Part shown: one piece after another, positions 1 through 64,000 of the stretch
Layout: the number at the start of each line of letters is the position of its first letter
How positions within the stretch are numbered: position 1 is the first letter of the stretch
Origin: Archangium violaceum
GTDB taxonomy: Bacteria > Myxococcota > Myxococcia > Myxococcales > Myxococcaceae
Assembly (NCBI RefSeq): GCF_016887565.1
Contig: NZ_CP069396.1
Coordinates: forward strand, 4,429,001 to 4,493,000
Direction: 5' to 3'
DNA: 64,000 nt
The notes under the pieces: generated by a model
What the model saw: the letters and a program-made list of their open reading frames with translations, nothing else
The model's database searches: none
What the model was told of the DNA's origin: nothing
Position numbers and translations under genes: made by a program

Positions 1-395
1 GCCATCGTCTTGACGAAGTCAGCGCCGTCCACGAGACCGCTCGAGAGCTTCTCGGCGGTGGCCCGTACGCGTGACTCCAGCCGGGCAATGGTGGCGGGCC
101 CGAACGCGCGCAACACCAGGGAGCGCAGCCGCGTATGCTGCGGCGGGTCCCGGGTAATCATTGAGTTGGCCATGGGATTGTATCCCACCCAGGCCGGCTG
201 CCACGCCACCGTGAAGCCCGACGACGAGAACAGGGCGGAGTTCTTGAGCACGAAGAGCACGTCCTCGTAGCGAGACACGGCCCACATGCCATGCGGCTCC
301 ACCTGACACACCGGGCTCAGGCGCCGCAGCTCCGCGTAGTAGGGATAGGGATTCGCGAGAACTTCTGGCGCCATCAGGTTGATAGGATTCGTCAT
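1..395 (-). CDS. cytochrome P450, N-terminal part only (runs off the window)
   Basis: The first 131 residues of a bacterial class P450 are encoded here; the I-helix, ExxR and heme-cysteine regions lie outside the window. The visible part has the family's N-terminal pattern NPYPYYAELR, then VSRYEDVLFVLKN, SALFSSS, and the B'/C-helix motif DPPQHTRLR, whose His and Arg contact heme propionates in this family. The ATG at 395 follows an AGGAG ribosome site. It resembles the second P450 at 4269-5489 in the same segments, so the two are probably paralogues, separated by an unrelated lipoprotein gene. Such soluble P450s are monooxygenases needing ferredoxin or other electron donors. The substrate cannot be told. 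Confidence 0.9.
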   Translation of the reverse strand, partial: MTNPINLMAPEVLANPYPYYAELRRLSPVCQVEPHGMWAVSRYEDVLFVLKNSALFSSSGFTVAWQPAWVGYNPMANSMITRDPPQHTRLRSLVLRAFGPATIARLESRVRATAEKLSSGLVDGADFVKTM

Positions 396-601
396 CGTCC
401 TCTCCTTGTCTGGGTCCACGCCTTCATGCGTCTTTTTTGCGCCTGTTGGCCCCACCGCGCCTCGAGGACCAGTACTGGAGCACCTGGGATTGCCCCCGGC
501 AAGTGCGAGCCTGGTCCCGGTGCAAGGGCCAGGACAGACCGCGGGGTGTCGAGGCTTACGCCACCACGGAGCCAACAGGCCCAATGCCTAGCGCGACCTC
601 G

Positions 602-621
602 AGCCACCCCGTTCGGTGGCT
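602..621 (-). terminator. possible terminator hairpin downstream of the kelch lipoprotein gene
   Basis: A perfect 7-bp inverted repeat (AGCCACC / GGTGGCT) with a 6-nt loop lies 38 nt past the stop of the upstream minus-strand gene. No U-tract follows it, so it is at best a weak or Rho-assisted terminator. The rest of the 396-658 gap shows nothing else beyond the ribosome site of the P450. Confidence 0.25.
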
Positions 622-658
622 GGCGCCGAGCCCGTGCCGCTTCACCCCGTGGAGGCGC

Positions 659-3358
659 TCACGGCCCGACGGCGAAGACCAGGTCGTCGCGATCGTTGTA
701 CGCGCCGGAGGTACACGGCCCCGAGCCGTTGCCGTAGCGGAACTGCCCGCGAATCGCTTGCAGCGAACCGGCGGGAAGCGTGTAGTTCGCCGTCAGCCTG
801 TTCACGCCGCTCCCGGTCGGCGTCAGCGTCGTCAACGGCACCCAGGTCGGATTCCTCGCGTCAGCCGCGTAGTACAGGTCGAGCTTGTTCCAGGTGTATG
901 TCGACCGGGCCCAGACGGTGGCCTCGATGGTGACGACGCCGCCCGCGCGGAAGTTCGTCCCGTCCTGGGTGAAGACGCGAATCCGGTCGAGCGATTCGTC
1001 GGAGTGGAAGACGCCACTGGTCCCGTCGGCGCAGGTACCGCCAAGCGTGTTGGGCTCATTCGGCTCGTACCCCCAACGACCGGAGAAGAACGACTGCGAG
1101 TCACAACTGGCCCCCACCGAGGCGCAGCTCACGGTCCGCAGCGTGGCATCGTAGCCCACGCCCGTGTACACCGTGCGGGTCGCGCTGTTGGCGCTGTTTC
1201 CCGCGCTGTCCACCGCCTGGGCCATCAACGACTGAGGGCCCGCCGTCAGCCCGGCCGTATTCCAGGAGACGGCGAAGGGCGCGGTGGTATCGGTCCCGAT
1301 GAGCGTGCCGTTCGCGTAGAACGAGACGCCTGCGACGGCCGTGTTGTCCGTCGCATTGGCGGACACCGTCACCGTCCCGCTCACCGTGCTACCGATGGCG
1401 GGGGCGGTCATGCTCACGGTCGGCAGGGTGCGATCCACGGTGAAGCTCACGCTCGCCGTCGCGACGTTCCCCACGGCGTCGTACGCCCGCGCCGTGAGCG
1501 TGACGGGACCCGAGATCGTGCTCATCGTGTACGCGTACGGGGCTTCCGTGTCGGTGGACATCACCAGCGAGCCCCGGAGGAATTCCACTCGCGTCACGCC
1601 CTGGTTGTCACTCGCCGTGGCGGTGGCCGTCACGGTGCCTCCGACGACCGCGCCGGAGGTCGGAGCCGTGAACGCCACCGTGGGCGGTATGGAATCGGGG
1701 GGCGGGGGAGACACCGCGAACACCAGGTCGTCATGGTCGTCGTAGACGCCGGTGGTGCACGCCAACTCCGACCCGCCCCGCCGGAAGGCGCCGCGGATGG
1801 CCTGGAGGCTGCCCGCCGGCAGCGTGAAGGTCGTGGAGAGGTCCCTCCCGCCCGACTTCGCGGGAGTCAGCGGGAGGGAGGCCACCAGTTGCCAGGATGG
1901 CGCGTTGGCGTCGGCCGTGTGGAAGATGTCGAGCACGTCCGTGGAGGCCCCGTTGGACGAACCCACCACCGCGGCCTGGATGATCACCTTCTGCCCGACC
2001 TGCATGACGCCGCCATTGGAGGAGCGCACGCGCAGCGCCTGCAGGGACTCGTCGTTGCCGTAGCCGCCGCTGATGCCGTCAGCGCATGAGCCTTTGATCG
2101 TGTTGGGGCTCGCCCGCTCGGGTCCCACCGCGGAGCCGCGTCCGCGGAGCAGGGACGCGGAGTCACACTCCACCTGGGGGGTCGCGCACTTCGGCACGCC
2201 GAGCGTGCCGTCGAACTTCGCGAGCTCCGAGGGCGTGTGGCGGTAGCGCTCCGTGGTCGCCAACGGAGCCGGAGTGCCGGTCCAGCTCGTGCTGCTCGTC
2301 TGGACCCACTGGGTGTAGCTGCCGCCCACGAGCAGCACGCTCCCATCCTGCAGCACGGCGACCCCCGGGGACTTCCGCTCGCCCGAGGTGTGGCCCACGA
2401 TGCTCCACACATCCCCCGAGAAGCGCTCGACGCTGCTCGACTCCCCTCCGAAGACCAGGGTGCTGCCATCGCCCATGAGCACCGCGGCCTGGTCGAACCG
2501 CTGCTCGAGCGGCGCGGGCGCGGTCGACCAGGAGTTCGAGCTCGGGTCGTAGACTTCGTTTCCAATCGACTCCCCGGTGAGCAACAAGACCCGGCCGTCC
2601 GCCAGGCGCGTCGCCTGATGCGTCGATTTGTCCGAGCTCGCGGGCTGTGTCTCCGTGAACACGCCGGTGGCGGGATTGAAGATCTCCGCGCGGTGCGAGC
2701 TCGTATACAGGTAGGTGCCGCCGGTGATGAGGACGCGGCCGTCATCGAGCAGCGTGGCCCGGTGCGCACAGCGCGGAAGCGCCATGGAGCCCGTGGTGCT
2801 CCAGGTGTTGGTGGCGGGGTCGAAGAGCTGCGCCGCCGCCGTGTAGGGGCTTGGACAGCCGCCGGTCACGAGCACGCGCCCATCCCGCAGGCGCGTCGCC
2901 GTATGCTTCCAGACCGCGTTGGCCATCGACGACAGGACGCTCCAGGTTCCCGTGGCGGGATCGTACCGCTCGGCGCTCGAGAGCGTGGCCGTGTTGCCGA
3001 TGCCTCCCGTCACCAGCACGGTTCCGTCATTCAGCAGCACCGCGGTGTGCGCGGAACGCGCCGTGTTCAAGGAGCCGGTGGGGCTCCAGAGGCCCGTGGC
3101 GGGGTCATAGAGCTCGCAGCTGGCGAGCTTGTTGCCCGAGGTTGCGTTGCCTCCCACCGCGAGCACCTTTCCATTGGCCAGCACGGTGACCGTGTGAGCG
3201 GACCTGGCGTTCGCGAGAGACGCCGTGCTCACGACCAGCGGCGCTTGCGCGACCCGCGGGGTCTGCTCGTCCAGTTCCTCGGGGTCGAGGCAACCCGTGA
3301 CGAGGCTCAACACCATGACCCTCAGCAGTACCGCGCTCAGTGGGGTGGCTCCGCGCAT
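659..3358 (-). CDS. kelch-repeat lipoprotein with Ig-like domains and a duplicated C-terminal domain
   Basis: An 899-residue protein. The ATG at 3358 is chosen because GGGAG precedes it and a lipoprotein signal peptide follows, with lipobox LVTGC and lipidated Cys at 23. Residues about 45-375 are kelch/galactose-oxidase-type blades (repeats of DGRVLVTGG and YDPATGTWS), predicting a beta-propeller. Two bacterial Ig-like domains occupy about 558-641 and 646-731 (PPTVAFTAP, LPTVSMTAP; DAVGN and DSAGN ends). Flanking them are two copies of a roughly 165-residue domain (about 382-550 and 736-899), each with NDESL or SDESL, LPAGSLQAIRG and ending DLVFAV. No catalytic residues of galactose oxidase were seen. 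Likely a surface or periplasmic binding protein. It is divergent from the TetR gene. Function unknown. Confidence 0.8.
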   Translation of the reverse strand: MRGATPLSAVLLRVMVLSLVTGCLDPEELDEQTPRVAQAPLVVSTASLANARSAHTVTVLANGKVLAVGGNATSGNKLASCELYDPATGLWSPTGSLNTARSAHTAVLLNDGTVLVTGGIGNTATLSSAERYDPATGTWSVLSSMANAVWKHTATRLRDGRVLVTGGCPSPYTAAAQLFDPATNTWSTTGSMALPRCAHRATLLDDGRVLITGGTYLYTSSHRAEIFNPATGVFTETQPASSDKSTHQATRLADGRVLLLTGESIGNEVYDPSSNSWSTAPAPLEQRFDQAAVLMGDGSTLVFGGESSSVERFSGDVWSIVGHTSGERKSPGVAVLQDGSVLLVGGSYTQWVQTSSTSWTGTPAPLATTERYRHTPSELAKFDGTLGVPKCATPQVECDSASLLRGRGSAVGPERASPNTIKGSCADGISGGYGNDESLQALRVRSSNGGVMQVGQKVIIQAAVVGSSNGASTDVLDIFHTADANAPSWQLVASLPLTPAKSGGRDLSTTFTLPAGSLQAIRGAFRRGGSELACTTGVYDDHDDLVFAVSPPPPDSIPPTVAFTAPTSGAVVGGTVTATATASDNQGVTRVEFLRGSLVMSTDTEAPYAYTMSTISGPVTLTARAYDAVGNVATASVSFTVDRTLPTVSMTAPAIGSTVSGTVTVSANATDNTAVAGVSFYANGTLIGTDTTAPFAVSWNTAGLTAGPQSLMAQAVDSAGNSANSATRTVYTGVGYDATLRTVSCASVGASCDSQSFFSGRWGYEPNEPNTLGGTCADGTSGVFHSDESLDRIRVFTQDGTNFRAGGVVTIEATVWARSTYTWNKLDLYYAADARNPTWVPLTTLTPTGSGVNRLTANYTLPAGSLQAIRGQFRYGNGSGPCTSGAYNDRDDLVFAVGP

Positions 3359-3425
3359 GCTTTCTCCCGGAGTGGGCGCGCATGGGAGCGCGCTCGGAAT
3401 TGGGAGAGTTACCTTGCTGACGGTT

Positions 3426-3439
3426 TTGCAGGAATGCAA
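3426..3439. promoter_or_regulatory. short inverted repeat between the kelch gene and the TetR gene
   Basis: TTGCA-GGAA-TGCAA forms a perfect 5-bp inverted repeat in the divergent intergenic region (3359-3557), the usual place for a TetR-family operator. It is short, so it could be chance. It lies 68 bp upstream of the kelch start codon and 119 bp before the TetR start. Confidence 0.25.
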
Positions 3440-3521
3440 TAAAAAGTCGATAAAGCTGAAATCCTGGCCATTCCCTCCGCCGCGAGAACGTCACCCCGTT
3501 TTCCCTACCTCCCCGAGGCTA

Positions 3522-3550
3522 TTGCGAATTACCGCTTTCTGAAGCATATT
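3522..3550 (+). promoter_or_regulatory. candidate sigma-70 promoter of the TetR gene
   Basis: TTGCGA (3522-3527) and CATATT (3545-3550) are separated by 17 bp. The expected transcription start falls at about 3557-3558, on the first ATG of the TetR gene, which would make that transcript leaderless. No Shine-Dalgarno sequence precedes that ATG, which agrees with this. Confidence 0.35.
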
Positions 3551-3557
3551 CACCGCC

Positions 3558-4205
3558 ATGAAGCCCCGCTCAGAGCCGCGAAGCAAGCCTCATCCCCTCC
3601 GGGAGCGGATGAAGGAGGAGGCCCGGGTGGCCATCCTCGAGGCGGCGGAACAGGTGATCGCCGAGCAGGGCCTCTCCGCCACGCGGATGGAGGACATCGC
3701 CACGCGGGTGGGCGTCTCGGTCGGCTCGCTCTACAACTACTTCGAGGATCGGCAGCGGCTGCTCCAGGCGCTGCTCGACGCGCAGGTTCAGCAGCTGATG
3801 GCGGTGCTGGACGCGGAGTTGGAGCGCAGCCGGGGCGCCCCCTACCGCATGCGCCTGCATGGTCTGCTGCGCGCCATCCTGGAGCACACCCAGAAGCACT
3901 TCCGCTTCCTCTCCCTGCTGCTGGAGGAACGGGTGATGCGCGTGGCCGCCTCGAGCGAGGAGCTGGAGCGTCATCAGCGGCTCTCGAACACGCTGGCCGA
4001 GCGGATCGGCTCGCTCAACCCCGAGGGCCTCGCGCAAGGGGTGCTGCGGCCCGAGGACGCGCCGCACTACCCCATGCTGCTGCTGGGCATGCTGCAGAGC
4101 ACCCTGCTGCGGCAATTCCTCGAGCGCCAGCCCTCGCCCGTCGACGAGCAGATCGCGCTGCTGCTGCGCTGCTTCCTGGAAGGTGCCAGCCCTCGCCCCG
4201 GGTGA
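3558..4205 (+). CDS. TetR/AcrR family transcriptional regulator
   Basis: A 215-residue protein with the TetR N-terminal DNA-binding domain at about residues 18-65: ILEAAEQVIAEQGLSATRM, then EDIATRVGVSVGSLYNYF, the recognition helix and its conserved tyrosines. The remaining 150 residues form the helical ligand-binding and dimerisation domain. The start is uncertain: ATG 3558 lacks a ribosome site but sits at a predicted transcription start, while ATG 3609 has GGGAG just before it and would remove a basic N-terminal tail. The P450 gene follows 63 bp downstream on the same strand, so this regulator probably controls that enzyme and itself. The ligand is unknown. Confidence 0.9.
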   Translation: MKPRSEPRSKPHPLRERMKEEARVAILEAAEQVIAEQGLSATRMEDIATRVGVSVGSLYNYFEDRQRLLQALLDAQVQQLMAVLDAELERSRGAPYRMRLHGLLRAILEHTQKHFRFLSLLLEERVMRVAASSEELERHQRLSNTLAERIGSLNPEGLAQGVLRPEDAPHYPMLLLGMLQSTLLRQFLERQPSPVDEQIALLLRCFLEGASPRPG

Positions 4206-4268
4206 GCCTCCGTCGTCTCCCCACAACAACGAACACCCTCACTGCTCCAGCCCAGAGGATAGCCACTC

Positions 4269-5489
4269 ATGGAACTGTTGAACCGCTTCGACTTCTTCAA
4301 CCCAGAGGTGATGCGCAACCCCTATCCCTACTTCGCGGAGATGCGCGAGAAGGCGCCCCTGCACTACGACGCGAAGATGCAGGCCCACGTCCTCACCCGC
4401 CATGAAGACGTGTCGTACGTCTTGAAGAATCCCGCCCTGTTCTCCTCGTCGATGATCCGCATCGCCGGCAGGCTCCAGAATGAGCGCAGCAAGGACCTGG
4501 CGCTGGGCGATGTGGATAGCCTGCTCACCTCGGATCCGCCCGTGCACACGCGCCTGCGCGGCAAGCTCAACCGCTCCTTCACCCCCAAGCAGATCAATGC
4601 CCTGGAGCCGCGCGTGCGCGAGCTGTCGCGCGCGCTCGTCGCGGAGATGACGGCCAGCCCCGAGTTCGAGTTCATGAGCGGCCTGGCCTCACCCCTGCCC
4701 GTCACCATCATCGCGGAGATGCTGGGCGTGGACATCTCGCGCCGCCGCGACTTCAAGCGCTGGAGCGATTCGATCGCCAACTCCGGCAACGCCACCCTCC
4801 AGTCGGGCAAGACGCCCGAGGACGTGGTGCGCAACGCCAAGGAGATGCTCGCGTACATGACGGAGGTGGCCCAGGCGCGCCGCCGCGAGCCCCGGGGCGA
4901 CCTCATCTCCCTGCTCGTGCAGGAGAGCGAGGGCCAGGAGGCCCTGACGCCCGAGGAGGTCAACTCCTTCGCCATCCTGCTGCTGCTGGCGGGCAATGAG
5001 ACCACCACCAACCTGCTGGGCAACGCGCTCACCGCCCTCATCCGCCACCCGGAGGAGTATGAGTGGCTGCGGCGCGACCCCTCGCTCGCCGCCTGCGCCG
5101 CCGTGGCCGAGGAGACGCTGCGCTACGACTCGCCCGTGGTGACGGTCGTGCGCCGCACCACCCAGGAGGTGGAACTGAGCGGGGGCAAGGTGCCCGCGGA
5201 CACCACGCTGTTCGCCGTGGTGTCGGCCGCCAACCGTGATCCGCGCAGGTTCCCCAACCCGGACCGCTTCGATCCGCGGCGCGACACCGTCGGCCTGATG
5301 TCCTTCGGGCACGGCATCCACTTCTGCCTCGGTGCTCCGCTCGCGCGCCTGGAGGCTCCCGTGGCCCTGCAGGAGCTGATGGCGCGCACCCCCCGTCTGG
5401 GCTTCTCGCCGCGCCAGCCCGAGCACATCGACTACGGCGCCTCGTTCGCCCTGCGTGGTCCCCGCGCCCTCTGGCTCCAGAAGACCTGA
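4269..5489 (+). CDS. cytochrome P450
   Basis: A complete soluble bacterial P450 of 406 residues, the usual length. It has the I-helix oxygen-activation motif AGNETT (241-246), the K-helix ExxR pair E282/R285, and the heme-binding loop FGHGIHFCLG with the thiolate ligand Cys353. The C-helix motif DPPVHTRLR is at about 89-97. The family activates O2 on a heme-thiolate iron to hydroxylate or otherwise oxidise small molecules, with electrons from a separate redox partner; none is encoded nearby. It follows a TetR gene on the same strand, suggesting ligand-induced expression. With the P450 at 1-395 this is a small P450 cluster. The substrate is not predictable. Confidence 0.95.
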   Translation: MELLNRFDFFNPEVMRNPYPYFAEMREKAPLHYDAKMQAHVLTRHEDVSYVLKNPALFSSSMIRIAGRLQNERSKDLALGDVDSLLTSDPPVHTRLRGKLNRSFTPKQINALEPRVRELSRALVAEMTASPEFEFMSGLASPLPVTIIAEMLGVDISRRRDFKRWSDSIANSGNATLQSGKTPEDVVRNAKEMLAYMTEVAQARRREPRGDLISLLVQESEGQEALTPEEVNSFAILLLLAGNETTTNLLGNALTALIRHPEEYEWLRRDPSLAACAAVAEETLRYDSPVVTVVRRTTQEVELSGGKVPADTTLFAVVSAANRDPRRFPNPDRFDPRRDTVGLMSFGHGIHFCLGAPLARLEAPVALQELMARTPRLGFSPRQPEHIDYGASFALRGPRALWLQKT

Positions 5490-5608
5490 GCGCGGTCCCC
5501 TCCCGCGGCGGGTTCGTTTCCACCCTCGGGCCTGCTCGCATCCCCAGTGGGCGGGCGTCTCTCCGCATCCAACCGCGAGCGGACACCCCATTTAGGTTTG
5601 AAGCAGTC

Positions 5609-6925
5609 ATGACCACGGCGCTGAAAGCAAGGTGGCCTCCGCCTCTCTGGCGGCCCGTGGTCGTCTACGCCGTGGTCGCCGCGCTGTGGATCATGCTCTC
5701 CGACGTGCTCGCCGCGGTGGGGGTGCGGAGCGTCAGCCACTTCATCCTGGTGGAGATCCTCAAGGGCTGGCTGTTCGTCGCCGCCACCTCGGTCCTGCTG
5801 TATGCGCTCATCCGGCGGGATACGTCGGCCCTGCGCCGCTCCGAGGCCCTCCACCGGGCCAGCCTGGAGAGCATGGCGGATGCACTCTTCCTGGTCGACG
5901 CCCAGGGACGGATCGTGGAGGCGAATCAGGCCACGCTGAAGTTGATGGGACTGCGGGCGGACGGACTTCCCACGGACATCTGCCAGTTATTGTCGATGCT
6001 CTACGTCCGCCGTCCGGACGGGAGCCCGTTGGCCTGCTCCGAGGCACCCAGCCGCAGGGCCTTGAGGGGCGAGACGGTGCGCGAGGAGGAGCTCCTGCTC
6101 CAGCGCCCGAACGGAGAGCAGCTCCACATCAGCGTGACCGCCTCCCCGGTCATCACGGGAGCGGGGCGGTCGCCGGATCTGGCGGTGGTGGTGGTGCGTG
6201 ACGTGACCGAGCTCAAGCGCCTGGAGCGGATGCGGGACGAGTTCCTCTCCACCGCCGCCCACGAGCTGCGCACACCCATCACCACCATCAAGGGGTATGC
6301 CCAGCTGCTGGATCGCTGGATGCCGGGAGGGCATGAGCCCCGGGAGGGCAAGGCCTTCCAGATCCTCAACCGCCAGAGTGATCGGCTCACCCAGCTGGTG
6401 CAGGAGCTGCTCGAGGTCTCCCGGCTCCAGCTGGGCCGGCTCGCGCTGCGGCGCCATCGCTTCGAGCTGGGCACGCTGGTGAAGGACGTGTTCGAGCGGA
6501 TGCGCGGTGTCTCCTCCGAGCACCACTTCGTGTTCCACCAGGACGGCGCCGTGTTCGTGGACGCGGACCCGGACCGGATCGAGCAGGTGCTGGTGAACCT
6601 GTTCGACAACGCCATCAAGTATTCGCCCGGAGGAGGAGATATCGAGGTCTCGGTCGGGGTCCAGGACGCCATGGCGGTGGTGTCGGTCCGGGACCACGGG
6701 ATGGGCATTCCCCGGGAGCGTCAGGGCCAGCTCTTCGAGCGCTTCTATCGCGCCCATGAGGGGCTCGCGTCCGACCGGGGGGGCATGGGCGTCGGGCTGC
6801 ACCTGAGCGAGCAGATCGTCCAGAAGCACGGCGGCCGCATCTGGTTCGAGAGCGAGGAGGGAAGGGGCTCGACGTTCTCGTTCGGCCTGGCCCTGGCTCA
6901 GGTCGAGCAGGAGGCGAGGCCCTGA
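5609..6925 (+). CDS. membrane sensor histidine kinase with PAS domain
   Basis: A 438-residue kinase. Two hydrophobic segments (about 15-38 and 44-68) anchor it in the inner membrane with almost no periplasmic loop, so the signal is probably sensed in the membrane or cytoplasm. A PAS domain covers about 80-200 (ALFLVDAQGRIVEAN). The HisKA domain has the H-box STAAHELRTP with phosphorylated His218, followed by the HATPase_c domain with N-box NLFDNAIKYSPG, a G1 box DHGMGIP and G2 GMGVGL. No response regulator gene is adjacent, so it is an orphan kinase, common in myxobacteria. The gene is convergent with the barrel gene that ends 12 bp away. Confidence 0.93.
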   Translation: MTTALKARWPPPLWRPVVVYAVVAALWIMLSDVLAAVGVRSVSHFILVEILKGWLFVAATSVLLYALIRRDTSALRRSEALHRASLESMADALFLVDAQGRIVEANQATLKLMGLRADGLPTDICQLLSMLYVRRPDGSPLACSEAPSRRALRGETVREEELLLQRPNGEQLHISVTASPVITGAGRSPDLAVVVVRDVTELKRLERMRDEFLSTAAHELRTPITTIKGYAQLLDRWMPGGHEPREGKAFQILNRQSDRLTQLVQELLEVSRLQLGRLALRRHRFELGTLVKDVFERMRGVSSEHHFVFHQDGAVFVDADPDRIEQVLVNLFDNAIKYSPGGGDIEVSVGVQDAMAVVSVRDHGMGIPRERQGQLFERFYRAHEGLASDRGGMGVGLHLSEQIVQKHGGRIWFESEEGRGSTFSFGLALAQVEQEARP

Positions 6926-6937
6926 GACCCGGACGGC

Positions 6938-8098
6938 TCAGAACATGTGCCCGAAGTTCAGGTACACGCGGCTGCGCCCCGTCTCCGGCGACATGGCCCA
7001 GTCGAAGCGCACCACGGCCGCGCGCCGCGCCACTCGCACACCGGCGCCCACGCCCGGGTGCCACTTCCACCACGGGCCATCCACCACGTCCGGGTGCCAC
7101 ACGCGTCCCAGGTCCACGAAGGCCACGCCGCCCACCGTCACCGGCGCCTTGAACAGCCGGAAGTCGAAGGCCCGCACGCGCAGCTCCGTGTTCGAGAACG
7201 CCTTGATGTTGCCCGCGAACCGGTTGCGCTCGATGCCGCGCACGCTGCTCATTCCACCGATGCCCTCGGAGGTGCTCACGCCGCCCGTGTTCACCCACTC
7301 GAAGAAGGGCACCTCGCCGAAGAGCATGTCCAGCGTCAGCCGCTGCGCCAGGATGAAGCGCGGGCCCAGCCGCCAGAAGCGCCGCTCGCTCAGCGTCACG
7401 CCCGCGTACTGGTACCGGCTCCACGTGGCGCTCCCCGACACGCGCAGGGACAGCTCCTCCACGCCGCCTCGCGTCGGGTCCGACTCGTTGTCTCGCGTGT
7501 CCCAGAGCACGCCCGCCGAGAGCTGCCCCGTGGGCCCGCCCTCGATGCCCACCGGCTTCTGCTCGTTCAGCAGCGAGGTGTCGAACGTGTCCACCTCCGT
7601 GTACCGCCACGAGTAGCCCACGTAGGACTGGAAGGGGTGGTTCTCTCCCCAGGGCCGGCCCCGCAGGCGCAGCCACGCCCCGGGCGAGCCCTTCCGGTAG
7701 TTGAAGCGCTCCTGGTTCTCGTCGCCCTTGAAGTCCTGCGCGGACACGTTGCCCGCCCCGTAGAAGGGGCTGCGCAGCTCGCGCCGGTACTCCAGGCGCA
7801 GCTCCAGCCGCATGGGCCCGATGAGCTGGGGCCCGTCGTAGCGCAGGTAGTGGTTCTGCTGCCCGCGGCTGGTGAACATCGCCTGGATGGCGATGCCGTG
7901 CTGGTACGGGCTGTGCCCCGGCGCGTACAGGTACGCCCCGGCCACGCCCCCATAGGTGAAGCCCAGGTCCGAGTTGAAGCTCACCAGGGGCAACGCGATG
8001 GCGTCGATCCCCTTTTCCTTCTTCTGTGGCAGCTCCTCCGCGGGGGCGGCGGCCGTGGCGGTGGCGAGAGTCGTCAACAGCAGCGCGGTCGTCAGCAT
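6938..8098 (-). CDS. BamA/Omp85-like outer-membrane beta-barrel without POTRA domains
   Basis: A 386-residue exported protein with signal peptide MLTTALLLTTLATATAAA. The body is alternating beta-strand sequence and the protein ends in FGHMF, the terminal-Phe signature for outer-membrane insertion. A segment reading GIGGMSSVRGIERNRFAGN matches the VRGF/Y-type motif of the bacterial surface antigen (D15/Omp85) barrel. At this length there is room for a 16-strand barrel but not for POTRA domains. The ATG at 8098 was chosen for the signal peptide; an in-frame ATG at 8137 is possible and neither has a strong ribosome site. It is divergent from the phosphodiesterase gene. Transport or assembly role unknown. 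Confidence 0.75.
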   Translation of the reverse strand: MLTTALLLTTLATATAAAPAEELPQKKEKGIDAIALPLVSFNSDLGFTYGGVAGAYLYAPGHSPYQHGIAIQAMFTSRGQQNHYLRYDGPQLIGPMRLELRLEYRRELRSPFYGAGNVSAQDFKGDENQERFNYRKGSPGAWLRLRGRPWGENHPFQSYVGYSWRYTEVDTFDTSLLNEQKPVGIEGGPTGQLSAGVLWDTRDNESDPTRGGVEELSLRVSGSATWSRYQYAGVTLSERRFWRLGPRFILAQRLTLDMLFGEVPFFEWVNTGGVSTSEGIGGMSSVRGIERNRFAGNIKAFSNTELRVRAFDFRLFKAPVTVGGVAFVDLGRVWHPDVVDGPWWKWHPGVGAGVRVARRAAVVRFDWAMSPETGRSRVYLNFGHMF

Positions 8099-8258
8099 CA
8101 CGCTACAAGGTGACACGTCGCCAAGGGGCGGGACCATCTTGACGTCAGGGACCCATGCTCGGCTGGCCGCTCTCCAGCGGACCCACTCGCATCGCACGGC
8201 TGGCGGCTTTCCGAGTGCGCATCTTCCCGACCACGGACAGGGGGAGGGGAGACGAGAC

Positions 8259-9869
8259 GTGCGAGACGTGAACGACATCATCAGCCCGCAGTTGCAGTCC
8301 TGGGCCCGCGAGTACGTGCGGCGCGTGGGGGCGAAGGTTCCCCCTGTGCCGGCTCCTCGCCGGCGCAAGCTGCTCGTCGTCCATCTGGACGGGGTGCCCA
8401 AGGCCCATCTCGACGAGGCCGTCCGCACCGGAGGGATGCCGTTCCTCTCGAAGCTCGTCCGCTCGGGGGCCTACTCCCTGGACGAGGCGTTCTGGGGCTC
8501 GCCTGCCTCCACGCCCTTCTTCCAGGCGGGCTTCCTCTATGGCCTGCGCCATCCCAACCTGCCGGCCTACAGCTGGTTCGATCGGGAGCTCGGCCGCAAG
8601 GTGCAGATGAACACGCCGCGCGACGCGCTCGCCATCGAGGAGCGGCTGGGCCGCCGCGAGGGCTCCAGCCTGCTGGCCGATGGTGGCCACACGTACTTCT
8701 CGCTCTTCCAGGCCCAGGCCAACAACCGGCTCTGCATGAGCACGCTGGCCAACTTCAAGGTGATGGCGCGCGGCTTCAAGCACGAGATGGAAGGCGTGCT
8801 CGTGGCGCGTACGCAGACGCCGCTCTCGTACCTGCGGGGGCTGGGCAAGGACGCGTGGCGGGCCTTCACCGAGGTGTACCGCTGGAGCCGCGCGCTCCGG
8901 GACTGGCGCCACGAGGGCGGCTTCCTCATCAGCCGCGTCTTCCTCCAGCGGCTCGGGTGGAGCTTCGCGCATACCAAGGCCCTGGTGGACATGGTGCGCG
9001 GCGTGCCCGCCGTGTACCTCGTCTACGGCAACTATGACGAGGTGGCCCACCGCCGCGGTCCTCAGTCGGAGCAGGCGCTCGGGGAGCTGCGGCGCGTGGA
9101 TGCCTACCTCGCCGAGCTCTACGCCGTGGCCCGGACGGTGGATCCCGGCTACGACCTCGTCTTCCTCACGGACCACGGCCACGTGGACAGCCTCCCGCTG
9201 GAGCAGCGCACGCGCCAGCGCCTCGAGGCGCTCCTCCTCCAGGGCGAGGCCCCGCCGCTCTCCGAGGACGTGGCGCGGGGACTGCTCGATGGCCGTCCGC
9301 ACCCGGTGGAGTCGGAGCCCTGGGCCACGGAGGAGCCGGTGGTCATCGAGTCCGGCAACTTCTCCCACGTCTACCTGACGCGAGGGCTCCAGCCGCTCGA
9401 GGCCGCGCAGCTGGTGGCGCGCCACCCGGAGGTGCTCGCGAGGGCCACGCGCCACCCGGACATCGGCATCGTGGCGATGCGGCGGGGTGACTCGGCGGTG
9501 GCCGTCATCCATGGCGGGGTGTATGGGCCGGACGACATCGACGGCGCGCCCCTGTCGACGGAGTTCTCGCGCCGCGCGGTAGCGGACTACCTGCGCGAGC
9601 TGCCGCACATGTCCACGGCGGGAGACCTGGTGCTCTTCGGCCAGGCGGTGCGGAGGGGCGGCACGGTGGGCTTCGCCTGGGAGTTCGGCTCGCACGGCGG
9701 CCTCACCCGCACGGAGACGTCCAGCGTCATCTGCTGGCCGAGCGATCTCCCGGTGGATCTGTCCGGGTTGAGCCACTGCACGCAGCTCCATGAGCGGTTG
9801 TCGGAGGTGTACCGCGACGGCGCCCGGCCGGCGGTGTACCCGGACACGAGGTTCGCGGAGGCAACATGA
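8259..9869 (+). CDS. alkaline phosphatase superfamily hydrolase (nucleotide pyrophosphatase/phosphodiesterase type)
   Basis: A 536-residue enzyme starting with GTG at 8259, 8 nt after GGGAGGGG. Features of the superfamily in order: VVHLDGV supplies the first metal-binding Asp; SPASTPFF probably carries the Ser/Thr nucleophile; YGNYDEVAHRRG gives an Asp and a His; LTDHGHVDS gives the Asp-His pair; FGSHGGLT near the C-terminus gives the last His. These bind two divalent metals and hydrolyse phosphomono- or diesters or sulfates. No signal peptide is evident, so it may be cytoplasmic or membrane-associated. Its stop overlaps the start of the next gene by ATGA, so the two products are probably made together. 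The substrate is unknown; a lipid or glycolipid phosphate is an inference from the partner. Confidence 0.8.
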   Translation: MRDVNDIISPQLQSWAREYVRRVGAKVPPVPAPRRRKLLVVHLDGVPKAHLDEAVRTGGMPFLSKLVRSGAYSLDEAFWGSPASTPFFQAGFLYGLRHPNLPAYSWFDRELGRKVQMNTPRDALAIEERLGRREGSSLLADGGHTYFSLFQAQANNRLCMSTLANFKVMARGFKHEMEGVLVARTQTPLSYLRGLGKDAWRAFTEVYRWSRALRDWRHEGGFLISRVFLQRLGWSFAHTKALVDMVRGVPAVYLVYGNYDEVAHRRGPQSEQALGELRRVDAYLAELYAVARTVDPGYDLVFLTDHGHVDSLPLEQRTRQRLEALLLQGEAPPLSEDVARGLLDGRPHPVESEPWATEEPVVIESGNFSHVYLTRGLQPLEAAQLVARHPEVLARATRHPDIGIVAMRRGDSAVAVIHGGVYGPDDIDGAPLSTEFSRRAVADYLRELPHMSTAGDLVLFGQAVRRGGTVGFAWEFGSHGGLTRTETSSVICWPSDLPVDLSGLSHCTQLHERLSEVYRDGARPAVYPDTRFAEAT

Positions 9870-10948
9870 AGGGGCCAGCGGGCCGGACGTACCTCAAGGC
9901 ACTCGCCGTGCTGGTGGGGGTGGTGCTGTCCGCCATCCTCATCTCCACCGCCTTCTTCCGGTGGAACCTGGGCGGCCCGGGGCCGTTGCTCATCCCGCGC
10001 TTCTCGCTGGGGAAGTTCGTGCACGATCTGCCCGGGCACCTGCGCTGGCTCATCCCCTTCATGCTGCTGTCAGCGTCGATCATCCCGTTCCGCGCCATGC
10101 AGTGGCAGAAGACGCTGAGCAAGCCGGTGCCCATCCGCGAGCGCTACCACCTGGTGGCCATTGGCGCCTTCACCCACAACGCGCTGCCCGGGAAGCTGGG
10201 GGACTTCATCCGCTCCTTCCTGCTGTCGCGCACCGAGCGGATTCCCTTCCTGCAGGCGCTGGGCTCGGTGGCGGTGTGCAAGCTGCTGGAGTTCGCCGCG
10301 CTGATGGGGCTGGTGGCCCTGTCCTTCGTCGGCCCCTTTGGCGAGACGATGGCCCAGTTCTCCGGGGCGATGAGGGCGGCGGTGGGGGTGTGCGTGGGGT
10401 TGGTGGTGCTGGTGGTGCTGCTGGCCCACTACGCGCTGCCGCTCGCCCGGCTGCTGGAGCGCAAGAAGAAGCTGCCGCGGTTGCAGCACCTGCTGGGGCA
10501 CGTGTCCGAGGGCCTGGGCACCGCGCGCAGCTTCCGGGGCATGGCGATGGCGCTCCTGTTCTCCATCCCCCCGGTGCTGGCGCCCGCCCTGGGCTATGGG
10601 CTGGGCCTGCACGCCCTGGGCATCCACGGGGGCGTCTTCGCGGGCACCGTCATCCTGGGGGCCATCGCCCTGGGCCAGTCATTCCCCGGGGTGCCCGCGG
10701 GCATGGGCATCTACTACTTCGTCACCAGCTGGGCGGCGCGGAACCTGGGCGCCTCGGCCGAGGACGCGGCGGCCTTCGCCACGCTCACCCACCTGGGTAC
10801 CGTGCTGAGCCAGGTGGGGGTGGGGGCCCTCTCGGTGCGCATCCGCGGCATCCGGCTGAAGGACCTCCGCAAGGGAGGCAGCCTGGCGCGCGAGGCGGCG
10901 AACCACGTGGCCCACGAGGCCGTGGAGCCCGTCCACGTGCCGAGCTGA
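9866..10948 (+). CDS. lysylphosphatidylglycerol synthase transmembrane-region/UPF0104-like membrane protein
   Basis: A 360-residue integral membrane protein with about eight hydrophobic segments and the family's charged motif after the second helix, seen as HNALPGKLGDFIRSF (compare N-x-LPxxLGDxxR). The family includes the flippase half of MprF and stand-alone lipid transporters. No synthase domain is attached. The ATG overlaps the stop of the upstream phosphatase-superfamily gene, arguing for a shared pathway, perhaps remodelling or flipping of a phospholipid or polyprenyl carrier. It ends 14 nt before a strong bidirectional hairpin. Confidence 0.8.
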   Translation: MKGPAGRTYLKALAVLVGVVLSAILISTAFFRWNLGGPGPLLIPRFSLGKFVHDLPGHLRWLIPFMLLSASIIPFRAMQWQKTLSKPVPIRERYHLVAIGAFTHNALPGKLGDFIRSFLLSRTERIPFLQALGSVAVCKLLEFAALMGLVALSFVGPFGETMAQFSGAMRAAVGVCVGLVVLVVLLAHYALPLARLLERKKKLPRLQHLLGHVSEGLGTARSFRGMAMALLFSIPPVLAPALGYGLGLHALGIHGGVFAGTVILGAIALGQSFPGVPAGMGIYYFVTSWAARNLGASAEDAAAFATLTHLGTVLSQVGVGALSVRIRGIRLKDLRKGGSLAREAANHVAHEAVEPVHVPS

Positions 10949-10953
10949 CGCGG

Positions 10954-10990
10954 AAAAAGAAAAAGGCCCCGACTTTTCAGTCGGGGCCTT
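10954..10990. terminator. strong Rho-independent terminator, mainly for tRNA-Leu
   Basis: A perfect 12-bp stem (AAGGCCCCGACT 10963-10974 with AGTCGGGGCCTT 10979-10990) and a TTTC tetraloop. Read on the minus strand it starts 7 nt after the tRNA end and is followed by TTTTTCTTTTT, a textbook terminator. On the plus strand it also lies 14 nt after the flippase-like gene and could stop that transcript less efficiently. Confidence 0.9.
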
Positions 10991-10996
10991 CTTCAG

Positions 10997-11080
10997 TGCC
11001 CAGGAGAGGACTCGAACCTCCATGCCCTTGCAGGCGCTAGACCCTGAATCTAGTGTGTCTACCAATTCCACCACCTGGGC
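10997..11080 (-). tRNA. tRNA-Leu (anticodon CAG)
   Basis: The minus strand folds as an 84-nt class II tRNA. The acceptor stem GCCCAGG/CCTGGGC pairs perfectly, with discriminator A. The D-loop reads GGAATTGGTAGACAC, and the anticodon stem CTAGA/TCTAG encloses TTCAGGG, giving anticodon CAG, which reads leucine codon CTG. A variable arm follows (CGCCTGCAAGGGC region), then the T-arm GGTTCGAGTCC. CCA is not encoded. CTG is the dominant Leu codon in a genome this GC-rich. It has its own promoter and terminator. Confidence 0.97.
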
Positions 11081-11121
11081 AGGCGGTGCGTCTCGGCGGT
11101 GCGTTGCGTCGACGGGTGCGG

Positions 11122-11150
11122 TGTATAGATGCCTGAACCGTCCCCGTCAA
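11122..11150 (-). promoter_or_regulatory. sigma-70 promoter of tRNA-Leu
   Basis: On the minus strand TTGACG (11150-11145) and TATACA (11127-11122) are separated by exactly 17 bp. The predicted start at about 11115 leaves a leader of roughly 35 nt before the mature tRNA 5' end at 11080. The promoter lies just past the fdx stop, so the tRNA need not depend on isc transcription. Confidence 0.75.
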
Positions 11151-11165
11151 GCAGTTGTTTCAACC

Positions 11166-11543
11166 TCACTTCTTCAACGGCCATTTCCCCTCGGACTCGA
11201 GCCGGCGCCGGACGGCGGGGTTCTCGTCCATGAAGGCCGTGAGGGACTCCTCGGTAATCTCCACGAGGATGTCCTCATTCCCCAGCTCGGTCTGGCAGGA
11301 CAGGCGGGAGTACGGGCGCACGTCGAAGCCCATGTCCAACCGGTCCATCTCCTGGTCCGTCTGTTCGGAGAGGGACTCCAGGCCCTTGCGGACCCAGATG
11401 TGGCAGGTGGAGCAGGCGCAGACCCCGCCGCAGGAGTGACCCACCTGGGCGCCGGCCTTCTCGGCGGCGTCCAGCAGGGTGGTCCCCGTCGACACCTCCA
11501 CGGTGACGTCGTCCAGGGGGCTCTTGAAATGGACCTTGGGCAC
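11166..11543 (-). CDS. fdx: [2Fe-2S] ferredoxin of the ISC system
   Basis: A 125-residue adrenodoxin-type ferredoxin. The cluster ligands fit C-x5-C-x2-C...C: Cys38, Cys44, Cys47 and Cys83, in HSCGGVCACSTCHIW and LSCQTE. In ISC systems this protein supplies electrons during Fe-S assembly on IscU. The GTG at 11543 begins 1 nt after the hscA stop, with AGGAG inside the end of hscA as ribosome site, so it is the last gene of the operon. The N-terminus (PKVHFKSP) and overall length match the group, with a short C-terminal extension ending WPLKK. Confidence 0.95.
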   Translation of the reverse strand: MPKVHFKSPLDDVTVEVSTGTTLLDAAEKAGAQVGHSCGGVCACSTCHIWVRKGLESLSEQTDQEMDRLDMGFDVRPYSRLSCQTELGNEDILVEITEESLTAFMDENPAVRRRLESEGKWPLKK

Positions 11544-11544
11544 G

Positions 11545-13385
<1,841 letters not shown>

Positions 13386-13389
<4 letters not shown>

Positions 13390-14015
13390 GCCAGCATCTC
13401 CTCCTCGAAGGCTTCCACCTGCTCGAGGAAGCGCGTGAAGTACCGCACCCGTCCCAGCGCGTGCGATGCCTTTTTCACCGATGACTCGACCGGAGGCCCC
13501 TGCTCCAGGGTGCGCAGCGTGTCCACGGCCTCCTGGAGGGCGGCCTTCCGCCGGCCCTCCACGTCCGTGGCCATCTTCCGGGCCTTCTCCAAATCCTTGG
13601 CCTCCATGGCCTCGTCGAGCGCCTCGCGCAGCTCCATCACCTCCTCGAGGAACTCGAGGGGCATCTCCTTCTGCGCTCCGGCGTCCTCCCGCTCCAGGTC
13701 CACCCCGTGCACCTTCAGCAGGTAGAAGGCCCGCTTCGTGGCGTCCTTGAGCGTCTTGTAGGCCTCGTTGAGCGCCGTCGTCTGCTCCAGCGACAGTCGG
13801 CGCTCTCGCGCCTCCGCCTGGGCGAACCGGTCCGGGTGCAGTTGGAGGGAGAGCTCGCGGTACTGCTTCTCCAGCGCCGGCACGTCCACGTCGTACGCCC
13901 GGGGTAGACCGAAGACGTCGAAGTGCGTGGCCCCCGGCGGCCGCGCGGCGATCTTTCCGCAAGCCGGGCAGAACGGACGTCCCGCCGTGTCCTTTTCACA
14001 GTTCCAGCACTTCAC
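13386..14015 (-). CDS. hscB: Fe-S co-chaperone HscB with an N-terminal zinc-ribbon-like extension
   Basis: A 209-residue J-protein partner of HscA. The J-domain ([13 protein letters not shown] onward) has the HPD motif in LQLHPDRFA, which stimulates HscA ATPase activity. The C-terminal three-helix domain would bind IscU. The N-terminus has two CxxC pairs (Cys3, Cys6, Cys16, Cys19: CWNC and CPAC), an extension absent from E. coli HscB but known from eukaryotic HSC20, where it binds metal. The GTG at 14015 follows AAGGGGAA; a TTG at 14039 is an alternative. The stop overlaps the hscA start. Confidence 0.93.
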
Positions 14016-14090
14016 CAGCGCTTCCCCTTTCCGGGGCAAAACGAAAGGGCCCGGCTTTCCGCGGCCGAGCCCCCAGATGACTCTCGAAGA

Positions 14091-14125
14091 CCCTCACCCC
14101 AGCCCTCTCCCAGAGGGAGAGGGGG
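14091..14125 (+). repeat. GC-rich palindromic intergenic repeat, copy 1
   Basis: CCCTCACCCCA followed by GCCCTCTCCCAGAGGGAGAGGG, where CCCTCTCCC pairs with GGGAGAGGG-type sequence to make a stem of 7-9 bp. It sits in the 123-nt gap between iscA and hscB. The same sequence recurs at 46911, 53990, 56691 and 56757. It would form a hairpin in the isc transcript. Confidence 0.8.
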
Positions 14126-14138
14126 CTTGCTCGGGTCG

Positions 14139-14540
14139 CTACACGGAGAAGCTCTCGCCGCAGCCGCATGAGCCCTTCACGTTCGGGTTGTTCAGCTTGA
14201 ACCCCGAGGCCATCAGCGTCGACTCGTACACGATCTCCGTGCCGAGCAGATACAGGTAGCTCTTCGGATCCACGAACACCCTCACCCCGTCCCGCTCGAA
14301 GATCTTGTCCTTCTCGCGCGGCTTCTCCGCCCACTCCATCACGTACGCCAGCCCCGAGCACCCTCCGCCTCGCACCGCGAGGCGCAGCCCGGCTTCGGGC
14401 GTCTGCCGCTCGGCCAGCAGCTTCTTGAGCTGCTCCACCGCGCTGTCGTGCAGCGTGATGCCTCGCGCCGGCTTCGCGGCCGGGGCGGCGGCAGGCGTCG
14501 TCTGCGTCTGGCTCGTCTGTTGGGTCGCCTGCTCGTTCAT
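14139..14540 (-). CDS. iscA: A-type Fe-S carrier (IscA/ErpA family)
   Basis: A 133-residue A-type carrier that accepts Fe-S clusters or iron and passes them to apoproteins. The three conserved cysteines are present: Cys61 (GGGCSGL) and Cys125/Cys127 (GSCGCGESF). The core from residue 28 is canonical; the first 27 residues are an added Gln/Thr/Ala/Pro-rich tail not found in E. coli IscA. The ATG at 14540 has AAGGAGG upstream. It lies 29 nt after iscU. Whether it functions as IscA or ErpA cannot be decided from sequence; the operon position favours IscA. Confidence 0.93.
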   Translation of the reverse strand: MNEQATQQTSQTQTTPAAAPAAKPARGITLHDSAVEQLKKLLAERQTPEAGLRLAVRGGGCSGLAYVMEWAEKPREKDKIFERDGVRVFVDPKSYLYLLGTEIVYESTLMASGFKLNNPNVKGSCGCGESFSV

Positions 14541-14569
14541 CACGTGCCTCCTTGCTTCGGGGCCCTGCC

Positions 14570-14968
14570 CTACGCCTTCTGCTGCCGCGCCTCGCGCTTC
14601 TTCTTGAAGTCCTCGATGGCCGCCTTGATGGCGTCCTCGGCCAGCACCGAGCAGTGGATCTTCACCGGCGGCAGCGCCAGCTCGCGCGCCACGTCCTTGT
14701 TGGAGATGGTCATCGCCTGGTCCACCGTCTTGCCCTTCACCCACTCGGTCACCAGCGAGCTGGACGCGATGGCCGAGCCACACCCGAACGTCTTGAACTT
14801 GGCGTCCTCGATGATGCCGTCGTCGCTGATCTTCAGCTGCAGGCGCATCACGTCGCCGCACGCGGGGGCCCCGACCAGACCGGTGCCCACGTTGGGGTCC
14901 GCCTTGTCGAGCGTGCCGACGTTCCGGGGGTTCTCGTAGTGCTCAATGACCTTGTCGCTGTAAGCCAT
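14570..14968 (-). CDS. iscU: Fe-S cluster scaffold IscU
   Basis: A 132-residue scaffold on which [2Fe-2S] clusters are built from IscS sulfur. It has the three ligand cysteines Cys37 (APACGD), Cys63 (FGCGSA) and Cys106 (IHCSVL), Asp39, and the HscA-recognition loop LPPVK (99-103), which ties it to the chaperones encoded downstream. The start MAYSDKV at 14968 follows AAGGGA and matches family N-termini. It is separated from iscS by 103 nt containing two hairpins. Confidence 0.96.
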   Translation of the reverse strand: MAYSDKVIEHYENPRNVGTLDKADPNVGTGLVGAPACGDVMRLQLKISDDGIIEDAKFKTFGCGSAIASSSLVTEWVKGKTVDQAMTISNKDVARELALPPVKIHCSVLAEDAIKAAIEDFKKKREARQQKA

Positions 14969-15006
14969 GGGGGTTCCCTTCTGAAGCCTTGTCACCGGGT
15001 CCGTTG

Positions 15007-15060
15007 CCCGGCAACCGTGCCGGGGTCGGGAGCCCGCCTGCCCTCCAGCCAGGGGAGGGC
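15007..15060 (-). other. two RNA hairpins in the iscS-iscU spacer
   Basis: CCCGGCA-ACCG-TGCCGGG (15007-15024) and GCCCTCC-7 nt-GGAGGGC (15040-15060) are both perfect 7-bp stems between iscS and iscU. Neither has a U-tract. In the isc mRNA they could protect the downstream segment from decay, or attenuate transcription, and so set the ratio of scaffold to desulfurase. That role is inferred. Confidence 0.45.
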
Positions 15061-15071
15061 GCGGGACGGAG

Positions 15072-16436
15072 CTAGTGTGCCGTCCACTCGATGCTCTTGA
15101 GGTCGATGCCTTCCTTCGCCATCTCGTATAGCGGGCTCATCTCGCGCAGGCGGTTCACCTTGTCCACCATGAGCTTGATGACGTAGTCGACCTCTTCCTC
15201 GGTATTGAAGCGGCCGAGGCCGAAACGGATGGAGCTGTGCGCCAGCTCCTCGTCCACGCCGCAGGCCCGCAGCACGTACGAGGGCTCAAGCGAGGCCGAC
15301 GTGCACGCGGAGCCTGAGGACACCGCCACGTCCTTGATGGCCATCATCAGCGCCTCGCCCTCGACGTAGGCGAAGGAGATGTTGAGGCTGCCCGGCAGGC
15401 GGTGCTCCAGCGAGCCGTTCACCGTCACCATGTCGAGCTGGTCCATGATGCCCTTGCGCAGCCGCTCGCGCAGGCGGAAGAGGCGCGCGGACTCGTCGGC
15501 CATCTCCTGGCGGGCGATCTCCGCCGCCTTGCCGAAGCCCACGATGGCGCTCACGTTCAGCGTGCCCGAGCGCATGCCGCGCTCATGGCCACCGCCGTCG
15601 ATGATGGGGGCGATGCGCACGCGCGGCTTGCGGCGCACGTACAGCGCGCCCACTCCCTTGGGGCCGTACATCTTGTGCGCGGAGATGGACGCCAGGTCGA
15701 CGTTCATCTCCTCCACGTGGAACGGCACCTTGCCGATGCCCTGCACCGCGTCGCAGTGGAAGAGGATTCCCTTCTGGCGGCACAGCTTGCCGATCTCCGC
15801 CACCGGCTGCACGGTGCCGATCTCGTTGTTGGCGAACATGATCGACACCAGGATGGTCTTGTCGGTCATGGCCGCCTCGAGCTTCTTCAGGTCGATCCGG
15901 CCATCCTTCTCCACGTCCAGGTAGGTGACGCGCGCGCCACCGGTGGGCAGCTCGGCCCACTGGCGGTACACGGGGTCATTGTCCAGGTCGTGCTTGATGG
16001 ACAGCTCCGCGAGGTTGTCGCGCGACACGGGCGTGCCGGTGAGCTGGGACAGCCGCATCTGCCTGAGCTCGTCCAGGCGCTCCTGACGCACGCGCTCCAG
16101 CCGCTTGCAGGTGTCGAGCACCGCCTTGTGCTCGGTCTTCAGGGTGATGATGTGGTCACCCTTGTCCTTGTAGAACTCGACCACGCCCTTGATGGCGAGG
16201 TTGTCGGACTCGGTGGCGCCCGAGGTGAAGACGATCTCCTTGTCGGACGCACCGATGAGGGCCGCCACCTGCTTGCGCGCCTGCTCCACCGCCGCCTCGG
16301 CCTTCCAACCGAACGCGTGGTTGCGCGACGCGGCATTGCCGAAGTCCTCCTGGAGGTACGGCAGCATCGCCTCCAGCACCCGCGGGTCCAGCGGGGTGGT
16401 GGCGTGGTTGTCCATGTAGATCGGCAGCTTCAGCAT
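15072..16436 (-). CDS. iscS: cysteine desulfurase IscS with an extra internal segment
   Basis: A 454-residue PLP enzyme that takes sulfur from cysteine and hands it to IscU. The PLP lysine is Lys255 ([10 protein letters not shown]), the mobile catalytic cysteine is Cys378 ([14 protein letters not shown]), and TSGATESDN and the C-terminal EW-x-H tail that contacts IscU are present. It is about 50 residues longer than typical IscS because of one insertion, about residues 116-169, between LDTCKRLER and VTYLDV; the rest aligns closely with E. coli IscS. The ATG at 16436 is preceded by GGAAGG. First gene of the operon; no iscR lies in the window. Confidence 0.95.
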
Positions 16437-16529
16437 CTCGGTAGACCTTCCGGGCGACTGTCCGGCCCCTCGCCGGGGGGTGGGGAGTAAACCCGCGACG
16501 TTGCTAGGTGCTCCTACATGGACACACCT

Positions 16530-16577
16530 AATGTGGACTGGACCGGTCAATTATAAAATCGGGACCCCTCTGGTCAA
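16530..16577 (-). promoter_or_regulatory. isc operon promoter overlapped by an IscR type 1-like site
   Basis: On the minus strand TTGACC (16577-16572) and TATAAT (16555-16550) are 16 bp apart, a near-consensus sigma-70 promoter. The predicted start near 16543 gives a leader of about 107 nt. Overlapping the -10 and start (16554-16530) is ATAATTGACCGGTCCAGTCC plus ACATT. It fits the IscR type 1 pattern (ATA, YYGAC, YAGTC) at most positions. IscR-[2Fe-2S] represses isc operons through such sites in other bacteria; that it does so here is inferred. Confidence 0.6.
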
Positions 16578-16616
16578 GCTGACATAAGGAGCGCCGGCCC
16601 CGAGTCTTTCAACCGC

Positions 16617-16631
16617 GAATCGGACCGATTC
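16617..16631. promoter_or_regulatory. 15-bp palindrome in the iscS/SPFH divergent gap
   Basis: GAATCGG-A-CCGATTC is a perfect 7-bp inverted repeat with one central base, about 40 bp upstream of the iscS -35 box and 162 bp before the SPFH start. It may be an operator for either divergent gene. The remainder of the 356-bp gap (16437-16792) holds the iscS promoter and leader; no small gene is visible. Confidence 0.35.
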
Positions 16632-16792
16632 AGTCCTCTATCACGGAGTGGACCGGAGCGGAGCGATCCACTTCGGGGCACCCGCGCCAGACTGGTGCAC
16701 CCCGTGCGGCCAAGTGCGCGATTTCAGGGCAGCGGGGCGTTGGCCGACAGGCTGCAATTCCGGGAGACCGCGACTTCCGGAGGGATGCACCG

Positions 16793-18550
16793 ATGGGCAC
16801 GAACGAGAAGCGGGCGATGAAGTTGAACGCGGTGGGGGCCATGGAGCTGTCGGTGGGAGGGCGGTCGGAGCTGACGCGGAGCGGGGGGGGCGAGCCGCCG
16901 CACGGTGGGGGGGAGGACCCGCGCCGGTACCAGGACGGGTGGAGGGCGGGGAAGCCGGCGGAGGATCCGGAGAAGATGAAGAAGTGGGGGCTGGTGACGG
17001 CCAAGCCGAGCGAGTTCCTCATCCACATGCGCCGGGGCCGGGTGCGCGAGGTGAGCGGGCAGGGCGCCTCGTGCTTCAAGCTGCCGGGCGACGCGGTGGC
17101 GATCGTCCCGACGAGCGTGCAGCGGCTGCAGTTCACCGCGGACCAGGTGACGAGCGAGAAGGTGGGCGTGCAGGTGACGGGCCTGGCGGTGTACCGGATC
17201 GTCGACCCGCTGGTGGCCTTCCGGATGCTCAACTTCTCCTTCCCGGAGCGGGCGCAGCAGAAGCTGGCGGAGCTGCTACGCGAGATGTTCGTGGGCGCGG
17301 TGCGGCGGCTGGTGGCGAACCTGTCGGTGGAGGAGTGCCTCTCCAAGCGCAAGGAGGGCATCGCCGCGGAGCTGATGCGGGAGATTGCCCCGGTGGTGTC
17401 GGGGAAGGGGAGACTGGAGGACCGGAGCGACACGGGGTGGGGCGTGGTCCTGGACACGATTGAGATCCAGGACGTGCGGGTGCTGTCGGAGACGGTGTTC
17501 GCGAACATGCAGGCGCGCTTCCGGCAGGAGCAGGAGCGGGTGGCGCGCGAGGCGGAGCTGGCCAAGGAGCGCTTCATCCGGAGGGAGGAGGCGGAGGCGG
17601 AGCGGCAGATCGCGCTGACGCGGCTGACGACGGAGGAGGAGGTCCGGCACAAGCGGCAGGAGGCGGAGGAGCAGGCGAAGCTGGAGGCGCTGGCGGTCGA
17701 GTCCCGGGTGGAGGAGGCGCGGGTCGCGAAGGAGCGGAGCACGCGGCAGGCGCAGGTGGGGCTGGAGCGGGAGACGGCGCTGGCGAAGCTGAACGCCGAG
17801 CTGGAGGTGAGGGAGCAGAAGGCGAAGGCGGAGGAGGCGCAGAAGCTGGCGCAGCTGGAGGCCGAGCGGAGGATGTCGGAGGCGAAGCTGGCGCAGGAGC
17901 GGGCGCTGGCGGCGTCGCGGTCCCAGGCGGAGCTGGAGCGGCTGAAGCTGGAGCAGCAGGCGCAGGCGGCGAAGCTGACGAACGAGCGGGCGCTGGCGGC
18001 GGCGAAGGCGCAGGCGGAGCTGGAGCGGCTGAAGCTGGAGCAGGAGCAGGATGCGGCGAGGCTGACGCACGAGCGGCAGATGGCGGCGGTGAGGGCGGAG
18101 GCGGAGCTGGAGAAGCTGCACCAGGAGCAGCAGGCGCAGACGGCGCGGCACACATCGATGATGGCGGTGCTGCAGCAGGAGTCGGAGCGGGCGAGGGCGC
18201 AGGCGAAGGTGGCGGAGGCGCGGTGCGCGATCGCCGAGGCGGAGCTGGCGATGGCGGAGATGGAGGCGCGCAAGGCCCGCATCACGCAGGACCCTGAGCT
18301 GGCGAAGGTGCGCGCGCTCAAGGAGATCGAGAACACGCTGTCGCCGGAGGCGATCCAGCTGGTGCTGGCGCAGCAGCTGCCGCAGGTGGCGGCGGCGTTC
18401 CAGCAGAAGATGGGCGAGGTGCACGTGACGGCGGTGGATGGAGCCAACCCGTTCGGCTACATCGCGGCGGCGGTGGAGGGCGTCATGGGCCTGGCGAGGT
18501 CCGCGGGCCTGCAGGTGCCCACGCCGCCGAAGAAGGATCAGCCGGTGTGA
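16793..18550 (+). CDS. SPFH/band-7 (flotillin-like) protein with long coiled coil
   Basis: A 585-residue protein. After a polar, Gly-rich N-terminus, residues about 65-255 look like an SPFH/band-7 domain (FLIHMRRGRVREV, VQVTGLAVYRIVDP, FRMLNFSF, LDTIEIQDVRVLSETVF). Residues about 255-500 are an uninterrupted Glu/Ala/Arg-rich coiled coil with a 29-residue period (QAELERLKLEQ units, nearly identical at the DNA level near 17930 and 18017). No signal peptide or clear membrane helix is present, unlike true flotillins. Such proteins oligomerise into membrane-associated scaffolds. The ATG at 16793 has GGAGGG upstream. It ends 4 bp from the convergent immunity-like gene. Confidence 0.75.
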   Translation: MGTNEKRAMKLNAVGAMELSVGGRSELTRSGGGEPPHGGGEDPRRYQDGWRAGKPAEDPEKMKKWGLVTAKPSEFLIHMRRGRVREVSGQGASCFKLPGDAVAIVPTSVQRLQFTADQVTSEKVGVQVTGLAVYRIVDPLVAFRMLNFSFPERAQQKLAELLREMFVGAVRRLVANLSVEECLSKRKEGIAAELMREIAPVVSGKGRLEDRSDTGWGVVLDTIEIQDVRVLSETVFANMQARFRQEQERVAREAELAKERFIRREEAEAERQIALTRLTTEEEVRHKRQEAEEQAKLEALAVESRVEEARVAKERSTRQAQVGLERETALAKLNAELEVREQKAKAEEAQKLAQLEAERRMSEAKLAQERALAASRSQAELERLKLEQQAQAAKLTNERALAAAKAQAELERLKLEQEQDAARLTHERQMAAVRAEAELEKLHQEQQAQTARHTSMMAVLQQESERARAQAKVAEARCAIAEAELAMAEMEARKARITQDPELAKVRALKEIENTLSPEAIQLVLAQQLPQVAAAFQQKMGEVHVTAVDGANPFGYIAAAVEGVMGLARSAGLQVPTPPKKDQPV

Positions 18551-18554
18551 AGGC

Positions 18555-19895
18555 TCAGGAGCGGTGGCGCTCGGCGACGCGGTAGAGCTGGGTGAGGGAG
18601 CGGTCCAGCAGCGACTGGCACGAGCGCATGTATCGGTGGGCCCGGACATAGGGAAACCAGACGCGAGGGCCGACGCGCACCTGCATCTCCCCGAGCCTCT
18701 TGCGCGGTATCCATTGTCCGCCGAGGTTGCGCACCAGCACCTCCCCCAGGTACGCGGCCACGGCGGGCACCGCGTGCTCGTCGATGCGCTCGCGCTCGAA
18801 AATCATCGGGAATCGGTCGCGCAAGAAGTGGGCGTCGACATCCGTGAGCGACTCGGGGGTCTCCTTGAAGACGGAGGGCACCTTGGAATGCAGGAGCGCT
18901 ACGAGGCCCTCTGCGAGGTGGCCGTAGTATTGGCACACGCGCTCCGGGTTCTCCACGTCCGGGGGCAGGGCGGACTCGACGGGCATCCACTCGTCGGCCT
19001 CTGGCGGCTGGTACGTATTGAGTTCGGCGATCTTGCGCTGGCGCTCGTGAAAGGCGACGTCGTCCACCACGCGGGAGAGGAGTGGCGCCACGTCCGGGTG
19101 GAAGCGGGGCTCAACGGGGGCGAGTGTGGCGCTGCGCTCGCGCAGGGTGCGCAGCAGGGCGTCGAAGTCGAGGTCCGGCCGGAGGTGGGCGTGAGCACGG
19201 GCCTGGGCCAGGCGCGCCTCGTCGCTGGCGAAGTCCGCGGCGGTGGGCCAGAGCACCAGGAGGACGGCGCCGTTGGGAAGGGCCTCTACCCGGTGGGCGG
19301 GGGTAGACAGCACGCGCTCGCGGCCGATGGTTTCCACCAGCTTGGAGCTGAAGACGTTGAGCCAGCACACCTCGTAGACCTTGTCGAAGCCGTCCCTGTG
19401 CCAGATCTCCTTGGGGCGGCCAAAGCTGGGGAAGTCCGCCAATTGCTTGTCAGCGCTGCTGTGGGCCGAGGCATGGGTGACCGGGTAGTGAGAGGCCCAC
19501 GCACGAACCATGTCCACGAAATCGCGGCAGCGCTTCTCCTTCGAGAAGAGGGAGAGCCGTTGGATGGAAAGCCCGACGTACAGTTCGATGGGGAGCGGCG
19601 GGAACCAGAGACTGAGCATCATGTCCAACGCCGGGAACTTCGTGCGATAGAGCCCGATGGACGTGCTGTTTTCATCGCGCTGCTCCGCCAGTGCTTTCCA
19701 GGTGGAGGCGCGTGAGTATTTGCGATGCCGCTTGCCCTTGACGACGTCCGGCATCCATTCGCCTGCGTACTCCTCAAGTGCCTGGAGGAATGGCTCCAGC
19801 TCGCGCTCGACAGCGGCCTCATGATCGAAGGAACTCTCGAAGGTGAGTCGGAGGTGATCCTCCATATCCAGGCCGCGAACCCCCAGCACTTTCAT
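18555..19895 (-). CDS. probable immunity protein for the adjacent lipoprotein toxin
   Basis: I do not recognise a named family in this 446-residue protein. It has no signal peptide or membrane helix. The first half (to about 250) contains WFPPLPIELYVGLSIQ and RPKEIWHRDGF and looks like an alpha/beta domain; the last 150 residues (AYLGEVLVRNLGGQWIP, VRVGPRVWFPYVRAHRY) look like a separate domain. Thus it may be a fusion of two immunity-type modules. Its ATG overlaps the stop of the upstream lipoprotein gene (ATGA), a very tight coupling typical of toxin/immunity pairs. A structural partner or enzyme remains possible. Confidence 0.45.
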   Translation of the reverse strand: MKVLGVRGLDMEDHLRLTFESSFDHEAAVERELEPFLQALEEYAGEWMPDVVKGKRHRKYSRASTWKALAEQRDENSTSIGLYRTKFPALDMMLSLWFPPLPIELYVGLSIQRLSLFSKEKRCRDFVDMVRAWASHYPVTHASAHSSADKQLADFPSFGRPKEIWHRDGFDKVYEVCWLNVFSSKLVETIGRERVLSTPAHRVEALPNGAVLLVLWPTAADFASDEARLAQARAHAHLRPDLDFDALLRTLRERSATLAPVEPRFHPDVAPLLSRVVDDVAFHERQRKIAELNTYQPPEADEWMPVESALPPDVENPERVCQYYGHLAEGLVALLHSKVPSVFKETPESLTDVDAHFLRDRFPMIFERERIDEHAVPAVAAYLGEVLVRNLGGQWIPRKRLGEMQVRVGPRVWFPYVRAHRYMRSCQSLLDRSLTQLYRVAERHRS

Positions 19896-22090
19896 TGCGA
19901 CAACACCTCCACTCCCTTGACTTTCTCCTCGGCTTTACGCACGGCGGCATTCCAACTATCTGCCCTCATGGGCTTGAGTGTGCCGCCTTCGTAGATGAGG
20001 CGGACCCTCTGGACCTGCACGCGGAACCTGATGGATTTTCGGAGGATGTTCAGCGTCTCGCCGTAATACCGCAGGGCCTCGCTCGCGTCCGCCACCATCT
20101 GCGCGGCCACGGCGTTTTCCTCCAGCAACGCGAGGTTGCGGCTCTTGAAGCTGAAGGTCTCCACGCGAGGAGACTGGCCGGCGGGCGGCTCTGCCTCGAT
20201 GACGAGCACATCCGCGTAGCGCACCCCATCCATACCCTGCTTCGACACGCCCACGTTCGTCTCGATGCGCGGACTGTTGAAGTCCTGGAGGTAGCGGCGC
20301 ATGGACCGGGGCAATGCCGCGTCCTCGCGCAGCACGGACACCATGACACGCTCGAACGCGAGCCCCCGGGCGAACTGCCCCCGCATCTTCTCGTATCCCT
20401 TCCACGCCAGGGGCGGTTTGACCGCCTTGCCCTGCTTGAGCTCCACGAGGCGGTTTTTCCAGTAGGCGACGTACTCGCGCCAGAGTGCATCTACCTGGGT
20501 TCCCAGCGGCGGGGCGTCCACCAAGGGGCGTTGCTTCTCCAGCACCGCCACGTCCCCGGACAGGCGCGGGCCTGTGGAGTCGAACTCAGCCCACGCCAGT
20601 TTGGCTTCCACCACCTCCCGGCCGTGGACCGCCACCTCGTCCACCAGAGAGGCCACACCGCCGAGGCCCTCGCCAATGCCCGCTCTCGCCGGAGTGGGGC
20701 CCGCGCGCTGGGGCCTGGCTTCCGACAACCACACTTGTGCCTTGGCCACGTCGCCCCGGGCCTCGTAGAGGGCAATGGCGGCGGATTCTCCCCCCTCGTG
20801 GACGAACAGGGCCGCCTCCCGCCGGGCCTGGATGTAGCGGGCCAGTTCGCGCAGCCCTTCCCCTCCCAGCCGCTCCCACAGCCGCTCCACCACCTCGGCA
20901 AGTCCTTGGAATCCCAGCTCCGGCACCTGCAACCGCCCAGGCTTGAGCCGCCCGGTGCCCATGGTGCCCCTGGCCTCGGCGAGGTGACGCACGCCCTTGC
21001 CCCCGGCGTACAAGCCCACCAGCACCGCCGCGGCCGACAGCTCTCGAGTGGCCTGCTCGTAGTGGCCCTGCGACAGCGAGTACACCCCGTGGCATGTGCC
21101 GGCCACCAGGTTGTAGAAGCCCACCGGTACCCCGAACGTCAACGCGTCGAAGCTCCTGAGTGTCACGCTTCCCGGTGAGAGTGCCTGCTGCATCTCCGCC
21201 CGCTCCACCTCGTCGAGCGCCTCCTGGAAGGGCGGTGGTAGCTGCCCGCGCTGCGCGGAGTACTTCAGGGCCACCGCGCCCTGGCGCAGCTCGCTGGTGG
21301 ACAGGGCTTCCGTGGCGGCACTGGCCAGACCCCGAGCCATGTCCCCGAGGTGCTCGGGACGGTCGGGGTAGTCCGACAGGTCGAGTCCTCGCTGGCGCAG
21401 CGCCTCGCGGACGGCGCCCATGCGTCCCAGTGTCTCCCCCAGTTGCTTGTCCCGAGCGAGCAGCCCGAGTAGCTCTTTCACTTCGTCTCCAAACGCCGAG
21501 TGGAGGACGAAGAGGGCGAAAGGCTCGGCGCGAGCGGTGCCGTACTCCCGGGTGGCGGTGACGAGAAAGGTGGCGCGCTTGCGGTTGAGGACTCTGGTGC
21601 CCGCGCGCAGCGGCCCCAGGGAGCCGAGCCGGACGGCGGACCAGTCGTCCAACTCCTCCACCAGCCGGTCCATGTCCACCCCGTGCTGCAACTCGATGAA
21701 TTGCGCGGGGGAGGTGCAGGCCAGGAAGGGGGCGAGTACCTGCTGACTGGAGGAAAGGTGGGGCCAGCCCGGGGGGCGCGCCGCTTCTTCCAGGCAACCC
21801 GTCTCCCGTCCGGTGTCCGCTGTCCGATCGGGGAATCCACCTGCGCTTCCTTCGGCTCTGGCCAGCACGGGCGGGAACTCCGGCCCTTGGGGCTCGGAGT
21901 CATCGCGGAGCGAGGAGGCGCGTGAGTGCAGGCCAAAGCCACTCACGAGGTTCCCTCGTGGATGGCCTGTGGCACACCCTTCCAGCAGCACCACGAGCAC
22001 CAGGTGCAGCAGGACCGGGCCGAGGGGCCGCGCCACCCGGGAACTCAGCCGCGCCTCCGCCGGAGGCGGACCAACGACACGGGTGGACAT
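19892..22090 (-). CDS. large lipoprotein, putative polymorphic toxin with nuclease-like C-terminus
   Basis: A 732-residue protein with a lipoprotein signal peptide (lipobox LLEGC, Cys39); the ATG at 22090 has GGAGAGG 6 nt upstream. The middle has a hydrophobic, Gly-rich stretch (about 300-350, FGVPVGFYNLVAGTCHGVYS) seen in several myxobacterial secreted toxins. The last 115 residues have a restriction-endonuclease-like pattern: GLAFERVM, then MDGVRYADVLVIEAE (Asp627) and ETFSFKSRNL (Lys649). The acidic residue normally two before the Lys is Ser, so catalysis is uncertain. Lipidation plus a C-terminal effector domain plus an overlapping downstream gene suggests an effector/immunity pair used against neighbours. 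This is an inference from architecture. Confidence 0.5.
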   Translation of the reverse strand: MSTRVVGPPPAEARLSSRVARPLGPVLLHLVLVVLLEGCATGHPRGNLVSGFGLHSRASSLRDDSEPQGPEFPPVLARAEGSAGGFPDRTADTGRETGCLEEAARPPGWPHLSSSQQVLAPFLACTSPAQFIELQHGVDMDRLVEELDDWSAVRLGSLGPLRAGTRVLNRKRATFLVTATREYGTARAEPFALFVLHSAFGDEVKELLGLLARDKQLGETLGRMGAVREALRQRGLDLSDYPDRPEHLGDMARGLASAATEALSTSELRQGAVALKYSAQRGQLPPPFQEALDEVERAEMQQALSPGSVTLRSFDALTFGVPVGFYNLVAGTCHGVYSLSQGHYEQATRELSAAAVLVGLYAGGKGVRHLAEARGTMGTGRLKPGRLQVPELGFQGLAEVVERLWERLGGEGLRELARYIQARREAALFVHEGGESAAIALYEARGDVAKAQVWLSEARPQRAGPTPARAGIGEGLGGVASLVDEVAVHGREVVEAKLAWAEFDSTGPRLSGDVAVLEKQRPLVDAPPLGTQVDALWREYVAYWKNRLVELKQGKAVKPPLAWKGYEKMRGQFARGLAFERVMVSVLREDAALPRSMRRYLQDFNSPRIETNVGVSKQGMDGVRYADVLVIEAEPPAGQSPRVETFSFKSRNLALLEENAVAAQMVADASEALRYYGETLNILRKSIRFRVQVQRVRLIYEGGTLKPMRADSWNAAVRKAEEKVKGVEVLSQ

Positions 22091-22229
22091 GTCGCACCTC
22101 TCCACTTTCCAACTCGAGCTTGGATTTGATCTGGATGGGTTTCGTGAATTCTCTTTCTTACGACTTCCAGCGCCGCTGGCCTCGATGCTTCACGGATGGA
22201 TGGACTGGGGTGCTCGTTTCTCGTGCGAG

Positions 22230-22247
22230 CGTGCCGAGACCGGCACG
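22230..22247 (+). terminator. hairpin upstream of mgtE, possible leader terminator
   Basis: CGTGCCG-AGAC-CGGCACG forms a perfect 7-bp stem with a 4-nt loop, followed by TAGCACTTTTCT. If mgtE is transcribed from a promoter further upstream, this would be an attenuator in its leader. No known Mg2+ riboswitch was recognised in the 299-bp gap, and no clear promoter for either divergent gene. Confidence 0.3.
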
Positions 22248-22389
22248 TAGCACTTTTCTACACCTCGGCCCGCGTGCGGCGCACGTTCCGGAATGTCGGA
22301 CCCCCAAGGAGACGGAAACGAAGTTCCCCATCGAGCGCGGGTCGATCGGCTTTCAATGCCGTTGGCTCTCTTGGTAGGAGGCTCTCCTC

Positions 22390-23712
<1,323 letters not shown>

Positions 23713-23713
23713 T

Positions 23714-24289
23714 GTGCGAGACATGGTGCGAGGCCACTGGACACCGCTTCACCGCGCGCTCGGGCTCCTGGTGCTGGGCCTGTACCTGCTCTGGCCCACT
23801 GCCGTGCGGGCCTGCTCGTGTGGGCTTCCCACCCTGGAGGAGGCGCGTGAGAAGGCGGACCTCGTCTTCGCCGGACGGGTGGTGGACCCGGGATACGAGC
23901 TCGCCAACGGGTTGCTCGTCGGGAAGGTCCGGTTCGAGGTTCTCGCCCTCTACAAGGGATCCGTGGGCAAGACGGTTCGTGTGGACCTGTATTCGTGGGG
24001 GTTCTGCGGCTTTCACCTGCTGCCTGTCGGAGAGGAGCTCCTCATGTTCGCGATCAACGACGAGGACTGGCTCCCAGGCCCCAACTACACCCTCGATCTC
24101 TGCTCGCGCACCAACACCCTGAAGGACGCGGCGGAGGATGTGCGGGCGTTGGGTGTTCCGCTTCCGCTCGCCAGGAGAGAGGCTTCCGGGCCCGTGCTCG
24201 TCACCCTGGTGTCCCTTGGGGTGCTCGCTTGCGCGGGAGTGGCGTGGCAGCTCCGGCGCTGGAGGCGTGGCGATCCGTCCGCGCCTTGA
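23714..24289 (+). CDS. TIMP/netrin-like secreted or membrane-anchored protein
   Basis: A 191-residue protein with an N-terminal signal peptide ending near RACSCG. The Cys-x-Cys-Gly right after cleavage, followed by TLEEAREKADLVFAGRVV and later FCGFHLL and DLCSRTN, fits the NTR fold of TIMP-like proteins in bacteria, where the free N-terminal Cys could bind metal. A second hydrophobic helix near 165-183 followed by RRWRRG anchors the C-terminus in the membrane. The GTG start follows the mgtE stop by 1 nt, so translation is probably coupled; ATG 23723 is equally possible. Role unknown, perhaps protease inhibition or envelope binding. Confidence 0.65.
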   Translation: MRDMVRGHWTPLHRALGLLVLGLYLLWPTAVRACSCGLPTLEEAREKADLVFAGRVVDPGYELANGLLVGKVRFEVLALYKGSVGKTVRVDLYSWGFCGFHLLPVGEELLMFAINDEDWLPGPNYTLDLCSRTNTLKDAAEDVRALGVPLPLARREASGPVLVTLVSLGVLACAGVAWQLRRWRRGDPSAP

Positions 24290-24294
24290 GCGAC

Positions 24295-25329
24295 TCACCC
24301 GGCCCGGCGCAGGGCCGGGCGGCCCGCATGCACCTGTTCGCGAACCGCGGCGAGCAAGAGGTCCGAGCGCAATGGGCCGGACAGGAACGCCTGTGCTCCC
24401 AGCGCACTCGCCCGCTCCTCGTCACGCGCCCGGCCCGCGAGCAGCAGCCGGGCCTGAATCCCACGCCGCTTCACGCTCTCCACGGATTGCAGCGGCGCCA
24501 GGACGACAGCGCTCCCACTCGCTGCCCGCACGTCCTCGGTGCGTGCCACCCGCGCCCGCACGCCCTCGTCCTCCAGCAACTTCAACAGCCCCTGGGTTGC
24601 CTTGACTCCCCAGCCGTAGACCCAGACCTCCGGCTCGGGCTCCGCGATGGGCTTCCGTGTGTCCTCCACCCTGGGCATCGCTGGCTCGGTGAGCCGAGCG
24701 TGCTTCGGGAGCTCCTCCGTCAGTGGCAGCATCACCGGCAGGCCGCTCCGCTCGACCGTGGAGGCCGGGACGGCACCCTGCAGGAGCTGCCCCAGCATCA
24801 GGCACTCGGCGCGATCCGTCACCAGCGGCAGGTGCTCATCCGCCTCGGGGAGGGGAATCGGCTCCACCGGACGCCGCGCGTCGAGGAGGTGAGGGTAGTA
24901 GAGCCGCTCGATGGCCTGGGAGATGGCGGCATCGGTCGCCAGCAACGTCACCACCCGCGCCTTGCCGGTCACCCGGGCCACTTCATCCAGGGCGGTCGGA
25001 TCCGCTGGCGCCGACGTGGCCACCACCAGCACGGAGTCTCGCGGTCCCTCCTGCCGGAGAGGGATGACACGACAGGCTTCCGCCACTCGCGCGGGCAGCA
25101 CTTCCACCAACTGCGAGTCCAGCGGCTCCGCGTCCAGGTCCAGTGTCGGGAGCTGTACCTGGCTGGCCAGGAGCTCGAGCACCTGCTGTGCGGTGCAGAA
25201 ACCCATGTCCACCACCACCTGTCCCAACGGCACGCCCCACTTGTTGTGGAAGCCCAGGGCCGCACGCAGTTGCAGCTCGTCCACGAGCCCGTTCTCCCGA
25301 AGTAGATCTCCCAGCCGTTTCTTCCGCAT
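24295..25329 (-). CDS. MshEN/T2SSE_N-domain protein with degenerate receiver-like C-terminus
   Basis: A 344-residue soluble protein. The N-terminal 140 residues are the GspE-N/MshEN module (KKRLGDLLRENGLVDELQL, GVPLGQVVVDMGF, ACRVIPLRQE, VLVVATSAPADP), which in type II secretion and pilus ATPases binds partner proteins or cyclic-di-GMP. No ATPase follows. The last 110 residues (VWVYGWGVKATQGLLKLLE onward, ending with LSGPLRSDLLLAAV) resemble a response-regulator fold without the phosphorylatable aspartate. Stand-alone MshEN proteins are common in myxobacteria. ATG 25329 has GAGGG upstream and starts the domain. Probably a c-di-GMP-linked or protein-interaction adaptor. Confidence 0.7.
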   Translation of the reverse strand: MRKKRLGDLLRENGLVDELQLRAALGFHNKWGVPLGQVVVDMGFCTAQQVLELLASQVQLPTLDLDAEPLDSQLVEVLPARVAEACRVIPLRQEGPRDSVLVVATSAPADPTALDEVARVTGKARVVTLLATDAAISQAIERLYYPHLLDARRPVEPIPLPEADEHLPLVTDRAECLMLGQLLQGAVPASTVERSGLPVMLPLTEELPKHARLTEPAMPRVEDTRKPIAEPEPEVWVYGWGVKATQGLLKLLEDEGVRARVARTEDVRAASGSAVVLAPLQSVESVKRRGIQARLLLAGRARDEERASALGAQAFLSGPLRSDLLLAAVREQVHAGRPALRRAG

Positions 25330-25518
25330 CGTCGCGCCCTCGGGTTGTCCTCGTTCAACCCCTTTGCGTCCGGCGTGCCATGCCAGGAGCGTCACCCCGC
25401 GGCTGGGAACCTCCCTGTTTCCAGGTGCTTGCATCCTCCTCGCGCATGCCTGAACGGTGACACCGGTCACCAGCTGGTGACTGTCGTCATCACCCGCCGA
25501 GCCGGAAGACCCTGACCT

Positions 25519-26766
25519 TCAATGCATGGCGGCGAGGAGCCTCGTTCCGAGCACGAGGGCCGCGGCGTCCTCCACCAGCCCGGCCGCCACGTTGGGGAGG
25601 CCCAGCCGGCGCGTCGCGAGCTGCCTCAGCTTGTAGAAGGCGAAGGCCGAGGCCACGGCCGCAGCCGCGCCGAGCAGGGCGCGGCCCGCGGACGGGCGCC
25701 GGTGCGGCGAGGCCACGGCGGCACCGGTCAGGGCGCCGGAGAGGGCTCGCGCCACCAGGGCGGGCGGAGAGATGCGTGAGGGGATCCACGAGGTCTTGTC
25801 GGCGGTCAGCTCGCCGAGGGCCAGCACCCCCAGCACACGCGAGATCCGCCGCGAGGCGAGCACATGGGCACGTCCCTCGGGCGCCTCGACGGGCTCCCGC
25901 GAGAGCTGGTGGCTCAGGAGGGCGGGGGCACTGAAGGTCCTCATCCCGGCCAGTACCCCGAAGCCCACGGAGAGCAACAGCCGATCCCTCCTCACGCGCT
26001 CCACTTCCCGCTCCACTCCGCCAAGGCGGCGGCCCATTCCCCGCTGAGAATAGAATTGCACCGGCTTCAACCCGATCTTCAGATCCGCCAGGTGCGGCTC
26101 CAAGCGGGGCGGCCCTCCGCCCTCGTCGCGCCGTTCCAGGCGGCCGGAACGCAGCAGCTCTCGCAGCCGCGCGTGGGCCAGGTGGTGCCAGGCGCGTTGG
26201 TAGCGCCGCCCCATCAGCGCGAAGCCCAGCTGGCTCCACCAGTTGGGGAAATGGCCCTCTCTCCAGGAGGCCTTGATGTGGAAGCGCAGCTCCCCGCTGC
26301 CGTGGTCCTTGCTGAGGAGGAACCACTCCCGTCCGGCCTCGATGTGCCCCCACAGGGTGTCGAAGCGGAAGCCGAACACGGTCCGCTCGCCCTCGTCGCC
26401 CGAGCGGACCGCACCGATCCGCACCGGGCAGAGGTAGTGGAGTCCCAGGGACTTCAGCTCGAGCAGCACCGGGCGCCCCTGGAGGGGCGTGGCGGCGTCG
26501 AAGTATCCGTGCACGACGCGAGGATCGGAGAAGCCCAGCTCGATGACGGCGTGCTTCAGCCGGGCGAAGGCGTCGTCTCCGGAGGGTGGGCCTGGTCGCT
26601 CATGGGCGAGGACGGCCTGGGACTCCACCTGGCTCCAGCCGTTCTCGAGTGTCATCTCCTCCTCGGCCATCTCGAAGTTGAGGGGGAGGGTGGAAGCCCG
26701 CGAGAGCCGCGCAGACACCTCGTCCACCGACCAGCTCCGCAGCCAGCGCCACTCGACATCCGTCAT
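25519..26766 (-). CDS. DUF1990-DUF4126 fusion membrane protein
   Basis: A 415-residue two-domain protein. Residues about 65-215 match the DUF1990 pattern (FGFRFDTLWGHIEAGREWF, GELRFHIKASWREG, GRRYQRAWHHLA), a lipid-binding-like fold of unknown role. Residues about 255-415 match DUF4126, a membrane protein of unknown function: VGFGVLAGMRTFSAPALLS, LALGELTADKTSWIPSRI, ALSGALTGAAV and a C-terminal helix. The gene follows the other DUF1990 gene by 2 nt and is certainly co-transcribed. Fusion of these domains suggests that the soluble part presents something to the membrane part. Biochemical function unknown. Confidence 0.7.
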   Translation of the reverse strand: MTDVEWRWLRSWSVDEVSARLSRASTLPLNFEMAEEEMTLENGWSQVESQAVLAHERPGPPSGDDAFARLKHAVIELGFSDPRVVHGYFDAATPLQGRPVLLELKSLGLHYLCPVRIGAVRSGDEGERTVFGFRFDTLWGHIEAGREWFLLSKDHGSGELRFHIKASWREGHFPNWWSQLGFALMGRRYQRAWHHLAHARLRELLRSGRLERRDEGGGPPRLEPHLADLKIGLKPVQFYSQRGMGRRLGGVEREVERVRRDRLLLSVGFGVLAGMRTFSAPALLSHQLSREPVEAPEGRAHVLASRRISRVLGVLALGELTADKTSWIPSRISPPALVARALSGALTGAAVASPHRRPSAGRALLGAAAAVASAFAFYKLRQLATRRLGLPNVAAGLVEDAAALVLGTRLLAAMH

Positions 26767-26768
26767 GT

Positions 26769-27386
26769 TCAGTCTCCGCGCGCCAGGAAGGTGGGGCCCC
26801 GGGCGTCATCCGCGCTCTCGTGCGCCTCTTCCATCACGGTGGTCTCCGCGTGGATGAAGCCGATGACACCCTCGCCCACGGTGAGCGCGACGGTGTTCAC
26901 GAAGTCGGTCCAGGTGTTGGTCTGCATGGCCTCGCCGCCCGTGCGGAACCCCAGGTACATCACCCGCGAGCCGGAGCGCGCCCGGCTGCGGATGTGGAAG
27001 ATGACGTCGCCAGGCTCGTTGCGGTAGGCGCCGAAGGTGATGCGTCCCGCCTCGGGGTGCCCCGGCAGGGTGGCCATGGTGAGGCTCTGGCGATCCCGAT
27101 GGATGATGCGCACGTGGAAGGTCCCCGCTCCCCGGATGCGCACCCGCAGCTCGTCGCCCGGCTCGAGCGGTGTGCTCCGCTCATCCTCCCGGTCGAAGAT
27201 GACCAGCTCCTCCGGCGCGAACTCCGCGAACCGGGAGGCCACCAGCTCCATCAACTCCGACGGCGAGCAGCCACAGTTCTCGATGACCGCCCAGTAGTCG
27301 CGTTGCAGCAGCGGGCCGGCACCCTCCTCGGCGGAGAGCAATCCTTTCAGCAAGGCCTCGCCTGCCTCCATGCCCATCTCCCCCAT
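26769..27386 (-). CDS. DUF1990 family protein
   Basis: A 205-residue soluble protein. Its C-terminal two thirds fit DUF1990 (TMATLPGHPEAGRITFGAY, VIFHIRSRARSGSRVMYLGF, WTDFVNTVAL), as does the N-terminal half of the next gene, so the operon carries two versions of the fold. The ATG at 27386 has GGAGG 7 nt upstream; ATG 27377 and 27371 are also in frame. Divergent from the small membrane protein gene at 27460. No enzyme motif is recognisable. Confidence 0.65.
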   Translation of the reverse strand: MGEMGMEAGEALLKGLLSAEEGAGPLLQRDYWAVIENCGCSPSELMELVASRFAEFAPEELVIFDREDERSTPLEPGDELRVRIRGAGTFHVRIIHRDRQSLTMATLPGHPEAGRITFGAYRNEPGDVIFHIRSRARSGSRVMYLGFRTGGEAMQTNTWTDFVNTVALTVGEGVIGFIHAETTVMEEAHESADDARGPTFLARGD

Positions 27387-27459
27387 CTCGCCGCCTCCAC
27401 CGGACGCCTTAAATATGGTGCACGGCGCAATGGTGGGCACACGGGTGGAGGAGGGTGAA

Positions 27460-27750
27460 ATGCAACAGGACATCAATCCGGCGAGTGAGAGGTCGAAGCG
27501 GGACTACCGGGCCGCGACGGTGATGCGGGCCGAGCATGAGGAGGGCTCGTTCACCCGGCTGCTGGAACAGCAGACAGCCAAGATTCCCTCGGACGTCTTC
27601 CTCTTCGCCAGCCTGTGCGCGATGGCCTTCTCGCTGGGCGCGGAGCTGGCGCAGCGGACCCGGGCCAGCCGCTTCGTGGGCATGTGGGTGGGGCCGCTGC
27701 TCATCATGGGCGTGTACAACAAGATGGTGAAGACGTTCGGGGCGCGCTGA
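27460..27750 (+). CDS. small membrane protein, unknown function
   Basis: A 96-residue protein with a polar first half (QQDINPASERSKRD) and two closely spaced hydrophobic segments (VFLFASLCAMAFSLGAELA and FVGMWVGPLLIMGVYNKMV). The ATG at 27460 follows GGAGGAGGG, a strong ribosome site. The short linker between the helices implies a hairpin with both ends in the cytoplasm. No family recognised. It diverges from the DUF1990 pair. Confidence 0.65.
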   Translation: MQQDINPASERSKRDYRAATVMRAEHEEGSFTRLLEQQTAKIPSDVFLFASLCAMAFSLGAELAQRTRASRFVGMWVGPLLIMGVYNKMVKTFGAR

Positions 27751-27832
27751 GCTCCGGCGTCAGCCGCTGACGGATTCGAGATGCGGGAGCGCATGCGGGG
27801 GTTGGCTGCCTGGTCTGGTAGCATGCCCCGCC

Positions 27833-28483
27833 ATGACAATTCCGGTTCGCCGTCTACTCCCTCTGTGTCTCCTCCTCGTCGTCGCCACCTCCCGGTGCTC
27901 GTGTCTCACCGCGACGAGCTCGACTGGCACGTGCGAGGGAAGCATCGGAGGCGTGGATGTCACCGGTGAGCTGGACCCGGAGAGCGAACACCACACGGTG
28001 TATCCGCCCAACGGTGGCAGCTCGCAGACCGTGCTCACCCTGAGCTGTGCCAAGGGCAAGCTCAAGGTGAATGGCACCTTGTCGCGCGTCAGCGTGCTGC
28101 CCTGGGACCCCGCCAAGCTGCCGCCGGAGGGCGGCTCGCAGGCGTGTCCGGGCACGAGCGACGGCGGCTCCCCGGACGCGGGGACCTCGGATGGGGGCAC
28201 CTCGGATGCGGGGACGGGCGGTTGCTCGCCCGACGCGGGCTCTTCGTCCAATCGCGGGCCGGTGCATCGCTGGGAGGTGCTCTCGTCGGATGTGCACCCC
28301 AAGCTCGTCGCGGGTCTCATCGATGCCATCCTGAAGCTCGATGAGAGCATCGACGGCACGGTGACGATGGAGTTCGAGGATGGTTCCAAGGTGACCATCC
28401 GCTTCAACGTGTACCACGAGGACAGCCTCGACGTCGGCGAGCCTCCCTCCTCGGGCGGTGGTGGCGGTTCGGACTTCGACTGA
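27833..28483 (+). CDS. secreted protein with Asp/Gly/Ser low-complexity linker
   Basis: A 216-residue protein with a signal peptide (PVRRLLPLCLLLVVATS) and several early cysteines; no good lipobox. Residues about 100-140 repeat TSDGG/PDAG units, a flexible linker type frequent in myxobacterial surface proteins. The remaining sequence is predicted beta (GTVTMEFEDGSKVTIRFNV) and ends in Ser/Gly/Asp. Function unknown. The HTTM gene follows 14 bp downstream, so they may be co-transcribed. Ribosome site weak. Confidence 0.6.
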   Translation: MTIPVRRLLPLCLLLVVATSRCSCLTATSSTGTCEGSIGGVDVTGELDPESEHHTVYPPNGGSSQTVLTLSCAKGKLKVNGTLSRVSVLPWDPAKLPPEGGSQACPGTSDGGSPDAGTSDGGTSDAGTGGCSPDAGSSSNRGPVHRWEVLSSDVHPKLVAGLIDAILKLDESIDGTVTMEFEDGSKVTIRFNVYHEDSLDVGEPPSSGGGGGSDFD

Positions 28484-28497
28484 GCGCGGCTGGACGC

Positions 28498-29811
28498 GTG
28501 AAGTCCCTGCTCCAACGGTTGCGTGAGCCGGTGGACGCGGCCTTCCTGGCCGCGTTCCGCATGGCCGTGGGCGCGGTGCTCGTATGCGCCATCGCGCGCT
28601 ACTTCCTCCACGGGTGGATCCGCGCCTATTACGTCGCTCCTCGCGTGTACTTCCCGTTCTACGGGTTCGAGTGGCTCCGGCCGCTCCCTCCCGCTGGCAT
28701 GTACGCGCTCTTCGCGCTGCTGGGCGTGCTCGCCTTCGGGCTGATGGTGGGCGCGTGGCCTCGCGCGTGCGCCGCCCTCTTCGGGGGGCTCTTCGCCTAC
28801 GTGCAGCTCCTCGACCGCACGCACTACCTCAACCACTACTACCTGGTCTGCATGGTGTGCGGCCTGCTGGCCCTCATGCCGCTCTCCGGTGTGGCGTCCC
28901 TCGATGCGCGCAGGCGTCCCGCGCTCGCCCATGACACCGTCCCGGCCTGGACGCTGTACACACTCCGGGCCCAATTGCTCGTCGTGTACCTGTTCTCGGG
29001 GCTCGCCAAGGTGCAGCCGGACTGGCTCGTCCGCAATCAGCCGATGCGCCTGTGGCTTGGAACGAGCGCGGGAGCACGGGCCCTCGAGATCCTCGTTCCC
29101 CTGGATGTGCTCGCTGCGCTGAGCAGCTGGGGCGGCGCCTTCGTGGTGCTGTGCTGCCCGCCGCTGATGCTCGTGCGCCGGCTCCGGCCGTATGCCTATG
29201 CGGGGCTCGTGGGCTTCCACGTGATGTCGGGCAGCCTCCTGACCATCGGTGTCTTCCCCTGGCTCATGGTGCTCGCGCTGCTCGTCTTCTTCGAGCCCGA
29301 CTGGCCCCGGCGCTGGCTGCGGTGGCGCGCGGCGAGCCCCTCCAGCCCGGCTCCGCCCGCGACGGCGCGCTGGGTGCTGCCCTTGCTGGCGGTGCACTTC
29401 CTCGTGCAGCTCGCCCTTCCGCTCCGGCACTGGCTCTACCCGGGCGACGTGCTGTGGAACGAGGAGGGCTTCCGGTTCAGCTGGCACCTGAAGATCATGG
29501 AGAAGCAGGGCCAGGCACGCTTCTACGCCACGGACCCGAGGACGGGCGTGCGGTGGGAACTGCGCGGGGACGACCTGCTCTCCGACAAGCAGGCCGGGCG
29601 GATGATGACGCAGCCCGACCTCATCCTCGCCTTCGCGCATGTCCTCGCCGAGCGCACGGGCCTGCCCGGCGTCCAGGTGCGCGCGGATGTGCGGGTGTCA
29701 CTCAATGGGCGGCCTCCGCGCCCGCTCATCGACCCGCGGGTGGACCTGGCCGCCGAGTCGGACGGCTTCCTTCCCAAGCGGTGGATCCTCCCCATGGAGG
29801 AGTCTCCGTGA
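28498..29811 (+). CDS. HTTM-domain membrane protein (vitamin K-dependent gamma-carboxylase-like)
   Basis: A 437-residue protein with about eight membrane helices matching the horizontally-transferred-transmembrane (HTTM) domain: AAFRMAVGAVLV, RVYFPFYGFEWLRPL, a Tyr/His-rich LDRTHYLNHYYL, and LLVVYLFSGLAKVQPDW. The C-terminal 130 residues form a soluble domain (WHLKIMEKQGQARFYATDP). Gamma-carboxylase needs a catalytic Lys and a propeptide-binding domain that cannot be assigned here, so carboxylase activity is not claimed. Start GTG at 28498 without a strong ribosome site. The spermidine-synthase-like gene follows 70 bp later. Confidence 0.8.
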   Translation: MKSLLQRLREPVDAAFLAAFRMAVGAVLVCAIARYFLHGWIRAYYVAPRVYFPFYGFEWLRPLPPAGMYALFALLGVLAFGLMVGAWPRACAALFGGLFAYVQLLDRTHYLNHYYLVCMVCGLLALMPLSGVASLDARRRPALAHDTVPAWTLYTLRAQLLVVYLFSGLAKVQPDWLVRNQPMRLWLGTSAGARALEILVPLDVLAALSSWGGAFVVLCCPPLMLVRRLRPYAYAGLVGFHVMSGSLLTIGVFPWLMVLALLVFFEPDWPRRWLRWRAASPSSPAPPATARWVLPLLAVHFLVQLALPLRHWLYPGDVLWNEEGFRFSWHLKIMEKQGQARFYATDPRTGVRWELRGDDLLSDKQAGRMMTQPDLILAFAHVLAERTGLPGVQVRADVRVSLNGRPPRPLIDPRVDLAAESDGFLPKRWILPMEESP

Positions 29812-29881
29812 GGGGGGAGGCGCTTCTTCGGCCCACCGCGGATATGCTCCCCCCTTCAGCCCGAGAGAAGAGCTCGAGACG

Positions 29882-32074
29882 ATGCCCATGCTCCGCTACG
29901 CCGTGACCCTCTTTCTCAGCGCCTTCCTCCTCTTCGGCGTGCAGCCGCTGGCGGGGAAGTACTCGCTGCCCTGGTTTGGCGGCACGCCAGCGGTGTGGAC
30001 GACGTGCATGCTCTTCTTCCAGGCGATGCTCCTGGGGGGGTATGCCTACTCGTACGCCAGTGTCCGCTGGCTGTCCCCGAAGCGGCAGGCGCGGGTGCAC
30101 CTGGCGCTGCTGGGGCTGACGGTGGTGGTGCTGCTCGGACGCGCGCTGCTGGTGGGCTCGCCCGTGGCGCCCGGGCCCGAGTGGCGCCCGGCGGCGGACG
30201 GCATCTCCACCACGCGGCTGCTGGCCATGCTCGCGGCCACGCTGGGGTTGCCCTTCTTCACGCTGTCCACCTCCGCGCCTCTGTTGCAGAGCTGGTTCAG
30301 CCTCATGCGGCCGGGTGCCTCGCCCTACCGGCTCTATGCCCTCTCCAATACCGCCTCGTTGCTGTCCCTGCTGGCCTACCCGGTGCTCGTCGAGCCCTGG
30401 CTGGGCCGAGGGGTGCAGGCCTGGGTGTGGGGGGCGGGCTTCCTCCTCTTCGCCGCCGGCAGCGCGGCGTGCGCCCTGGGCGTGCTGCGTCACGAGGCGG
30501 CGCCAGCGCGGGTGGGCCCGGTGGAGGAGGGGAAGGCGGAGTCTCCGGGCGTGGCGCGCACCCTGGGCTGGCTGGGATTGAGTGCGTGTGCCTCGGTGCT
30601 GCTGCTGGCCACGACGAACCAGCTCTCGCAGGACGTGTCGGCCGGGCCCTTCGTCTGGGTGCTGCCGCTGGCCCTGTATCTCGTCACCTTCATCATCGCC
30701 TTCGAGCGCGAGGCCCTCTACTCGCGCCCCCTCACCGCGCTGCTGCTGTTGCTGGCGGTGGGCGGGGTGACGCGCATCACCTACGAGGGCGCGCACGTGC
30801 CCCTGTTCGTGCAACTGCTCGTCCACTCCACGGCGCTCTTCTCCGGGGCCCTGCTGTGCCACGGGGAGCTGTACCGGCTGCGGCCCGCGCCGCGTCACCT
30901 CGGCGCCTTCTACCTCTGGGTGTCCGCGGGCGGCGTGCTCGGCGCGGCCCTCGTCCACCTGGTGGCCCCGCGCGTCTTCAGCCTCTATCTGGAGTACCCC
31001 CTCACCCTGGGCCTCTGCTGCTTCATGGCGGCGCTCATCCTCCTGCGGCGCGCCCCGGACGAGACGATCGTCCGGGCCTCGCTCCGGTATGTGCCGGCCC
31101 TGTTGCTCCTGCTCGTGGCCGGCGGTCTCGGCATGGCGGTGTCGGACGAGCGCCGCGTGGTCGAGTCGTGGCGCGGCTTCTTCGGCGTGGTGCAGGTGAC
31201 GGAGCCGCTGAGCCGGGAGGACGAGGAGCATGCGTTCGTGCTGCGGCACGGAGACATCGTCCACGGCTTCCAGTACACGCGGCCGGAGCGGCGCATGCGG
31301 CCCACGGCCTATTACACGCCCGAGAGCGGGCTGGGGCTGGCCCTCACCGAGCAGCGGCGGCTCAAGGAGGCGGCAGGGCTGCCAGCCTCGCTGCGCGTAG
31401 GGGTGCTGGGGTTGGGCGTGGGGACGACGGCCGCGCTGGGGCGCTCCGGGGACACGCTGCGCTTCTATGAGATCGACCCGCAGATCATCTCCCTGGCGCG
31501 GGGCCTGGGCGGCTACTTCTCCTATCTGAGCGACACTCCGGCCCGGGTCGAAGTGGTGGAGGGGGACGCGCGCATCCTGCTCGAGCAGGAGCTGGCGCGC
31601 GGCCAGCCGCAGGGCTTCGACGTGCTCGCGGTGGATGTCTTCAGCTCGGACTCCATCCCGGTGCACCTGCTCACCGAGGAGGCGGTGGACGTCTACCGGC
31701 GGCACCTGGCGCCCGGGGGGGTGCTGGCGTTGCACATCAGCAACGTGCACCTGGACCTGCTACCCGTCGCCGTGGCGCACGCGTGGTTCTCCGGCCTGCA
31801 TGCCACGCTGGTGGCGACGGAGACGAACGGGGACGCGCGCGGCAGCTCCTGGGTGCTGATGGACAAGGAGGGGCGCTTCACCCGGGGGGACACCTTCTCG
31901 CGCGAGGGCGAGCGGGTGCGGCGGCTGGCCTACTCCGAGGCCCCGAGCAAGCGGTGGACGGACGAGCGCAGCAGCCTGCTGCCATTCCTCAGGGCGCTCG
32001 GAGTGGACCGGGGGGGCCTCGTCGAGGATCCCGCCGAGGAGCCCGCTCCCGTGGCGGCTCCCGCCGGGCCCTGA
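29882..32074 (+). CDS. membrane-fused spermidine-synthase-like methyltransferase-fold protein
   Basis: A 730-residue protein. The first about 470 residues carry roughly 12 hydrophobic helices (LFLSAFLLFGVQPLAGKY at the start), an MFS-like membrane part typical of fused spermidine synthase-like proteins. The C-terminal 250 residues have the polyamine aminopropyltransferase Rossmann fold: VGVLGLGVGTTAALGR nucleotide loop, RFYEIDPQIISLA with the acidic ribose-binding Asp, VEGDARILL and FDVLAVDVFSSDSIP (Asp-x-Phe-Ser-Ser). The family usually has DAFxxDxxPxHL; here DVFSSDSIPVHL. The true substrate of membrane-fused members is not established. ATG 29882 chosen; ATG 29888 possible. Confidence 0.85.
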   Translation: MPMLRYAVTLFLSAFLLFGVQPLAGKYSLPWFGGTPAVWTTCMLFFQAMLLGGYAYSYASVRWLSPKRQARVHLALLGLTVVVLLGRALLVGSPVAPGPEWRPAADGISTTRLLAMLAATLGLPFFTLSTSAPLLQSWFSLMRPGASPYRLYALSNTASLLSLLAYPVLVEPWLGRGVQAWVWGAGFLLFAAGSAACALGVLRHEAAPARVGPVEEGKAESPGVARTLGWLGLSACASVLLLATTNQLSQDVSAGPFVWVLPLALYLVTFIIAFEREALYSRPLTALLLLLAVGGVTRITYEGAHVPLFVQLLVHSTALFSGALLCHGELYRLRPAPRHLGAFYLWVSAGGVLGAALVHLVAPRVFSLYLEYPLTLGLCCFMAALILLRRAPDETIVRASLRYVPALLLLLVAGGLGMAVSDERRVVESWRGFFGVVQVTEPLSREDEEHAFVLRHGDIVHGFQYTRPERRMRPTAYYTPESGLGLALTEQRRLKEAAGLPASLRVGVLGLGVGTTAALGRSGDTLRFYEIDPQIISLARGLGGYFSYLSDTPARVEVVEGDARILLEQELARGQPQGFDVLAVDVFSSDSIPVHLLTEEAVDVYRRHLAPGGVLALHISNVHLDLLPVAVAHAWFSGLHATLVATETNGDARGSSWVLMDKEGRFTRGDTFSREGERVRRLAYSEAPSKRWTDERSSLLPFLRALGVDRGGLVEDPAEEPAPVAAPAGP

Positions 32075-32314
32075 GGAGCCGGCACCCGCCCCCTGGGCCG
32101 TTCCTCGTCCGAGGCCCGGCCCCGCCTGCCTGCCCTGGGTTCCCGAGGGCCTCGCCGGGATGCAGTGGGGCGCCCGGGTCCGACTGGGGGGCATGGTGTG
32201 GGGCTTGTGTGGGAACGCCGGTTCCCAAACTCGAGCCCTCAGGCCGTTCACTGCCCGTCATCTGGCCCGGTACGCGGTTTGCTCCCGTGCCTCGCGGCAA
32301 GGGGGCACAAGACG

Positions 32315-33733
32315 GTGATTCGTAGACTGCTTGGGGCGTGTGGTGTGGCGGCGTTGGTGGCAGGGGCATGGGCGTGCGGTGACTCGACGGAGGCGCCGAC
32401 GCGTCCGGCGCAGGAGGATGTGCCGGCGCCCATTGACGGCACGCCTCCCGATTCGGGCTCGTCGACTCCGCCCAAGGATGGTGGAGACGTCACGCCACCG
32501 CCCGATGCGGGAGGCCCACCGCCTCCTCCCGATGGGGGCACTCCGCCGGATGGCGGCTCCGGTCCCGTGCAGTCGGTCCCGGACCCGTGGCCCCGGGAGG
32601 CCTCGGTCAACTTCACCCAGCGCTTCGGCGTGGGCCGGCCTCGCGACGTGGCCGTGGATGAGGGCTTCAACATCTGGCTGCTCAACGGCAACCAGATTGG
32701 CGTGCTGCGTCCCGGAGACAGCCAGCCCATCTGGGTGACGAACCTCGGTCAGGCCGGCAGGGGCTTCTCCTCCAGGGTCATCTGCGGCGGCAGCGCCGGC
32801 CGCGCCTACGTGGGCTACTACGCCGACGAGCTCGATGATCCCCATCGCCTGTCCTACGAGGATCCCTCCTACGGCGAGGGGGATGTGGACGTGGTGAAGC
32901 TCACTCCGGATGGCAACATCGTCATGGAGGAGCACCTCTTCCGTTCGTTCCGGCGGGACAAGGAGAAGAACGACGGGAGCCTCACCTGGAACCCGCCGAC
33001 CAACGTCGGCCTGCGCAACTCGAACAACTGGACGTACGACGAGGATCGCGCGGTGCTCAGCTGCGTGAGGGTGATGCGCGGCCGGGACAAGGGCGAGGTG
33101 TACGTCGGCACCAACCACGGCGTGTCGCGCATCAAGGGGCTCTACTACAACAGCCACCGCCACCCGGTGTGGTGGGAGGGCACCACCCAGCGCGCCGGTT
33201 ACACCTATGGTCTGGGCATCTCCCAGAGCGGTGACGTGCTCATCGCCAACGAGTGGACCTTCGGCATCGTCACGCCCAACGCGGACCTCGGCGTCTGGGA
33301 TTGGATGAGCCCCAAGGAGCTCAACCCGATGAAGGTGGAGTCCTCGTACCTCCCCGAGGTCAACTCCCTGGAGACGTTCGACAGCTGGCGCGCCTTCGAG
33401 CAGACGAAGGATGGCAGCTACTACCTGGGCAGCAAGGATTACGGCCTGTGGGAGATGTCCATCATCTCGCGCGGCAATCCCTTCCAGAAGGGCAAGAAGA
33501 TCGCGGGCCTGCCCACCGACGCCATCCAGTCGCTTGCGGCCACGGATGATGGCTCGCTCTTCATCGGCACCGAGAACGCCGGCCTGTGGCGGCTGGACGC
33601 GAACAAGAACCTCACGCGCGTGACGGACGTGCCGGGCGGGGATGTGCGCCGGCTCATCTATGACCCCAATGGCACCCCGGCGATGCTCTACGTCCTCACC
33701 AACGCGGGGCTCACCGTCCTCCGGGGTTACTGA
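32315..33733 (+). CDS. lipoprotein with Pro/Asp/Gly linker and beta-propeller
   Basis: A 472-residue exported protein. GTG 32315 lies about 9 nt after AAGGGGG and gives a short lipoprotein signal peptide (GVAALVAGAWACGDS). A 70-residue Pro/Asp/Gly-rich spacer follows, then a propeller-like domain of about 370 residues with repeats such as GRPRDVAVDEGFNIWLLN, GEVYVGTNHGVSRI, GYTYGLGISQSGDVLIANE and IQSLAATDDGSLFIGTENA, similar to two-component-regulator propellers. Probably an outer-membrane-anchored surface protein. No enzymatic motif. The 240-bp gap upstream shows no promoter I trust. Confidence 0.7.
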   Translation: MIRRLLGACGVAALVAGAWACGDSTEAPTRPAQEDVPAPIDGTPPDSGSSTPPKDGGDVTPPPDAGGPPPPPDGGTPPDGGSGPVQSVPDPWPREASVNFTQRFGVGRPRDVAVDEGFNIWLLNGNQIGVLRPGDSQPIWVTNLGQAGRGFSSRVICGGSAGRAYVGYYADELDDPHRLSYEDPSYGEGDVDVVKLTPDGNIVMEEHLFRSFRRDKEKNDGSLTWNPPTNVGLRNSNNWTYDEDRAVLSCVRVMRGRDKGEVYVGTNHGVSRIKGLYYNSHRHPVWWEGTTQRAGYTYGLGISQSGDVLIANEWTFGIVTPNADLGVWDWMSPKELNPMKVESSYLPEVNSLETFDSWRAFEQTKDGSYYLGSKDYGLWEMSIISRGNPFQKGKKIAGLPTDAIQSLAATDDGSLFIGTENAGLWRLDANKNLTRVTDVPGGDVRRLIYDPNGTPAMLYVLTNAGLTVLRGY

Positions 33734-33809
33734 GTGAGGGACGCGGGGGGCGACGTCTCCTGGCGTCGCCTCCGAGCGCGCGGGGCGGTTCTCCGTTAGG
33801 GTTCGAGGT

Positions 33810-35054
33810 GTGAAGAGAACCTCGTACCGGAAGCTGGGGCTGCTCAGCGCGCTGTACTTCGTTCAGGGGCTGCCCTACGGCTTCCAGACCACCGCGCTGG
33901 CCGTGTACCTGCGCACCCAGGGCGTGTCGCTGATGGTCATCAGCAGCATCGGGCTCCTGTCGCTCCCGTGGATGGGCAAGGCGCTGTGGGCTCCCCTGGT
34001 GGACCGCTATGGCTCGGAGCGCATCGGCCGGCGCAAGTCGTGGATATTGCCCATGCAGGCCGGGATGGCGGCCGCCTGCGCGGCGGCGGCGTTCGTCCCG
34101 GTGCCGGGCGCGCTGACGGTGCTGCTGGGGCTCGTCTTCCTGATGAACCTCTTCGCCGCCACGCAGGACATCGCGGTGGATGGGTTCGCGGTGGACCTGC
34201 TGGAGCCGCACGAGCTGGGGTGGGGCAACACGGCCCAGGTGGTGGGCTACAAGGCGGGGATGCTCACCGGAGGCGGGCTGCTCGTCTGGATGAGCGAGCT
34301 CATCGGCTGGCGGGGCCTCTTCCTGGCGATGTCGCTCCTGTCGCTGCTGGTGCTGGCGGTGGCGGCCGTGGCGCGCGAGCCCCGGCGCTCCGAGGAAGGC
34401 ACGGCCGGCGAGCGGCTCTCCTGGCACGACGTGAAGGAGCGGCTCCTCGCCGCGCTGCGCCTGCCCGGCACGGGGTGGATGCTGCTCTTCATCGGCACCT
34501 ACAAGCTGGGCGAGACGATGGTGGACGTGCTCTTCAAGCCCTTCCTCGTCGACATGCACTTCACGCCCGCGCAGATCGGCCAGTGGGTGGGGACGTGGGG
34601 CCTGGTGGCCTCGCTGCTCGGCTCCTTCGCGGGAGGGTGGCTCGCCACCCGGATGCCGTTGCTGGGGGCGCTCGCCCTCGCCTCGTTCCTGCGCGTGTTC
34701 CCCCTGGGCGGCGAGTGGTGGCTGGCGGTCCATGGGCCCACGCCGCCGGGCGTCATCGCCGTCACCGTGGCGGAGCACTTCTTCGGGGGGGTGCTCACCA
34801 CGGCGCTGTTCGCGTTCATGATGTCGCGGGTGGACCGGCGCATCGGGGCCACGCACTACACGCTGCTGGCCAGCGTGGAGGTGATGGGCAAGGCGCCAGG
34901 AGGGCCCCTCGCGGGCCTGCTGGCCACCCGGGCGGGTTGGAGCTACTCGGACGTGTTCCTGCTGGGCACGGTGCTCTCGGTGGCCTTCCTGGCGCTCCTG
35001 CTGCCCCTGCGGCAGAGGACGTCACACTCCCAGTCCGTCTCACCCCAGGTATAG
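33810..35054 (+). CDS. AmpG-like MFS transporter
   Basis: A 414-residue protein of 12 membrane helices. The first helices read [19 protein letters not shown] and [20 protein letters not shown], characteristic of AmpG/PAT-family permeases, which import anhydromuropeptides for cell-wall recycling; [15 protein letters not shown] is another family signature. AmpG itself is longer in E. coli, so this may be a relative with another substrate. GTG start at 33810. No beta-lactamase or ampR gene is nearby. It lies 76 bp after the propeller lipoprotein and 132 bp before dsbD. Confidence 0.8.
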
Positions 35055-35186
35055 GGGGGGAGGGGTGGGCGAGGGCTGGCATGCCAGGCGGGACTTCGTT
35101 ACCTGCTCGCGTCCTGGGGCGACCTCCGGTGTCACGGCCGGACGTTGGCGCGTATAAAGGGGACCCCGGAGGGCAAGAGGAGCGAC

Positions 35187-36605
35187 ATGGACGCGAAGAA
35201 GAGGGTCGGAGTCATCGCGGCGGTATTCGGGCTGGCCGTGGCGGTCGTGCCCTGGCTCCTGCCGACGGGTCCCAGCACGGGGCTGGACGCGGCGCGTTTC
35301 CTGGAGGCCGGGAGCTTCGCGCTCGGCGCGGCCGTGGTGTTCGCCGGTGGACTGCTCACCGCGATGACGCCCTGTGTCTACCCGCTCATCCCCATCACCG
35401 TGTCCGTCTTCGGGGCCCGCAAGGCCGAGGGGCGTGGCAAGGCGCTCGTGCTGACCAGCTCGTACATCGTCGGCATGGGCGTGGTGTTCAGCGGGCTGGG
35501 CGTGCTGGCGGCGAAGACGGGGCAGGCCTTCGGGTCGATGCTCGGCAGTCCCGTGGTGGTGACGGGCCTGGCGGTGTTCCTCCTGCTGCTGGCCACCTCC
35601 ATGTTCGGCGCCTTCGAGCTGGCGCTCCCCCAGGGACTGCAGCAGCGGCTCAACTCGGTGGGAGGCTCGGGCATCACGGGCGCCTTCCTCATGGGCAGCG
35701 TGTCCGGCTTCCTCGCGGCGCCGTGCACCGGGCCAGTGCTCACGGGCCTGCTGGCCTTCGTGGCGAAGTCGCAGAGCACGGTGCTCGGCGCGGCGCTGCT
35801 CTTCGTCTACGCGCTCGGCATCGGCGTGCCCTTCTTCCTCATCGGCGTCTTCACCGTGCGCCTGCCTCGGGGCGGCGTGTGGATGGAGTGGGTGAAGAGC
35901 GTGCTGGGCATCGTGCTGGTGGCGCTCGCCATCTCCTACCTGAAGGACGGTTTCCCGGCGCTGGGCGGGGCGGTGAAGGGCCTCTCCGAGCAGCTCGGCC
36001 GTCACCCCGGGACGGCCATCGCCTCGGTGCTGGCGGTGCTGGGCGTGCTGCTGGGGGCCATCCACCTGTCCTTCAAGGAGGGGGCGCGGGACTTCGCCCT
36101 CAAGGGGGTCGGCGTGGCGCTGGTGGTGGCGGCCCTGGTGCTGCGCGGCGGCGCCATGGACTCGAAGTCGGCGGGGATGCTCTGGGTGTCGCTCGGCTGG
36201 GTGGAGCCGCCCAAGGCGCCCACCTTCGCGTGGCACTCGGTGCTGCCCGCCAAGGGCAGTGGCTTCTCGTCCGAGTCCTTCGAGCAGGTGCTGGCCCGCG
36301 CGAAGAGCGAGGGCCGGCCGGTGATGATCGACTTCTTCGCGGAGTGGTGCGCGGCCTGCAAGGAGCTGGACCGGGAGACGTACCCGGCCCTCGAGGTCAT
36401 CGAGGAGTCGGGCCGCTTCATCAACGTGAAGGTGGACGCCACCCAGAGCGATGACGCGCTGGACGCGCTGATGGAGCGCTTCGGGGTGGAGGGGCTGCCC
36501 ACGGTGGCCTTCATCTCGTCCAACGGGGAGCTGCTGCGCGACCCGAGGGTGACGGGCTTCCTGGATCCGCGCTCCTTCGTCGTGCAGATGAAGAAGGTCG
36601 ACTAG
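35187..36605 (+). CDS. DsbD-type thiol-disulfide transporter lacking the N-terminal alpha domain
   Basis: A 472-residue inner-membrane protein that would carry electrons from cytosolic thioredoxin to periplasmic thiols. The CcdA-like core has the two redox cysteines Cys63 (TPCVYPLIPI) and Cys180 (APCTGPVLTG) in about eight to nine helices. The C-terminal domain (about 360-472) is thioredoxin-like with Cys388/Cys391 in AEWCAACKE and cis-Pro in GLPTVAF. E. coli DsbD has an extra N-terminal periplasmic alpha domain, missing here; the next step may be taken by a separate protein. ATG 35187 follows AGAGGAG. Confidence 0.88.
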   Translation: MDAKKRVGVIAAVFGLAVAVVPWLLPTGPSTGLDAARFLEAGSFALGAAVVFAGGLLTAMTPCVYPLIPITVSVFGARKAEGRGKALVLTSSYIVGMGVVFSGLGVLAAKTGQAFGSMLGSPVVVTGLAVFLLLLATSMFGAFELALPQGLQQRLNSVGGSGITGAFLMGSVSGFLAAPCTGPVLTGLLAFVAKSQSTVLGAALLFVYALGIGVPFFLIGVFTVRLPRGGVWMEWVKSVLGIVLVALAISYLKDGFPALGGAVKGLSEQLGRHPGTAIASVLAVLGVLLGAIHLSFKEGARDFALKGVGVALVVAALVLRGGAMDSKSAGMLWVSLGWVEPPKAPTFAWHSVLPAKGSGFSSESFEQVLARAKSEGRPVMIDFFAEWCAACKELDRETYPALEVIEESGRFINVKVDATQSDDALDALMERFGVEGLPTVAFISSNGELLRDPRVTGFLDPRSFVVQMKKVD

Positions 36606-36624
36606 CGGTGGTGGTGCCCCGCCC

Positions 36625-37617
36625 ATGAGCGACCTCGAACCCCTCCAACTCCACACGACTCCCCGGTCGGGAGAGACGCTTCGGGGTGAGTTGGTCCTCC
36701 AGGCGGGAACCGCCGGGCTGGAGCGGGTCACCCGCGTGGAGATCCGCGTCCGGGGGATGCTGGAGTACGACGATGAGGGGCCGCGCCGTGAGGAGCTCCC
36801 TGGCTCGGAGTTCATCAGGGACCGGCCGCTCCGGGGAGAGCTGCGAATCCCCTTCGACCTGAACCTGCCGCGGGATGTACCTCCAAGCTACCAGGGCAAG
36901 GACGTGCGGATCTCCTGGGAGCTGAGGGCCTCCCTGCATGGGATTACTGGCACGGAGTTGATGCGGTGGAGCCGGCCCCTCCAACTCGCGCCGGGCCGGA
37001 CGACGCGTCAACCGCAGTGGATCACCCCGCGCGCACCTCGCGGCTCCTCCATGGTGGCCGCCAGCACCTGGGGATGCCTGCTCGTCCCCGTGCTGTTCTG
37101 CATCTGTCCGGGCGTGAGCGGGTTGTTCGGTCTGGGCTCGGGGCTCTCGTCTGGCGAACGGGCGGTGGGAATCATCTTCTGCCTCGTCCTGATCGCCGCG
37201 GGCGTGGGCCTCAACTTCCTGTTCTTCGGCAAGGCGCGGACGGTGTCGAAGTTCAAGGCGGCCTCCCTGATTCCCCTGGCCGAGAGCTTCCCGCTCGGCG
37301 CGACCGCGCGGCTGCGGGTCTTCCTGGAGCTCACGAAGACCTTCACCGTGCGCGGGGGCCGGATCGAGCTCTTCGCCCACGAAGAGGTCCGGAAGGTTCG
37401 TTCCATGGGGCCGGTGCCCGTTCAGCTGCCGGCGCAGCTCACCCGGGGGTGGCACCAGTTCGACGTGGAGCTCCCCATCCCCCGGGACATCCCCCCCACC
37501 TTCAGGACGCACCTGACGGCCCTTTGCACGTTGACCCTTCAGTTCGAGGGATACGAGGACATGCAGCTGAATGCCTCGGTCAAGATCGCGCCGGAGGAAC
37601 TGGACGCGGCGGGGTGA
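36625..37617 (+). CDS. arrestin-fold-like protein with central membrane hairpin
   Basis: A 330-residue protein I do not recognise as a named family. It has two halves of similar beta-rich sequence separated by two hydrophobic helices (about 145-165 and 180-205). Both halves contain an element seen in arrestin, Vps26 and Spo0M folds: LPRDVPPSYQGKDVRISWEL in the first and IPRDIPPTFRTHLTALCTL in the second, each after an FDL/FDVEL strand. Both halves would lie on the same side of the membrane. It starts 19 bp after the dsbD stop, so probably in that operon. Role unknown. Confidence 0.55.
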   Translation: MSDLEPLQLHTTPRSGETLRGELVLQAGTAGLERVTRVEIRVRGMLEYDDEGPRREELPGSEFIRDRPLRGELRIPFDLNLPRDVPPSYQGKDVRISWELRASLHGITGTELMRWSRPLQLAPGRTTRQPQWITPRAPRGSSMVAASTWGCLLVPVLFCICPGVSGLFGLGSGLSSGERAVGIIFCLVLIAAGVGLNFLFFGKARTVSKFKAASLIPLAESFPLGATARLRVFLELTKTFTVRGGRIELFAHEEVRKVRSMGPVPVQLPAQLTRGWHQFDVELPIPRDIPPTFRTHLTALCTLTLQFEGYEDMQLNASVKIAPEELDAAG

Positions 37618-37621
37618 GCGG

Positions 37622-37984
37622 CTACGCGTCGCGGTGGACGGTGTCGGGCGAGAAGGCGGGCAGGCAGATGGCGATGTACTCGGCGCCGTCGGCCTCGGGG
37701 GTGCTGTAGCGGACCCACTCGCCGGGCTCGGTCACCACGGCCTGGCCCGCGCGCACGTCCAGGTGGCCGCCCTTGTGCTCCACGCGCAGCACACCCTTGA
37801 TGACCACGGTGATTTCACGGAACTCGGGCGTCTGTCCGGGCTCCAGCCACCCGCCGGGGCTGCGCATGTGGGCGACGCTGAGCTCGGAGTGCTTCGTGTT
37901 CACCCGTCCCACGTACTCGTCGATGAGCTTGGGCTTGTTGCCCGCGGCGGTGACGCGCGTGGGGGCGGGGATGAGGGTCGGCAT
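37622..37984 (-). CDS. small cupin-domain protein
   Basis: A 120-residue single-domain cupin. Motif 1 is partly kept (PGGWLEPGQTPEFREITVVIKG) and motif 2 reads VRAGQAVVTEPGEWVRYSTP; the usual metal-binding His residues are mostly replaced, so it may bind a ligand rather than act as an oxygenase. The ATG at 37984 follows GGAGAG. It is convergent with the arrestin-like gene, whose stop is 5 bp away. Confidence 0.75.
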   Translation of the reverse strand: MPTLIPAPTRVTAAGNKPKLIDEYVGRVNTKHSELSVAHMRSPGGWLEPGQTPEFREITVVIKGVLRVEHKGGHLDVRAGQAVVTEPGEWVRYSTPEADGAEYIAICLPAFSPDTVHRDA

Positions 37985-38094
37985 GTCTCTCTCCGGGAAG
38001 GGTTGGGGGCGCGAAGCTATCAGCGCCCGGGCCTTCCCGGTGGGAAGTCCGGCGGGGGTGTCGAGTGCCACCCGCCGGGAGCCGGTCAGGGCCG

Positions 38095-40341
38095 CTACGG
38101 GGTGTCGCGGGCCACCGCCATGCCCGACGCGCCCGCGCCCCCGAGGTAATCGAGCGCCCGCTCCAGCACCTCGTCCTTGCCGGCCTTGATGCTGGTGAGG
38201 GTCGGCCTCGCGAAGACCTGGGGCCGCAGACCCACCCGCTGCAACTGGCGTCCATCCAGGTGCCGCACGTCGTGGCCGGTGAAGGTCATCGTGACGCCGC
38301 CGGGGAGCACCAGGTCCGTGAGCTCCCCGTTCGTGCCCGCGCTGGGGCTGCCGATCATCGTGGTGCCATTGGCCGCCTCGAGGAGCAGGCCCAGGTGCTC
38401 GGCCTCGCCGCTCGTCCGCTCGTCCACGAGCATCACCGTCTTGCCGCGGTACACGGGCACGCGAGCCCTGGGCAGCTCCTGGAGGAACTTGTAGCGGCCA
38501 GCGGTCTCGTCCGCCGAGACGAGGTTGCGCTCGAACACCGCTCCGTAGCGCGCCTTGCGCGTGTTGAGGTACGGCACGACGCTCGAGGCCGCCCCGTTCG
38601 GAGCGCCGCGCATGTCGAGCACGAGGGCCCGGGTGTTCTTCACCTTGTCGAAGAGGGTCGCCACCTGCGAGGCCTGCAGGCGCGTCATGTCCACGTAGGC
38701 GATGTCCCCCAGCAGCCGATAGGGCTCGCCCTTCCGGGGCTTCTGGAGCGACTTCAGGCTCCGGGTGAAGCGCACCTGCTTGACCTGTCCGCTGGAGTCG
38801 CGCACGCCCACCGTGGCCTGGGAGCCCTCGGGGCCCGCCAGCGCCCGCTCCAGCAGGCGGTGCCGCAGGTGCGCGGGGCTCGAGGCCGTCACATAGGGCT
38901 CCAGCGCCTTGATGCGTTCCGCGAGGGGCTTGCCGTCGAGCGTCTCGATGACCTGGCCCCGCATGATTCCCGGGGCGGCCTCCGCGTCCCACACCTCCAT
39001 CACCACGGGCTGGCCGTTGAGCTCCATCAGCTCGAAGGGCGCGCGCGTGCCGGAGATGCCCCGCTTGTCCAGCTCCGGGTGGCCGCGCAGGGTGGTGTGC
39101 CCGTCCTGGACGAGCCTGCTCAGCTCCGCCACCGCGAGCGCGTACTCCGCCGCGCCGTTGGCCTTCTCGAACCGGGGCAGGAACGTGGTCAGCGCCTCGT
39201 CCCAGTCCCGGTCCAGCAGGTGCTTGTACGGGTAGAAGAAGTGGATGACGTTCCAGGCGCGGAAGAGCGCGAGCAGGCGGTATTCGCGGCTGGGGTGGAG
39301 CATGTCCTCGTACTGCCGGTCCGCCTGCCACCGGGCCGGGGGCAGCAGCTCCAGGTCGCGCGCCTTGCCCTTCTTCGCCGGCTTCTTCGCCAGCTCGAGC
39401 GCCTTCTGGAGGGTCTCGTCCTTGTCGGAGCGGGCGCGCTTGGGCAGCACGGCGTCCGCGCGCATGGGGATGCCGAGCTCGCTGAGCCGCACGGACGCCG
39501 TCAGTCCGGCGCCCAGCTCCACCTGCGTCTTCTCCACCACCGCGCCGTCGTCCAGGCGGCCCTCGGTGACGATCTGCGCCAGCCCCAGGGCCTTCATGGT
39601 GAGGGCGCGGGGATCCAGGTTCGACTGGTCATCCAGCAGGAAGATGACGGGGCGCGCCTTGCCATCGCCCCTGGGGGACACGCGCTCGCCCGCGGTGGAG
39701 AGGAACGAGGTGGTGTAGCCGCTGGTGGACCGGGTCTGCGCGCGGTAGCCCGAGTGGAACACCGAGCGCTGTCCGGGGACCTCGAGCTCCTGGCTCAGCA
39801 GGAAGGGCAGCAGGTCGCCGAGCGCCTGGGACATGGCCCCCTGGGCGTCGGGCATCAGCCCGCGGGCGCGCAGATCGACGATGACGGCCTTGGCCTTGGA
39901 GATGTCCGGGCGCAGCTCCTGGATGTTGCGGCCCCGGCTGGCGCGCAGGTCCAGGACGAGCACGTCCTTGGCCTCCCAGCTGCGCAGCTCGCGGACCGGA
40001 GCGGTCGGGCCCTTCACGCCCTCCTGCTGCTCGTCGGGGCGGAGGATGCGCGTGGCGGGGTCGCGCAGCTCCTCCAACAGGTCCTGCACGGCCGCGGCGT
40101 AGGCCGCGCGATCCTTCGCGGCCTCCACCTTGGGGATGGCGGCCACCAGGGCCGCGTCCCAGTCGATGTCCTTGTAGGCGAGGTATGGGTGACGGTATCG
40201 CACCTGGCCCCACAGGCGGCCCAGGTGGGCGAGCCGCTCCTCACGGGAGGGGAGGGGCTCGGCGGGGGGAGGGGCCGCCACCGCGGTGGTGGCGGCCATG
40301 AGGCCGAGAGCCAGGATGAGCGTCGACAATGAGGTGCGCAT
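38095..40341 (-). CDS. duplicated S41-family protease with inactive first half
   Basis: A 748-residue exported protein (signal peptide STLILALGLMAATTAVAA). The C-terminal half (about 350-748) is an S41/tricorn-type tail protease: helical cap, PDZ-like region near 425-510, LVLDMRG, and the catalytic Ser644 in DERTSGEAEH with the following GSPSAGTNG. The N-terminal half (about 32-330) repeats the layout, beginning REERLAHLGRLWGQVRYRHP against REYRLLALFRAWNVIHFFYP, but the Ser position is Asn241 in LDDQSNLDP. So the first half is a pseudo-protease. Periplasmic location predicted. Substrate unknown. Not seen to be in an operon. Confidence 0.85.
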   Translation of the reverse strand: MRTSLSTLILALGLMAATTAVAAPPPAEPLPSREERLAHLGRLWGQVRYRHPYLAYKDIDWDAALVAAIPKVEAAKDRAAYAAAVQDLLEELRDPATRILRPDEQQEGVKGPTAPVRELRSWEAKDVLVLDLRASRGRNIQELRPDISKAKAVIVDLRARGLMPDAQGAMSQALGDLLPFLLSQELEVPGQRSVFHSGYRAQTRSTSGYTTSFLSTAGERVSPRGDGKARPVIFLLDDQSNLDPRALTMKALGLAQIVTEGRLDDGAVVEKTQVELGAGLTASVRLSELGIPMRADAVLPKRARSDKDETLQKALELAKKPAKKGKARDLELLPPARWQADRQYEDMLHPSREYRLLALFRAWNVIHFFYPYKHLLDRDWDEALTTFLPRFEKANGAAEYALAVAELSRLVQDGHTTLRGHPELDKRGISGTRAPFELMELNGQPVVMEVWDAEAAPGIMRGQVIETLDGKPLAERIKALEPYVTASSPAHLRHRLLERALAGPEGSQATVGVRDSSGQVKQVRFTRSLKSLQKPRKGEPYRLLGDIAYVDMTRLQASQVATLFDKVKNTRALVLDMRGAPNGAASSVVPYLNTRKARYGAVFERNLVSADETAGRYKFLQELPRARVPVYRGKTVMLVDERTSGEAEHLGLLLEAANGTTMIGSPSAGTNGELTDLVLPGGVTMTFTGHDVRHLDGRQLQRVGLRPQVFARPTLTSIKAGKDEVLERALDYLGGAGASGMAVARDTP

Positions 40342-40379
40342 GGGCCTCGTTCGTGGGGGACGTGAGGTCTGGGGCCGGA

Positions 40380-40400
40380 CGGTATCTCAACGAGATACCG
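40380..40400. promoter_or_regulatory. 9-bp inverted repeat between malG-like and S41 genes
   Basis: CGGTATCTC-AAC-GAGATACCG is a perfect 9-bp inverted repeat centred between the end of the ABC operon (stop 40442) and the S41 start (40341), all on the minus strand. It may be a terminator hairpin without U-tract for the sugar operon, or an operator for the protease gene. Confidence 0.45.
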
Positions 40401-40441
40401 CCGGCATACTGGGTGCGAGTGCGGAGTACCTGCCTGGATGC

Positions 40442-41278
40442 TCAACCCTTGACGGCGCCAGCGGTGAGGCCGGAGACGATGCGCCGCTGGAAGATGAGCA
40501 CCAGGACGATGAGTGGAACCGTCACGATGACGGAGGCGGCCATGATGAGGCCCCAGGGTAGCTCGTACTGGCTGGCCCCGCTCATCAGGGCGATGGCCAC
40601 GGGCACGGTCCGGGCCTCCTGCGACAGGGTGAAGGTGAGGGCGAAGAGGAACTCGTTCCACGCGGCGATGAAGGCCAGCAGGCCCGTCGTCACCAGCGCC
40701 GGTTTGAGCAGCGGCAGGAAGACGTGCATGCAGATGACCCAGGGCGAGGCCCCGTCCATCACCGCCGCCTCCTCCAGCTCCTTGGGCAGCTCGCGCATGA
40801 AGGTCGTCAACACCCAGACGGTGAAGGGCAGGGTGAAGAGCAGGTAGGAGAGCGTGAGCGCGGGCAGGGTGTTGTACAGGCCCAGCCAGCGCACGAGCTC
40901 GAACATGCCGGAGAGCACGGCGATCTGCGGGAACATGGAGACGGCGAGGATCATCAGCATCAACGGGGTGCGCCCGAAGAAGCGGATGCGCCCCAGGGCG
41001 AACGCCGCGGTGACCGCCAGGAAGAGCGAGATGAGCACCACCGTGGAGGCCACCACCACCGAGTTGAACAGGTTCCTGCCGAAGGGCTGCTCGGTGAAGA
41101 CGAGGACGTAGTTCTGCCAGGCGGGGTTGCGGGGCCACGCCTCCACCTCGAAGAGGGCGCTGCCCTGCTTCAGCGAGGACACCACCGCCCAGTAGAAGGG
41201 GAAGAGCGTGTAGAGGGTGATGACCACCACGAGCAGCCCGAAGGTGGCCCGGCCCAGCCAGCGAAGTGCCTTTCTCAT
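40442..41278 (-). CDS. sugar ABC transporter permease, MalG type
   Basis: A 278-residue inner-membrane permease with six helices and the EAA loop that docks the ATPase: [20 protein letters not shown], with the conserved Gly (MDGAS). It matches the CUT1 MalG/ThuG family. The ATG overlaps the stop of the MalF-type gene (ATGA), with GGAGGAGGC as ribosome site. The ATPase subunit (MalK/MsmX type) is not in the operon and must come from elsewhere. Confidence 0.93.
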
Positions 41279-42231
41279 GCCGCCTCCTCCACCGCCGACC
41301 GTCCCAGGACGAGGTAGACCGCGGTGAACATCGCGATGACCGCGAACAGCATCGAGGCCGCCGCGGCGCCCAATCCCAACTCCTGGAACTCGAACATCTG
41401 CTGGCGCGCGTAGACGGCCATGGACATGGACTCACTGCTGTTGGTGGTGAGCACGTAGAACAGATCGAACACCCGCATGGCGTCCAGCACGCGGAAGATG
41501 ATGGCCACCAGCATGGGCCCGCGGATGAGCGGCAGGGTGACCTTGAAGAAGACGCGGATGGGGCCCGCCCCGTCCAGCTTCGCGGCCTCGTAGAGCTCGT
41601 CCGGAAGCATCTGCAGCGCCGCCAGCAGCAGCAGCGTCATGAAGGGCGTCGTCTTCCACACGTCCACGGCGATGACCGCGGCCATGGACAGCCGCGGATC
41701 CGCCGTCCAGGCGATGGGCGCATCGATGAACCCCAGGTGCAGGAACATCGCGTTGATGACGCCGTAGACGTCATGGAACATCCAGCCCCACATCCTCGCG
41801 GACACCACGGTGGGAATGGCCCACGGCACCAGCACCGCCGCCCGCAGCACGCCGCGTCCCCGGAAGCGCGTGTTGAGTGTGAGGGCGATCATCATCCCCA
41901 GCACCGTCTCCAGCGTCACCGAGATGCCCGTGAAGAAGAAGGTGTTGCGCACCGACTGCCACCAGTCCGGGTCGTCCCAGACGGTGGCGAAGTTCTCCAG
42001 GCCCACGAACTGCGGAGGCTCCGGGTTGGACAGGTTCGCGTTGGTGAAGGCGAACCAGAAGGTTCTGAGCAACGGCCAGCCGGCCACCATGCCCAGCACG
42101 ACGAGCGTGGGCAGGAGGAACAGCCACGCCGCGCGGACGCGCTGCCGGGACAGTTGGGAGACACTGGCCGGCGGCGGGGCGGGCGTGGCCGTGGCGGTGG
42201 TGGCGGCCGGGACACCACTGGGAACGCTCAC
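41275..42231 (-). CDS. sugar ABC transporter permease, MalF type
   Basis: A 318-residue CUT1 permease with about six helices and the EAA loop [20 protein letters not shown]. The Pro/Ala-rich N-terminus precedes the first helix ([20 protein letters not shown]). The GTG at 42231 overlaps the stop of the binding-protein gene as GTGA with GGAGG 6 nt upstream; a GTG at 42234 is too close to that site. Forms the membrane channel with the MalG-type subunit. Confidence 0.93.
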
Positions 42232-43496
42232 CACTTACCTCCCCGACCCAGGTTCTCGAGCTTCTTCTGCAGGTCCTTCAACTTGTCCTCCGGTTTGGCC
42301 GTCTTGGACAGGACGGCGTGCACGGCGTTGCGGAACTCGGCGCTCACGCGGCTGTATTTGGCTCCCGTGACCTTCGAGGGACGCGCCACCGCGTTCGTGA
42401 ACGTCTCGAGCAGGCTGGTATAGAACGGATTGACCTTCAACACCTCCGCGTCCTTATAGAGGCTGGCGATGGTGGGATTGAAGGAGGCGACGATGGCGCG
42501 GCGCTTCTGCTCCTCGGGGCTCGTCAGGTACTTCACCAGATCCGCGGCGATCTCCGGGTGCTTGGAGTACTTGGACACCGCGAGCTGCCAGCCGCCCAGC
42601 GTGCCGGTGGACTTGCCCTCCGCGCCGCCCTTGGGCAGGGCGATCACCGCCACCTTGCCCTTGACGGGGCTGTCCGGCGCGTTGGCCAGCGCCCACGCGT
42701 AGGGCCAGTTGCGCATGAACACCGCATTGCCGGACTGGAAGACGCCGCGCGCGCCCTCCTCCTCGTAGTTGAGCACTCCCTGGGGCGAGATGGTGCCGAT
42801 CCACGAGGCCGCTGTCTTCAATGCCTCCACCGCCTTGGGGTTGTTGATGGTGACCTTCCCGTCCTCCCCGATGATGGTGCCTCCACGGAAGGAGTCGATC
42901 CACTCCAACGCGTTGCACGTCAGCGTCTCGGCCGCCTTGGCCTGGAAGACGAAGCCCTGCATCTTGTCGTTGCCCGCCTTGCGCTCGGCGTCCTGCACCG
43001 TCTTGGCCACCGTGGCCAATTCCTGCCACGTGGTGGGCGGCTTCTGCCCGTGCTTCTCCAGCAGATCCTTTCGGTAGTACAGCAGGCCCGCGTCGGTGAA
43101 CCACGGCATGGCCACCAGCTTTCCGCCTACCGTGTTGTTCTCCACGATGGCGGGAAAGTGTTGCTCGAGCACGTCCTTGGACACGTATGGCTTCAGGTCG
43201 ATGAAGTGCGCGCCCAGCAGGCCCGGCCACACCACGTCCACGCGGTAGACGTCGATGTCGGAAGCCCCCGCGGACAGCTGCTGCTGGAACATGGTGAGCT
43301 GCTCGCTCGCGTCCGTGGGGCCGCTCACCAGCTTCACTTGATGGCCCGACTTCTTCGCCCAGGCCTCAGCTCCCAGCTTGCACTGCTCGAACTCCTGCCC
43401 GACGGTGCCACACGAGATGGCCACAGTTTCCGCGGTGGCGAACGTTGGAACTGCGACGATCGTGGCGGCCGCGAGTCTCTTCAACACGTTGCGCAT
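42228..43496 (-). CDS. periplasmic sugar-binding protein of an ABC importer
   Basis: A 422-residue solute-binding protein of the CUT1 (maltose/trehalose) cluster with a cleavable signal peptide (VLKRLAAATIVAVPTFATA). Typical segments are VDVVWPGLLGAHFIDLKPYV, VGGKLVAMPWFTDAGLLYYR, AVFMRNWPYAWAL and GTLGGWQLAVSKYSKHPE. The family binds maltose, trehalose or other oligosaccharides. ATG 43496 has GGAGGGAGC before it. It is first in a three-gene operon and divergent from a LamB-like porin, which supports an alpha-glucoside substrate such as maltose, maltodextrin or trehalose. Confidence 0.92.
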   Translation of the reverse strand: MRNVLKRLAAATIVAVPTFATAETVAISCGTVGQEFEQCKLGAEAWAKKSGHQVKLVSGPTDASEQLTMFQQQLSAGASDIDVYRVDVVWPGLLGAHFIDLKPYVSKDVLEQHFPAIVENNTVGGKLVAMPWFTDAGLLYYRKDLLEKHGQKPPTTWQELATVAKTVQDAERKAGNDKMQGFVFQAKAAETLTCNALEWIDSFRGGTIIGEDGKVTINNPKAVEALKTAASWIGTISPQGVLNYEEEGARGVFQSGNAVFMRNWPYAWALANAPDSPVKGKVAVIALPKGGAEGKSTGTLGGWQLAVSKYSKHPEIAADLVKYLTSPEEQKRRAIVASFNPTIASLYKDAEVLKVNPFYTSLLETFTNAVARPSKVTGAKYSRVSAEFRNAVHAVLSKTAKPEDKLKDLQKKLENLGRGGKW

Positions 43497-43566
43497 GCTC
43501 CCTCCGGTGTTGGTTTCTGGACGCGCGGAATTTCTCTCGATCTCGCAAAAAACCCAATAGATTCGC

Positions 43567-43588
43567 ACAGTGAAGCCTGTCGCACTGT
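43567..43588. promoter_or_regulatory. candidate operator between the sugar-binding protein and LamB genes
   Basis: ACAGTG-10 bp-CACTGT is an inverted repeat with 16-bp centre spacing in the 131-bp divergent promoter region. A second, wider 9-bp inverted repeat (TCTCTCGAT 43533-43541 and ATCGAGAGA 43611-43619) brackets it. Such symmetry suits coordinate control of the divergent operons, but the regulator is not in the window. Confidence 0.35.
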
Positions 43589-43627
43589 AGGCGCCGTACC
43601 ACTCCACCCCATCGAGAGATTGACTCC

Positions 43628-45016
43628 ATGACATTTGTCGCTGTCTCCCCCCTCGCGCGCGCGTGCAGCCGCGCGTTGCTGGTGCTGTGTGCCGTTCTCC
43701 TGTCGGTCGCGCCCTCGTCGGCGAACGCGAGCCTGTTGGCGGATCGGCTGGAGCTCGTCATGTACGGCCGCGTTGGCGCCGCGTGGACGCCCTCGGGCCG
43801 CTACATCATGGGCAGGACGTTCAACCTGACGGGCAGCGCCATCGGTGGACGTCTCGAGGAAGGCGACTATCTAGAGCCCACCGTCAAGCTGCATCTGCTC
43901 GAGAAGAAGGACGAGCCGGACGCGCCCTACGTGGACATGGTGCTGACGCCGGCCATGTTCTCCACCAATGGTCTGTTCGCCAGCCTCTTGAGCAACCGCG
44001 CCGGTCCGGCCCTGCAGATCGAGCTGTTCCAGGGCTACATCGAGGCGGGCAACGTGTTGCTGCCGCGCCTTCGGGTGTGGGCCGGTGCGCGCTTCTACCG
44101 TGGCGCGGACGTGCACATCGCCGACTACTTCTACTTCAACAACCTGAGCGGGCAGGGCGCGGGCATCGCGTACGGTCCGGCCGACGTGGCGGTGCTGATG
44201 CAGTCGTCGACCGCGGGCAGCCAGTACAACTTCGACGTGGACGGTGACGGGCGGTTCGACGTCCGGCGCCAGCGCACCACGTTCGTGGGCCAGTACGTGC
44301 ACAAGGTGGAGGCCGGTCACTCGTTCCACTTCCTGGGCGAGCTGCACCTGCTGCCGGCCCTGCAGGCGCGGCTGGCGGATGGGACGGAGCGGGAGCTCAC
44401 CTCTGACTTCGGCTGGGTGCTGGGTGCCAAGGCCCACCTGGACCTGGGCAACGGCAGCTTCAACGATGTGTCGCTGCGCTATGGCAGCCGGATCGCCAAC
44501 GGCGGCCGCGGCGGTTCGCAGACGTGGGACACCTTCGGTCTGCCGAGCCTCACCGGGCAGTACTCGGATGCCTCGAGCGTGGAGGCGGTGGATCACTTCC
44601 TCTACAACTTCGGCAGCGCCCTGAGCCTCAATGCGTACGGCATCCTCCACTGGAACCGGGGTGGCAGCGGTCTGCGGACGGACAAGTCGCTGGACTTCGC
44701 CGTGGGCGCGCGCAGCACCGTGTACCTGAGCGACAACATCCACCTCATCAACGAGGCCAGCTTCCAGGGTCTGCGCCCCGGTGGCGGACCGCTGGCCACG
44801 GCGGTGAAGCTGTCGATCGCCCCCACCTTCGTTCCGACGGGACAGCGCTCCGTGTGGGCCCGGCCGCACTTCCGGATCTTCTACACGATCGCCTTCTACG
44901 ATCAGAACGCGCGCGATGCGCTCACCGCGCCCTACCTGCAGGCGGTGGCGTCGGCGGGCTCCGAGGTGCCGAGCATCGGTCACTACCTGGGTACCCGCGT
45001 GGAGTGGTGGTTCTAG
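43628..45016 (+). CDS. maltoporin-like (LamB family) carbohydrate porin
   Basis: A 462-residue outer-membrane barrel with signal peptide (ALLVLCAVLLSVAPSSANA) and terminal Trp-Phe. It carries the LamB-type constriction segment RVWAGARFYRGADVHIADYF followed by YFNNLSGQGAGIAYG. LamB forms trimeric 18-strand channels with an aromatic slide for maltodextrins. Being divergent from the CUT1 ABC genes, it probably supplies the outer-membrane step of the same uptake route. Length is near the family's 420-450. The ATG at 43628 has a poor ribosome site. Confidence 0.85.
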   Translation: MTFVAVSPLARACSRALLVLCAVLLSVAPSSANASLLADRLELVMYGRVGAAWTPSGRYIMGRTFNLTGSAIGGRLEEGDYLEPTVKLHLLEKKDEPDAPYVDMVLTPAMFSTNGLFASLLSNRAGPALQIELFQGYIEAGNVLLPRLRVWAGARFYRGADVHIADYFYFNNLSGQGAGIAYGPADVAVLMQSSTAGSQYNFDVDGDGRFDVRRQRTTFVGQYVHKVEAGHSFHFLGELHLLPALQARLADGTERELTSDFGWVLGAKAHLDLGNGSFNDVSLRYGSRIANGGRGGSQTWDTFGLPSLTGQYSDASSVEAVDHFLYNFGSALSLNAYGILHWNRGGSGLRTDKSLDFAVGARSTVYLSDNIHLINEASFQGLRPGGGPLATAVKLSIAPTFVPTGQRSVWARPHFRIFYTIAFYDQNARDALTAPYLQAVASAGSEVPSIGHYLGTRVEWWF

Positions 45017-45044
45017 CTCCACCCCGGCTGTCAGGACCGCGAGG

Positions 45045-45085
45045 GGTGTGAACGGCTTCACACCATTGGAGTGAGCCGGCTCACA
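45045..45085. promoter_or_regulatory. two palindromes of TGTGA-N6-TCACA form after the LamB gene
   Basis: GGTGTGAA-CGGC-TTCACACC (45045-45064) and the 14-bp palindrome GTGAGCCGGCTCAC (45071-45084) lie 23 bp apart between convergent genes. The first contains TGTGA-ACGGCT-TCACA, identical to the CRP half-site spacing; the second has AGTGA-GCCGGC-TCACA. The position downstream of both genes instead suggests terminator stem-loops. No U-tract. Nothing else is visible in the 233-bp gap to 45249. Confidence 0.4.
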
Positions 45086-45249
45086 GCCCTCCGGGGCGGA
45101 AGCATGAGAGGGTGCCTCTCAGAAACGAGGGCGGTGGCGCGAAGCGAGGGGGCTTGCTCCGCGAACCGGTTCAACCCTCGGGAGGCACCTCGCAGTCAAA
45201 GGGGGGAGGCGCTTCCTATTCCCGCGAGTCCGGGGGGGCCCGCGGGATT

Positions 45250-45909
45250 CTACATGGCCCGCTTCTTGGCGCCGGGGGGCTCCAGGAGGCGGGCCATGGT
45301 TTTTCGTGGCGAGTCCCGGTCGTCGTCGGGGATGCGGCCGCGGCAGGCCAGCACGCGGTCGATCATCAGCTCGTGGATGTCCTGGAGGGGGCGGGCGATG
45401 TCCTCGCCCTCGAGGACGCCGAGGGCCGCGGCGATGGCCTCCAGGGTGGACATGCCATAGGGGTGGGGCGAGCGGCGCAGGCGCCGGGTGTCCGGGGCGG
45501 GAGGAGGCAGGGCGAGCCCGGGCAGGCGGCGCAGCTCTGGCAGGCGCTGGTACATGCGCCGGGCCTGCGTCCAGTTGCCGTCCAGCACCACCAGCCGCTG
45601 GGGAGGGGGCGTGCCCGGGGGAGGCGGCTGGGCATCCGGGAAGAGGAGCCAGGTGTCCGGCGCGGCGAGCACGGAGACATCGAAGGGCGGCTGGCCCGGA
45701 GCGCCGTAGGTGAGGACGCGGCAGCGGGGCAGGGCGAGCGCGGCCAGACGCGCCGTGTTGGTGGACTTGTTGGCCTCCTTGTTGTGGCGGATGACGAGGA
45801 GGTCGGTGCGGGTGTCCACCCTGGGCACGTCGGCGCACAGGCAGAAGGCGGTGGGCAGGTAGCAGGCGGGACAGCGGCCGGAGAGATCCTCCGGGGTACG
45901 AGACCTCAT
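45250..45909 (-). CDS. DTW-domain protein (tRNA-uridine aminocarboxypropyltransferase family)
   Basis: A 219-residue DTW protein. The namesake region is LDGNWTQARRM, and the second motif SPHPYGMSTLEAIAAAL is present. The N-terminus has a Cys cluster (CPACYLPTAFCLC) that probably binds zinc. Characterised members (TapT/TuaA type) transfer a 3-amino-3-carboxypropyl group from S-adenosylmethionine to uridine in tRNA. The ATG at 45909 overlaps the stop of the upstream gene. A conserved cytosolic RNA-modification role is the best inference. Confidence 0.87.
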   Translation of the reverse strand: MRSRTPEDLSGRCPACYLPTAFCLCADVPRVDTRTDLLVIRHNKEANKSTNTARLAALALPRCRVLTYGAPGQPPFDVSVLAAPDTWLLFPDAQPPPPGTPPPQRLVVLDGNWTQARRMYQRLPELRRLPGLALPPPAPDTRRLRRSPHPYGMSTLEAIAAALGVLEGEDIARPLQDIHELMIDRVLACRGRIPDDDRDSPRKTMARLLEPPGAKKRAM

Positions 45910-46451
45910 TTGCCCTGACGATAACGCTGCATGAGCTCGCGCGCCTCGCGCAGCTTGGCCTCGACGAAGCGGTCCTCGGCATCGGGCTCGTCGTCGGTCT
46001 CCAGACCGATCTGGAAGAGGGCGGAGAGGCTCGCCGGGTTGACGTCCAACCATTCGGCGGTGCGGTCGAGCACGTTGCGGCGCTGGCCGGCGAAGGTCTC
46101 GGGGCCCTCGTCGGGCAGGCAGCGGCAGATGCGGGCCGAGTCGCTGGCCACGTCCACGTAGAGGCCGAGCACCTCGGTATCCAGCTCGGTGGCGATGGCC
46201 GAGGCGACCTCGGCGACGTGGGCGGCGAGGGCGTGGGCGGCGGAACGCTCGGTCATGGAGCGGACCAGGTAGACGCGCCAGCCGGCCTCCCCGAGGGTAC
46301 CGGCGGCCTCGAGAGGGGCGAGCTCGGCGGGAGGGGCGGAGATGCGCGTGAGGACGCGGCGCACGGGGGCCTCGATGTGCTCCAACTGAGCGCTCGAGGT
46401 CGGGCAGAAGAAGACGACGCGGTACTCACGGCTGTCGACGGAGGGTTCCAT
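45906..46451 (-). CDS. conserved hypothetical cytosolic protein upstream of the DTW gene
   Basis: I recognise no family. The 181-residue protein is acidic, without signal peptide or membrane segments. It begins EPSVDSREYRVVFFCPTSS, contains GWRVYLVRSMTERSAAHALA, then EVLGLYVDVASDSARICRCL, and ends in a charged helix (DEPDAEDRFVEAKLREAREL). Its stop overlaps the DTW start (ATGA), so the two are translationally coupled. ATG 46451 has GGGAG upstream and is preferred over an in-frame start at 46499. Confidence 0.6.
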   Translation of the reverse strand: MEPSVDSREYRVVFFCPTSSAQLEHIEAPVRRVLTRISAPPAELAPLEAAGTLGEAGWRVYLVRSMTERSAAHALAAHVAEVASAIATELDTEVLGLYVDVASDSARICRCLPDEGPETFAGQRRNVLDRTAEWLDVNPASLSALFQIGLETDDEPDAEDRFVEAKLREARELMQRYRQGK

Positions 46452-46562
46452 GAGGGTACTGCTCCCGTAGGCGCAGTCGGGATCACCAAAGAGGACCACT
46501 CCCCCGGCCCTGAGCGCAAGCGGGGAATTGAGGGAGTGCGGACGGACTGCTACACGGAGCGC

Positions 46563-46901
46563 ATGTCCATCACGGTCTACATCAAGAACGGTTGAACGGG
46601 TTGTAAGTCAGCGCGGGAGTTTCTCGCGCACAAGGCAGTGAGGGCGGAGCTCCGGGAGCTGGTGAAGAAGCCGCTGAGCGAGGCGGAGGTCCGGGCGCTG
46701 GGGGCGAAGCTGGGAGGAGTGAAGGAGCTGATTGCGCCCAAGAGGAAGGCGGAGCTGGGGGCGATGGGGGAGGAAGAGCTGGTGCGACATCTGGCGGCGA
46801 ACCCGAACCACGTGAGGAGGCCGCTGATCGACACGGGGAGGCGGCTCCTGGCGGGATTCACGGCGGAAGTCCGGGCGGCACTGGAGAAAGACCTGGGCTG
46901 A
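46563..46901 (+). CDS. ArsC/Spx-like selenoprotein (in-frame TGA read as Sec11)
   Basis: A 112-residue thioredoxin-fold protein of the ArsC/Spx group whose codon 11 is TGA (46593-46595). Reading through gives SITVYIKNG-U-TGCKSAREF: the redox motif CxxC of this family with Sec in the first position and Cys14 in the second. The frame then continues uninterrupted for 101 codons with family features: LSEAEVRALGAKLGGVKELI, and HLAANPNHVRRPLID, which corresponds to the Arg-Pro loop of ArsC. Without readthrough the product would be a 10-residue peptide. A SECIS-like hairpin follows the TGA. Likely a thiol/selenol oxidoreductase; arsenate reduction is not demonstrated. SelA, SelB and tRNA-Sec genes are outside the window. 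Confidence 0.78.
46611..46629 (+). promoter_or_regulatory. bacterial SECIS-like hairpin after the TGA codon
   Basis: GCGCGGG-AGTTT-CTCGCGC folds with seven pairs (one G-U) and a 5-nt apical loop whose second base is G followed by U. The loop begins 22 nt after the TGA. Bacterial SECIS elements bound by SelB have a short stem, a GU-containing apical loop, and lie about 16-37 nt downstream of UGA within the coding sequence; all three hold. Confidence 0.65.
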
Positions 46902-46910
46902 CCGTGTATG

Positions 46911-46945
46911 CCCCCTCTCCCTCTGGGAGAGGGCTGGGGTGAGGG
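46911..46945 (-). repeat. GC-rich palindromic intergenic repeat, copy 2
   Basis: CCCCTCTCCCTCTGGGAGAGGG followed by CTGGGGTGAGGG, the reverse orientation of the copy at 14091. It starts 10 nt after the selenoprotein stop and lies between convergent genes, where its stem could act in transcript ending. Confidence 0.8.
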
Positions 46946-46995
46946 TATGCGTTCCCATACCCCACTCCGAGCCCACTCCGAGCCCACCCCATGGG

Positions 46996-47874
46996 TCACC
47001 CCGTACCCGTGGAGGAAGCCGGAGTCTCCGAGACGCGAGCGGGCTGGCGGGACTCACTGGCGACCCATGCGCCGGAGGCGAGGACGATGATCCCGCCGAT
47101 AAGCCCCAGGGGTCCGAGGGCCTCGCCGAAGACGAGCTGTCCGAGGAGGGCGGCGGTGAGGGGCTCCAGGTAGGTGAGGGCGGAGGCGGCGGCGGTGGGG
47201 ATGCGGCGGAGTCCGGCATTGAACAAGCTGTTGCCGACGAGGCTGCAGAGGACACCACCGGCGATCACCAGGAGGAGGCGGGAGTCGAAGGCGGGAGGAA
47301 TGGCCTCGCGTCCGAAGACGAGCAACAGGGAGAGGGCGGAGAGGGGGGAGTGGAGGGCGGTGATGGCCAGTGGGGAGTAGGAGCGGGAGGCCTCCTTCGC
47401 GGCGAGCACATTGGCCATGTAGAAAATGGCGCTGGCGCCGCCGAGGATCGCCGTCCAGGAGTCGGAGACACCGCCCTGGGGAGTCCCCAGCAGGAGGGCC
47501 AGACCCACGAGCGTGAGGGGGGCGCCGAGCAGTGCGCGGGTGGATCTCCGTTCGCGGAGGACCCAGGGGGCGGCGAGGGCGACGAAGAGGGGAGCGAGGT
47601 AGTGGGTGAGGACGGCGACGGAGAGGGGTCCGCGCTGGACGGCGGCGAAGAAGAGGGCGCAGTTGGCGGCGTCGGTGAGGCCCATGACGGCGAGCGCGAG
47701 GGTGGCGCGGCGGTCGCGGAGGGCCTGGCGGCGGAGGACGAAGGGGGAGGGCAGGGACATGACCACCAGGGCGAGGAAGGCGCTCTGGGGGCCGGAGAAT
47801 CCGGTGGGCCGCAGGAAGAGGGACCAGCACCCCCAGAGGGTGGCGCCCACCGCGACCATGACGAAGTACCTCAC
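46996..47874 (-). CDS. EamA/DMT-family transporter
   Basis: A 292-residue protein with ten predicted helices in two EamA repeats of five (first starting MVAVGATLWGCWSLFL, second at SDSWTAILGGASAIFYMANVLA). Characteristic are PLSVAVLTHYLAPLFVAL and SALTYLEPLTAALLGQLVFGE, the end-of-helix motif of drug/metabolite exporters. The GTG at 47874 follows GGAG by 5 nt. Substrate unknown; families export amino acids or metabolites. 50 bp separates it from the upstream diadenylate-cyclase-like gene on the same strand. Confidence 0.88.
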   Translation of the reverse strand: MRYFVMVAVGATLWGCWSLFLRPTGFSGPQSAFLALVVMSLPSPFVLRRQALRDRRATLALAVMGLTDAANCALFFAAVQRGPLSVAVLTHYLAPLFVALAAPWVLRERRSTRALLGAPLTLVGLALLLGTPQGGVSDSWTAILGGASAIFYMANVLAAKEASRSYSPLAITALHSPLSALSLLLVFGREAIPPAFDSRLLLVIAGGVLCSLVGNSLFNAGLRRIPTAAASALTYLEPLTAALLGQLVFGEALGPLGLIGGIIVLASGAWVASESRQPARVSETPASSTGTG

Positions 47875-47924
47875 GAGAACTCCAAGACAGACGGGGGCGC
47901 ACGAGGCGCCGGGAAGGGAGCGGC

Positions 47925-49274
47925 TCAGCCGATGCGGCCGATCTCCGCGCCGCGTTCGTAGACGGTGATGGGGCCATCCTCGGAGACGTTGACGGCCACA
48001 CCGCGGAAGCTGGCGCGCCAGGCGGCGAGGGAGCGGGCACCGGGCATGCTGGGCTCCCTCACGCCGAGGCGGGAGATCTCCTTGGGGCTGGAGACCATGC
48101 AGGCGATGTCGACGACGTTGCCATCCTTGTCGAGCACGACGGCGCCATCGGTGGCGGCGGCGGCGGTGATGACCTGGCGCTGGGCCCAGACGGAGATGTT
48201 CTGCCCGCGGAGGCTGCGGCGCAGGTGGCTGTTGGCGGCCAGGGGGTGGCCGTGGTCGGGGATGAGGTCGGTGATCTCCTCGCGGGACTCGAGCAGGCAG
48301 AAGAGGGCGCCGGTGCGCTCGAAGGACAGGTCGATGGCGGCGCGGAGCACGCCGATGACGACGTCCTCGCGGAAGCGGGAGGAGATGCGCTCGTGGAGGG
48401 CCTCGTAGTCGAGGACGCGCCAGTGGCCATGGGTCTTCTGGAAGACGGAGCCCTTGCCGCTGAGGATGAAGAGGTCGCCCTGGGGCGAGGCCACGAGGGC
48501 GACGTCATGGGCGGCATGGGCGAGGACGGCCTGGACGGGGACGAGCGTCTCGTGGGGCGCGTAGCGGAGGGCGGCGTCGTTGCGGTCCACCTCGGCCAGG
48601 GAGATGAAGCCGATGATGCTGCCGGAGTGCATGCTGCCGAGCAGGGCGACGCGGCGGCCGTCGACGACGGTGCGGATCCACTTCTCGCGCAGCAGGGCGT
48701 TCTCGATGGAGATGCCACCGGGCAGGGGGATGAACTTGTTCTGGAGCTTCTGGATGAGCTTGGGGGCCTTGCGGGCGATGATGAGGCAGTGGCGGACGTT
48801 GCGGCCCTCGTAGGTGAGGGCCATGGAGTCCTCCATGGCGCGCACCCAGTTGGACATCTTGTGGGGCCGGTAGTTGAGGAAGCGGGCGACGGAGCGGCGC
48901 AGGCGGGTCTGCTCGAGCGACGCCCAGTGCTCATCCAGGGGCCAGGCGGCGGAGACGTGGGTGAGGTCGTCGTTGAAGACGCGGCAGAAGGCGCGGGCGA
49001 AGTGGCTGTCGCTGGTGCGCACGGGGCGCCGCAGGTCGAGCAGCAGGGCGCCCTGGGCGACGGGCTGGCCGAAGTAGAGGAGGGCGACGAGCCGGGACTC
49101 GTCGAGGGTGAGCACCTTGGGCTTGAAGGCCGCGCGGGAGCCGAGCGACTCGAGCAGGGAGGACAGCTCGGCCGCCGTCAGCGAGGTGGTGGTGCTGCCG
49201 GGGAAGATGTCCTTGAAGGCAGTGGCCAGCGAGGCGAGTGCATCGACGATGACCAGGGGCCTGCGCGTTCGCAT
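47925..49274 (-). CDS. DisA_N/diadenylate-cyclase-like protein with altered catalytic motif
   Basis: A 449-residue cytosolic protein. The last 150 residues follow the order of the DAC domain: SFERTGALFCLLE, then AAAATDGAVVLDKDGNVVD (the DGA motif), then PGARSLAAWRASF and VNVSEDGPITVYERG, corresponding to GTRHRAA and VSEExGxIS in c-di-AMP synthases. RHR is replaced by RSL, so normal c-di-AMP synthesis is doubtful. The N-terminal 300 residues are unrecognised and include a central alpha/beta region. ATG 49274 is preferred over 49283 because AGGA lies 8 nt upstream. Possible roles: nucleotide-binding sensor or a synthase using another nucleotide. Confidence 0.6.
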   Translation of the reverse strand: MRTRRPLVIVDALASLATAFKDIFPGSTTTSLTAAELSSLLESLGSRAAFKPKVLTLDESRLVALLYFGQPVAQGALLLDLRRPVRTSDSHFARAFCRVFNDDLTHVSAAWPLDEHWASLEQTRLRRSVARFLNYRPHKMSNWVRAMEDSMALTYEGRNVRHCLIIARKAPKLIQKLQNKFIPLPGGISIENALLREKWIRTVVDGRRVALLGSMHSGSIIGFISLAEVDRNDAALRYAPHETLVPVQAVLAHAAHDVALVASPQGDLFILSGKGSVFQKTHGHWRVLDYEALHERISSRFREDVVIGVLRAAIDLSFERTGALFCLLESREEITDLIPDHGHPLAANSHLRRSLRGQNISVWAQRQVITAAAATDGAVVLDKDGNVVDIACMVSSPKEISRLGVREPSMPGARSLAAWRASFRGVAVNVSEDGPITVYERGAEIGRIG

Positions 49275-49316
49275 TGTCGACATCCTACGGAAGGGAACCC
49301 GGAGTTCCCCAGCGCT

Positions 49317-50717
49317 TTAGCCGCCAACCGCCACCGCGGCGGGCTCCTCGGCCGAAGCGACGAGCGACTGTTTCTCCCAGGCCCGACTCTTCCAGCGGTA
49401 CCAGAAGGTGAGGCCGCGGGTCCACTCATCCGCTGACACGGCGAGCCAGACACCGGCCAGGCCCAGGTTCAGCTTGAACACGAGGACGTAGCCCAGCGTC
49501 AGGCTCACGCACACCATCGAGATGAAGCCCATGTAGACGGTGAACCGGGCATCCCCCGTGGCGCGCAGGGCATTGACCAGGACGAGGTTGAAGGACCGCC
49601 CGGGTTCGAGGATGAGGCTCAGGAGGATGAGCTGCGAGGTCAGCTGGAGGATGTCTCCATCGGTGGTGAACAGGCCGATCAGCGGCTTGCGCAAGAGGAT
49701 GGCGACCACATCCACCAGGACGGTGAGCGCCACGGCCCATTTCAAGCTCACCAGCACCCGGTGGTACGCGTCCTCGGTGCGGTTCGCGCCCACCAGCCGC
49801 CCGACGATGATGGCGGTTCCAGTGCCGATCGCGAGGCTGAACAGAAAGACGTACTGGGAGATGGAGATCGCATACTGCCTGGACGCCAGCGCCGTGGCGC
49901 CGAGGTAGGTGACGTAGTACACGAACACCGTCTGGCAGGATTGATACGTGAGCTGCTCGACGGCGGAAGGAACGCCGACCTTGAGGATCTTGCGGATGTA
50001 CTCCTTCGAGAACGTCACATAGTCCCGAGGCACCATTCGGACCTCCATCACCCGGTACAGCATCCAGATGAAGACGAGGAGCGCGGCGGTGCGGCTGATG
50101 GCGGTGGAGATCGCCGCACCGGCCACTCCCATCGCGGGCAGCCCGAGGTGGCCGAAGATGAGCAGGTAGTTGACGAAGATGTGGAACACGTTCATCCCCA
50201 GCGACACGTACATGGACTGCCGGGTGAACCCGTACGTACGAATCAGGCTGGAGAAGGCGTTGATGAGCGCCTGCAGGAAGAGGAATCCGCCCGCGATTCC
50301 CATGTACGTCTGCGCATATGCCAGCACCTGGCCGCGCAGGTTCATGTGCGCGAGGATCGTGTTTCCGAACAGCAGCAGGCCCGCGCTGACCGTGATGCCG
50401 AGCAGGAAGTTCAGCGTGATGGCGAGGGCCCCGATCCTGGCCGCCTCCTGCGCCCTCCGGGCACCGAGGTACTGGGCGACGACGATGGCGGCGCCGTTGC
50501 TGATCACCGCCACGACCAGGATGCAGATGAAGATGTACTGATTGACCACGCCGACCGCGGAGACGGCCTCGTCGGACACACCGCTGATCATCAGCGTGTC
50601 CGCCGAGCCCATCAGCATGAACAGGAGGATTTCGAAGAAGATCGGCCAGGTCAGCCGGAACAACCCCAGGTCAGCCTTCTCCTGCGTACTTCCACTCTGC
50701 GTGACCGCTGCGTCCAT
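49317..50717 (-). CDS. MATE family efflux transporter
   Basis: A 466-residue protein with 12 membrane helices in two six-helix bundles. Typical MATE segments are LTWPIFFEILLFMLMGSADTLM at the start, VSAVGVVNQYIF, NGAAIVVAQYLGA, GMNVFHIFVNYLLIF, and in the second half GVPSAVEQLTYQS and LVNALRATGDARF. The family exports cationic drugs or metabolites with Na+ or H+. ATG 50717 follows AGGTGG and removes a Pro/Arg-rich pseudo-leader. 139 bp downstream of rtcR, same strand, probably a separate unit. Confidence 0.93.
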   Translation of the reverse strand: MDAAVTQSGSTQEKADLGLFRLTWPIFFEILLFMLMGSADTLMISGVSDEAVSAVGVVNQYIFICILVVAVISNGAAIVVAQYLGARRAQEAARIGALAITLNFLLGITVSAGLLLFGNTILAHMNLRGQVLAYAQTYMGIAGGFLFLQALINAFSSLIRTYGFTRQSMYVSLGMNVFHIFVNYLLIFGHLGLPAMGVAGAAISTAISRTAALLVFIWMLYRVMEVRMVPRDYVTFSKEYIRKILKVGVPSAVEQLTYQSCQTVFVYYVTYLGATALASRQYAISISQYVFLFSLAIGTGTAIIVGRLVGANRTEDAYHRVLVSLKWAVALTVLVDVVAILLRKPLIGLFTTDGDILQLTSQLILLSLILEPGRSFNLVLVNALRATGDARFTVYMGFISMVCVSLTLGYVLVFKLNLGLAGVWLAVSADEWTRGLTFWYRWKSRAWEKQSLVASAEEPAAVAVGG

Positions 50718-50856
50718 CGATCCACCTGCACTTCCAGTTCGTTCCGCGCGCACCGGCATCTCTCATGCCCCGGCGTTGGCGTCGAGTGACGATCGCTCCG
50801 CGATACCTGCTTGCTTGCTTCTCGATGTTCGATAATTTGACCCCATACTTTGGGGC

Positions 50857-52494
50857 TCAGGCCACTTCGGAGAGCCCGCGCCCCGCGACATCGGCCCAAC
50901 CCAGTCCGAAGCGGGCGAGGTACTTCCGAAGCCGATCCGCGTCGTTGACGCTTTTCTTCTGCGAGCGTGATTGGGCGAAGAGGGCCCGCCCCGCCTCGGA
51001 CAGGGAGCGCGCCTGCCGGCACACGGCGAGTACCTCCGAGAGTTGCGCCCGGTCGAACCGGTCCAGCGCCTCGGCCCGCTCCTCCCCGAGCACCTCCACC
51101 ACGAGGTCCACCGTCGAGACCTGCTTCGGCCCGCTCCGGGCCCACGCGGCGCGCAGCCGGTCGAGCTCCTCGTCCACGCCCTCGCGGGTGATGCGTCCAC
51201 CCGGGGCGAGCGTCGCCATCCGCAGCACCGCCGCGTTGAGATCCCGGAAGTTGCCGCTCCAGCGCGCCTCGGGCGAGGTGGCGAAGCGCAGGAAATGCTC
51301 CTGCGCCTCCTTGTTCATCGTCACTTGAGTTCCGAGCGCCTGCGAGGCCTGGGCCAGCTCGTAGAGGAGGTTGGGCGGGATGTCCTCGGGCCGCTCGCGC
51401 AGGGGCGGCAACCGGAAGGTCCACAGGTTGATGCGCGCCAGCAGGTCCTCCCGGAAGCGCCCGCGCTCCACCTCGGCCTGGAGCTCCCTGTTGGTGCCGG
51501 CGATGAGCTGGAAGTCACTCTCCACCTCCTTGTCCGAGCCCACCGGCAGGAAGCGCTTGTCCTCGAGCGCTCGCAGCAGCATGGCCTGCTCGTCCGCGCC
51601 CAGCTCGCCAATCTCGTCGAGGAAGAGCACGCCGCCATTGGCCTGGCGCAACAGCCCCGGCCGATCGCTCAGCGCCCCCGTGAAGGCCCCCTTCACATGG
51701 CCGAAGAGCGCGGACATGGCTCCATCCCCGCGCAGGGTGGCGCAGTTGATGTCCACGAACGGGCCACTCACGTGCCGGCGCGCCTTCTTCAACTGATAGA
51801 TGCGCCTGGCGAGCTGCGACTTGCCCGCACCGGTGGGCCCGGTGAGCAGCAGCGGCGCGCGCGAGCGGGTGGCCACTTGTTCGATGCGCTCGATGAGCCG
51901 GTTGAAGGCCGGGTTGCGCGTGTCGATGCCCGCCTTGAGGAAGGACAGGCCCTCGCGCTGCTCCTGCTGGAAGCGCCTCGCCAGGGTGTCGTACTTCGAC
52001 AGATCGAGGTCGATGAGGGCGTGCTCCCCCGGCCCCCCGTGGTCCCGGCCCGACCGGGGGGGTGATGTCTGCACCAGCCGCCCCGGGATGTGCCGGCTCT
52101 CCACCAGGAGGAACATGCTGATCTGCACGATGTGCGTCCCGGTGGTGATGTGGACGAAGTAGTCCTCCTGCTCGGGCTGGAAGGGGTACGCCTTCACGTA
52201 GTCGAGCAGCGCCCCGTACGTCTCCTCGAGATCCCACGGGTCCTGGATGGTCAGCACGGTGGGGCGCACGCGCGTCTCGGGTGACACCTGGGCGATGTCC
52301 TCCGTCACCGTCCGCACGAGCTCGTCATGCCCTGGCAGCGTGAGCAGCTCCAGCCGGTGCACGACCAGGTCCTCCTGCTGACACAGGCCCACCGTGGGGC
52401 GCCACTTCTCCCACCGCTTGGGGCCCCGCCCCATGTCCAGCGTCGTCCCCAGCATCCCGAGGACCACCGTCTCGCGCGCCTGCGTCTTCGCCAT
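50857..52494 (-). CDS. rtcR: RtcR, sigma-54-dependent activator of RNA-repair genes
   Basis: A 545-residue activator. Residues about 1-180 are the RtcR-type CARF sensor domain (VVLGMLGTTLDMG, FVHITTGTHIVQISMFLL), which in E. coli RtcR responds to RNA ends. The AAA+ domain has Walker A GPTGAGKSQ, the sigma-54 loop GAFTGA, Walker B GGVLFLDEIGEL and arginine-finger region FREDLLARI. The C-terminal 100 residues would include the DNA-binding helix-turn-helix. Divergent from rtcB, whose sigma-54 promoter and upstream palindromes lie in the 128-bp gap. This fixes its target. No good ribosome site precedes the ATG at 52494. Confidence 0.95.
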   Translation of the reverse strand: MAKTQARETVVLGMLGTTLDMGRGPKRWEKWRPTVGLCQQEDLVVHRLELLTLPGHDELVRTVTEDIAQVSPETRVRPTVLTIQDPWDLEETYGALLDYVKAYPFQPEQEDYFVHITTGTHIVQISMFLLVESRHIPGRLVQTSPPRSGRDHGGPGEHALIDLDLSKYDTLARRFQQEQREGLSFLKAGIDTRNPAFNRLIERIEQVATRSRAPLLLTGPTGAGKSQLARRIYQLKKARRHVSGPFVDINCATLRGDGAMSALFGHVKGAFTGALSDRPGLLRQANGGVLFLDEIGELGADEQAMLLRALEDKRFLPVGSDKEVESDFQLIAGTNRELQAEVERGRFREDLLARINLWTFRLPPLRERPEDIPPNLLYELAQASQALGTQVTMNKEAQEHFLRFATSPEARWSGNFRDLNAAVLRMATLAPGGRITREGVDEELDRLRAAWARSGPKQVSTVDLVVEVLGEERAEALDRFDRAQLSEVLAVCRQARSLSEAGRALFAQSRSQKKSVNDADRLRKYLARFGLGWADVAGRGLSEVA

Positions 52495-52496
52495 GG

Positions 52497-52524
52497 GGAT
52501 AGGACCTTATCCTGCTGGATAGGA
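52497..52524. promoter_or_regulatory. probable RtcR upstream activating sequence
   Basis: GGATAGGA occurs twice, at 52497-52504 and 52517-52524, exactly 20 bp (two helical turns) apart. Between them TATCC (52508-52512) makes inverted repeats with both copies. The centre is about 80 bp upstream of the predicted rtcB start, a normal distance for an enhancer-binding protein, and abuts the rtcR start codon, so RtcR may also control itself. Confidence 0.6.
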
Positions 52525-52564
52525 AAACGGGCAGGGGATTTGGCCGCTCCCTCTGGAGGCGGGC

Positions 52565-52580
52565 TGGCACGCGCCCTGCT
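52565..52580 (+). promoter_or_regulatory. sigma-54 promoter of rtcB
   Basis: TGGCACGCGCCCTGCT matches TGGCACG-N4-TTGCW with one mismatch (C for T). The -24 GG (52566-52567) and -12 GC (52578-52579) are separated by the required 10 bp. Transcription should begin near 52591, 32 nt before the ATG, leaving the AAGGAG ribosome site in the leader. Confidence 0.85.
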
Positions 52581-52622
52581 CTAGGGAGCCGGCAAGAACG
52601 ACGGATTCCGAAGGAGCAGGTC

Positions 52623-53858
52623 ATGCAGACGCAGCGCAACTACGAGGTGCTGTCGAACGAGGCGGGTGGGGTGCCCATCAAGGCGTGGACGCTGGGCGTG
52701 CCGTTCGAGGACGAGGCGAAGAAGCAGCTGCGCGCCATCTCGTCGCTGCCCTTCATCCACAAGTGGATCGCCGTGATGCCGGACGTGCACCGCGGAAACG
52801 GCGCGACGGTGGGGAGCGTGGTGGCGACGGCGGGCGCGGTGATTCCGGCCGCGGTGGGCGTGGACATCGGCTGCGGGATGATCGCCGTGCGCACCACGCT
52901 GCGCGCGGAGCAGCTCCCGGACTCGCTCGGGAAGGTGCGCTCGGCCATCGAGCAGGCGGTGCCGCACGGCCGGACGGACAACGGCGGCCGGAACGACCGT
53001 GGCGCGTGGCAGGACGCGCCCGCCATGCACCGCGAGGCCTGGGGCCGCCTGAAGCCCGGCTACGACGCCATCATCGCCAAGCACCCGCGCATCGACCGGG
53101 GACCGGAGCTGGGGCACCTCGGGACGCTGGGGACGGGGAACCACTTCATCGAGGTGTGCCTGGATGAGGCCGGCCACGTGTGGCTGATGCTGCACAGCGG
53201 CTCGCGCGGGGTGGGGAACCGGATCGGAAGCCACTTCATCGAGCTGGCGAAGGAGGACATGCGCCGCTTCTTCATCCACCTGCCGGACCAGGAGCTGGCG
53301 TACCTGCCCGAGGGGACGGAGTACTTCGAGGACTACATCCACGCGGTGAGCTGGGCGCAGGAGTACGCGGCGACCAACCGCGAGCTGATGCTGCGCTCGG
53401 TGGTGGAGGCGCTGAAGGCGAGCGGTGAGCTGCCGGAGTTCGAGCTGACCGAGGCGGCGGTGAACTGCCACCACAACTACGTGGCGCGCGAGCACCACTA
53501 CGGGAAGAACGTGCTGGTGACGCGCAAGGGGGCGGTGCGGGCGCGGGAGGGGGACCTGGGAATCATCCCCGGGAGCATGGGAGCGCGCTCGTACATCGTG
53601 CGAGGGAAGGGGAACGCGGAGGCGTTCCACTCGTGCAGCCACGGAGCGGGCCGGGTGATGTCGCGCGAGGCGGCGAAGCGGCGCTTCACGCTGGATGACC
53701 ACGCGAAGGCGACGGAGGGAATCGAGTGCCGGAAGGACGCGGAGGTCATCGACGAGACGCCGGCGGCCTACAAGCCGATCGACGCGGTGATGGCGGCGCA
53801 GGCGGACCTGGTCGACGTCGTCCACACCTTGCGCCAGGTGGTGTGCGTGAAGGGATGA
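52623..53858 (+). CDS. rtcB: RNA-splicing ligase RtcB
   Basis: A 411-residue RtcB, close to the 408 of E. coli. It joins RNA ends bearing 2',3'-cyclic phosphate or 3'-phosphate to 5'-OH, using GTP and Mn2+. Visible motifs: PDVHRGNGATVGSV, GVDIGCGM with the metal Cys, GTLGTGNHFIEV, MLHSGSRGVGN, NCHHNYV, and HSCSHGAGRVMSR, which contains the His that becomes guanylylated. Strong AAGGAG ribosome site before ATG 52623. Transcribed from a sigma-54 promoter under RtcR; rtcA follows after 207 bp containing a palindromic repeat. Confidence 0.97.
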   Translation: MQTQRNYEVLSNEAGGVPIKAWTLGVPFEDEAKKQLRAISSLPFIHKWIAVMPDVHRGNGATVGSVVATAGAVIPAAVGVDIGCGMIAVRTTLRAEQLPDSLGKVRSAIEQAVPHGRTDNGGRNDRGAWQDAPAMHREAWGRLKPGYDAIIAKHPRIDRGPELGHLGTLGTGNHFIEVCLDEAGHVWLMLHSGSRGVGNRIGSHFIELAKEDMRRFFIHLPDQELAYLPEGTEYFEDYIHAVSWAQEYAATNRELMLRSVVEALKASGELPEFELTEAAVNCHHNYVAREHHYGKNVLVTRKGAVRAREGDLGIIPGSMGARSYIVRGKGNAEAFHSCSHGAGRVMSREAAKRRFTLDDHAKATEGIECRKDAEVIDETPAAYKPIDAVMAAQADLVDVVHTLRQVVCVKG

Positions 53859-53989
53859 CTCCGAGCATGGGAGGAAGACACATGAGGGGATAGAGACATC
53901 GAGATGCCCGCTCTCTCCGAGACTTCGGTCGCTAGGATGAGGGAGCGGGCATCGCTACGTTCTCCATCCACCCCATCCCCCACCTCCTC

Positions 53990-54021
53990 CCTCTCCCGCC
54001 GGGAGAGGGTCGGGGTGAGGG
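53990..54021 (-). repeat. GC-rich palindromic intergenic repeat, copy 3
   Basis: CCTCTCCCGCCGGGAGAGGGTC-type palindrome ending GGGGTGAGGG, a variant of the copy at 46911 with a GCCG centre. It occupies the rtcB-rtcA spacer and would form a stem of about 8 bp in the operon mRNA, possibly separating the expression of the two genes. Confidence 0.75.
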
Positions 54022-54065
54022 TATCGGGGCCATGGGTTGGCACAGTGCATTTGGGGGTACCGGAA

Positions 54066-55082
54066 ATGATTCGCATCGATGGCTCGAAGGGGGAGGGCGG
54101 AGGACAGGTGCTGCGCACGTCGCTGGCGCTGTCGCTGGTGACGGGAACACCCTTCCAGATGGTGAACATCCGAGCGGGACGCTCGAAGCCGGGGCTGCTG
54201 CGCCAGCACCTCACGGCGGTGAAGGCGGCGGAGGCGGTGGGGGAGGCAGAGGTCACGGGAGCGGAGCTGCACTCGAAGGAGCTGACCTTCCGGCCTCGGC
54301 GGGTGAAGCCCGGGGACTACCACTTCGCGGTGGGAACGGCGGGGAGCGCGACGCTGGTGCTGCAGACGGTGCTGCCGGCGCTGCTGAGCGCGAGTGGCCC
54401 GTCGACGCTGGTGCTCGAGGGCGGTACGCACAACCCGGCGGCGCCGCCGTTCGACTTCCTGGCGAAGTCGTACCTGCCGCTCGTGAGGCGGATGGGGCCG
54501 GAGGTGGAGGCGACGCTGGAGCGGCCCGGGTTCTTCCCGGCGGGGGGAGGGAAGTTCAGCGTGAGCGTGCTGCCCGCGCCGCTGAAGCCCCTGCACCTGC
54601 CCGAGCGGGGGAAGGTGGTGCGGCGGCAGGCCACGGCGATGATCGCGCAGGTGCCGTACGACGTGGCCAAGAGGGAACTGGAGACCGTGGGGAGGAAGCT
54701 CGGGTGGTACCCGGATGAGCGGCGGGTCGAAGAGCTGAAGCGCTCGGTGGGGCCGGGGAACGTGGTGAGCCTGGAGGTCGAGAGCGAGCACGTCACGGAG
54801 GTGTTCACCTCGTTCGGGGAGCGGGGCGTGCGAGCGGAGGACGTGGCGGAGTCCGCGGCGGAAGAGGCCCGGGTGTATCTGGAGGCCGGTGTGCCCGTGG
54901 GCGAGCACCTGTGTGATCAGCTCATGCTGTTGCTCGCGCTGGCGCGTGGGGGCTCGTTCCGGACGCTACCGCTCGATGGGCATGCGCAGACGCAAATCGA
55001 AACGTTCGCGCATTTCCTGGATGTGAAGGTTTCCGTGAACGAGTTGTCGCCGCAGGTACGCGAGGTGGAGGTTCGAGGTTAG
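54066..55082 (+). CDS. rtcA: RNA 3'-terminal phosphate cyclase RtcA
   Basis: A 338-residue enzyme that converts RNA 3'-phosphate ends to 2',3'-cyclic phosphate using ATP. The start RIDGSKGEGGGQVLRTSLAL is the family signature; also RPGFFPAGGGKF and, near the C-terminus, LPLDGHAQTQIETF containing the nucleophilic His region. ATG 54066 is chosen because it begins exactly at the signature; its ribosome site is weak, perhaps relying on readthrough from rtcB. The gene downstream begins 9 bp after its stop. Confidence 0.96.
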   Translation: MIRIDGSKGEGGGQVLRTSLALSLVTGTPFQMVNIRAGRSKPGLLRQHLTAVKAAEAVGEAEVTGAELHSKELTFRPRRVKPGDYHFAVGTAGSATLVLQTVLPALLSASGPSTLVLEGGTHNPAAPPFDFLAKSYLPLVRRMGPEVEATLERPGFFPAGGGKFSVSVLPAPLKPLHLPERGKVVRRQATAMIAQVPYDVAKRELETVGRKLGWYPDERRVEELKRSVGPGNVVSLEVESEHVTEVFTSFGERGVRAEDVAESAAEEARVYLEAGVPVGEHLCDQLMLLLALARGGSFRTLPLDGHAQTQIETFAHFLDVKVSVNELSPQVREVEVRG

Positions 55083-55091
55083 AGGTCGAGG

Positions 55092-56261
55092 ATGGACAGG
55101 GTGATTGCCATGGATCGAATTGTCGTTCCCGAGCTCCCGCTTGCGTATGCGGATCTGGCTTCCGCTGGTGAGGAACTTACCAGCCGATTGGTACCCCAGG
55201 TTCTCACCGGATTGGGGGATCTCCTTGGCATCAAACCCCCGCCAATCTCCAAGAAAAAACGATCCGCGATAAGACGCAGGGTTCAGCAATACCTGCTGGC
55301 ATCACGTGGTTATCTTCTGGGATCGCAACTCGTGGATGAGGAACTCTCTCCGCCGCTCGCGCGATATGCTTTTCGTGAGGGTGAGATTCGGCAGAGCCTG
55401 ATGCTTGGGGCCAGTGCCGAGCACGGCGAGTACGATGCGTGCGTCATTTTGTTACGACGTCTGCAAGAGCAAGCTGCTCGGCCAGATGGGTCGTCATTGC
55501 CTGGGTATGCCGAGGCTCGTGACGCGGTGGACGCATTGGCGTCTGAAGTCGCCACTGTGTTGGAAACCAGGGACATTCGTCCGAACCTCAATGGCTGGTA
55601 CCAGTTGAAGTCGGCGAACAAAGTGATGCACTTCTCGCAGAGAATCGGTCCAGTGGTTCGACACTGGCGCCGGCAGGAGCCCAAGCGGCTCACGCAAGGT
55701 CTTGTTGTCCAGTTGTTGCACGAGTACCGTGACTCCGCTGCCATCTTCGAGTTGCTCATCGGTCGGTTGATCGGTGTCTGGCTCATCGCGAATGGGCAAG
55801 CGGTCGAGTGGCACGACTTGGACAAGCAGGGACTTGCCAGCCACCTCAATCGCGCGAGTTCCGGTAGGGTCGGACCCCATCTGCAAGTGCTCGGTCGAGG
55901 AATTGAGCGCGGTGTGCGAAATGCCCTCGCCCATGGTCATCCCATCATGAACCGGCGGAACGGGAAGGTGGAGTTCCATGACCGCGGCGGTCTGGCGGCT
56001 GAATGGTCGGCTGCGGAGTTCTATCGGAACACCCGGCGGCTTTCCGCGTTTGTATTCGCCATGCTGGCTTTCGACAGCCAATTTCAATTGGTGCACTACC
56101 GCAGGAGCATCGAGTTCCTGGCGAGCCAGGCCATTGCCGCAGGAGCCAAGCCTCGGGAGATCGAGTTGAAGACAAGGAGCGGGCGCGCTCGTCGCACAAC
56201 TCCTGCGAGCCGTGGCCGCTCGAGTCGGATCACAAAACGGCGTATCTCCCGCTCCAGGTGA
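55092..56261 (+). CDS. unknown protein with HEPN-like RNALAH motif, in the rtc operon
   Basis: No named family recognised. The 389-residue protein is mostly helical, soluble, with a basic C-terminal tail (SGRARRTTPASRGRSSRI). Residues 276-281 read RNALAH, followed by GH, matching R-x4-H of HEPN ribonucleases and the common RNxxAHG form. The helical bundle around it (FELLIGRLIGVWLIANG, then LGRGIERGVRNALAHG) fits a HEPN core. It starts 9 bp after rtcA, so it is probably expressed with RNA repair enzymes. Codon use is visibly lower in GC than in neighbouring genes, which suggests later acquisition. It might cut RNA, sense RNA ends, or be unrelated. ATG 55110 is an alternative start. Confidence 0.5.
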   Translation: MDRVIAMDRIVVPELPLAYADLASAGEELTSRLVPQVLTGLGDLLGIKPPPISKKKRSAIRRRVQQYLLASRGYLLGSQLVDEELSPPLARYAFREGEIRQSLMLGASAEHGEYDACVILLRRLQEQAARPDGSSLPGYAEARDAVDALASEVATVLETRDIRPNLNGWYQLKSANKVMHFSQRIGPVVRHWRRQEPKRLTQGLVVQLLHEYRDSAAIFELLIGRLIGVWLIANGQAVEWHDLDKQGLASHLNRASSGRVGPHLQVLGRGIERGVRNALAHGHPIMNRRNGKVEFHDRGGLAAEWSAAEFYRNTRRLSAFVFAMLAFDSQFQLVHYRRSIEFLASQAIAAGAKPREIELKTRSGRARRTTPASRGRSSRITKRRISRSR

Positions 56262-56411
56262 GATCGCCGGAGTCGCGGGGGCGATGATTTCTGGGTAGGG
56301 ACCTTCTGAATCCGAATCACCACGACAGACTGGGAGTGGAGCCGGGCTCGTTTCTGTGGCTGCGACTCTGGCACGCTCCCCCGGGGCGCGAAGTTGCGAT
56401 AGGAAGGGGTC

Positions 56412-56648
56412 GTGGCCGATTTCACCGAAGAGCAGATGAATTCCGCACTCCGCCGCGCCAGCCAGGAGCTGTCTTTTCCCAGCTACTACGAGGCTTGTGT
56501 TCGGCCTCTTCTTCGTAACCCGGAGGGCCACTGGCCTCGGTGCTGTGCTGGTGGGTGTGAGCCGTGCGCACAGACCCTTATCAAGGTGGCGCTGCGGACT
56601 CTGGAACTCCTCGGAACTCCTCGAGTCACTCCCATTCCAGAGTGGTGA
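56412..56648 (+). CDS. small cysteine-rich hypothetical protein
   Basis: A 78-residue protein starting with GTG at 56412 after AGGAAGGG. It has five cysteines (29, 44, 45, 49, 52), the last four in WPRCCAGGCEPCAQ, which may bind a metal. No signal peptide. Unrecognised. It lies after the HEPN-like gene by 150 bp and before two palindromic repeats. Confidence 0.5.
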   Translation: MADFTEEQMNSALRRASQELSFPSYYEACVRPLLRNPEGHWPRCCAGGCEPCAQTLIKVALRTLELLGTPRVTPIPEW

Positions 56649-56690
56649 CGCGGTGGGGTCGTGAGGCGGGCCCCGTGATTCTTGGGTAGA

Positions 56691-56725
56691 CCCTCACCCC
56701 AGCCCTCTCCCAGAGGGAGAGGGGG
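56691..56725 (+). repeat. GC-rich palindromic intergenic repeat, copy 4
   Basis: The first 30 bases equal the copy at 14091 (CCCTCACCCCAGCCCTCTCC, then CAGAGGGAGAGGGGG). It stands 42 bp past the stop of the small Cys-rich gene, in tandem with copy 5. Confidence 0.85.
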
Positions 56726-56756
56726 CCTACACGGATTCAACTTGATGGGTTCGATA

Positions 56757-56793
56757 CCCTCACCCCGACCCTCTCCCAGAGGGAGAGGGAGGG
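56757..56793 (+). repeat. GC-rich palindromic intergenic repeat, copy 5
   Basis: CCCTCACCCCGACCCTCTCC followed by CAGAGGGAGAGGGAGGG, same orientation as copy 4, 66 bp away. Together they fill the 170-bp convergent gap 56649-56818, apart from a short unique spacer. Confidence 0.85.
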
Positions 56794-56818
56794 TTGTTCT
56801 TGATTGGAGAAGGGGATT

Positions 56819-57514
56819 TCAGAAGAGGCGCACTCCCAGGCCCAGGCGCACTCCGTAGCCAAGGCGGGTCTGTGTCACCCCTCGCAGCTCCTTGAAGATG
56901 TCTACGCCCAGTTCGCCCACCGCCGACAGCGACAGGTCCTCTCCCAGGTAGATCTCCGCTCCACCCCCCGCCATCGGCTTCACCCTCCACGTCCCGCTCG
57001 GGCTCAGCCCCAGGTCGTACGGCACCTCCACCAGCCCCACCGCCCTCACGGTCTCCGCGACCTTCCCGCTCACCACCACCGCCGGATTCACCCGCAGGAA
57101 CCACCCCTTCAGGTTCTGCTCGTCGAAGTACCGGCTCCCCGTGTTCCCCGTCACTCCCAGTCCCAGCTCCGTCGCCACCGTCCACTTCTCCGTGTCCGTC
57201 CACACCTGCACCCGCCCCACCGCTTCCCCCGTCACCGACAGCCGCAGATAGTCGAACCGGCCTCGCGCCCCGATCTCCCAGCCCCCAACCCCCTGCCGGT
57301 ACGCCGCCCCGATCTCCGGCACCCCCACCCACCCGGACACCGCCGTCGCCCCGTCCGGCATCGTCGCCGGCGCCACCACCGCCCCGAAGTTCTCCCGCTT
57401 CGCTTCCGCACTCACCGCCACCGCCGCAGGCTCCGCGGTCGTCTCCTGCGCCTTCGTCTCCTGCGCCACCGCCACCCACGGCACGAGCACTCCCACCAGC
57501 ATCAGTCGTGTCAT
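56819..57514 (-). CDS. small outer-membrane beta-barrel protein
   Basis: A 231-residue protein with signal peptide (LMLVGVLVPWVAVAQ) and a 30-residue Glu/Ala/Thr spacer. From about residue 60 on it has alternating amphipathic strands (WEIGARGRFDYLRLSVTGEA, WTVATELGLGVTGN) and ends RLGLGVRLF, with the terminal Phe of outer-membrane barrels. The size suits an 8-10-strand barrel. ATG 57514 is used because the signal peptide starts there; ribosome site weak. Function unknown. Confidence 0.7.
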   Translation of the reverse strand: MTRLMLVGVLVPWVAVAQETKAQETTAEPAAVAVSAEAKRENFGAVVAPATMPDGATAVSGWVGVPEIGAAYRQGVGGWEIGARGRFDYLRLSVTGEAVGRVQVWTDTEKWTVATELGLGVTGNTGSRYFDEQNLKGWFLRVNPAVVVSGKVAETVRAVGLVEVPYDLGLSPSGTWRVKPMAGGGAEIYLGEDLSLSAVGELGVDIFKELRGVTQTRLGYGVRLGLGVRLF

Positions 57515-57626
57515 AGGCCGCGCACTCTGGCTCCTCGCCCCCTCGCCCGTCGAGCCTTTCCTCAACCCCTCCGTTGATGCTTACCCAACAATTTCAAGCC
57601 CTTGGGTCCTGGTATGCTACCTTCTT

Positions 57627-57642
57627 CTCCGCTATAGCGGAG
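57627..57642. promoter_or_regulatory. 16-bp perfect palindrome in a divergent promoter region
   Basis: CTCCGCTATAGCGGAG is its own reverse complement, located 112 bp upstream of the barrel gene start and 98 bp upstream of the pseudo-receiver gene start, inside an AT-richer stretch (57585-57695) that probably holds both promoters. It is a good operator candidate. Confidence 0.5.
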
Positions 57643-57740
57643 CCCACCCGCATTTCCTGGTAGTCTTCATTCTTCGTGTAATGTAGTTTTTTGCTGGAAG
57701 TGGACCCCGGTCCCACGGATCGTCGCTCCAGGAGCCCCCC

Positions 57741-58871
57741 ATGGTCGCCAGTTCGCACCGCGCCACCGTCCTCGAGCCCGCGGCCTCGTCCGCCTCCGCC
57801 GACGTCAGCCCCCGTCGGCGCTCCACCCGTTTCCGTCCCCGCGTCCTGCTCGTCCAGTCCGACAAGGACGCGCGCTCCTCCCTCGCCCTGGGCCTCGTCA
57901 GCGCCGGCTTCGAGGTGCTCGCCGCTCCCTCCGTCGAGGACATCCTCGGCGAGCTCGGTCCGGGCTGCCCTCTGCCGCACCTCGTCATCGCCCAGGTCGA
58001 GCCCTCCGGAGATGGTCTGGACGGCTTCGCCTTGTGCGAGAAGCTCCGCGCCGACGCCCGCACCGAGCACCTCCCGGTCTACCTGCTCTCGCGCTACGAG
58101 GAGCCCCACCACCGCGAGCTCGCCGATGCCGTGCGCGCCGATGATTACCTCCTCCAGCCGCCCTCGGAGGTGGTGGTGTCGCTCGCCCGTCTCAAGGCGG
58201 GCCGCAGCACCTCCACCCCCGCCTACGAGGCCCATACCGCACGGCTGCCCCTCGCCCAGGTCGTCCACTCGCTCCTGTGCGGCTCCCGCGCCGGCCGCGT
58301 CGAGCTGCGCGACAACGAGGGCTGGCTCTCCTTCCGCCAGGGCCACGTGGTGGATGCCTCCTTCTCCGGCGAGCGCGGTCTCACCGCCATGCGCCGCCTG
58401 CTCTTCTTCGGCTCGGGTGCCTACGCCGTGTCCTTCGGGGACGTGCCCGCCGAGGGCAAGCCGCTCATCAACCTGAAGATCTACGCCTCGCTGCTGCTAC
58501 CCGCCGCCGAGCGTTTCTCCGCCCTGTGCTCCCTCGGCATCCCCCTGTCCGCCCGCCTCATGGTGGACTTCAAGCGGCTGGCCGACGTGCTCAAGTCCCT
58601 GCCCGATGACCTCGGTCAGGTCATCCGTCTCTTCGACGGCCAGCGCACCGTGCACACCGCCCTGCTGGAGTGCAGTCTGCCGGAGGTGACCACCCTCGAG
58701 GCGGTGACGTGCCTGTACGCCCAGGGCGTGCTGGTCCCGGCCAACCTCATCGCCGAGCGCGAGCCCCCGCCGCTCGTCATCCCGCCCTTCTTCGAGCCGG
58801 TGCTGGACCCCGAGGAGGAGGAGCCCTTCTCCGAGGCCTTCGAGTCCACGGGGCCCTCCCAGGCGGCCTGA
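57741..58871 (+). CDS. receiver-like/DUF4388 (PATAN-type) regulator lacking the phospho-acceptor
   Basis: A 376-residue cytosolic protein. Residues about 33-155 have the response-regulator fold (RVLLVQSDKDARSSLALGLV, then HLVIAQVEPSGDGLDGFALC, and VYLLSRYEE). Where a receiver has the phosphorylated Asp, this one has Gln85 (IAQVEP), so it cannot be activated in the usual way. From about 165 to 330 is a DUF4388/PATAN-type domain (LPLAQVVHSLLCGSRAGRVELR, WLSFRQGHVVDASFSGERG), a module widespread in myxobacteria and thought to act in protein interaction. The C-terminus is acidic. ATG follows GGAG. It probably acts as an adaptor. Confidence 0.8.
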   Translation: MVASSHRATVLEPAASSASADVSPRRRSTRFRPRVLLVQSDKDARSSLALGLVSAGFEVLAAPSVEDILGELGPGCPLPHLVIAQVEPSGDGLDGFALCEKLRADARTEHLPVYLLSRYEEPHHRELADAVRADDYLLQPPSEVVVSLARLKAGRSTSTPAYEAHTARLPLAQVVHSLLCGSRAGRVELRDNEGWLSFRQGHVVDASFSGERGLTAMRRLLFFGSGAYAVSFGDVPAEGKPLINLKIYASLLLPAAERFSALCSLGIPLSARLMVDFKRLADVLKSLPDDLGQVIRLFDGQRTVHTALLECSLPEVTTLEAVTCLYAQGVLVPANLIAEREPPPLVIPPFFEPVLDPEEEEPFSEAFESTGPSQAA

Positions 58872-58979
58872 GCCGGACTGCCCGGCGCCGCGCCAGAAGT
58901 TATCTCTCGGTGTTTGACTCCGCCTCCCCGTCCGGGCGAGAAGGCGCGGCGTCGCATCGTCGAGGAGCGTCATCCCACC

Positions 58980-59729
58980 ATGTCCGGTCACAACCGATGG
59001 TCGAAGATCAAGCGGCAGAAGGCCGCGATGGGTGCGAGCAAGGGCAAGCTCTACACCAAGGTCATCAAGGAGCTCACCGTCTCCGCCAGGTTGGGAGGGG
59101 GCAACCCCGACGGTAACGCTCGGCTGCGCGTGGCCATCGCCGCGGCGCGCGAGGCCAACATGCCCAACGACACCATCCAGCGCGCCATCAAGAAGGGCAC
59201 CGGCGAGCTCGAGGGCGCCGCCTACGAGGAGATCGTCTACGAGGGCTATGGTCCCGGCGGCGTCGCCGTGCTCGTGGAGTGTCTCACCGACAACCGCAAC
59301 CGCTCCGCCAGCGACGTGCGCTCCATGTTCTCCAAGGAGGGCGGCAACCTGGGCGCCGAAGGCTCGGTGAACTGGATGTTCCACAAGAAGGGCATCATCA
59401 CCGTCAAGCCCGGCCCCTCCGAGGACCAGGTGATGGAGAAGGCCATCGAGGCCGGCGCCGAGGACGTCATCAACCACGGTGACGAGGGCTTCGAGGTGCG
59501 CACCGTCCCGGCCGACCTGCACGCCGTGGCCGCCAGCCTGGAGCAGGCGGGCCTGAAGCTGGGCGAGCAGAAGTGGACGTACATCCCCCAGAACACCGTC
59601 AAGCTCGAGGGCGACAACGCCAAGAAGATGCTCAAGCTGATGGAGCTGCTCGAGGACAACGACGACGTGCAGAACGTGCACGCCAACTTCGAGATGGATG
59701 ACGCCCTGATGGAGTCGCTCTCGGCGTAG
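58980..59729 (+). CDS. yebC: YebC/PmpR family protein
   Basis: A 249-residue YebC. The N-terminus SGHNRWSKIKRQKAAMGASK is diagnostic, followed by the family's YEGYGPGGVAVLVECLTDN and MFSKEGGNLG. The YebC family includes transcription regulators and, more recently, translation factors that relieve ribosome stalling at proline-rich stretches. It precedes ruvC by 87 bp, an order found in many bacteria (yebC-ruvC-ruvA-ruvB). ATG 58980 gives the canonical start. Confidence 0.95.
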   Translation: MSGHNRWSKIKRQKAAMGASKGKLYTKVIKELTVSARLGGGNPDGNARLRVAIAAAREANMPNDTIQRAIKKGTGELEGAAYEEIVYEGYGPGGVAVLVECLTDNRNRSASDVRSMFSKEGGNLGAEGSVNWMFHKKGIITVKPGPSEDQVMEKAIEAGAEDVINHGDEGFEVRTVPADLHAVAASLEQAGLKLGEQKWTYIPQNTVKLEGDNAKKMLKLMELLEDNDDVQNVHANFEMDDALMESLSA

Positions 59730-59816
59730 TGGGATGGAAAGGGCACATCGACAGGCGGGCGGCCCGCGCGTTATAGGGCTGGCTGAACCCCTGTTCCGTT
59801 GTCCCCGGAGAGGCAC

Positions 59817-60395
59817 TTGCGCGTCCTAGGCATCGACCCCGGCAGCCGTTTCATGGGGTATGGCGTGGTGGAGGAGCGGCGCGGCCGGCTGATCCATGTG
59901 GGGCATGGTGTCATCAAGGTGGACGCCGATGCCCCCCTGGAGCTGCGGCTCAAGGACCTGCATGGCGCCCTCATGACGGCCCTGAAGCTCTACCGGCCCG
60001 AGGCCGTGGCGGTGGAAGGCGTCTTCACCTTCCGCAACGCCCGCAGCGCGCTCGTCCTCGGGCACGCGCGTGGGGTGGCCCTGCTGGCCGCCGCCCAGGC
60101 GGGACTCTCCGTCCACGAGTACCCGCCCGCTCGCGTGAAGCGCGCGGTGGGCGCGGGCGGCGCCGCCGACAAGGACGCGGTGGCTCGCATGGTGTGCACC
60201 TTCCTCTCGCTCGAGGAGCTGGAGCGCTCGGATGCCAGCGACGCGCTCGCGGTGGCGCTCTGCCACCTCAACCATGGCCGGGCCGCCGTGCCAGTCTCGA
60301 GCAGGGGCAAGGTCTCGAAGTCGCGCCGCAAGTCGGCGCAGGCGCAGCTGGCGGACCGGCTGGCGCCGTCCTACCGGCGTCCGGAGGCGAGATGA
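59817..60395 (+). CDS. ruvC: Holliday junction endonuclease RuvC
   Basis: A 192-residue RuvC that cuts four-way DNA junctions. The RNase-H-like active site is visible: RVLGIDPGSR (first Asp), AVAVEGVFTFRN (Glu) and RSDASDALAVALCHL (two Asp). TTG at 59817 is chosen as start because GGAGAGG lies just upstream and it places the catalytic Asp at residue 7, as usual; TTG 59799 is the longer option. A basic tail of about 30 residues (SRGKVSKSRRKSAQAQ) extends past the typical end. The stop overlaps ruvA (ATGA). Confidence 0.94.
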   Translation: MRVLGIDPGSRFMGYGVVEERRGRLIHVGHGVIKVDADAPLELRLKDLHGALMTALKLYRPEAVAVEGVFTFRNARSALVLGHARGVALLAAAQAGLSVHEYPPARVKRAVGAGGAADKDAVARMVCTFLSLEELERSDASDALAVALCHLNHGRAAVPVSSRGKVSKSRRKSAQAQLADRLAPSYRRPEAR

Positions 60396-61003
60396 TCGCG
60401 GCACTGCGTGGCATCGTTCAGGAGAAGAGCCTCGACGAGGCCATCATCGACGTGGGTGGCGTGGGCTACCGCGTCTTCTTCTCCTCCCTGACGCTCGGGA
60501 AGCTGCCTCCCGAGGGCGAGTCCGTGAAGGTGCGGGTTCGCACCGTGGTGCGCGAGGACGCCTTCGAGCTGTTCGGCTTCCTCTCGCGGGCCGAGGAGGA
60601 GCTGTTCCTGTTGCTCAACTCGGTGTCCCACGTGGGCCCCAGGCTCGCGCTGGCGGTGCTCTCCGGCATGGAGATACCGGAGCTGGTGGTCGCGCTGGGC
60701 CGGGGCGAGGTGGCTCGCCTCACCAAGATTCACGGGGTGGGGAAGAAGACCGCCGAGCGGCTCGTGCTGGAGCTCAAGGACAAGGTGAAGACGCTGCACC
60801 TGGAGCAGGTGGCCGCGCAGGCGACGCCAGCCTCGCCCGTGTCCGGGCACATGGCGGACCTGGTCTCCGCCCTCATCAACCTGGGCTACAAGCAGCCCCA
60901 GGCGGAGAAGGCCGCGGAGTCCGCCAGCGAGCGGCTCGGCGGAGAGGCCGCCTTCCAGGCTCTCTTCCGCGAGGCCCTCAAGGTGCTGCGCACCAGCGCC
61001 TGA
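60392..61003 (+). CDS. ruvA: Holliday junction-binding protein RuvA
   Basis: A 203-residue RuvA. Domain I starts IAALRGIVQEKSLDEAIIDV; domain II has two helix-hairpin-helix motifs (LLNSVSHVGPRLALAVLSG and LTKIHGVGKKTAERLVLEL) that contact the junction; domain III (ADLVSALINLGYKQPQAEKA) binds RuvB. The ATG overlaps the ruvC stop with GGAGGCGAG as ribosome site. RuvB, usually next, is not here: the following genes are unrelated, so ruvB must lie elsewhere. Confidence 0.96.
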   Translation: MIAALRGIVQEKSLDEAIIDVGGVGYRVFFSSLTLGKLPPEGESVKVRVRTVVREDAFELFGFLSRAEEELFLLLNSVSHVGPRLALAVLSGMEIPELVVALGRGEVARLTKIHGVGKKTAERLVLELKDKVKTLHLEQVAAQATPASPVSGHMADLVSALINLGYKQPQAEKAAESASERLGGEAAFQALFREALKVLRTSA

Positions 61004-61017
61004 CACCCCGCCGGGAG

Positions 61018-61173
61018 CTAGCGGTTGCTACCTCCTTCCTCGCCCACCGCCATCGTCGTCAGGCGATCGGTGGGCTTCGGCTTGTCGGGCTTGCTCGGCT
61101 GCTTGTCGGCGGGCTTCCGGGGCTTGGGCAGCGCGAACTTGATGAACGGCGGACCCTTCCGCGTCTTCGTCAC
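61018..61173 (-). CDS. small Lys/Pro-rich basic protein
   Basis: A 51-residue reading frame with GTG start 8 nt after AAGGAGG, a strong ribosome site. The product is TKTRKGPPFIKFALPKPRK followed by repeated Lys-Pro (KPADKQ, KPDKPKP) and ends GEEGGSNR. No family recognised; very basic, so it may bind nucleic acid or ribosomes. It is convergent with ruvA (15 bp) and divergent from the ATP-grasp gene. Coding status rests on the ribosome site and codon pattern. Confidence 0.5.
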   Translation of the reverse strand: MTKTRKGPPFIKFALPKPRKPADKQPSKPDKPKPTDRLTTMAVGEEGGSNR

Positions 61174-61252
61174 GACATTTCCCTCCTTGGATGTCCATCT
61201 TCAGGACTGCAAGGCCCGGACCATGTGCGGGTCCCATTCCCGGGGGAGTGCC

Positions 61253-62203
61253 TTGAGAATCGGCGTCTTTGGCCCGGCGGCGGATGTGCAGTGCAGGGCG
61301 GTGGCTCGCGAGGCCGCCGCGCTCGGCGCGGACACGCTCTTCATCGAGCCCGATGCGCTCGACCGGGGCCTGCCGCTGTCGATGCTCGACGGGCGGACGC
61401 TCTACCTCGGTGAGCCGGTGGACGATGTCCGGGGCTTCTACCTCCGCGGCATCCCCGCCCCCTACGCCCCCTCCCTGGAGCGCGATGGGGAGCTCGTCCT
61501 CTACGAGGACTGGTTCACCACCTTCATGCACACGCGCGAGCGGGCCTCGTACTACGTGGCGTGGTTGCTCCAGCTCGCCCACCGGGGCGTCACGCTGGTC
61601 AACGGCCCTCATGCGGCGAGCGTCATGCAGTACAAGCCCTTCCAGCTCCACGCGCTCAGGAGCCTCGGGGCGCGGGTGCCTCGGACGCTCATCTCGAACG
61701 ATCCGGCCGCCATCCGCGCCTTCCACGCCGAGGTGAAGGACGTCATCTTCAAGCCCATCATGGGCGGCGCCGTCACCCGGGTGCTGGAGGGCGAGGCGCT
61801 CGGGCGGCTCGAGGACGTCACCGCCTCGCCCGTCATCTTCCAGGAGCGCATTCCGGGCGCCGACCTGCGCGTCATGCTGGTGGGCGAAGAGATCGTCTCG
61901 TCCGTGGCCATCGAGACGCCCGAGCAGCACCTCGACTTCCGGGCGGACCCCGTCTACAGCGGCGGCGGGGCCTCCTACCGCGAGGTGCCGCTCCCCGAGC
62001 CCATCCAGCGCTTCTGCCGGGAGGCGGCGCGCGCGTGCGGCCTCACCTTCGCCGGCATCGACATCAAGCACCAGGGGGACGACTGGGTGTTCCTGGAGCT
62101 CAACAGCTCGCCCATCTACCTGGATGTCGAGCTGAAGCTGGGGCACCCCATCAGCCGCGCGATCGCCCGGTGCGTGGTGGAGGGGGCGAGGCCTCAGAAG
62201 TAG
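61253..62203 (+). CDS. ATP-grasp enzyme (RimK/glutathione-synthase-like)
   Basis: A 316-residue ATP-grasp ligase. TTG 61253 is chosen because GGGGGAG is 4 nt upstream and the fold begins there (RIGVFGPAADVQC); ATG 61222 is an alternative. ATP-grasp elements: KDVIFKPIMGGAVTRV (lysine and glycine loop), VIFQERIPGADLRVMLVG, and the Mg-binding end GIDIKHQGDDWVFLELNSSP. These enzymes join a carboxylate to an amine or thiol via an acyl-phosphate. Substrate unknown. Its stop overlaps the convergent zinc-finger gene by 10 bp. Confidence 0.82.
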   Translation: MRIGVFGPAADVQCRAVAREAAALGADTLFIEPDALDRGLPLSMLDGRTLYLGEPVDDVRGFYLRGIPAPYAPSLERDGELVLYEDWFTTFMHTRERASYYVAWLLQLAHRGVTLVNGPHAASVMQYKPFQLHALRSLGARVPRTLISNDPAAIRAFHAEVKDVIFKPIMGGAVTRVLEGEALGRLEDVTASPVIFQERIPGADLRVMLVGEEIVSSVAIETPEQHLDFRADPVYSGGGASYREVPLPEPIQRFCREAARACGLTFAGIDIKHQGDDWVFLELNSSPIYLDVELKLGHPISRAIARCVVEGARPQK

Positions 62204-62841
62204 AGGACGGGGACCTGGGGCTCGGGTGGCTCGTCCGGGACGCCCTCGCGCTTGCGCTGGCAGGCGGCGCAGCACTCCGCCCAGGGTACCAGTTGCAGGC
62301 GCTCCAGCAGGATGGCGGTGCCGCAGTCCTCGCACTGTCCGTACGGCGTGGGTGTCATGGCCAGCTTCCTCAGCGCCCCCTGCACACGGGGGAGCAGCAC
62401 GGGGTCCTTCTCCTCGCCCGACTCGGCCGCGTCGCGGAGCTGCTCCTGCTGCTCCTCGTCGAGCGACGTCCACACCCAATCGGGGGGCTTCTGGCCCGAC
62501 AGCAGATAGTGGAGGACGTGGAGCTGGTGCTCGGCCTCGCGGCGCTGGGCCTCGCGGCGCATGTTCACGAGCGCCGGGTTCTCCATCAACTTCGCCAGCC
62601 GCTTCTGGACCTCACCACGCAGTGTGGCGTCCCGGGTCAGGAGGTCGATGTAGGCCGAGGGGGTCAGGCCCTGGGGCTCGCAGATCTGCTGGAGCACGCG
62701 CTCGAAGATCGGTTCGATACCGACGGTCGCGGCGGTGGGAATCCACCCGGTGGACGAGGCCAGCGCATCGAGCGTGGAGAGCACTGTCCGGTGGATGTCG
62801 GGCCACGGAGGCGGGGGACCTTCTGGGGAACCGTTCGTCAT
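62194..62841 (-). CDS. TraR/DksA-type zinc-finger protein
   Basis: A 215-residue cytosolic protein whose C-terminus carries a DksA/TraR-type C4 zinc finger: QCEDCGTAILLERL...ECCAACQRKREG, spacing C-x2-C-x17-C-x2-C. The N-terminal 150 residues are helical (ERVLQQICEPQGLTPSAYIDLL, QKRLAKLMENPALV) but are not clearly the DksA coiled coil with its Asp-x-x-Asp tip, so RNA polymerase binding is uncertain. ATG 62841. Terminates within the end of the ATP-grasp gene. Confidence 0.65.
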   Translation of the reverse strand: MTNGSPEGPPPPWPDIHRTVLSTLDALASSTGWIPTAATVGIEPIFERVLQQICEPQGLTPSAYIDLLTRDATLRGEVQKRLAKLMENPALVNMRREAQRREAEHQLHVLHYLLSGQKPPDWVWTSLDEEQQEQLRDAAESGEEKDPVLLPRVQGALRKLAMTPTPYGQCEDCGTAILLERLQLVPWAECCAACQRKREGVPDEPPEPQVPVLYF

Positions 62842-62887
62842 GCCTGGAGGTATCTAATCACACGGAAACGGGGTGCACACGCTCCCA

Positions 62888-63016
62888 CTACGGTTGAGCG
62901 GGCGAGGGGAGCGACTCCGGGTGCGGTGGGCCGCGGGCGGCGAACGTGGCGCAGCCGGAGGCCAGCAGGAGCAGGGGCACGAGCCCGGCCGCGAGCGGGG
63001 CGCGGGAAGAGGGCAT
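62888..63016 (-). CDS. very short lipoprotein
   Basis: A 42-residue product with a complete lipoprotein signal peptide (AAGLVPLLLLASGCATFAA; lipobox LASGC) and only about 20 mature residues, Pro-rich (GPPHPESLPSPAQP). Such mini-lipoproteins are easily missed. No strong ribosome site before ATG 63016, so confidence is moderate. It is 47 bp upstream of the zinc-finger gene on the same strand. Confidence 0.45.
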   Translation of the reverse strand: MPSSRAPLAAGLVPLLLLASGCATFAARGPPHPESLPSPAQP

Positions 63017-63115
63017 GGCCGCCAACGTACCAAGCGGGGGGCGTGTCGCTTCGCTTGAATCCGAGGTGTGTCCCGGGCCAGATAACAGGGCTCGGTGCCC
63101 CAGGAGGCGATTGCG

Positions 63116-63751
63116 ATGTCCGGTGCTTCGCGGTGGTGGGACAGTGCCAGGGAGTGGGCGGGGAAGTTGCCCGTGGGTCTGGCCGGTGACGTGTCGGTGG
63201 ACGTGGCTCGCAAGCGGCTGCGCTTGTCCCACGCACGGGTGGAGGCCATCACCCGGCGGGTGCTGCGCGACGTGCGTCCGCTGACGCTGGGCGACTGGGC
63301 CCACCTGCCGAAGACCTATGACGTGCGGCTGGCGGTCTCCGGCTGGAAGCTGCGCGTGGAGGTGGCCCTGGAGCGGCTGGAGCTGGTGTCGGGCCGCTAC
63401 CACCTGACGCTCCTCACCCCGGGCCGGGTGGACCTGGAGGAGTCGAAGATGGCCTCGGCGCTGGTGCAGGGCGTGTTGCGCGTGGGCGGAGGCAAGGCCG
63501 CGCTGCGCACCGTGCTCGACCAGGTGATGCCCGAGGGGCTGAGCTGGGACGGACAGCGCTTCCGGGTGTCTGGGGCGCTGCCGAAGGAGGGCGCGGTGTC
63601 GGCGCGGCTCTTCGAGTCCTCCTCGCTCCTGATGAACGCCGAGCACGAGCCGGAAGGCGTGTGGCTGTCGGCCGAGGCCTGGCCCGGGCTGGTCGACCTG
63701 ATGCAGGCCGTGCTCAGCGTGGACCTCCCCCGCAAGCCGCCGGGAACCTGA
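63116..63751 (+). CDS. conserved hypothetical cytosolic protein
   Basis: A 211-residue protein without signal peptide or membrane helix; ATG 63116 follows AGGAGG by 9 nt. Sequence is alpha/beta with SHARVEAITRRVLRDVRPLTLGDWAHLPKTYDVRLAVSGW and an acidic/hydrophobic C-terminus (LVDLMQAVLSVDLP). No family or catalytic motif recognised. Followed after 102 bp by an antiporter gene on the same strand. Confidence 0.65.
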   Translation: MSGASRWWDSAREWAGKLPVGLAGDVSVDVARKRLRLSHARVEAITRRVLRDVRPLTLGDWAHLPKTYDVRLAVSGWKLRVEVALERLELVSGRYHLTLLTPGRVDLEESKMASALVQGVLRVGGGKAALRTVLDQVMPEGLSWDGQRFRVSGALPKEGAVSARLFESSSLLMNAEHEPEGVWLSAEAWPGLVDLMQAVLSVDLPRKPPGT

Positions 63752-63853
63752 CTCTGAGAACCCGGTAATTCCAGGGTCCATGGCCCAGGAGGGGTGACAC
63801 GTCATCCCGGAAGATGGTAAGTGCGAACTTAACGCTTTGCGGGAGGTGACACC

Positions 63854-64000
63854 ATGCACGCCGTCGGACACAACCCCCTGACCCTACTGATCGTGCAATT
63901 CATCGTGATCATTGGGGTTTCCCGGCTGATCGGGCGGGGCGCGCGGTGGCTGGGGCAGCCGCTGGTCATCGCCGAGGTGCTCGCGGGCATCCTGCTGGGG
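63854..64000 (+). CDS. cation/proton antiporter (CPA2 type), N-terminal fragment
   Basis: The first 49 residues of a membrane transporter that runs off the window: one helix (LTLLIVQFIVIIGVSRLIG) followed by RWLGQPLVIAEVLAGILLG, the conserved start of the second helix in KefB/NapA-type Na+(K+)/H+ exchangers. Good ribosome site GGGAGG before ATG 63854. The ion and any C-terminal domain cannot be judged. Confidence 0.85.
   Translation, partial: MHAVGHNPLTLLIVQFIVIIGVSRLIGRGARWLGQPLVIAEVLAGILLG

Follow-up and report, generated by a model that had tools for sequence, protein, structure and literature searches.

The 64,000-nucleotide stretch of the Archangium violaceum genome analysed here (the window) very probably carries a bacterial selenoprotein gene at positions 46563-46901, in which the TGA at codon 11 is predicted from comparison with relatives to specify selenocysteine (Sec). 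We take the gene to be real because all 19 subfamily members that we found share this stop. The host is a soil myxobacterium, and its genome is a single contig of 13.2 Mb. The reading frame opens with an ATG at 46563-46565 (MSITVYIKNG-TGA-TGCKSAREFLAHK) and, after the codon-11 TGA, continues for 101 sense codons up to a TGA stop at 46899-46901. The initial annotation had placed the first TGA at the first position of a redox motif and had noted the 101 codons behind it. The coordinates bear out both points, with Cys14 as the second residue of the motif (Table 1). It had also expected a gene caller to report a truncated or missing gene; a plain ORF list gives only an 87-aa frame that starts at an internal GTG. 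This shorter gene was rejected because the conserved N-terminus lies upstream of its start codon.

Table 1. Features of the selenoprotein locus, in window coordinates
Feature	Position	Strand	Conservation or remark
Divergent neighbour ORF, no Pfam match	45906..46454	-	Adjoins the Sec gene also in A. violaceum, A. lansinium and G012
CDS, ArsC/Spx-fold UxxC protein, 112 aa, predicted Sec11	46563..46901	+	Start codon at or close to this place in relatives
In-frame TGA, codon 11, predicted Sec, first residue of U-x-x-C	46593..46595	+	TGA in 19/19 subfamily members
Cys14 codon, second residue of UxxC	46602..46604	+	Cys in 19/19 subfamily members
SECIS-like hairpin, 19 nt, 8 bp, GUU triloop	46611..46629	+	Conserved codons, covariation
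87-aa ORF, GTG start inside the Sec gene, listed instead by a plain ORF search	46638..46901	+	

Conservation of the TGA and presence of the Sec machinery

The codon-11 TGA is retained down to 42% identity. The 19 members, our own included, come from 15 of 195 genomes of the phylum and from four additional metagenome-assembled genomes, and six of them belong to one genus. When the 195 genomes were searched (the best 24 candidates being scored in most genomes), 84 had a match at 1e-10. Fifteen scored 156-183 bits, and each of these has a single TGA; the runner-up, at 57 bits, has none. A scan of the contigs of named genomes returned 13 loci, comprising eight on contigs already found, four new members (L059, L063, L064 and L066) and L067, an NF041106-type planctomycete protein that exceeds the cut-off of that family with 90.1 bits. 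Within a set of 78 related genomes, 44 have a match, which contains an in-frame TGA in 14 (13 of the window's subfamily, plus G070, which is nearer to NF041106) and none in 30; 16 of the non-TGA loci were inspected and carry Cys. None of the 78 has both a TGA match and a non-TGA match at E <= 1e-3. Counted by genus, the split is 7 against 18 of 44, with a hypergeometric value of 0.017 that ignores kinship. The single PF03960 match in the own genome is the part of the Sec gene behind the TGA. Viral contigs gave 16 pattern matches, none of them a relative, and the matches in 4 phage and 8 plasmid records all fall below 30% identity.

Residue 11 of homologues had been expected to be Sec or Cys, and this holds outside the subfamily as well. 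The eight matches of the NF041106 type include five with TGA (L016, L067, L114, L115 and L116) and three with Cys (L113, L117 and L119), the last of which scores 43.9 bits to NF041106 and has no in-frame stop. No Cys member was found among the 19 of the window's clade.

These comparisons bear on two readings in which the TGA does not encode Sec. If the gene were a degenerate pseudogene or contained a sequencing error, the TGA would be a genuine stop, translation would be limited to the 87-aa ORF, and the split would be the one that the mechanical ORF list shows. We nonetheless regard this reading as practically dismissed. Chance or sequencing error is ruled out by an identical TGA in 19 genomes, the conserved N-terminus shows synonymous substitutions ahead of the TGA, and a pseudogene is rejected because the downstream frame is under purifying selection (dN/dS 0.09-0.45 in 15 Archangium pairs). 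Insertion of another amino acid, with the hairpin merely promoting readthrough, is highly improbable: the stop codon of the Sec gene is itself a TGA, some relatives have Cys at the position, and the Sec machinery is present.

All four genes of that machinery, whose existence the initial annotation had deduced, were recovered from the own genome: selA (575 bits), selB (328 bits), selD (379 bits, with one in-frame TGA) and a tRNA-Sec (73.2 bits) for which ARAGORN gives the anticodon tca. Likewise, selA, selB and selD exceed their cut-offs in 13/13 subfamily genomes of the 78-genome set, and the tRNA-Sec exceeds its gathering score in 12 of the 13, G072 (570 contigs) being the exception. The machinery is necessary yet not discriminating, since selA is above cut-off in 65 of the 78 genomes. 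Motif searches did not find a SECIS hairpin in the own-genome selD, and therefore the selD call rests on its in-frame TGA. The genome also contains a frame that resembles formate dehydrogenase and has an in-frame TGA codon within QARI-U-HSST. In addition, a 92-bp perfect direct repeat that makes up most of the tRNA-Sec gene occurs in copies about 22 kb apart (C1:5182915-5183007, L102; C1:5204985-5205079, L101), with a phage-integrase gene near one copy and transposase genes nearby. This arrangement suggests that a mobile element has inserted into selC.

A hairpin conserved behind the TGA

Comparison across relatives, rather than the fold of a single sequence, is what decides on the hairpin, and at the sequence level it shows a structure conserved as RNA 15 nt past the TGA (spacer, 46596-46610). 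The 7-bp stem with a GU-containing 5-nt loop that had been described as starting 16 nt after the TGA was located at 46611-46629. The best fold of 40-50-nt stretches has 8 bp and a GUU triloop, and differs from the version with 7 bp and an AGUUU loop solely in whether an A-U pair closes. The bacterial SECIS element is defined as a hairpin that closely follows the TGA and presents a G in its small apical loop (PMC1088965), and the hairpin of the window has this position and this loop. Taken alone, it is unremarkable (-13.9 kcal/mol, z -1.31; 21/200 shuffles fold equally well), and the lowest-energy fold of 60- and 80-nt stretches is a different one.

Among the 19 members, the codons that form the hairpin hardly vary: Ala GCG (19/19), Arg CGG (18/19), Glu GAG (18/18), Phe TTT (17/19), Leu CTC (18/19) and Ala GCG (19/19). 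At the Glu codon, 18 members have Glu and one (L059) has Gly. The most frequent codon makes up a fraction of >=0.88 at 6/6 hairpin positions versus 4/38 other conserved positions, and TTT encodes 5 of the 125 Phe residues in eight ORFs of the window. The six codons are unchanged in 15/15 Archangium pairs, for which downstream dS is 0.17-0.47. A strongly held SECIS appears to dictate both rare codons and the protein stretch AREFLA.

Covariation was counted on 19 of 24 Sec sequences (16 rows of the clade and 3 of the sister clade). L056, L070 and L073 were omitted as identical to rows used, and L115 and L116 because their stem lengths differ, although each of the two forms a hairpin whose loop contains GUU. 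Of all cells, 98.7% retain pairing. Two-sided compensatory changes occur at 3/8 pairs, a number that 0/500 shuffles reach and that slid registers (0 or 1) do not attain, with the caveat for this tool that related rows may exceed every shuffle even without structure. Only one such pair lies within the window's clade, where A-U becomes G-C in L059 together with the change from Glu to Gly in the protein. The sister clade contributes C-G to U-A in L016 and G-C to A-U in L114. Two one-sided changes in L066 preserve pairing; the top pair is disrupted in L065 and the bottom pair in L067. Further pair types, one of five covariation measures, are not unusual (74/500 shuffles). Most of the same 19-nt hairpin is found in L067 and L114. 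The Cys homologues L113 and L117 do not have the 19-nt sequence, and L117 folds into a different hairpin. Such an absence is as expected after a Sec-to-Cys exchange or before a gain of Sec.

A SECIS model run against the own genome recovers the Sec gene at 64.3 bits together with 17 lower-scoring matches, the best two of which were inspected for further genes with the same SECIS. The first (25 bits) contains a long insertion and lacks a gene of this kind, and the second (17.8 bits) reads UTGC in one frame, with flanks unlike the family.

Position within the ArsC/Spx superfamily

With the TGA read as Cys, the protein passes the Pfam models ArsC (PF03960; 28 bits vs gathering 24) and Glutaredoxin (24.5 vs 22.9). 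It stays below the cut-offs of Spx/MgsR TIGR01617 (40.8 vs 75.05), of NF041106 ArsC_rel_Se_1 (30.8 vs 85; three other subfamily members score 20.5, 22.8 and 32.1) and of the ArsC equivalog TIGR00014 (23.7 vs 106.05). The fold model (pLDDT 94.4) has an ArsC/Spx fold. In structure comparisons, Spx scores level with YffB and an ArsC-related protein of Bacteroides at VIA Z 15-15.6, within a range of 12.9-15.6 for Spx, YffB and ArsC structures in which the classical ArsC of E. coli stands at about 13. By sequence profile, the nearest solved structures are those of Spx (E 5.8e-16). The original label ArsC/Spx-like thus agrees with the Pfam ArsC score and with the position of Spx as the closest match in sequence and one of the closest in fold.

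A 36-row tree that leaves out L119 separates the other seven NF041106-type matches from the 19 members by a branch with 100/99 support, and Spx together with the YffB-like proteins by one with 84/90. Support is too low (53/47) to place the two groups relative to the 19, the program flags long branches, and the tree is rooted for display only. On this basis, we call the Myxococcota clade of the window a putative, uncurated new subfamily of a known kind, the Sec-containing ArsC-like proteins, and not a new kind. We call it new because it falls below the NF041106 cut-off and is not named in the literature covered.

Arsenate-reductase-like selenoproteins, a UxxC form among them, were reported in 2005, 2006 and 2008 (PMC1088965, PMC1794560, PMC2398784), the GOS survey lists a UxxC 'arsenate reductase 2' (PMC2398784), and a 2026 review assigns the UxxC arsenate-reductase-like selenoprotein to NF041106 and the UxxS arsenate reductase selenoprotein to TIGR00014 (PMC13188914). 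Other selenoproteins of Anaeromyxobacter are listed in PMC1794560. No myxobacterial Spx-like selenoprotein was found in the covered parts of the open-licence literature, including PMC13188914, PMC2398784, PMC1794560, PMC1088965 and PMC9312934.

The NF041106 type shares with the window protein the ArsC fold, the UxxC motif and a TGA followed directly by a hairpin. However, it forms a separate clade and, unlike the clade of the window, has Cys members. The UxxS selenoprotein likewise has Sec at the ArsC cysteine position but differs in its motif. Other Myxococcota have Cys-containing ArsC-family proteins that we name YffB-like, by eye and by fold to 1rw1, with which the window protein shares its fold (Z 15.4). 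Nevertheless, they carry Cys instead of Sec, belong to a distant clade and do not co-occur with the Sec protein in any of the 78 related genomes. Spx of B. subtilis (PDB 1z3e and others) resembles the window protein in fold, in the position of the CxxC motif and in several functional residues, but has Cys instead of Sec and a longer chain. If the assignment is right, large-genome myxobacteria gain a selenoprotein subfamily that lies outside the curated models searched and is split by ORF lists. Moreover, because no Cys member was found in it, the subfamily may provide a test case for what selenium does and sulfur cannot.

Proposed function and neighbourhood

Within the near-certain claim of a selenoprotein gene, a general seleno-oxidoreductase is the function that we favour, with somewhat better than even confidence. 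As in established bacterial Sec decoding, SelB and Sec-tRNA(Sec) would bind the hairpin and insert selenocysteine at the TGA. The product would be a thioredoxin-fold oxidoreductase of the ArsC/Spx type. Its Sec11 selenolate might attack an oxidised substrate, Cys14 might resolve the adduct as a selenenylsulfide, and thioredoxin or a small thiol might then reduce the latter.

A redox-controlled regulator of the Spx type, which would bind the C-terminal domain of the RNA polymerase alpha subunit through a Sec-Cys rather than a Cys-Cys switch, is an unlikely alternative, although Spx is the nearest solved relative by profile. Sec11 and Cys14 take the places of C10 and C13 of Spx, and the residues at other Spx positions are mostly the same or alike in the 19 members (G52, Gly in 15; R60, Lys in 18; K62, Lys or Arg in 19; R92, Arg in 18). 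Against it, the TIGR01617 score is low and the chain of 112 aa is shorter than the 131-132 aa of Spx. The own-genome alpha subunit has Ala at the presumed position of the Spx-contacting Tyr263 of B. subtilis. A regulator of this type is less likely because of this substitution. The tyrosine contacted by Spx (Y263) is stated not to be found in Gram-negatives (PMC2801614).

A role as a classical ArsC-type arsenate reductase that depends on Sec is similarly doubtful. The Pfam ArsC match and the similarity to the E. coli ArsC structure speak for it, whereas the TIGR00014 score is far below cut-off, Spx profiles fit better and no arsenic gene was recognised among the neighbours (4 Pfam-scanned, the others by eye). 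The general seleno-oxidoreductase is preferred on account of the Ala at the alpha Tyr263 position and of a neighbourhood that gives no substrate. A broader proposal, to which we give little credence, is that this clade of the ArsC/Spx superfamily is Sec-only and so far confined to Myxococcota, that Sec is obligatory in it, and that the protein is an Spx-kind redox switch that replaces the Cys-containing ArsC-fold protein of related genomes.

Across 15 sequences (the window and 14 loci, with ORFs picked by a home-made rule), no neighbour is common to all and no shared one points to a substrate. An operon-based assignment of function was dropped, as the neighbours are not common to all 15. Near relatives share some neighbours, namely the Archangium loci and G012 and, by eye, L062 with L065, L063 with L064, and L060 with L106. 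In the window, a DTW-domain gene (45250-46053) adjoins the divergent ORF listed in Table 1. In one Myxococcaceae assembly (L057, 4001-4327), the Sec gene is flanked by genes that resemble nuoK and nuoJ by eye and runs antisense to them, and selB is on the same contig.
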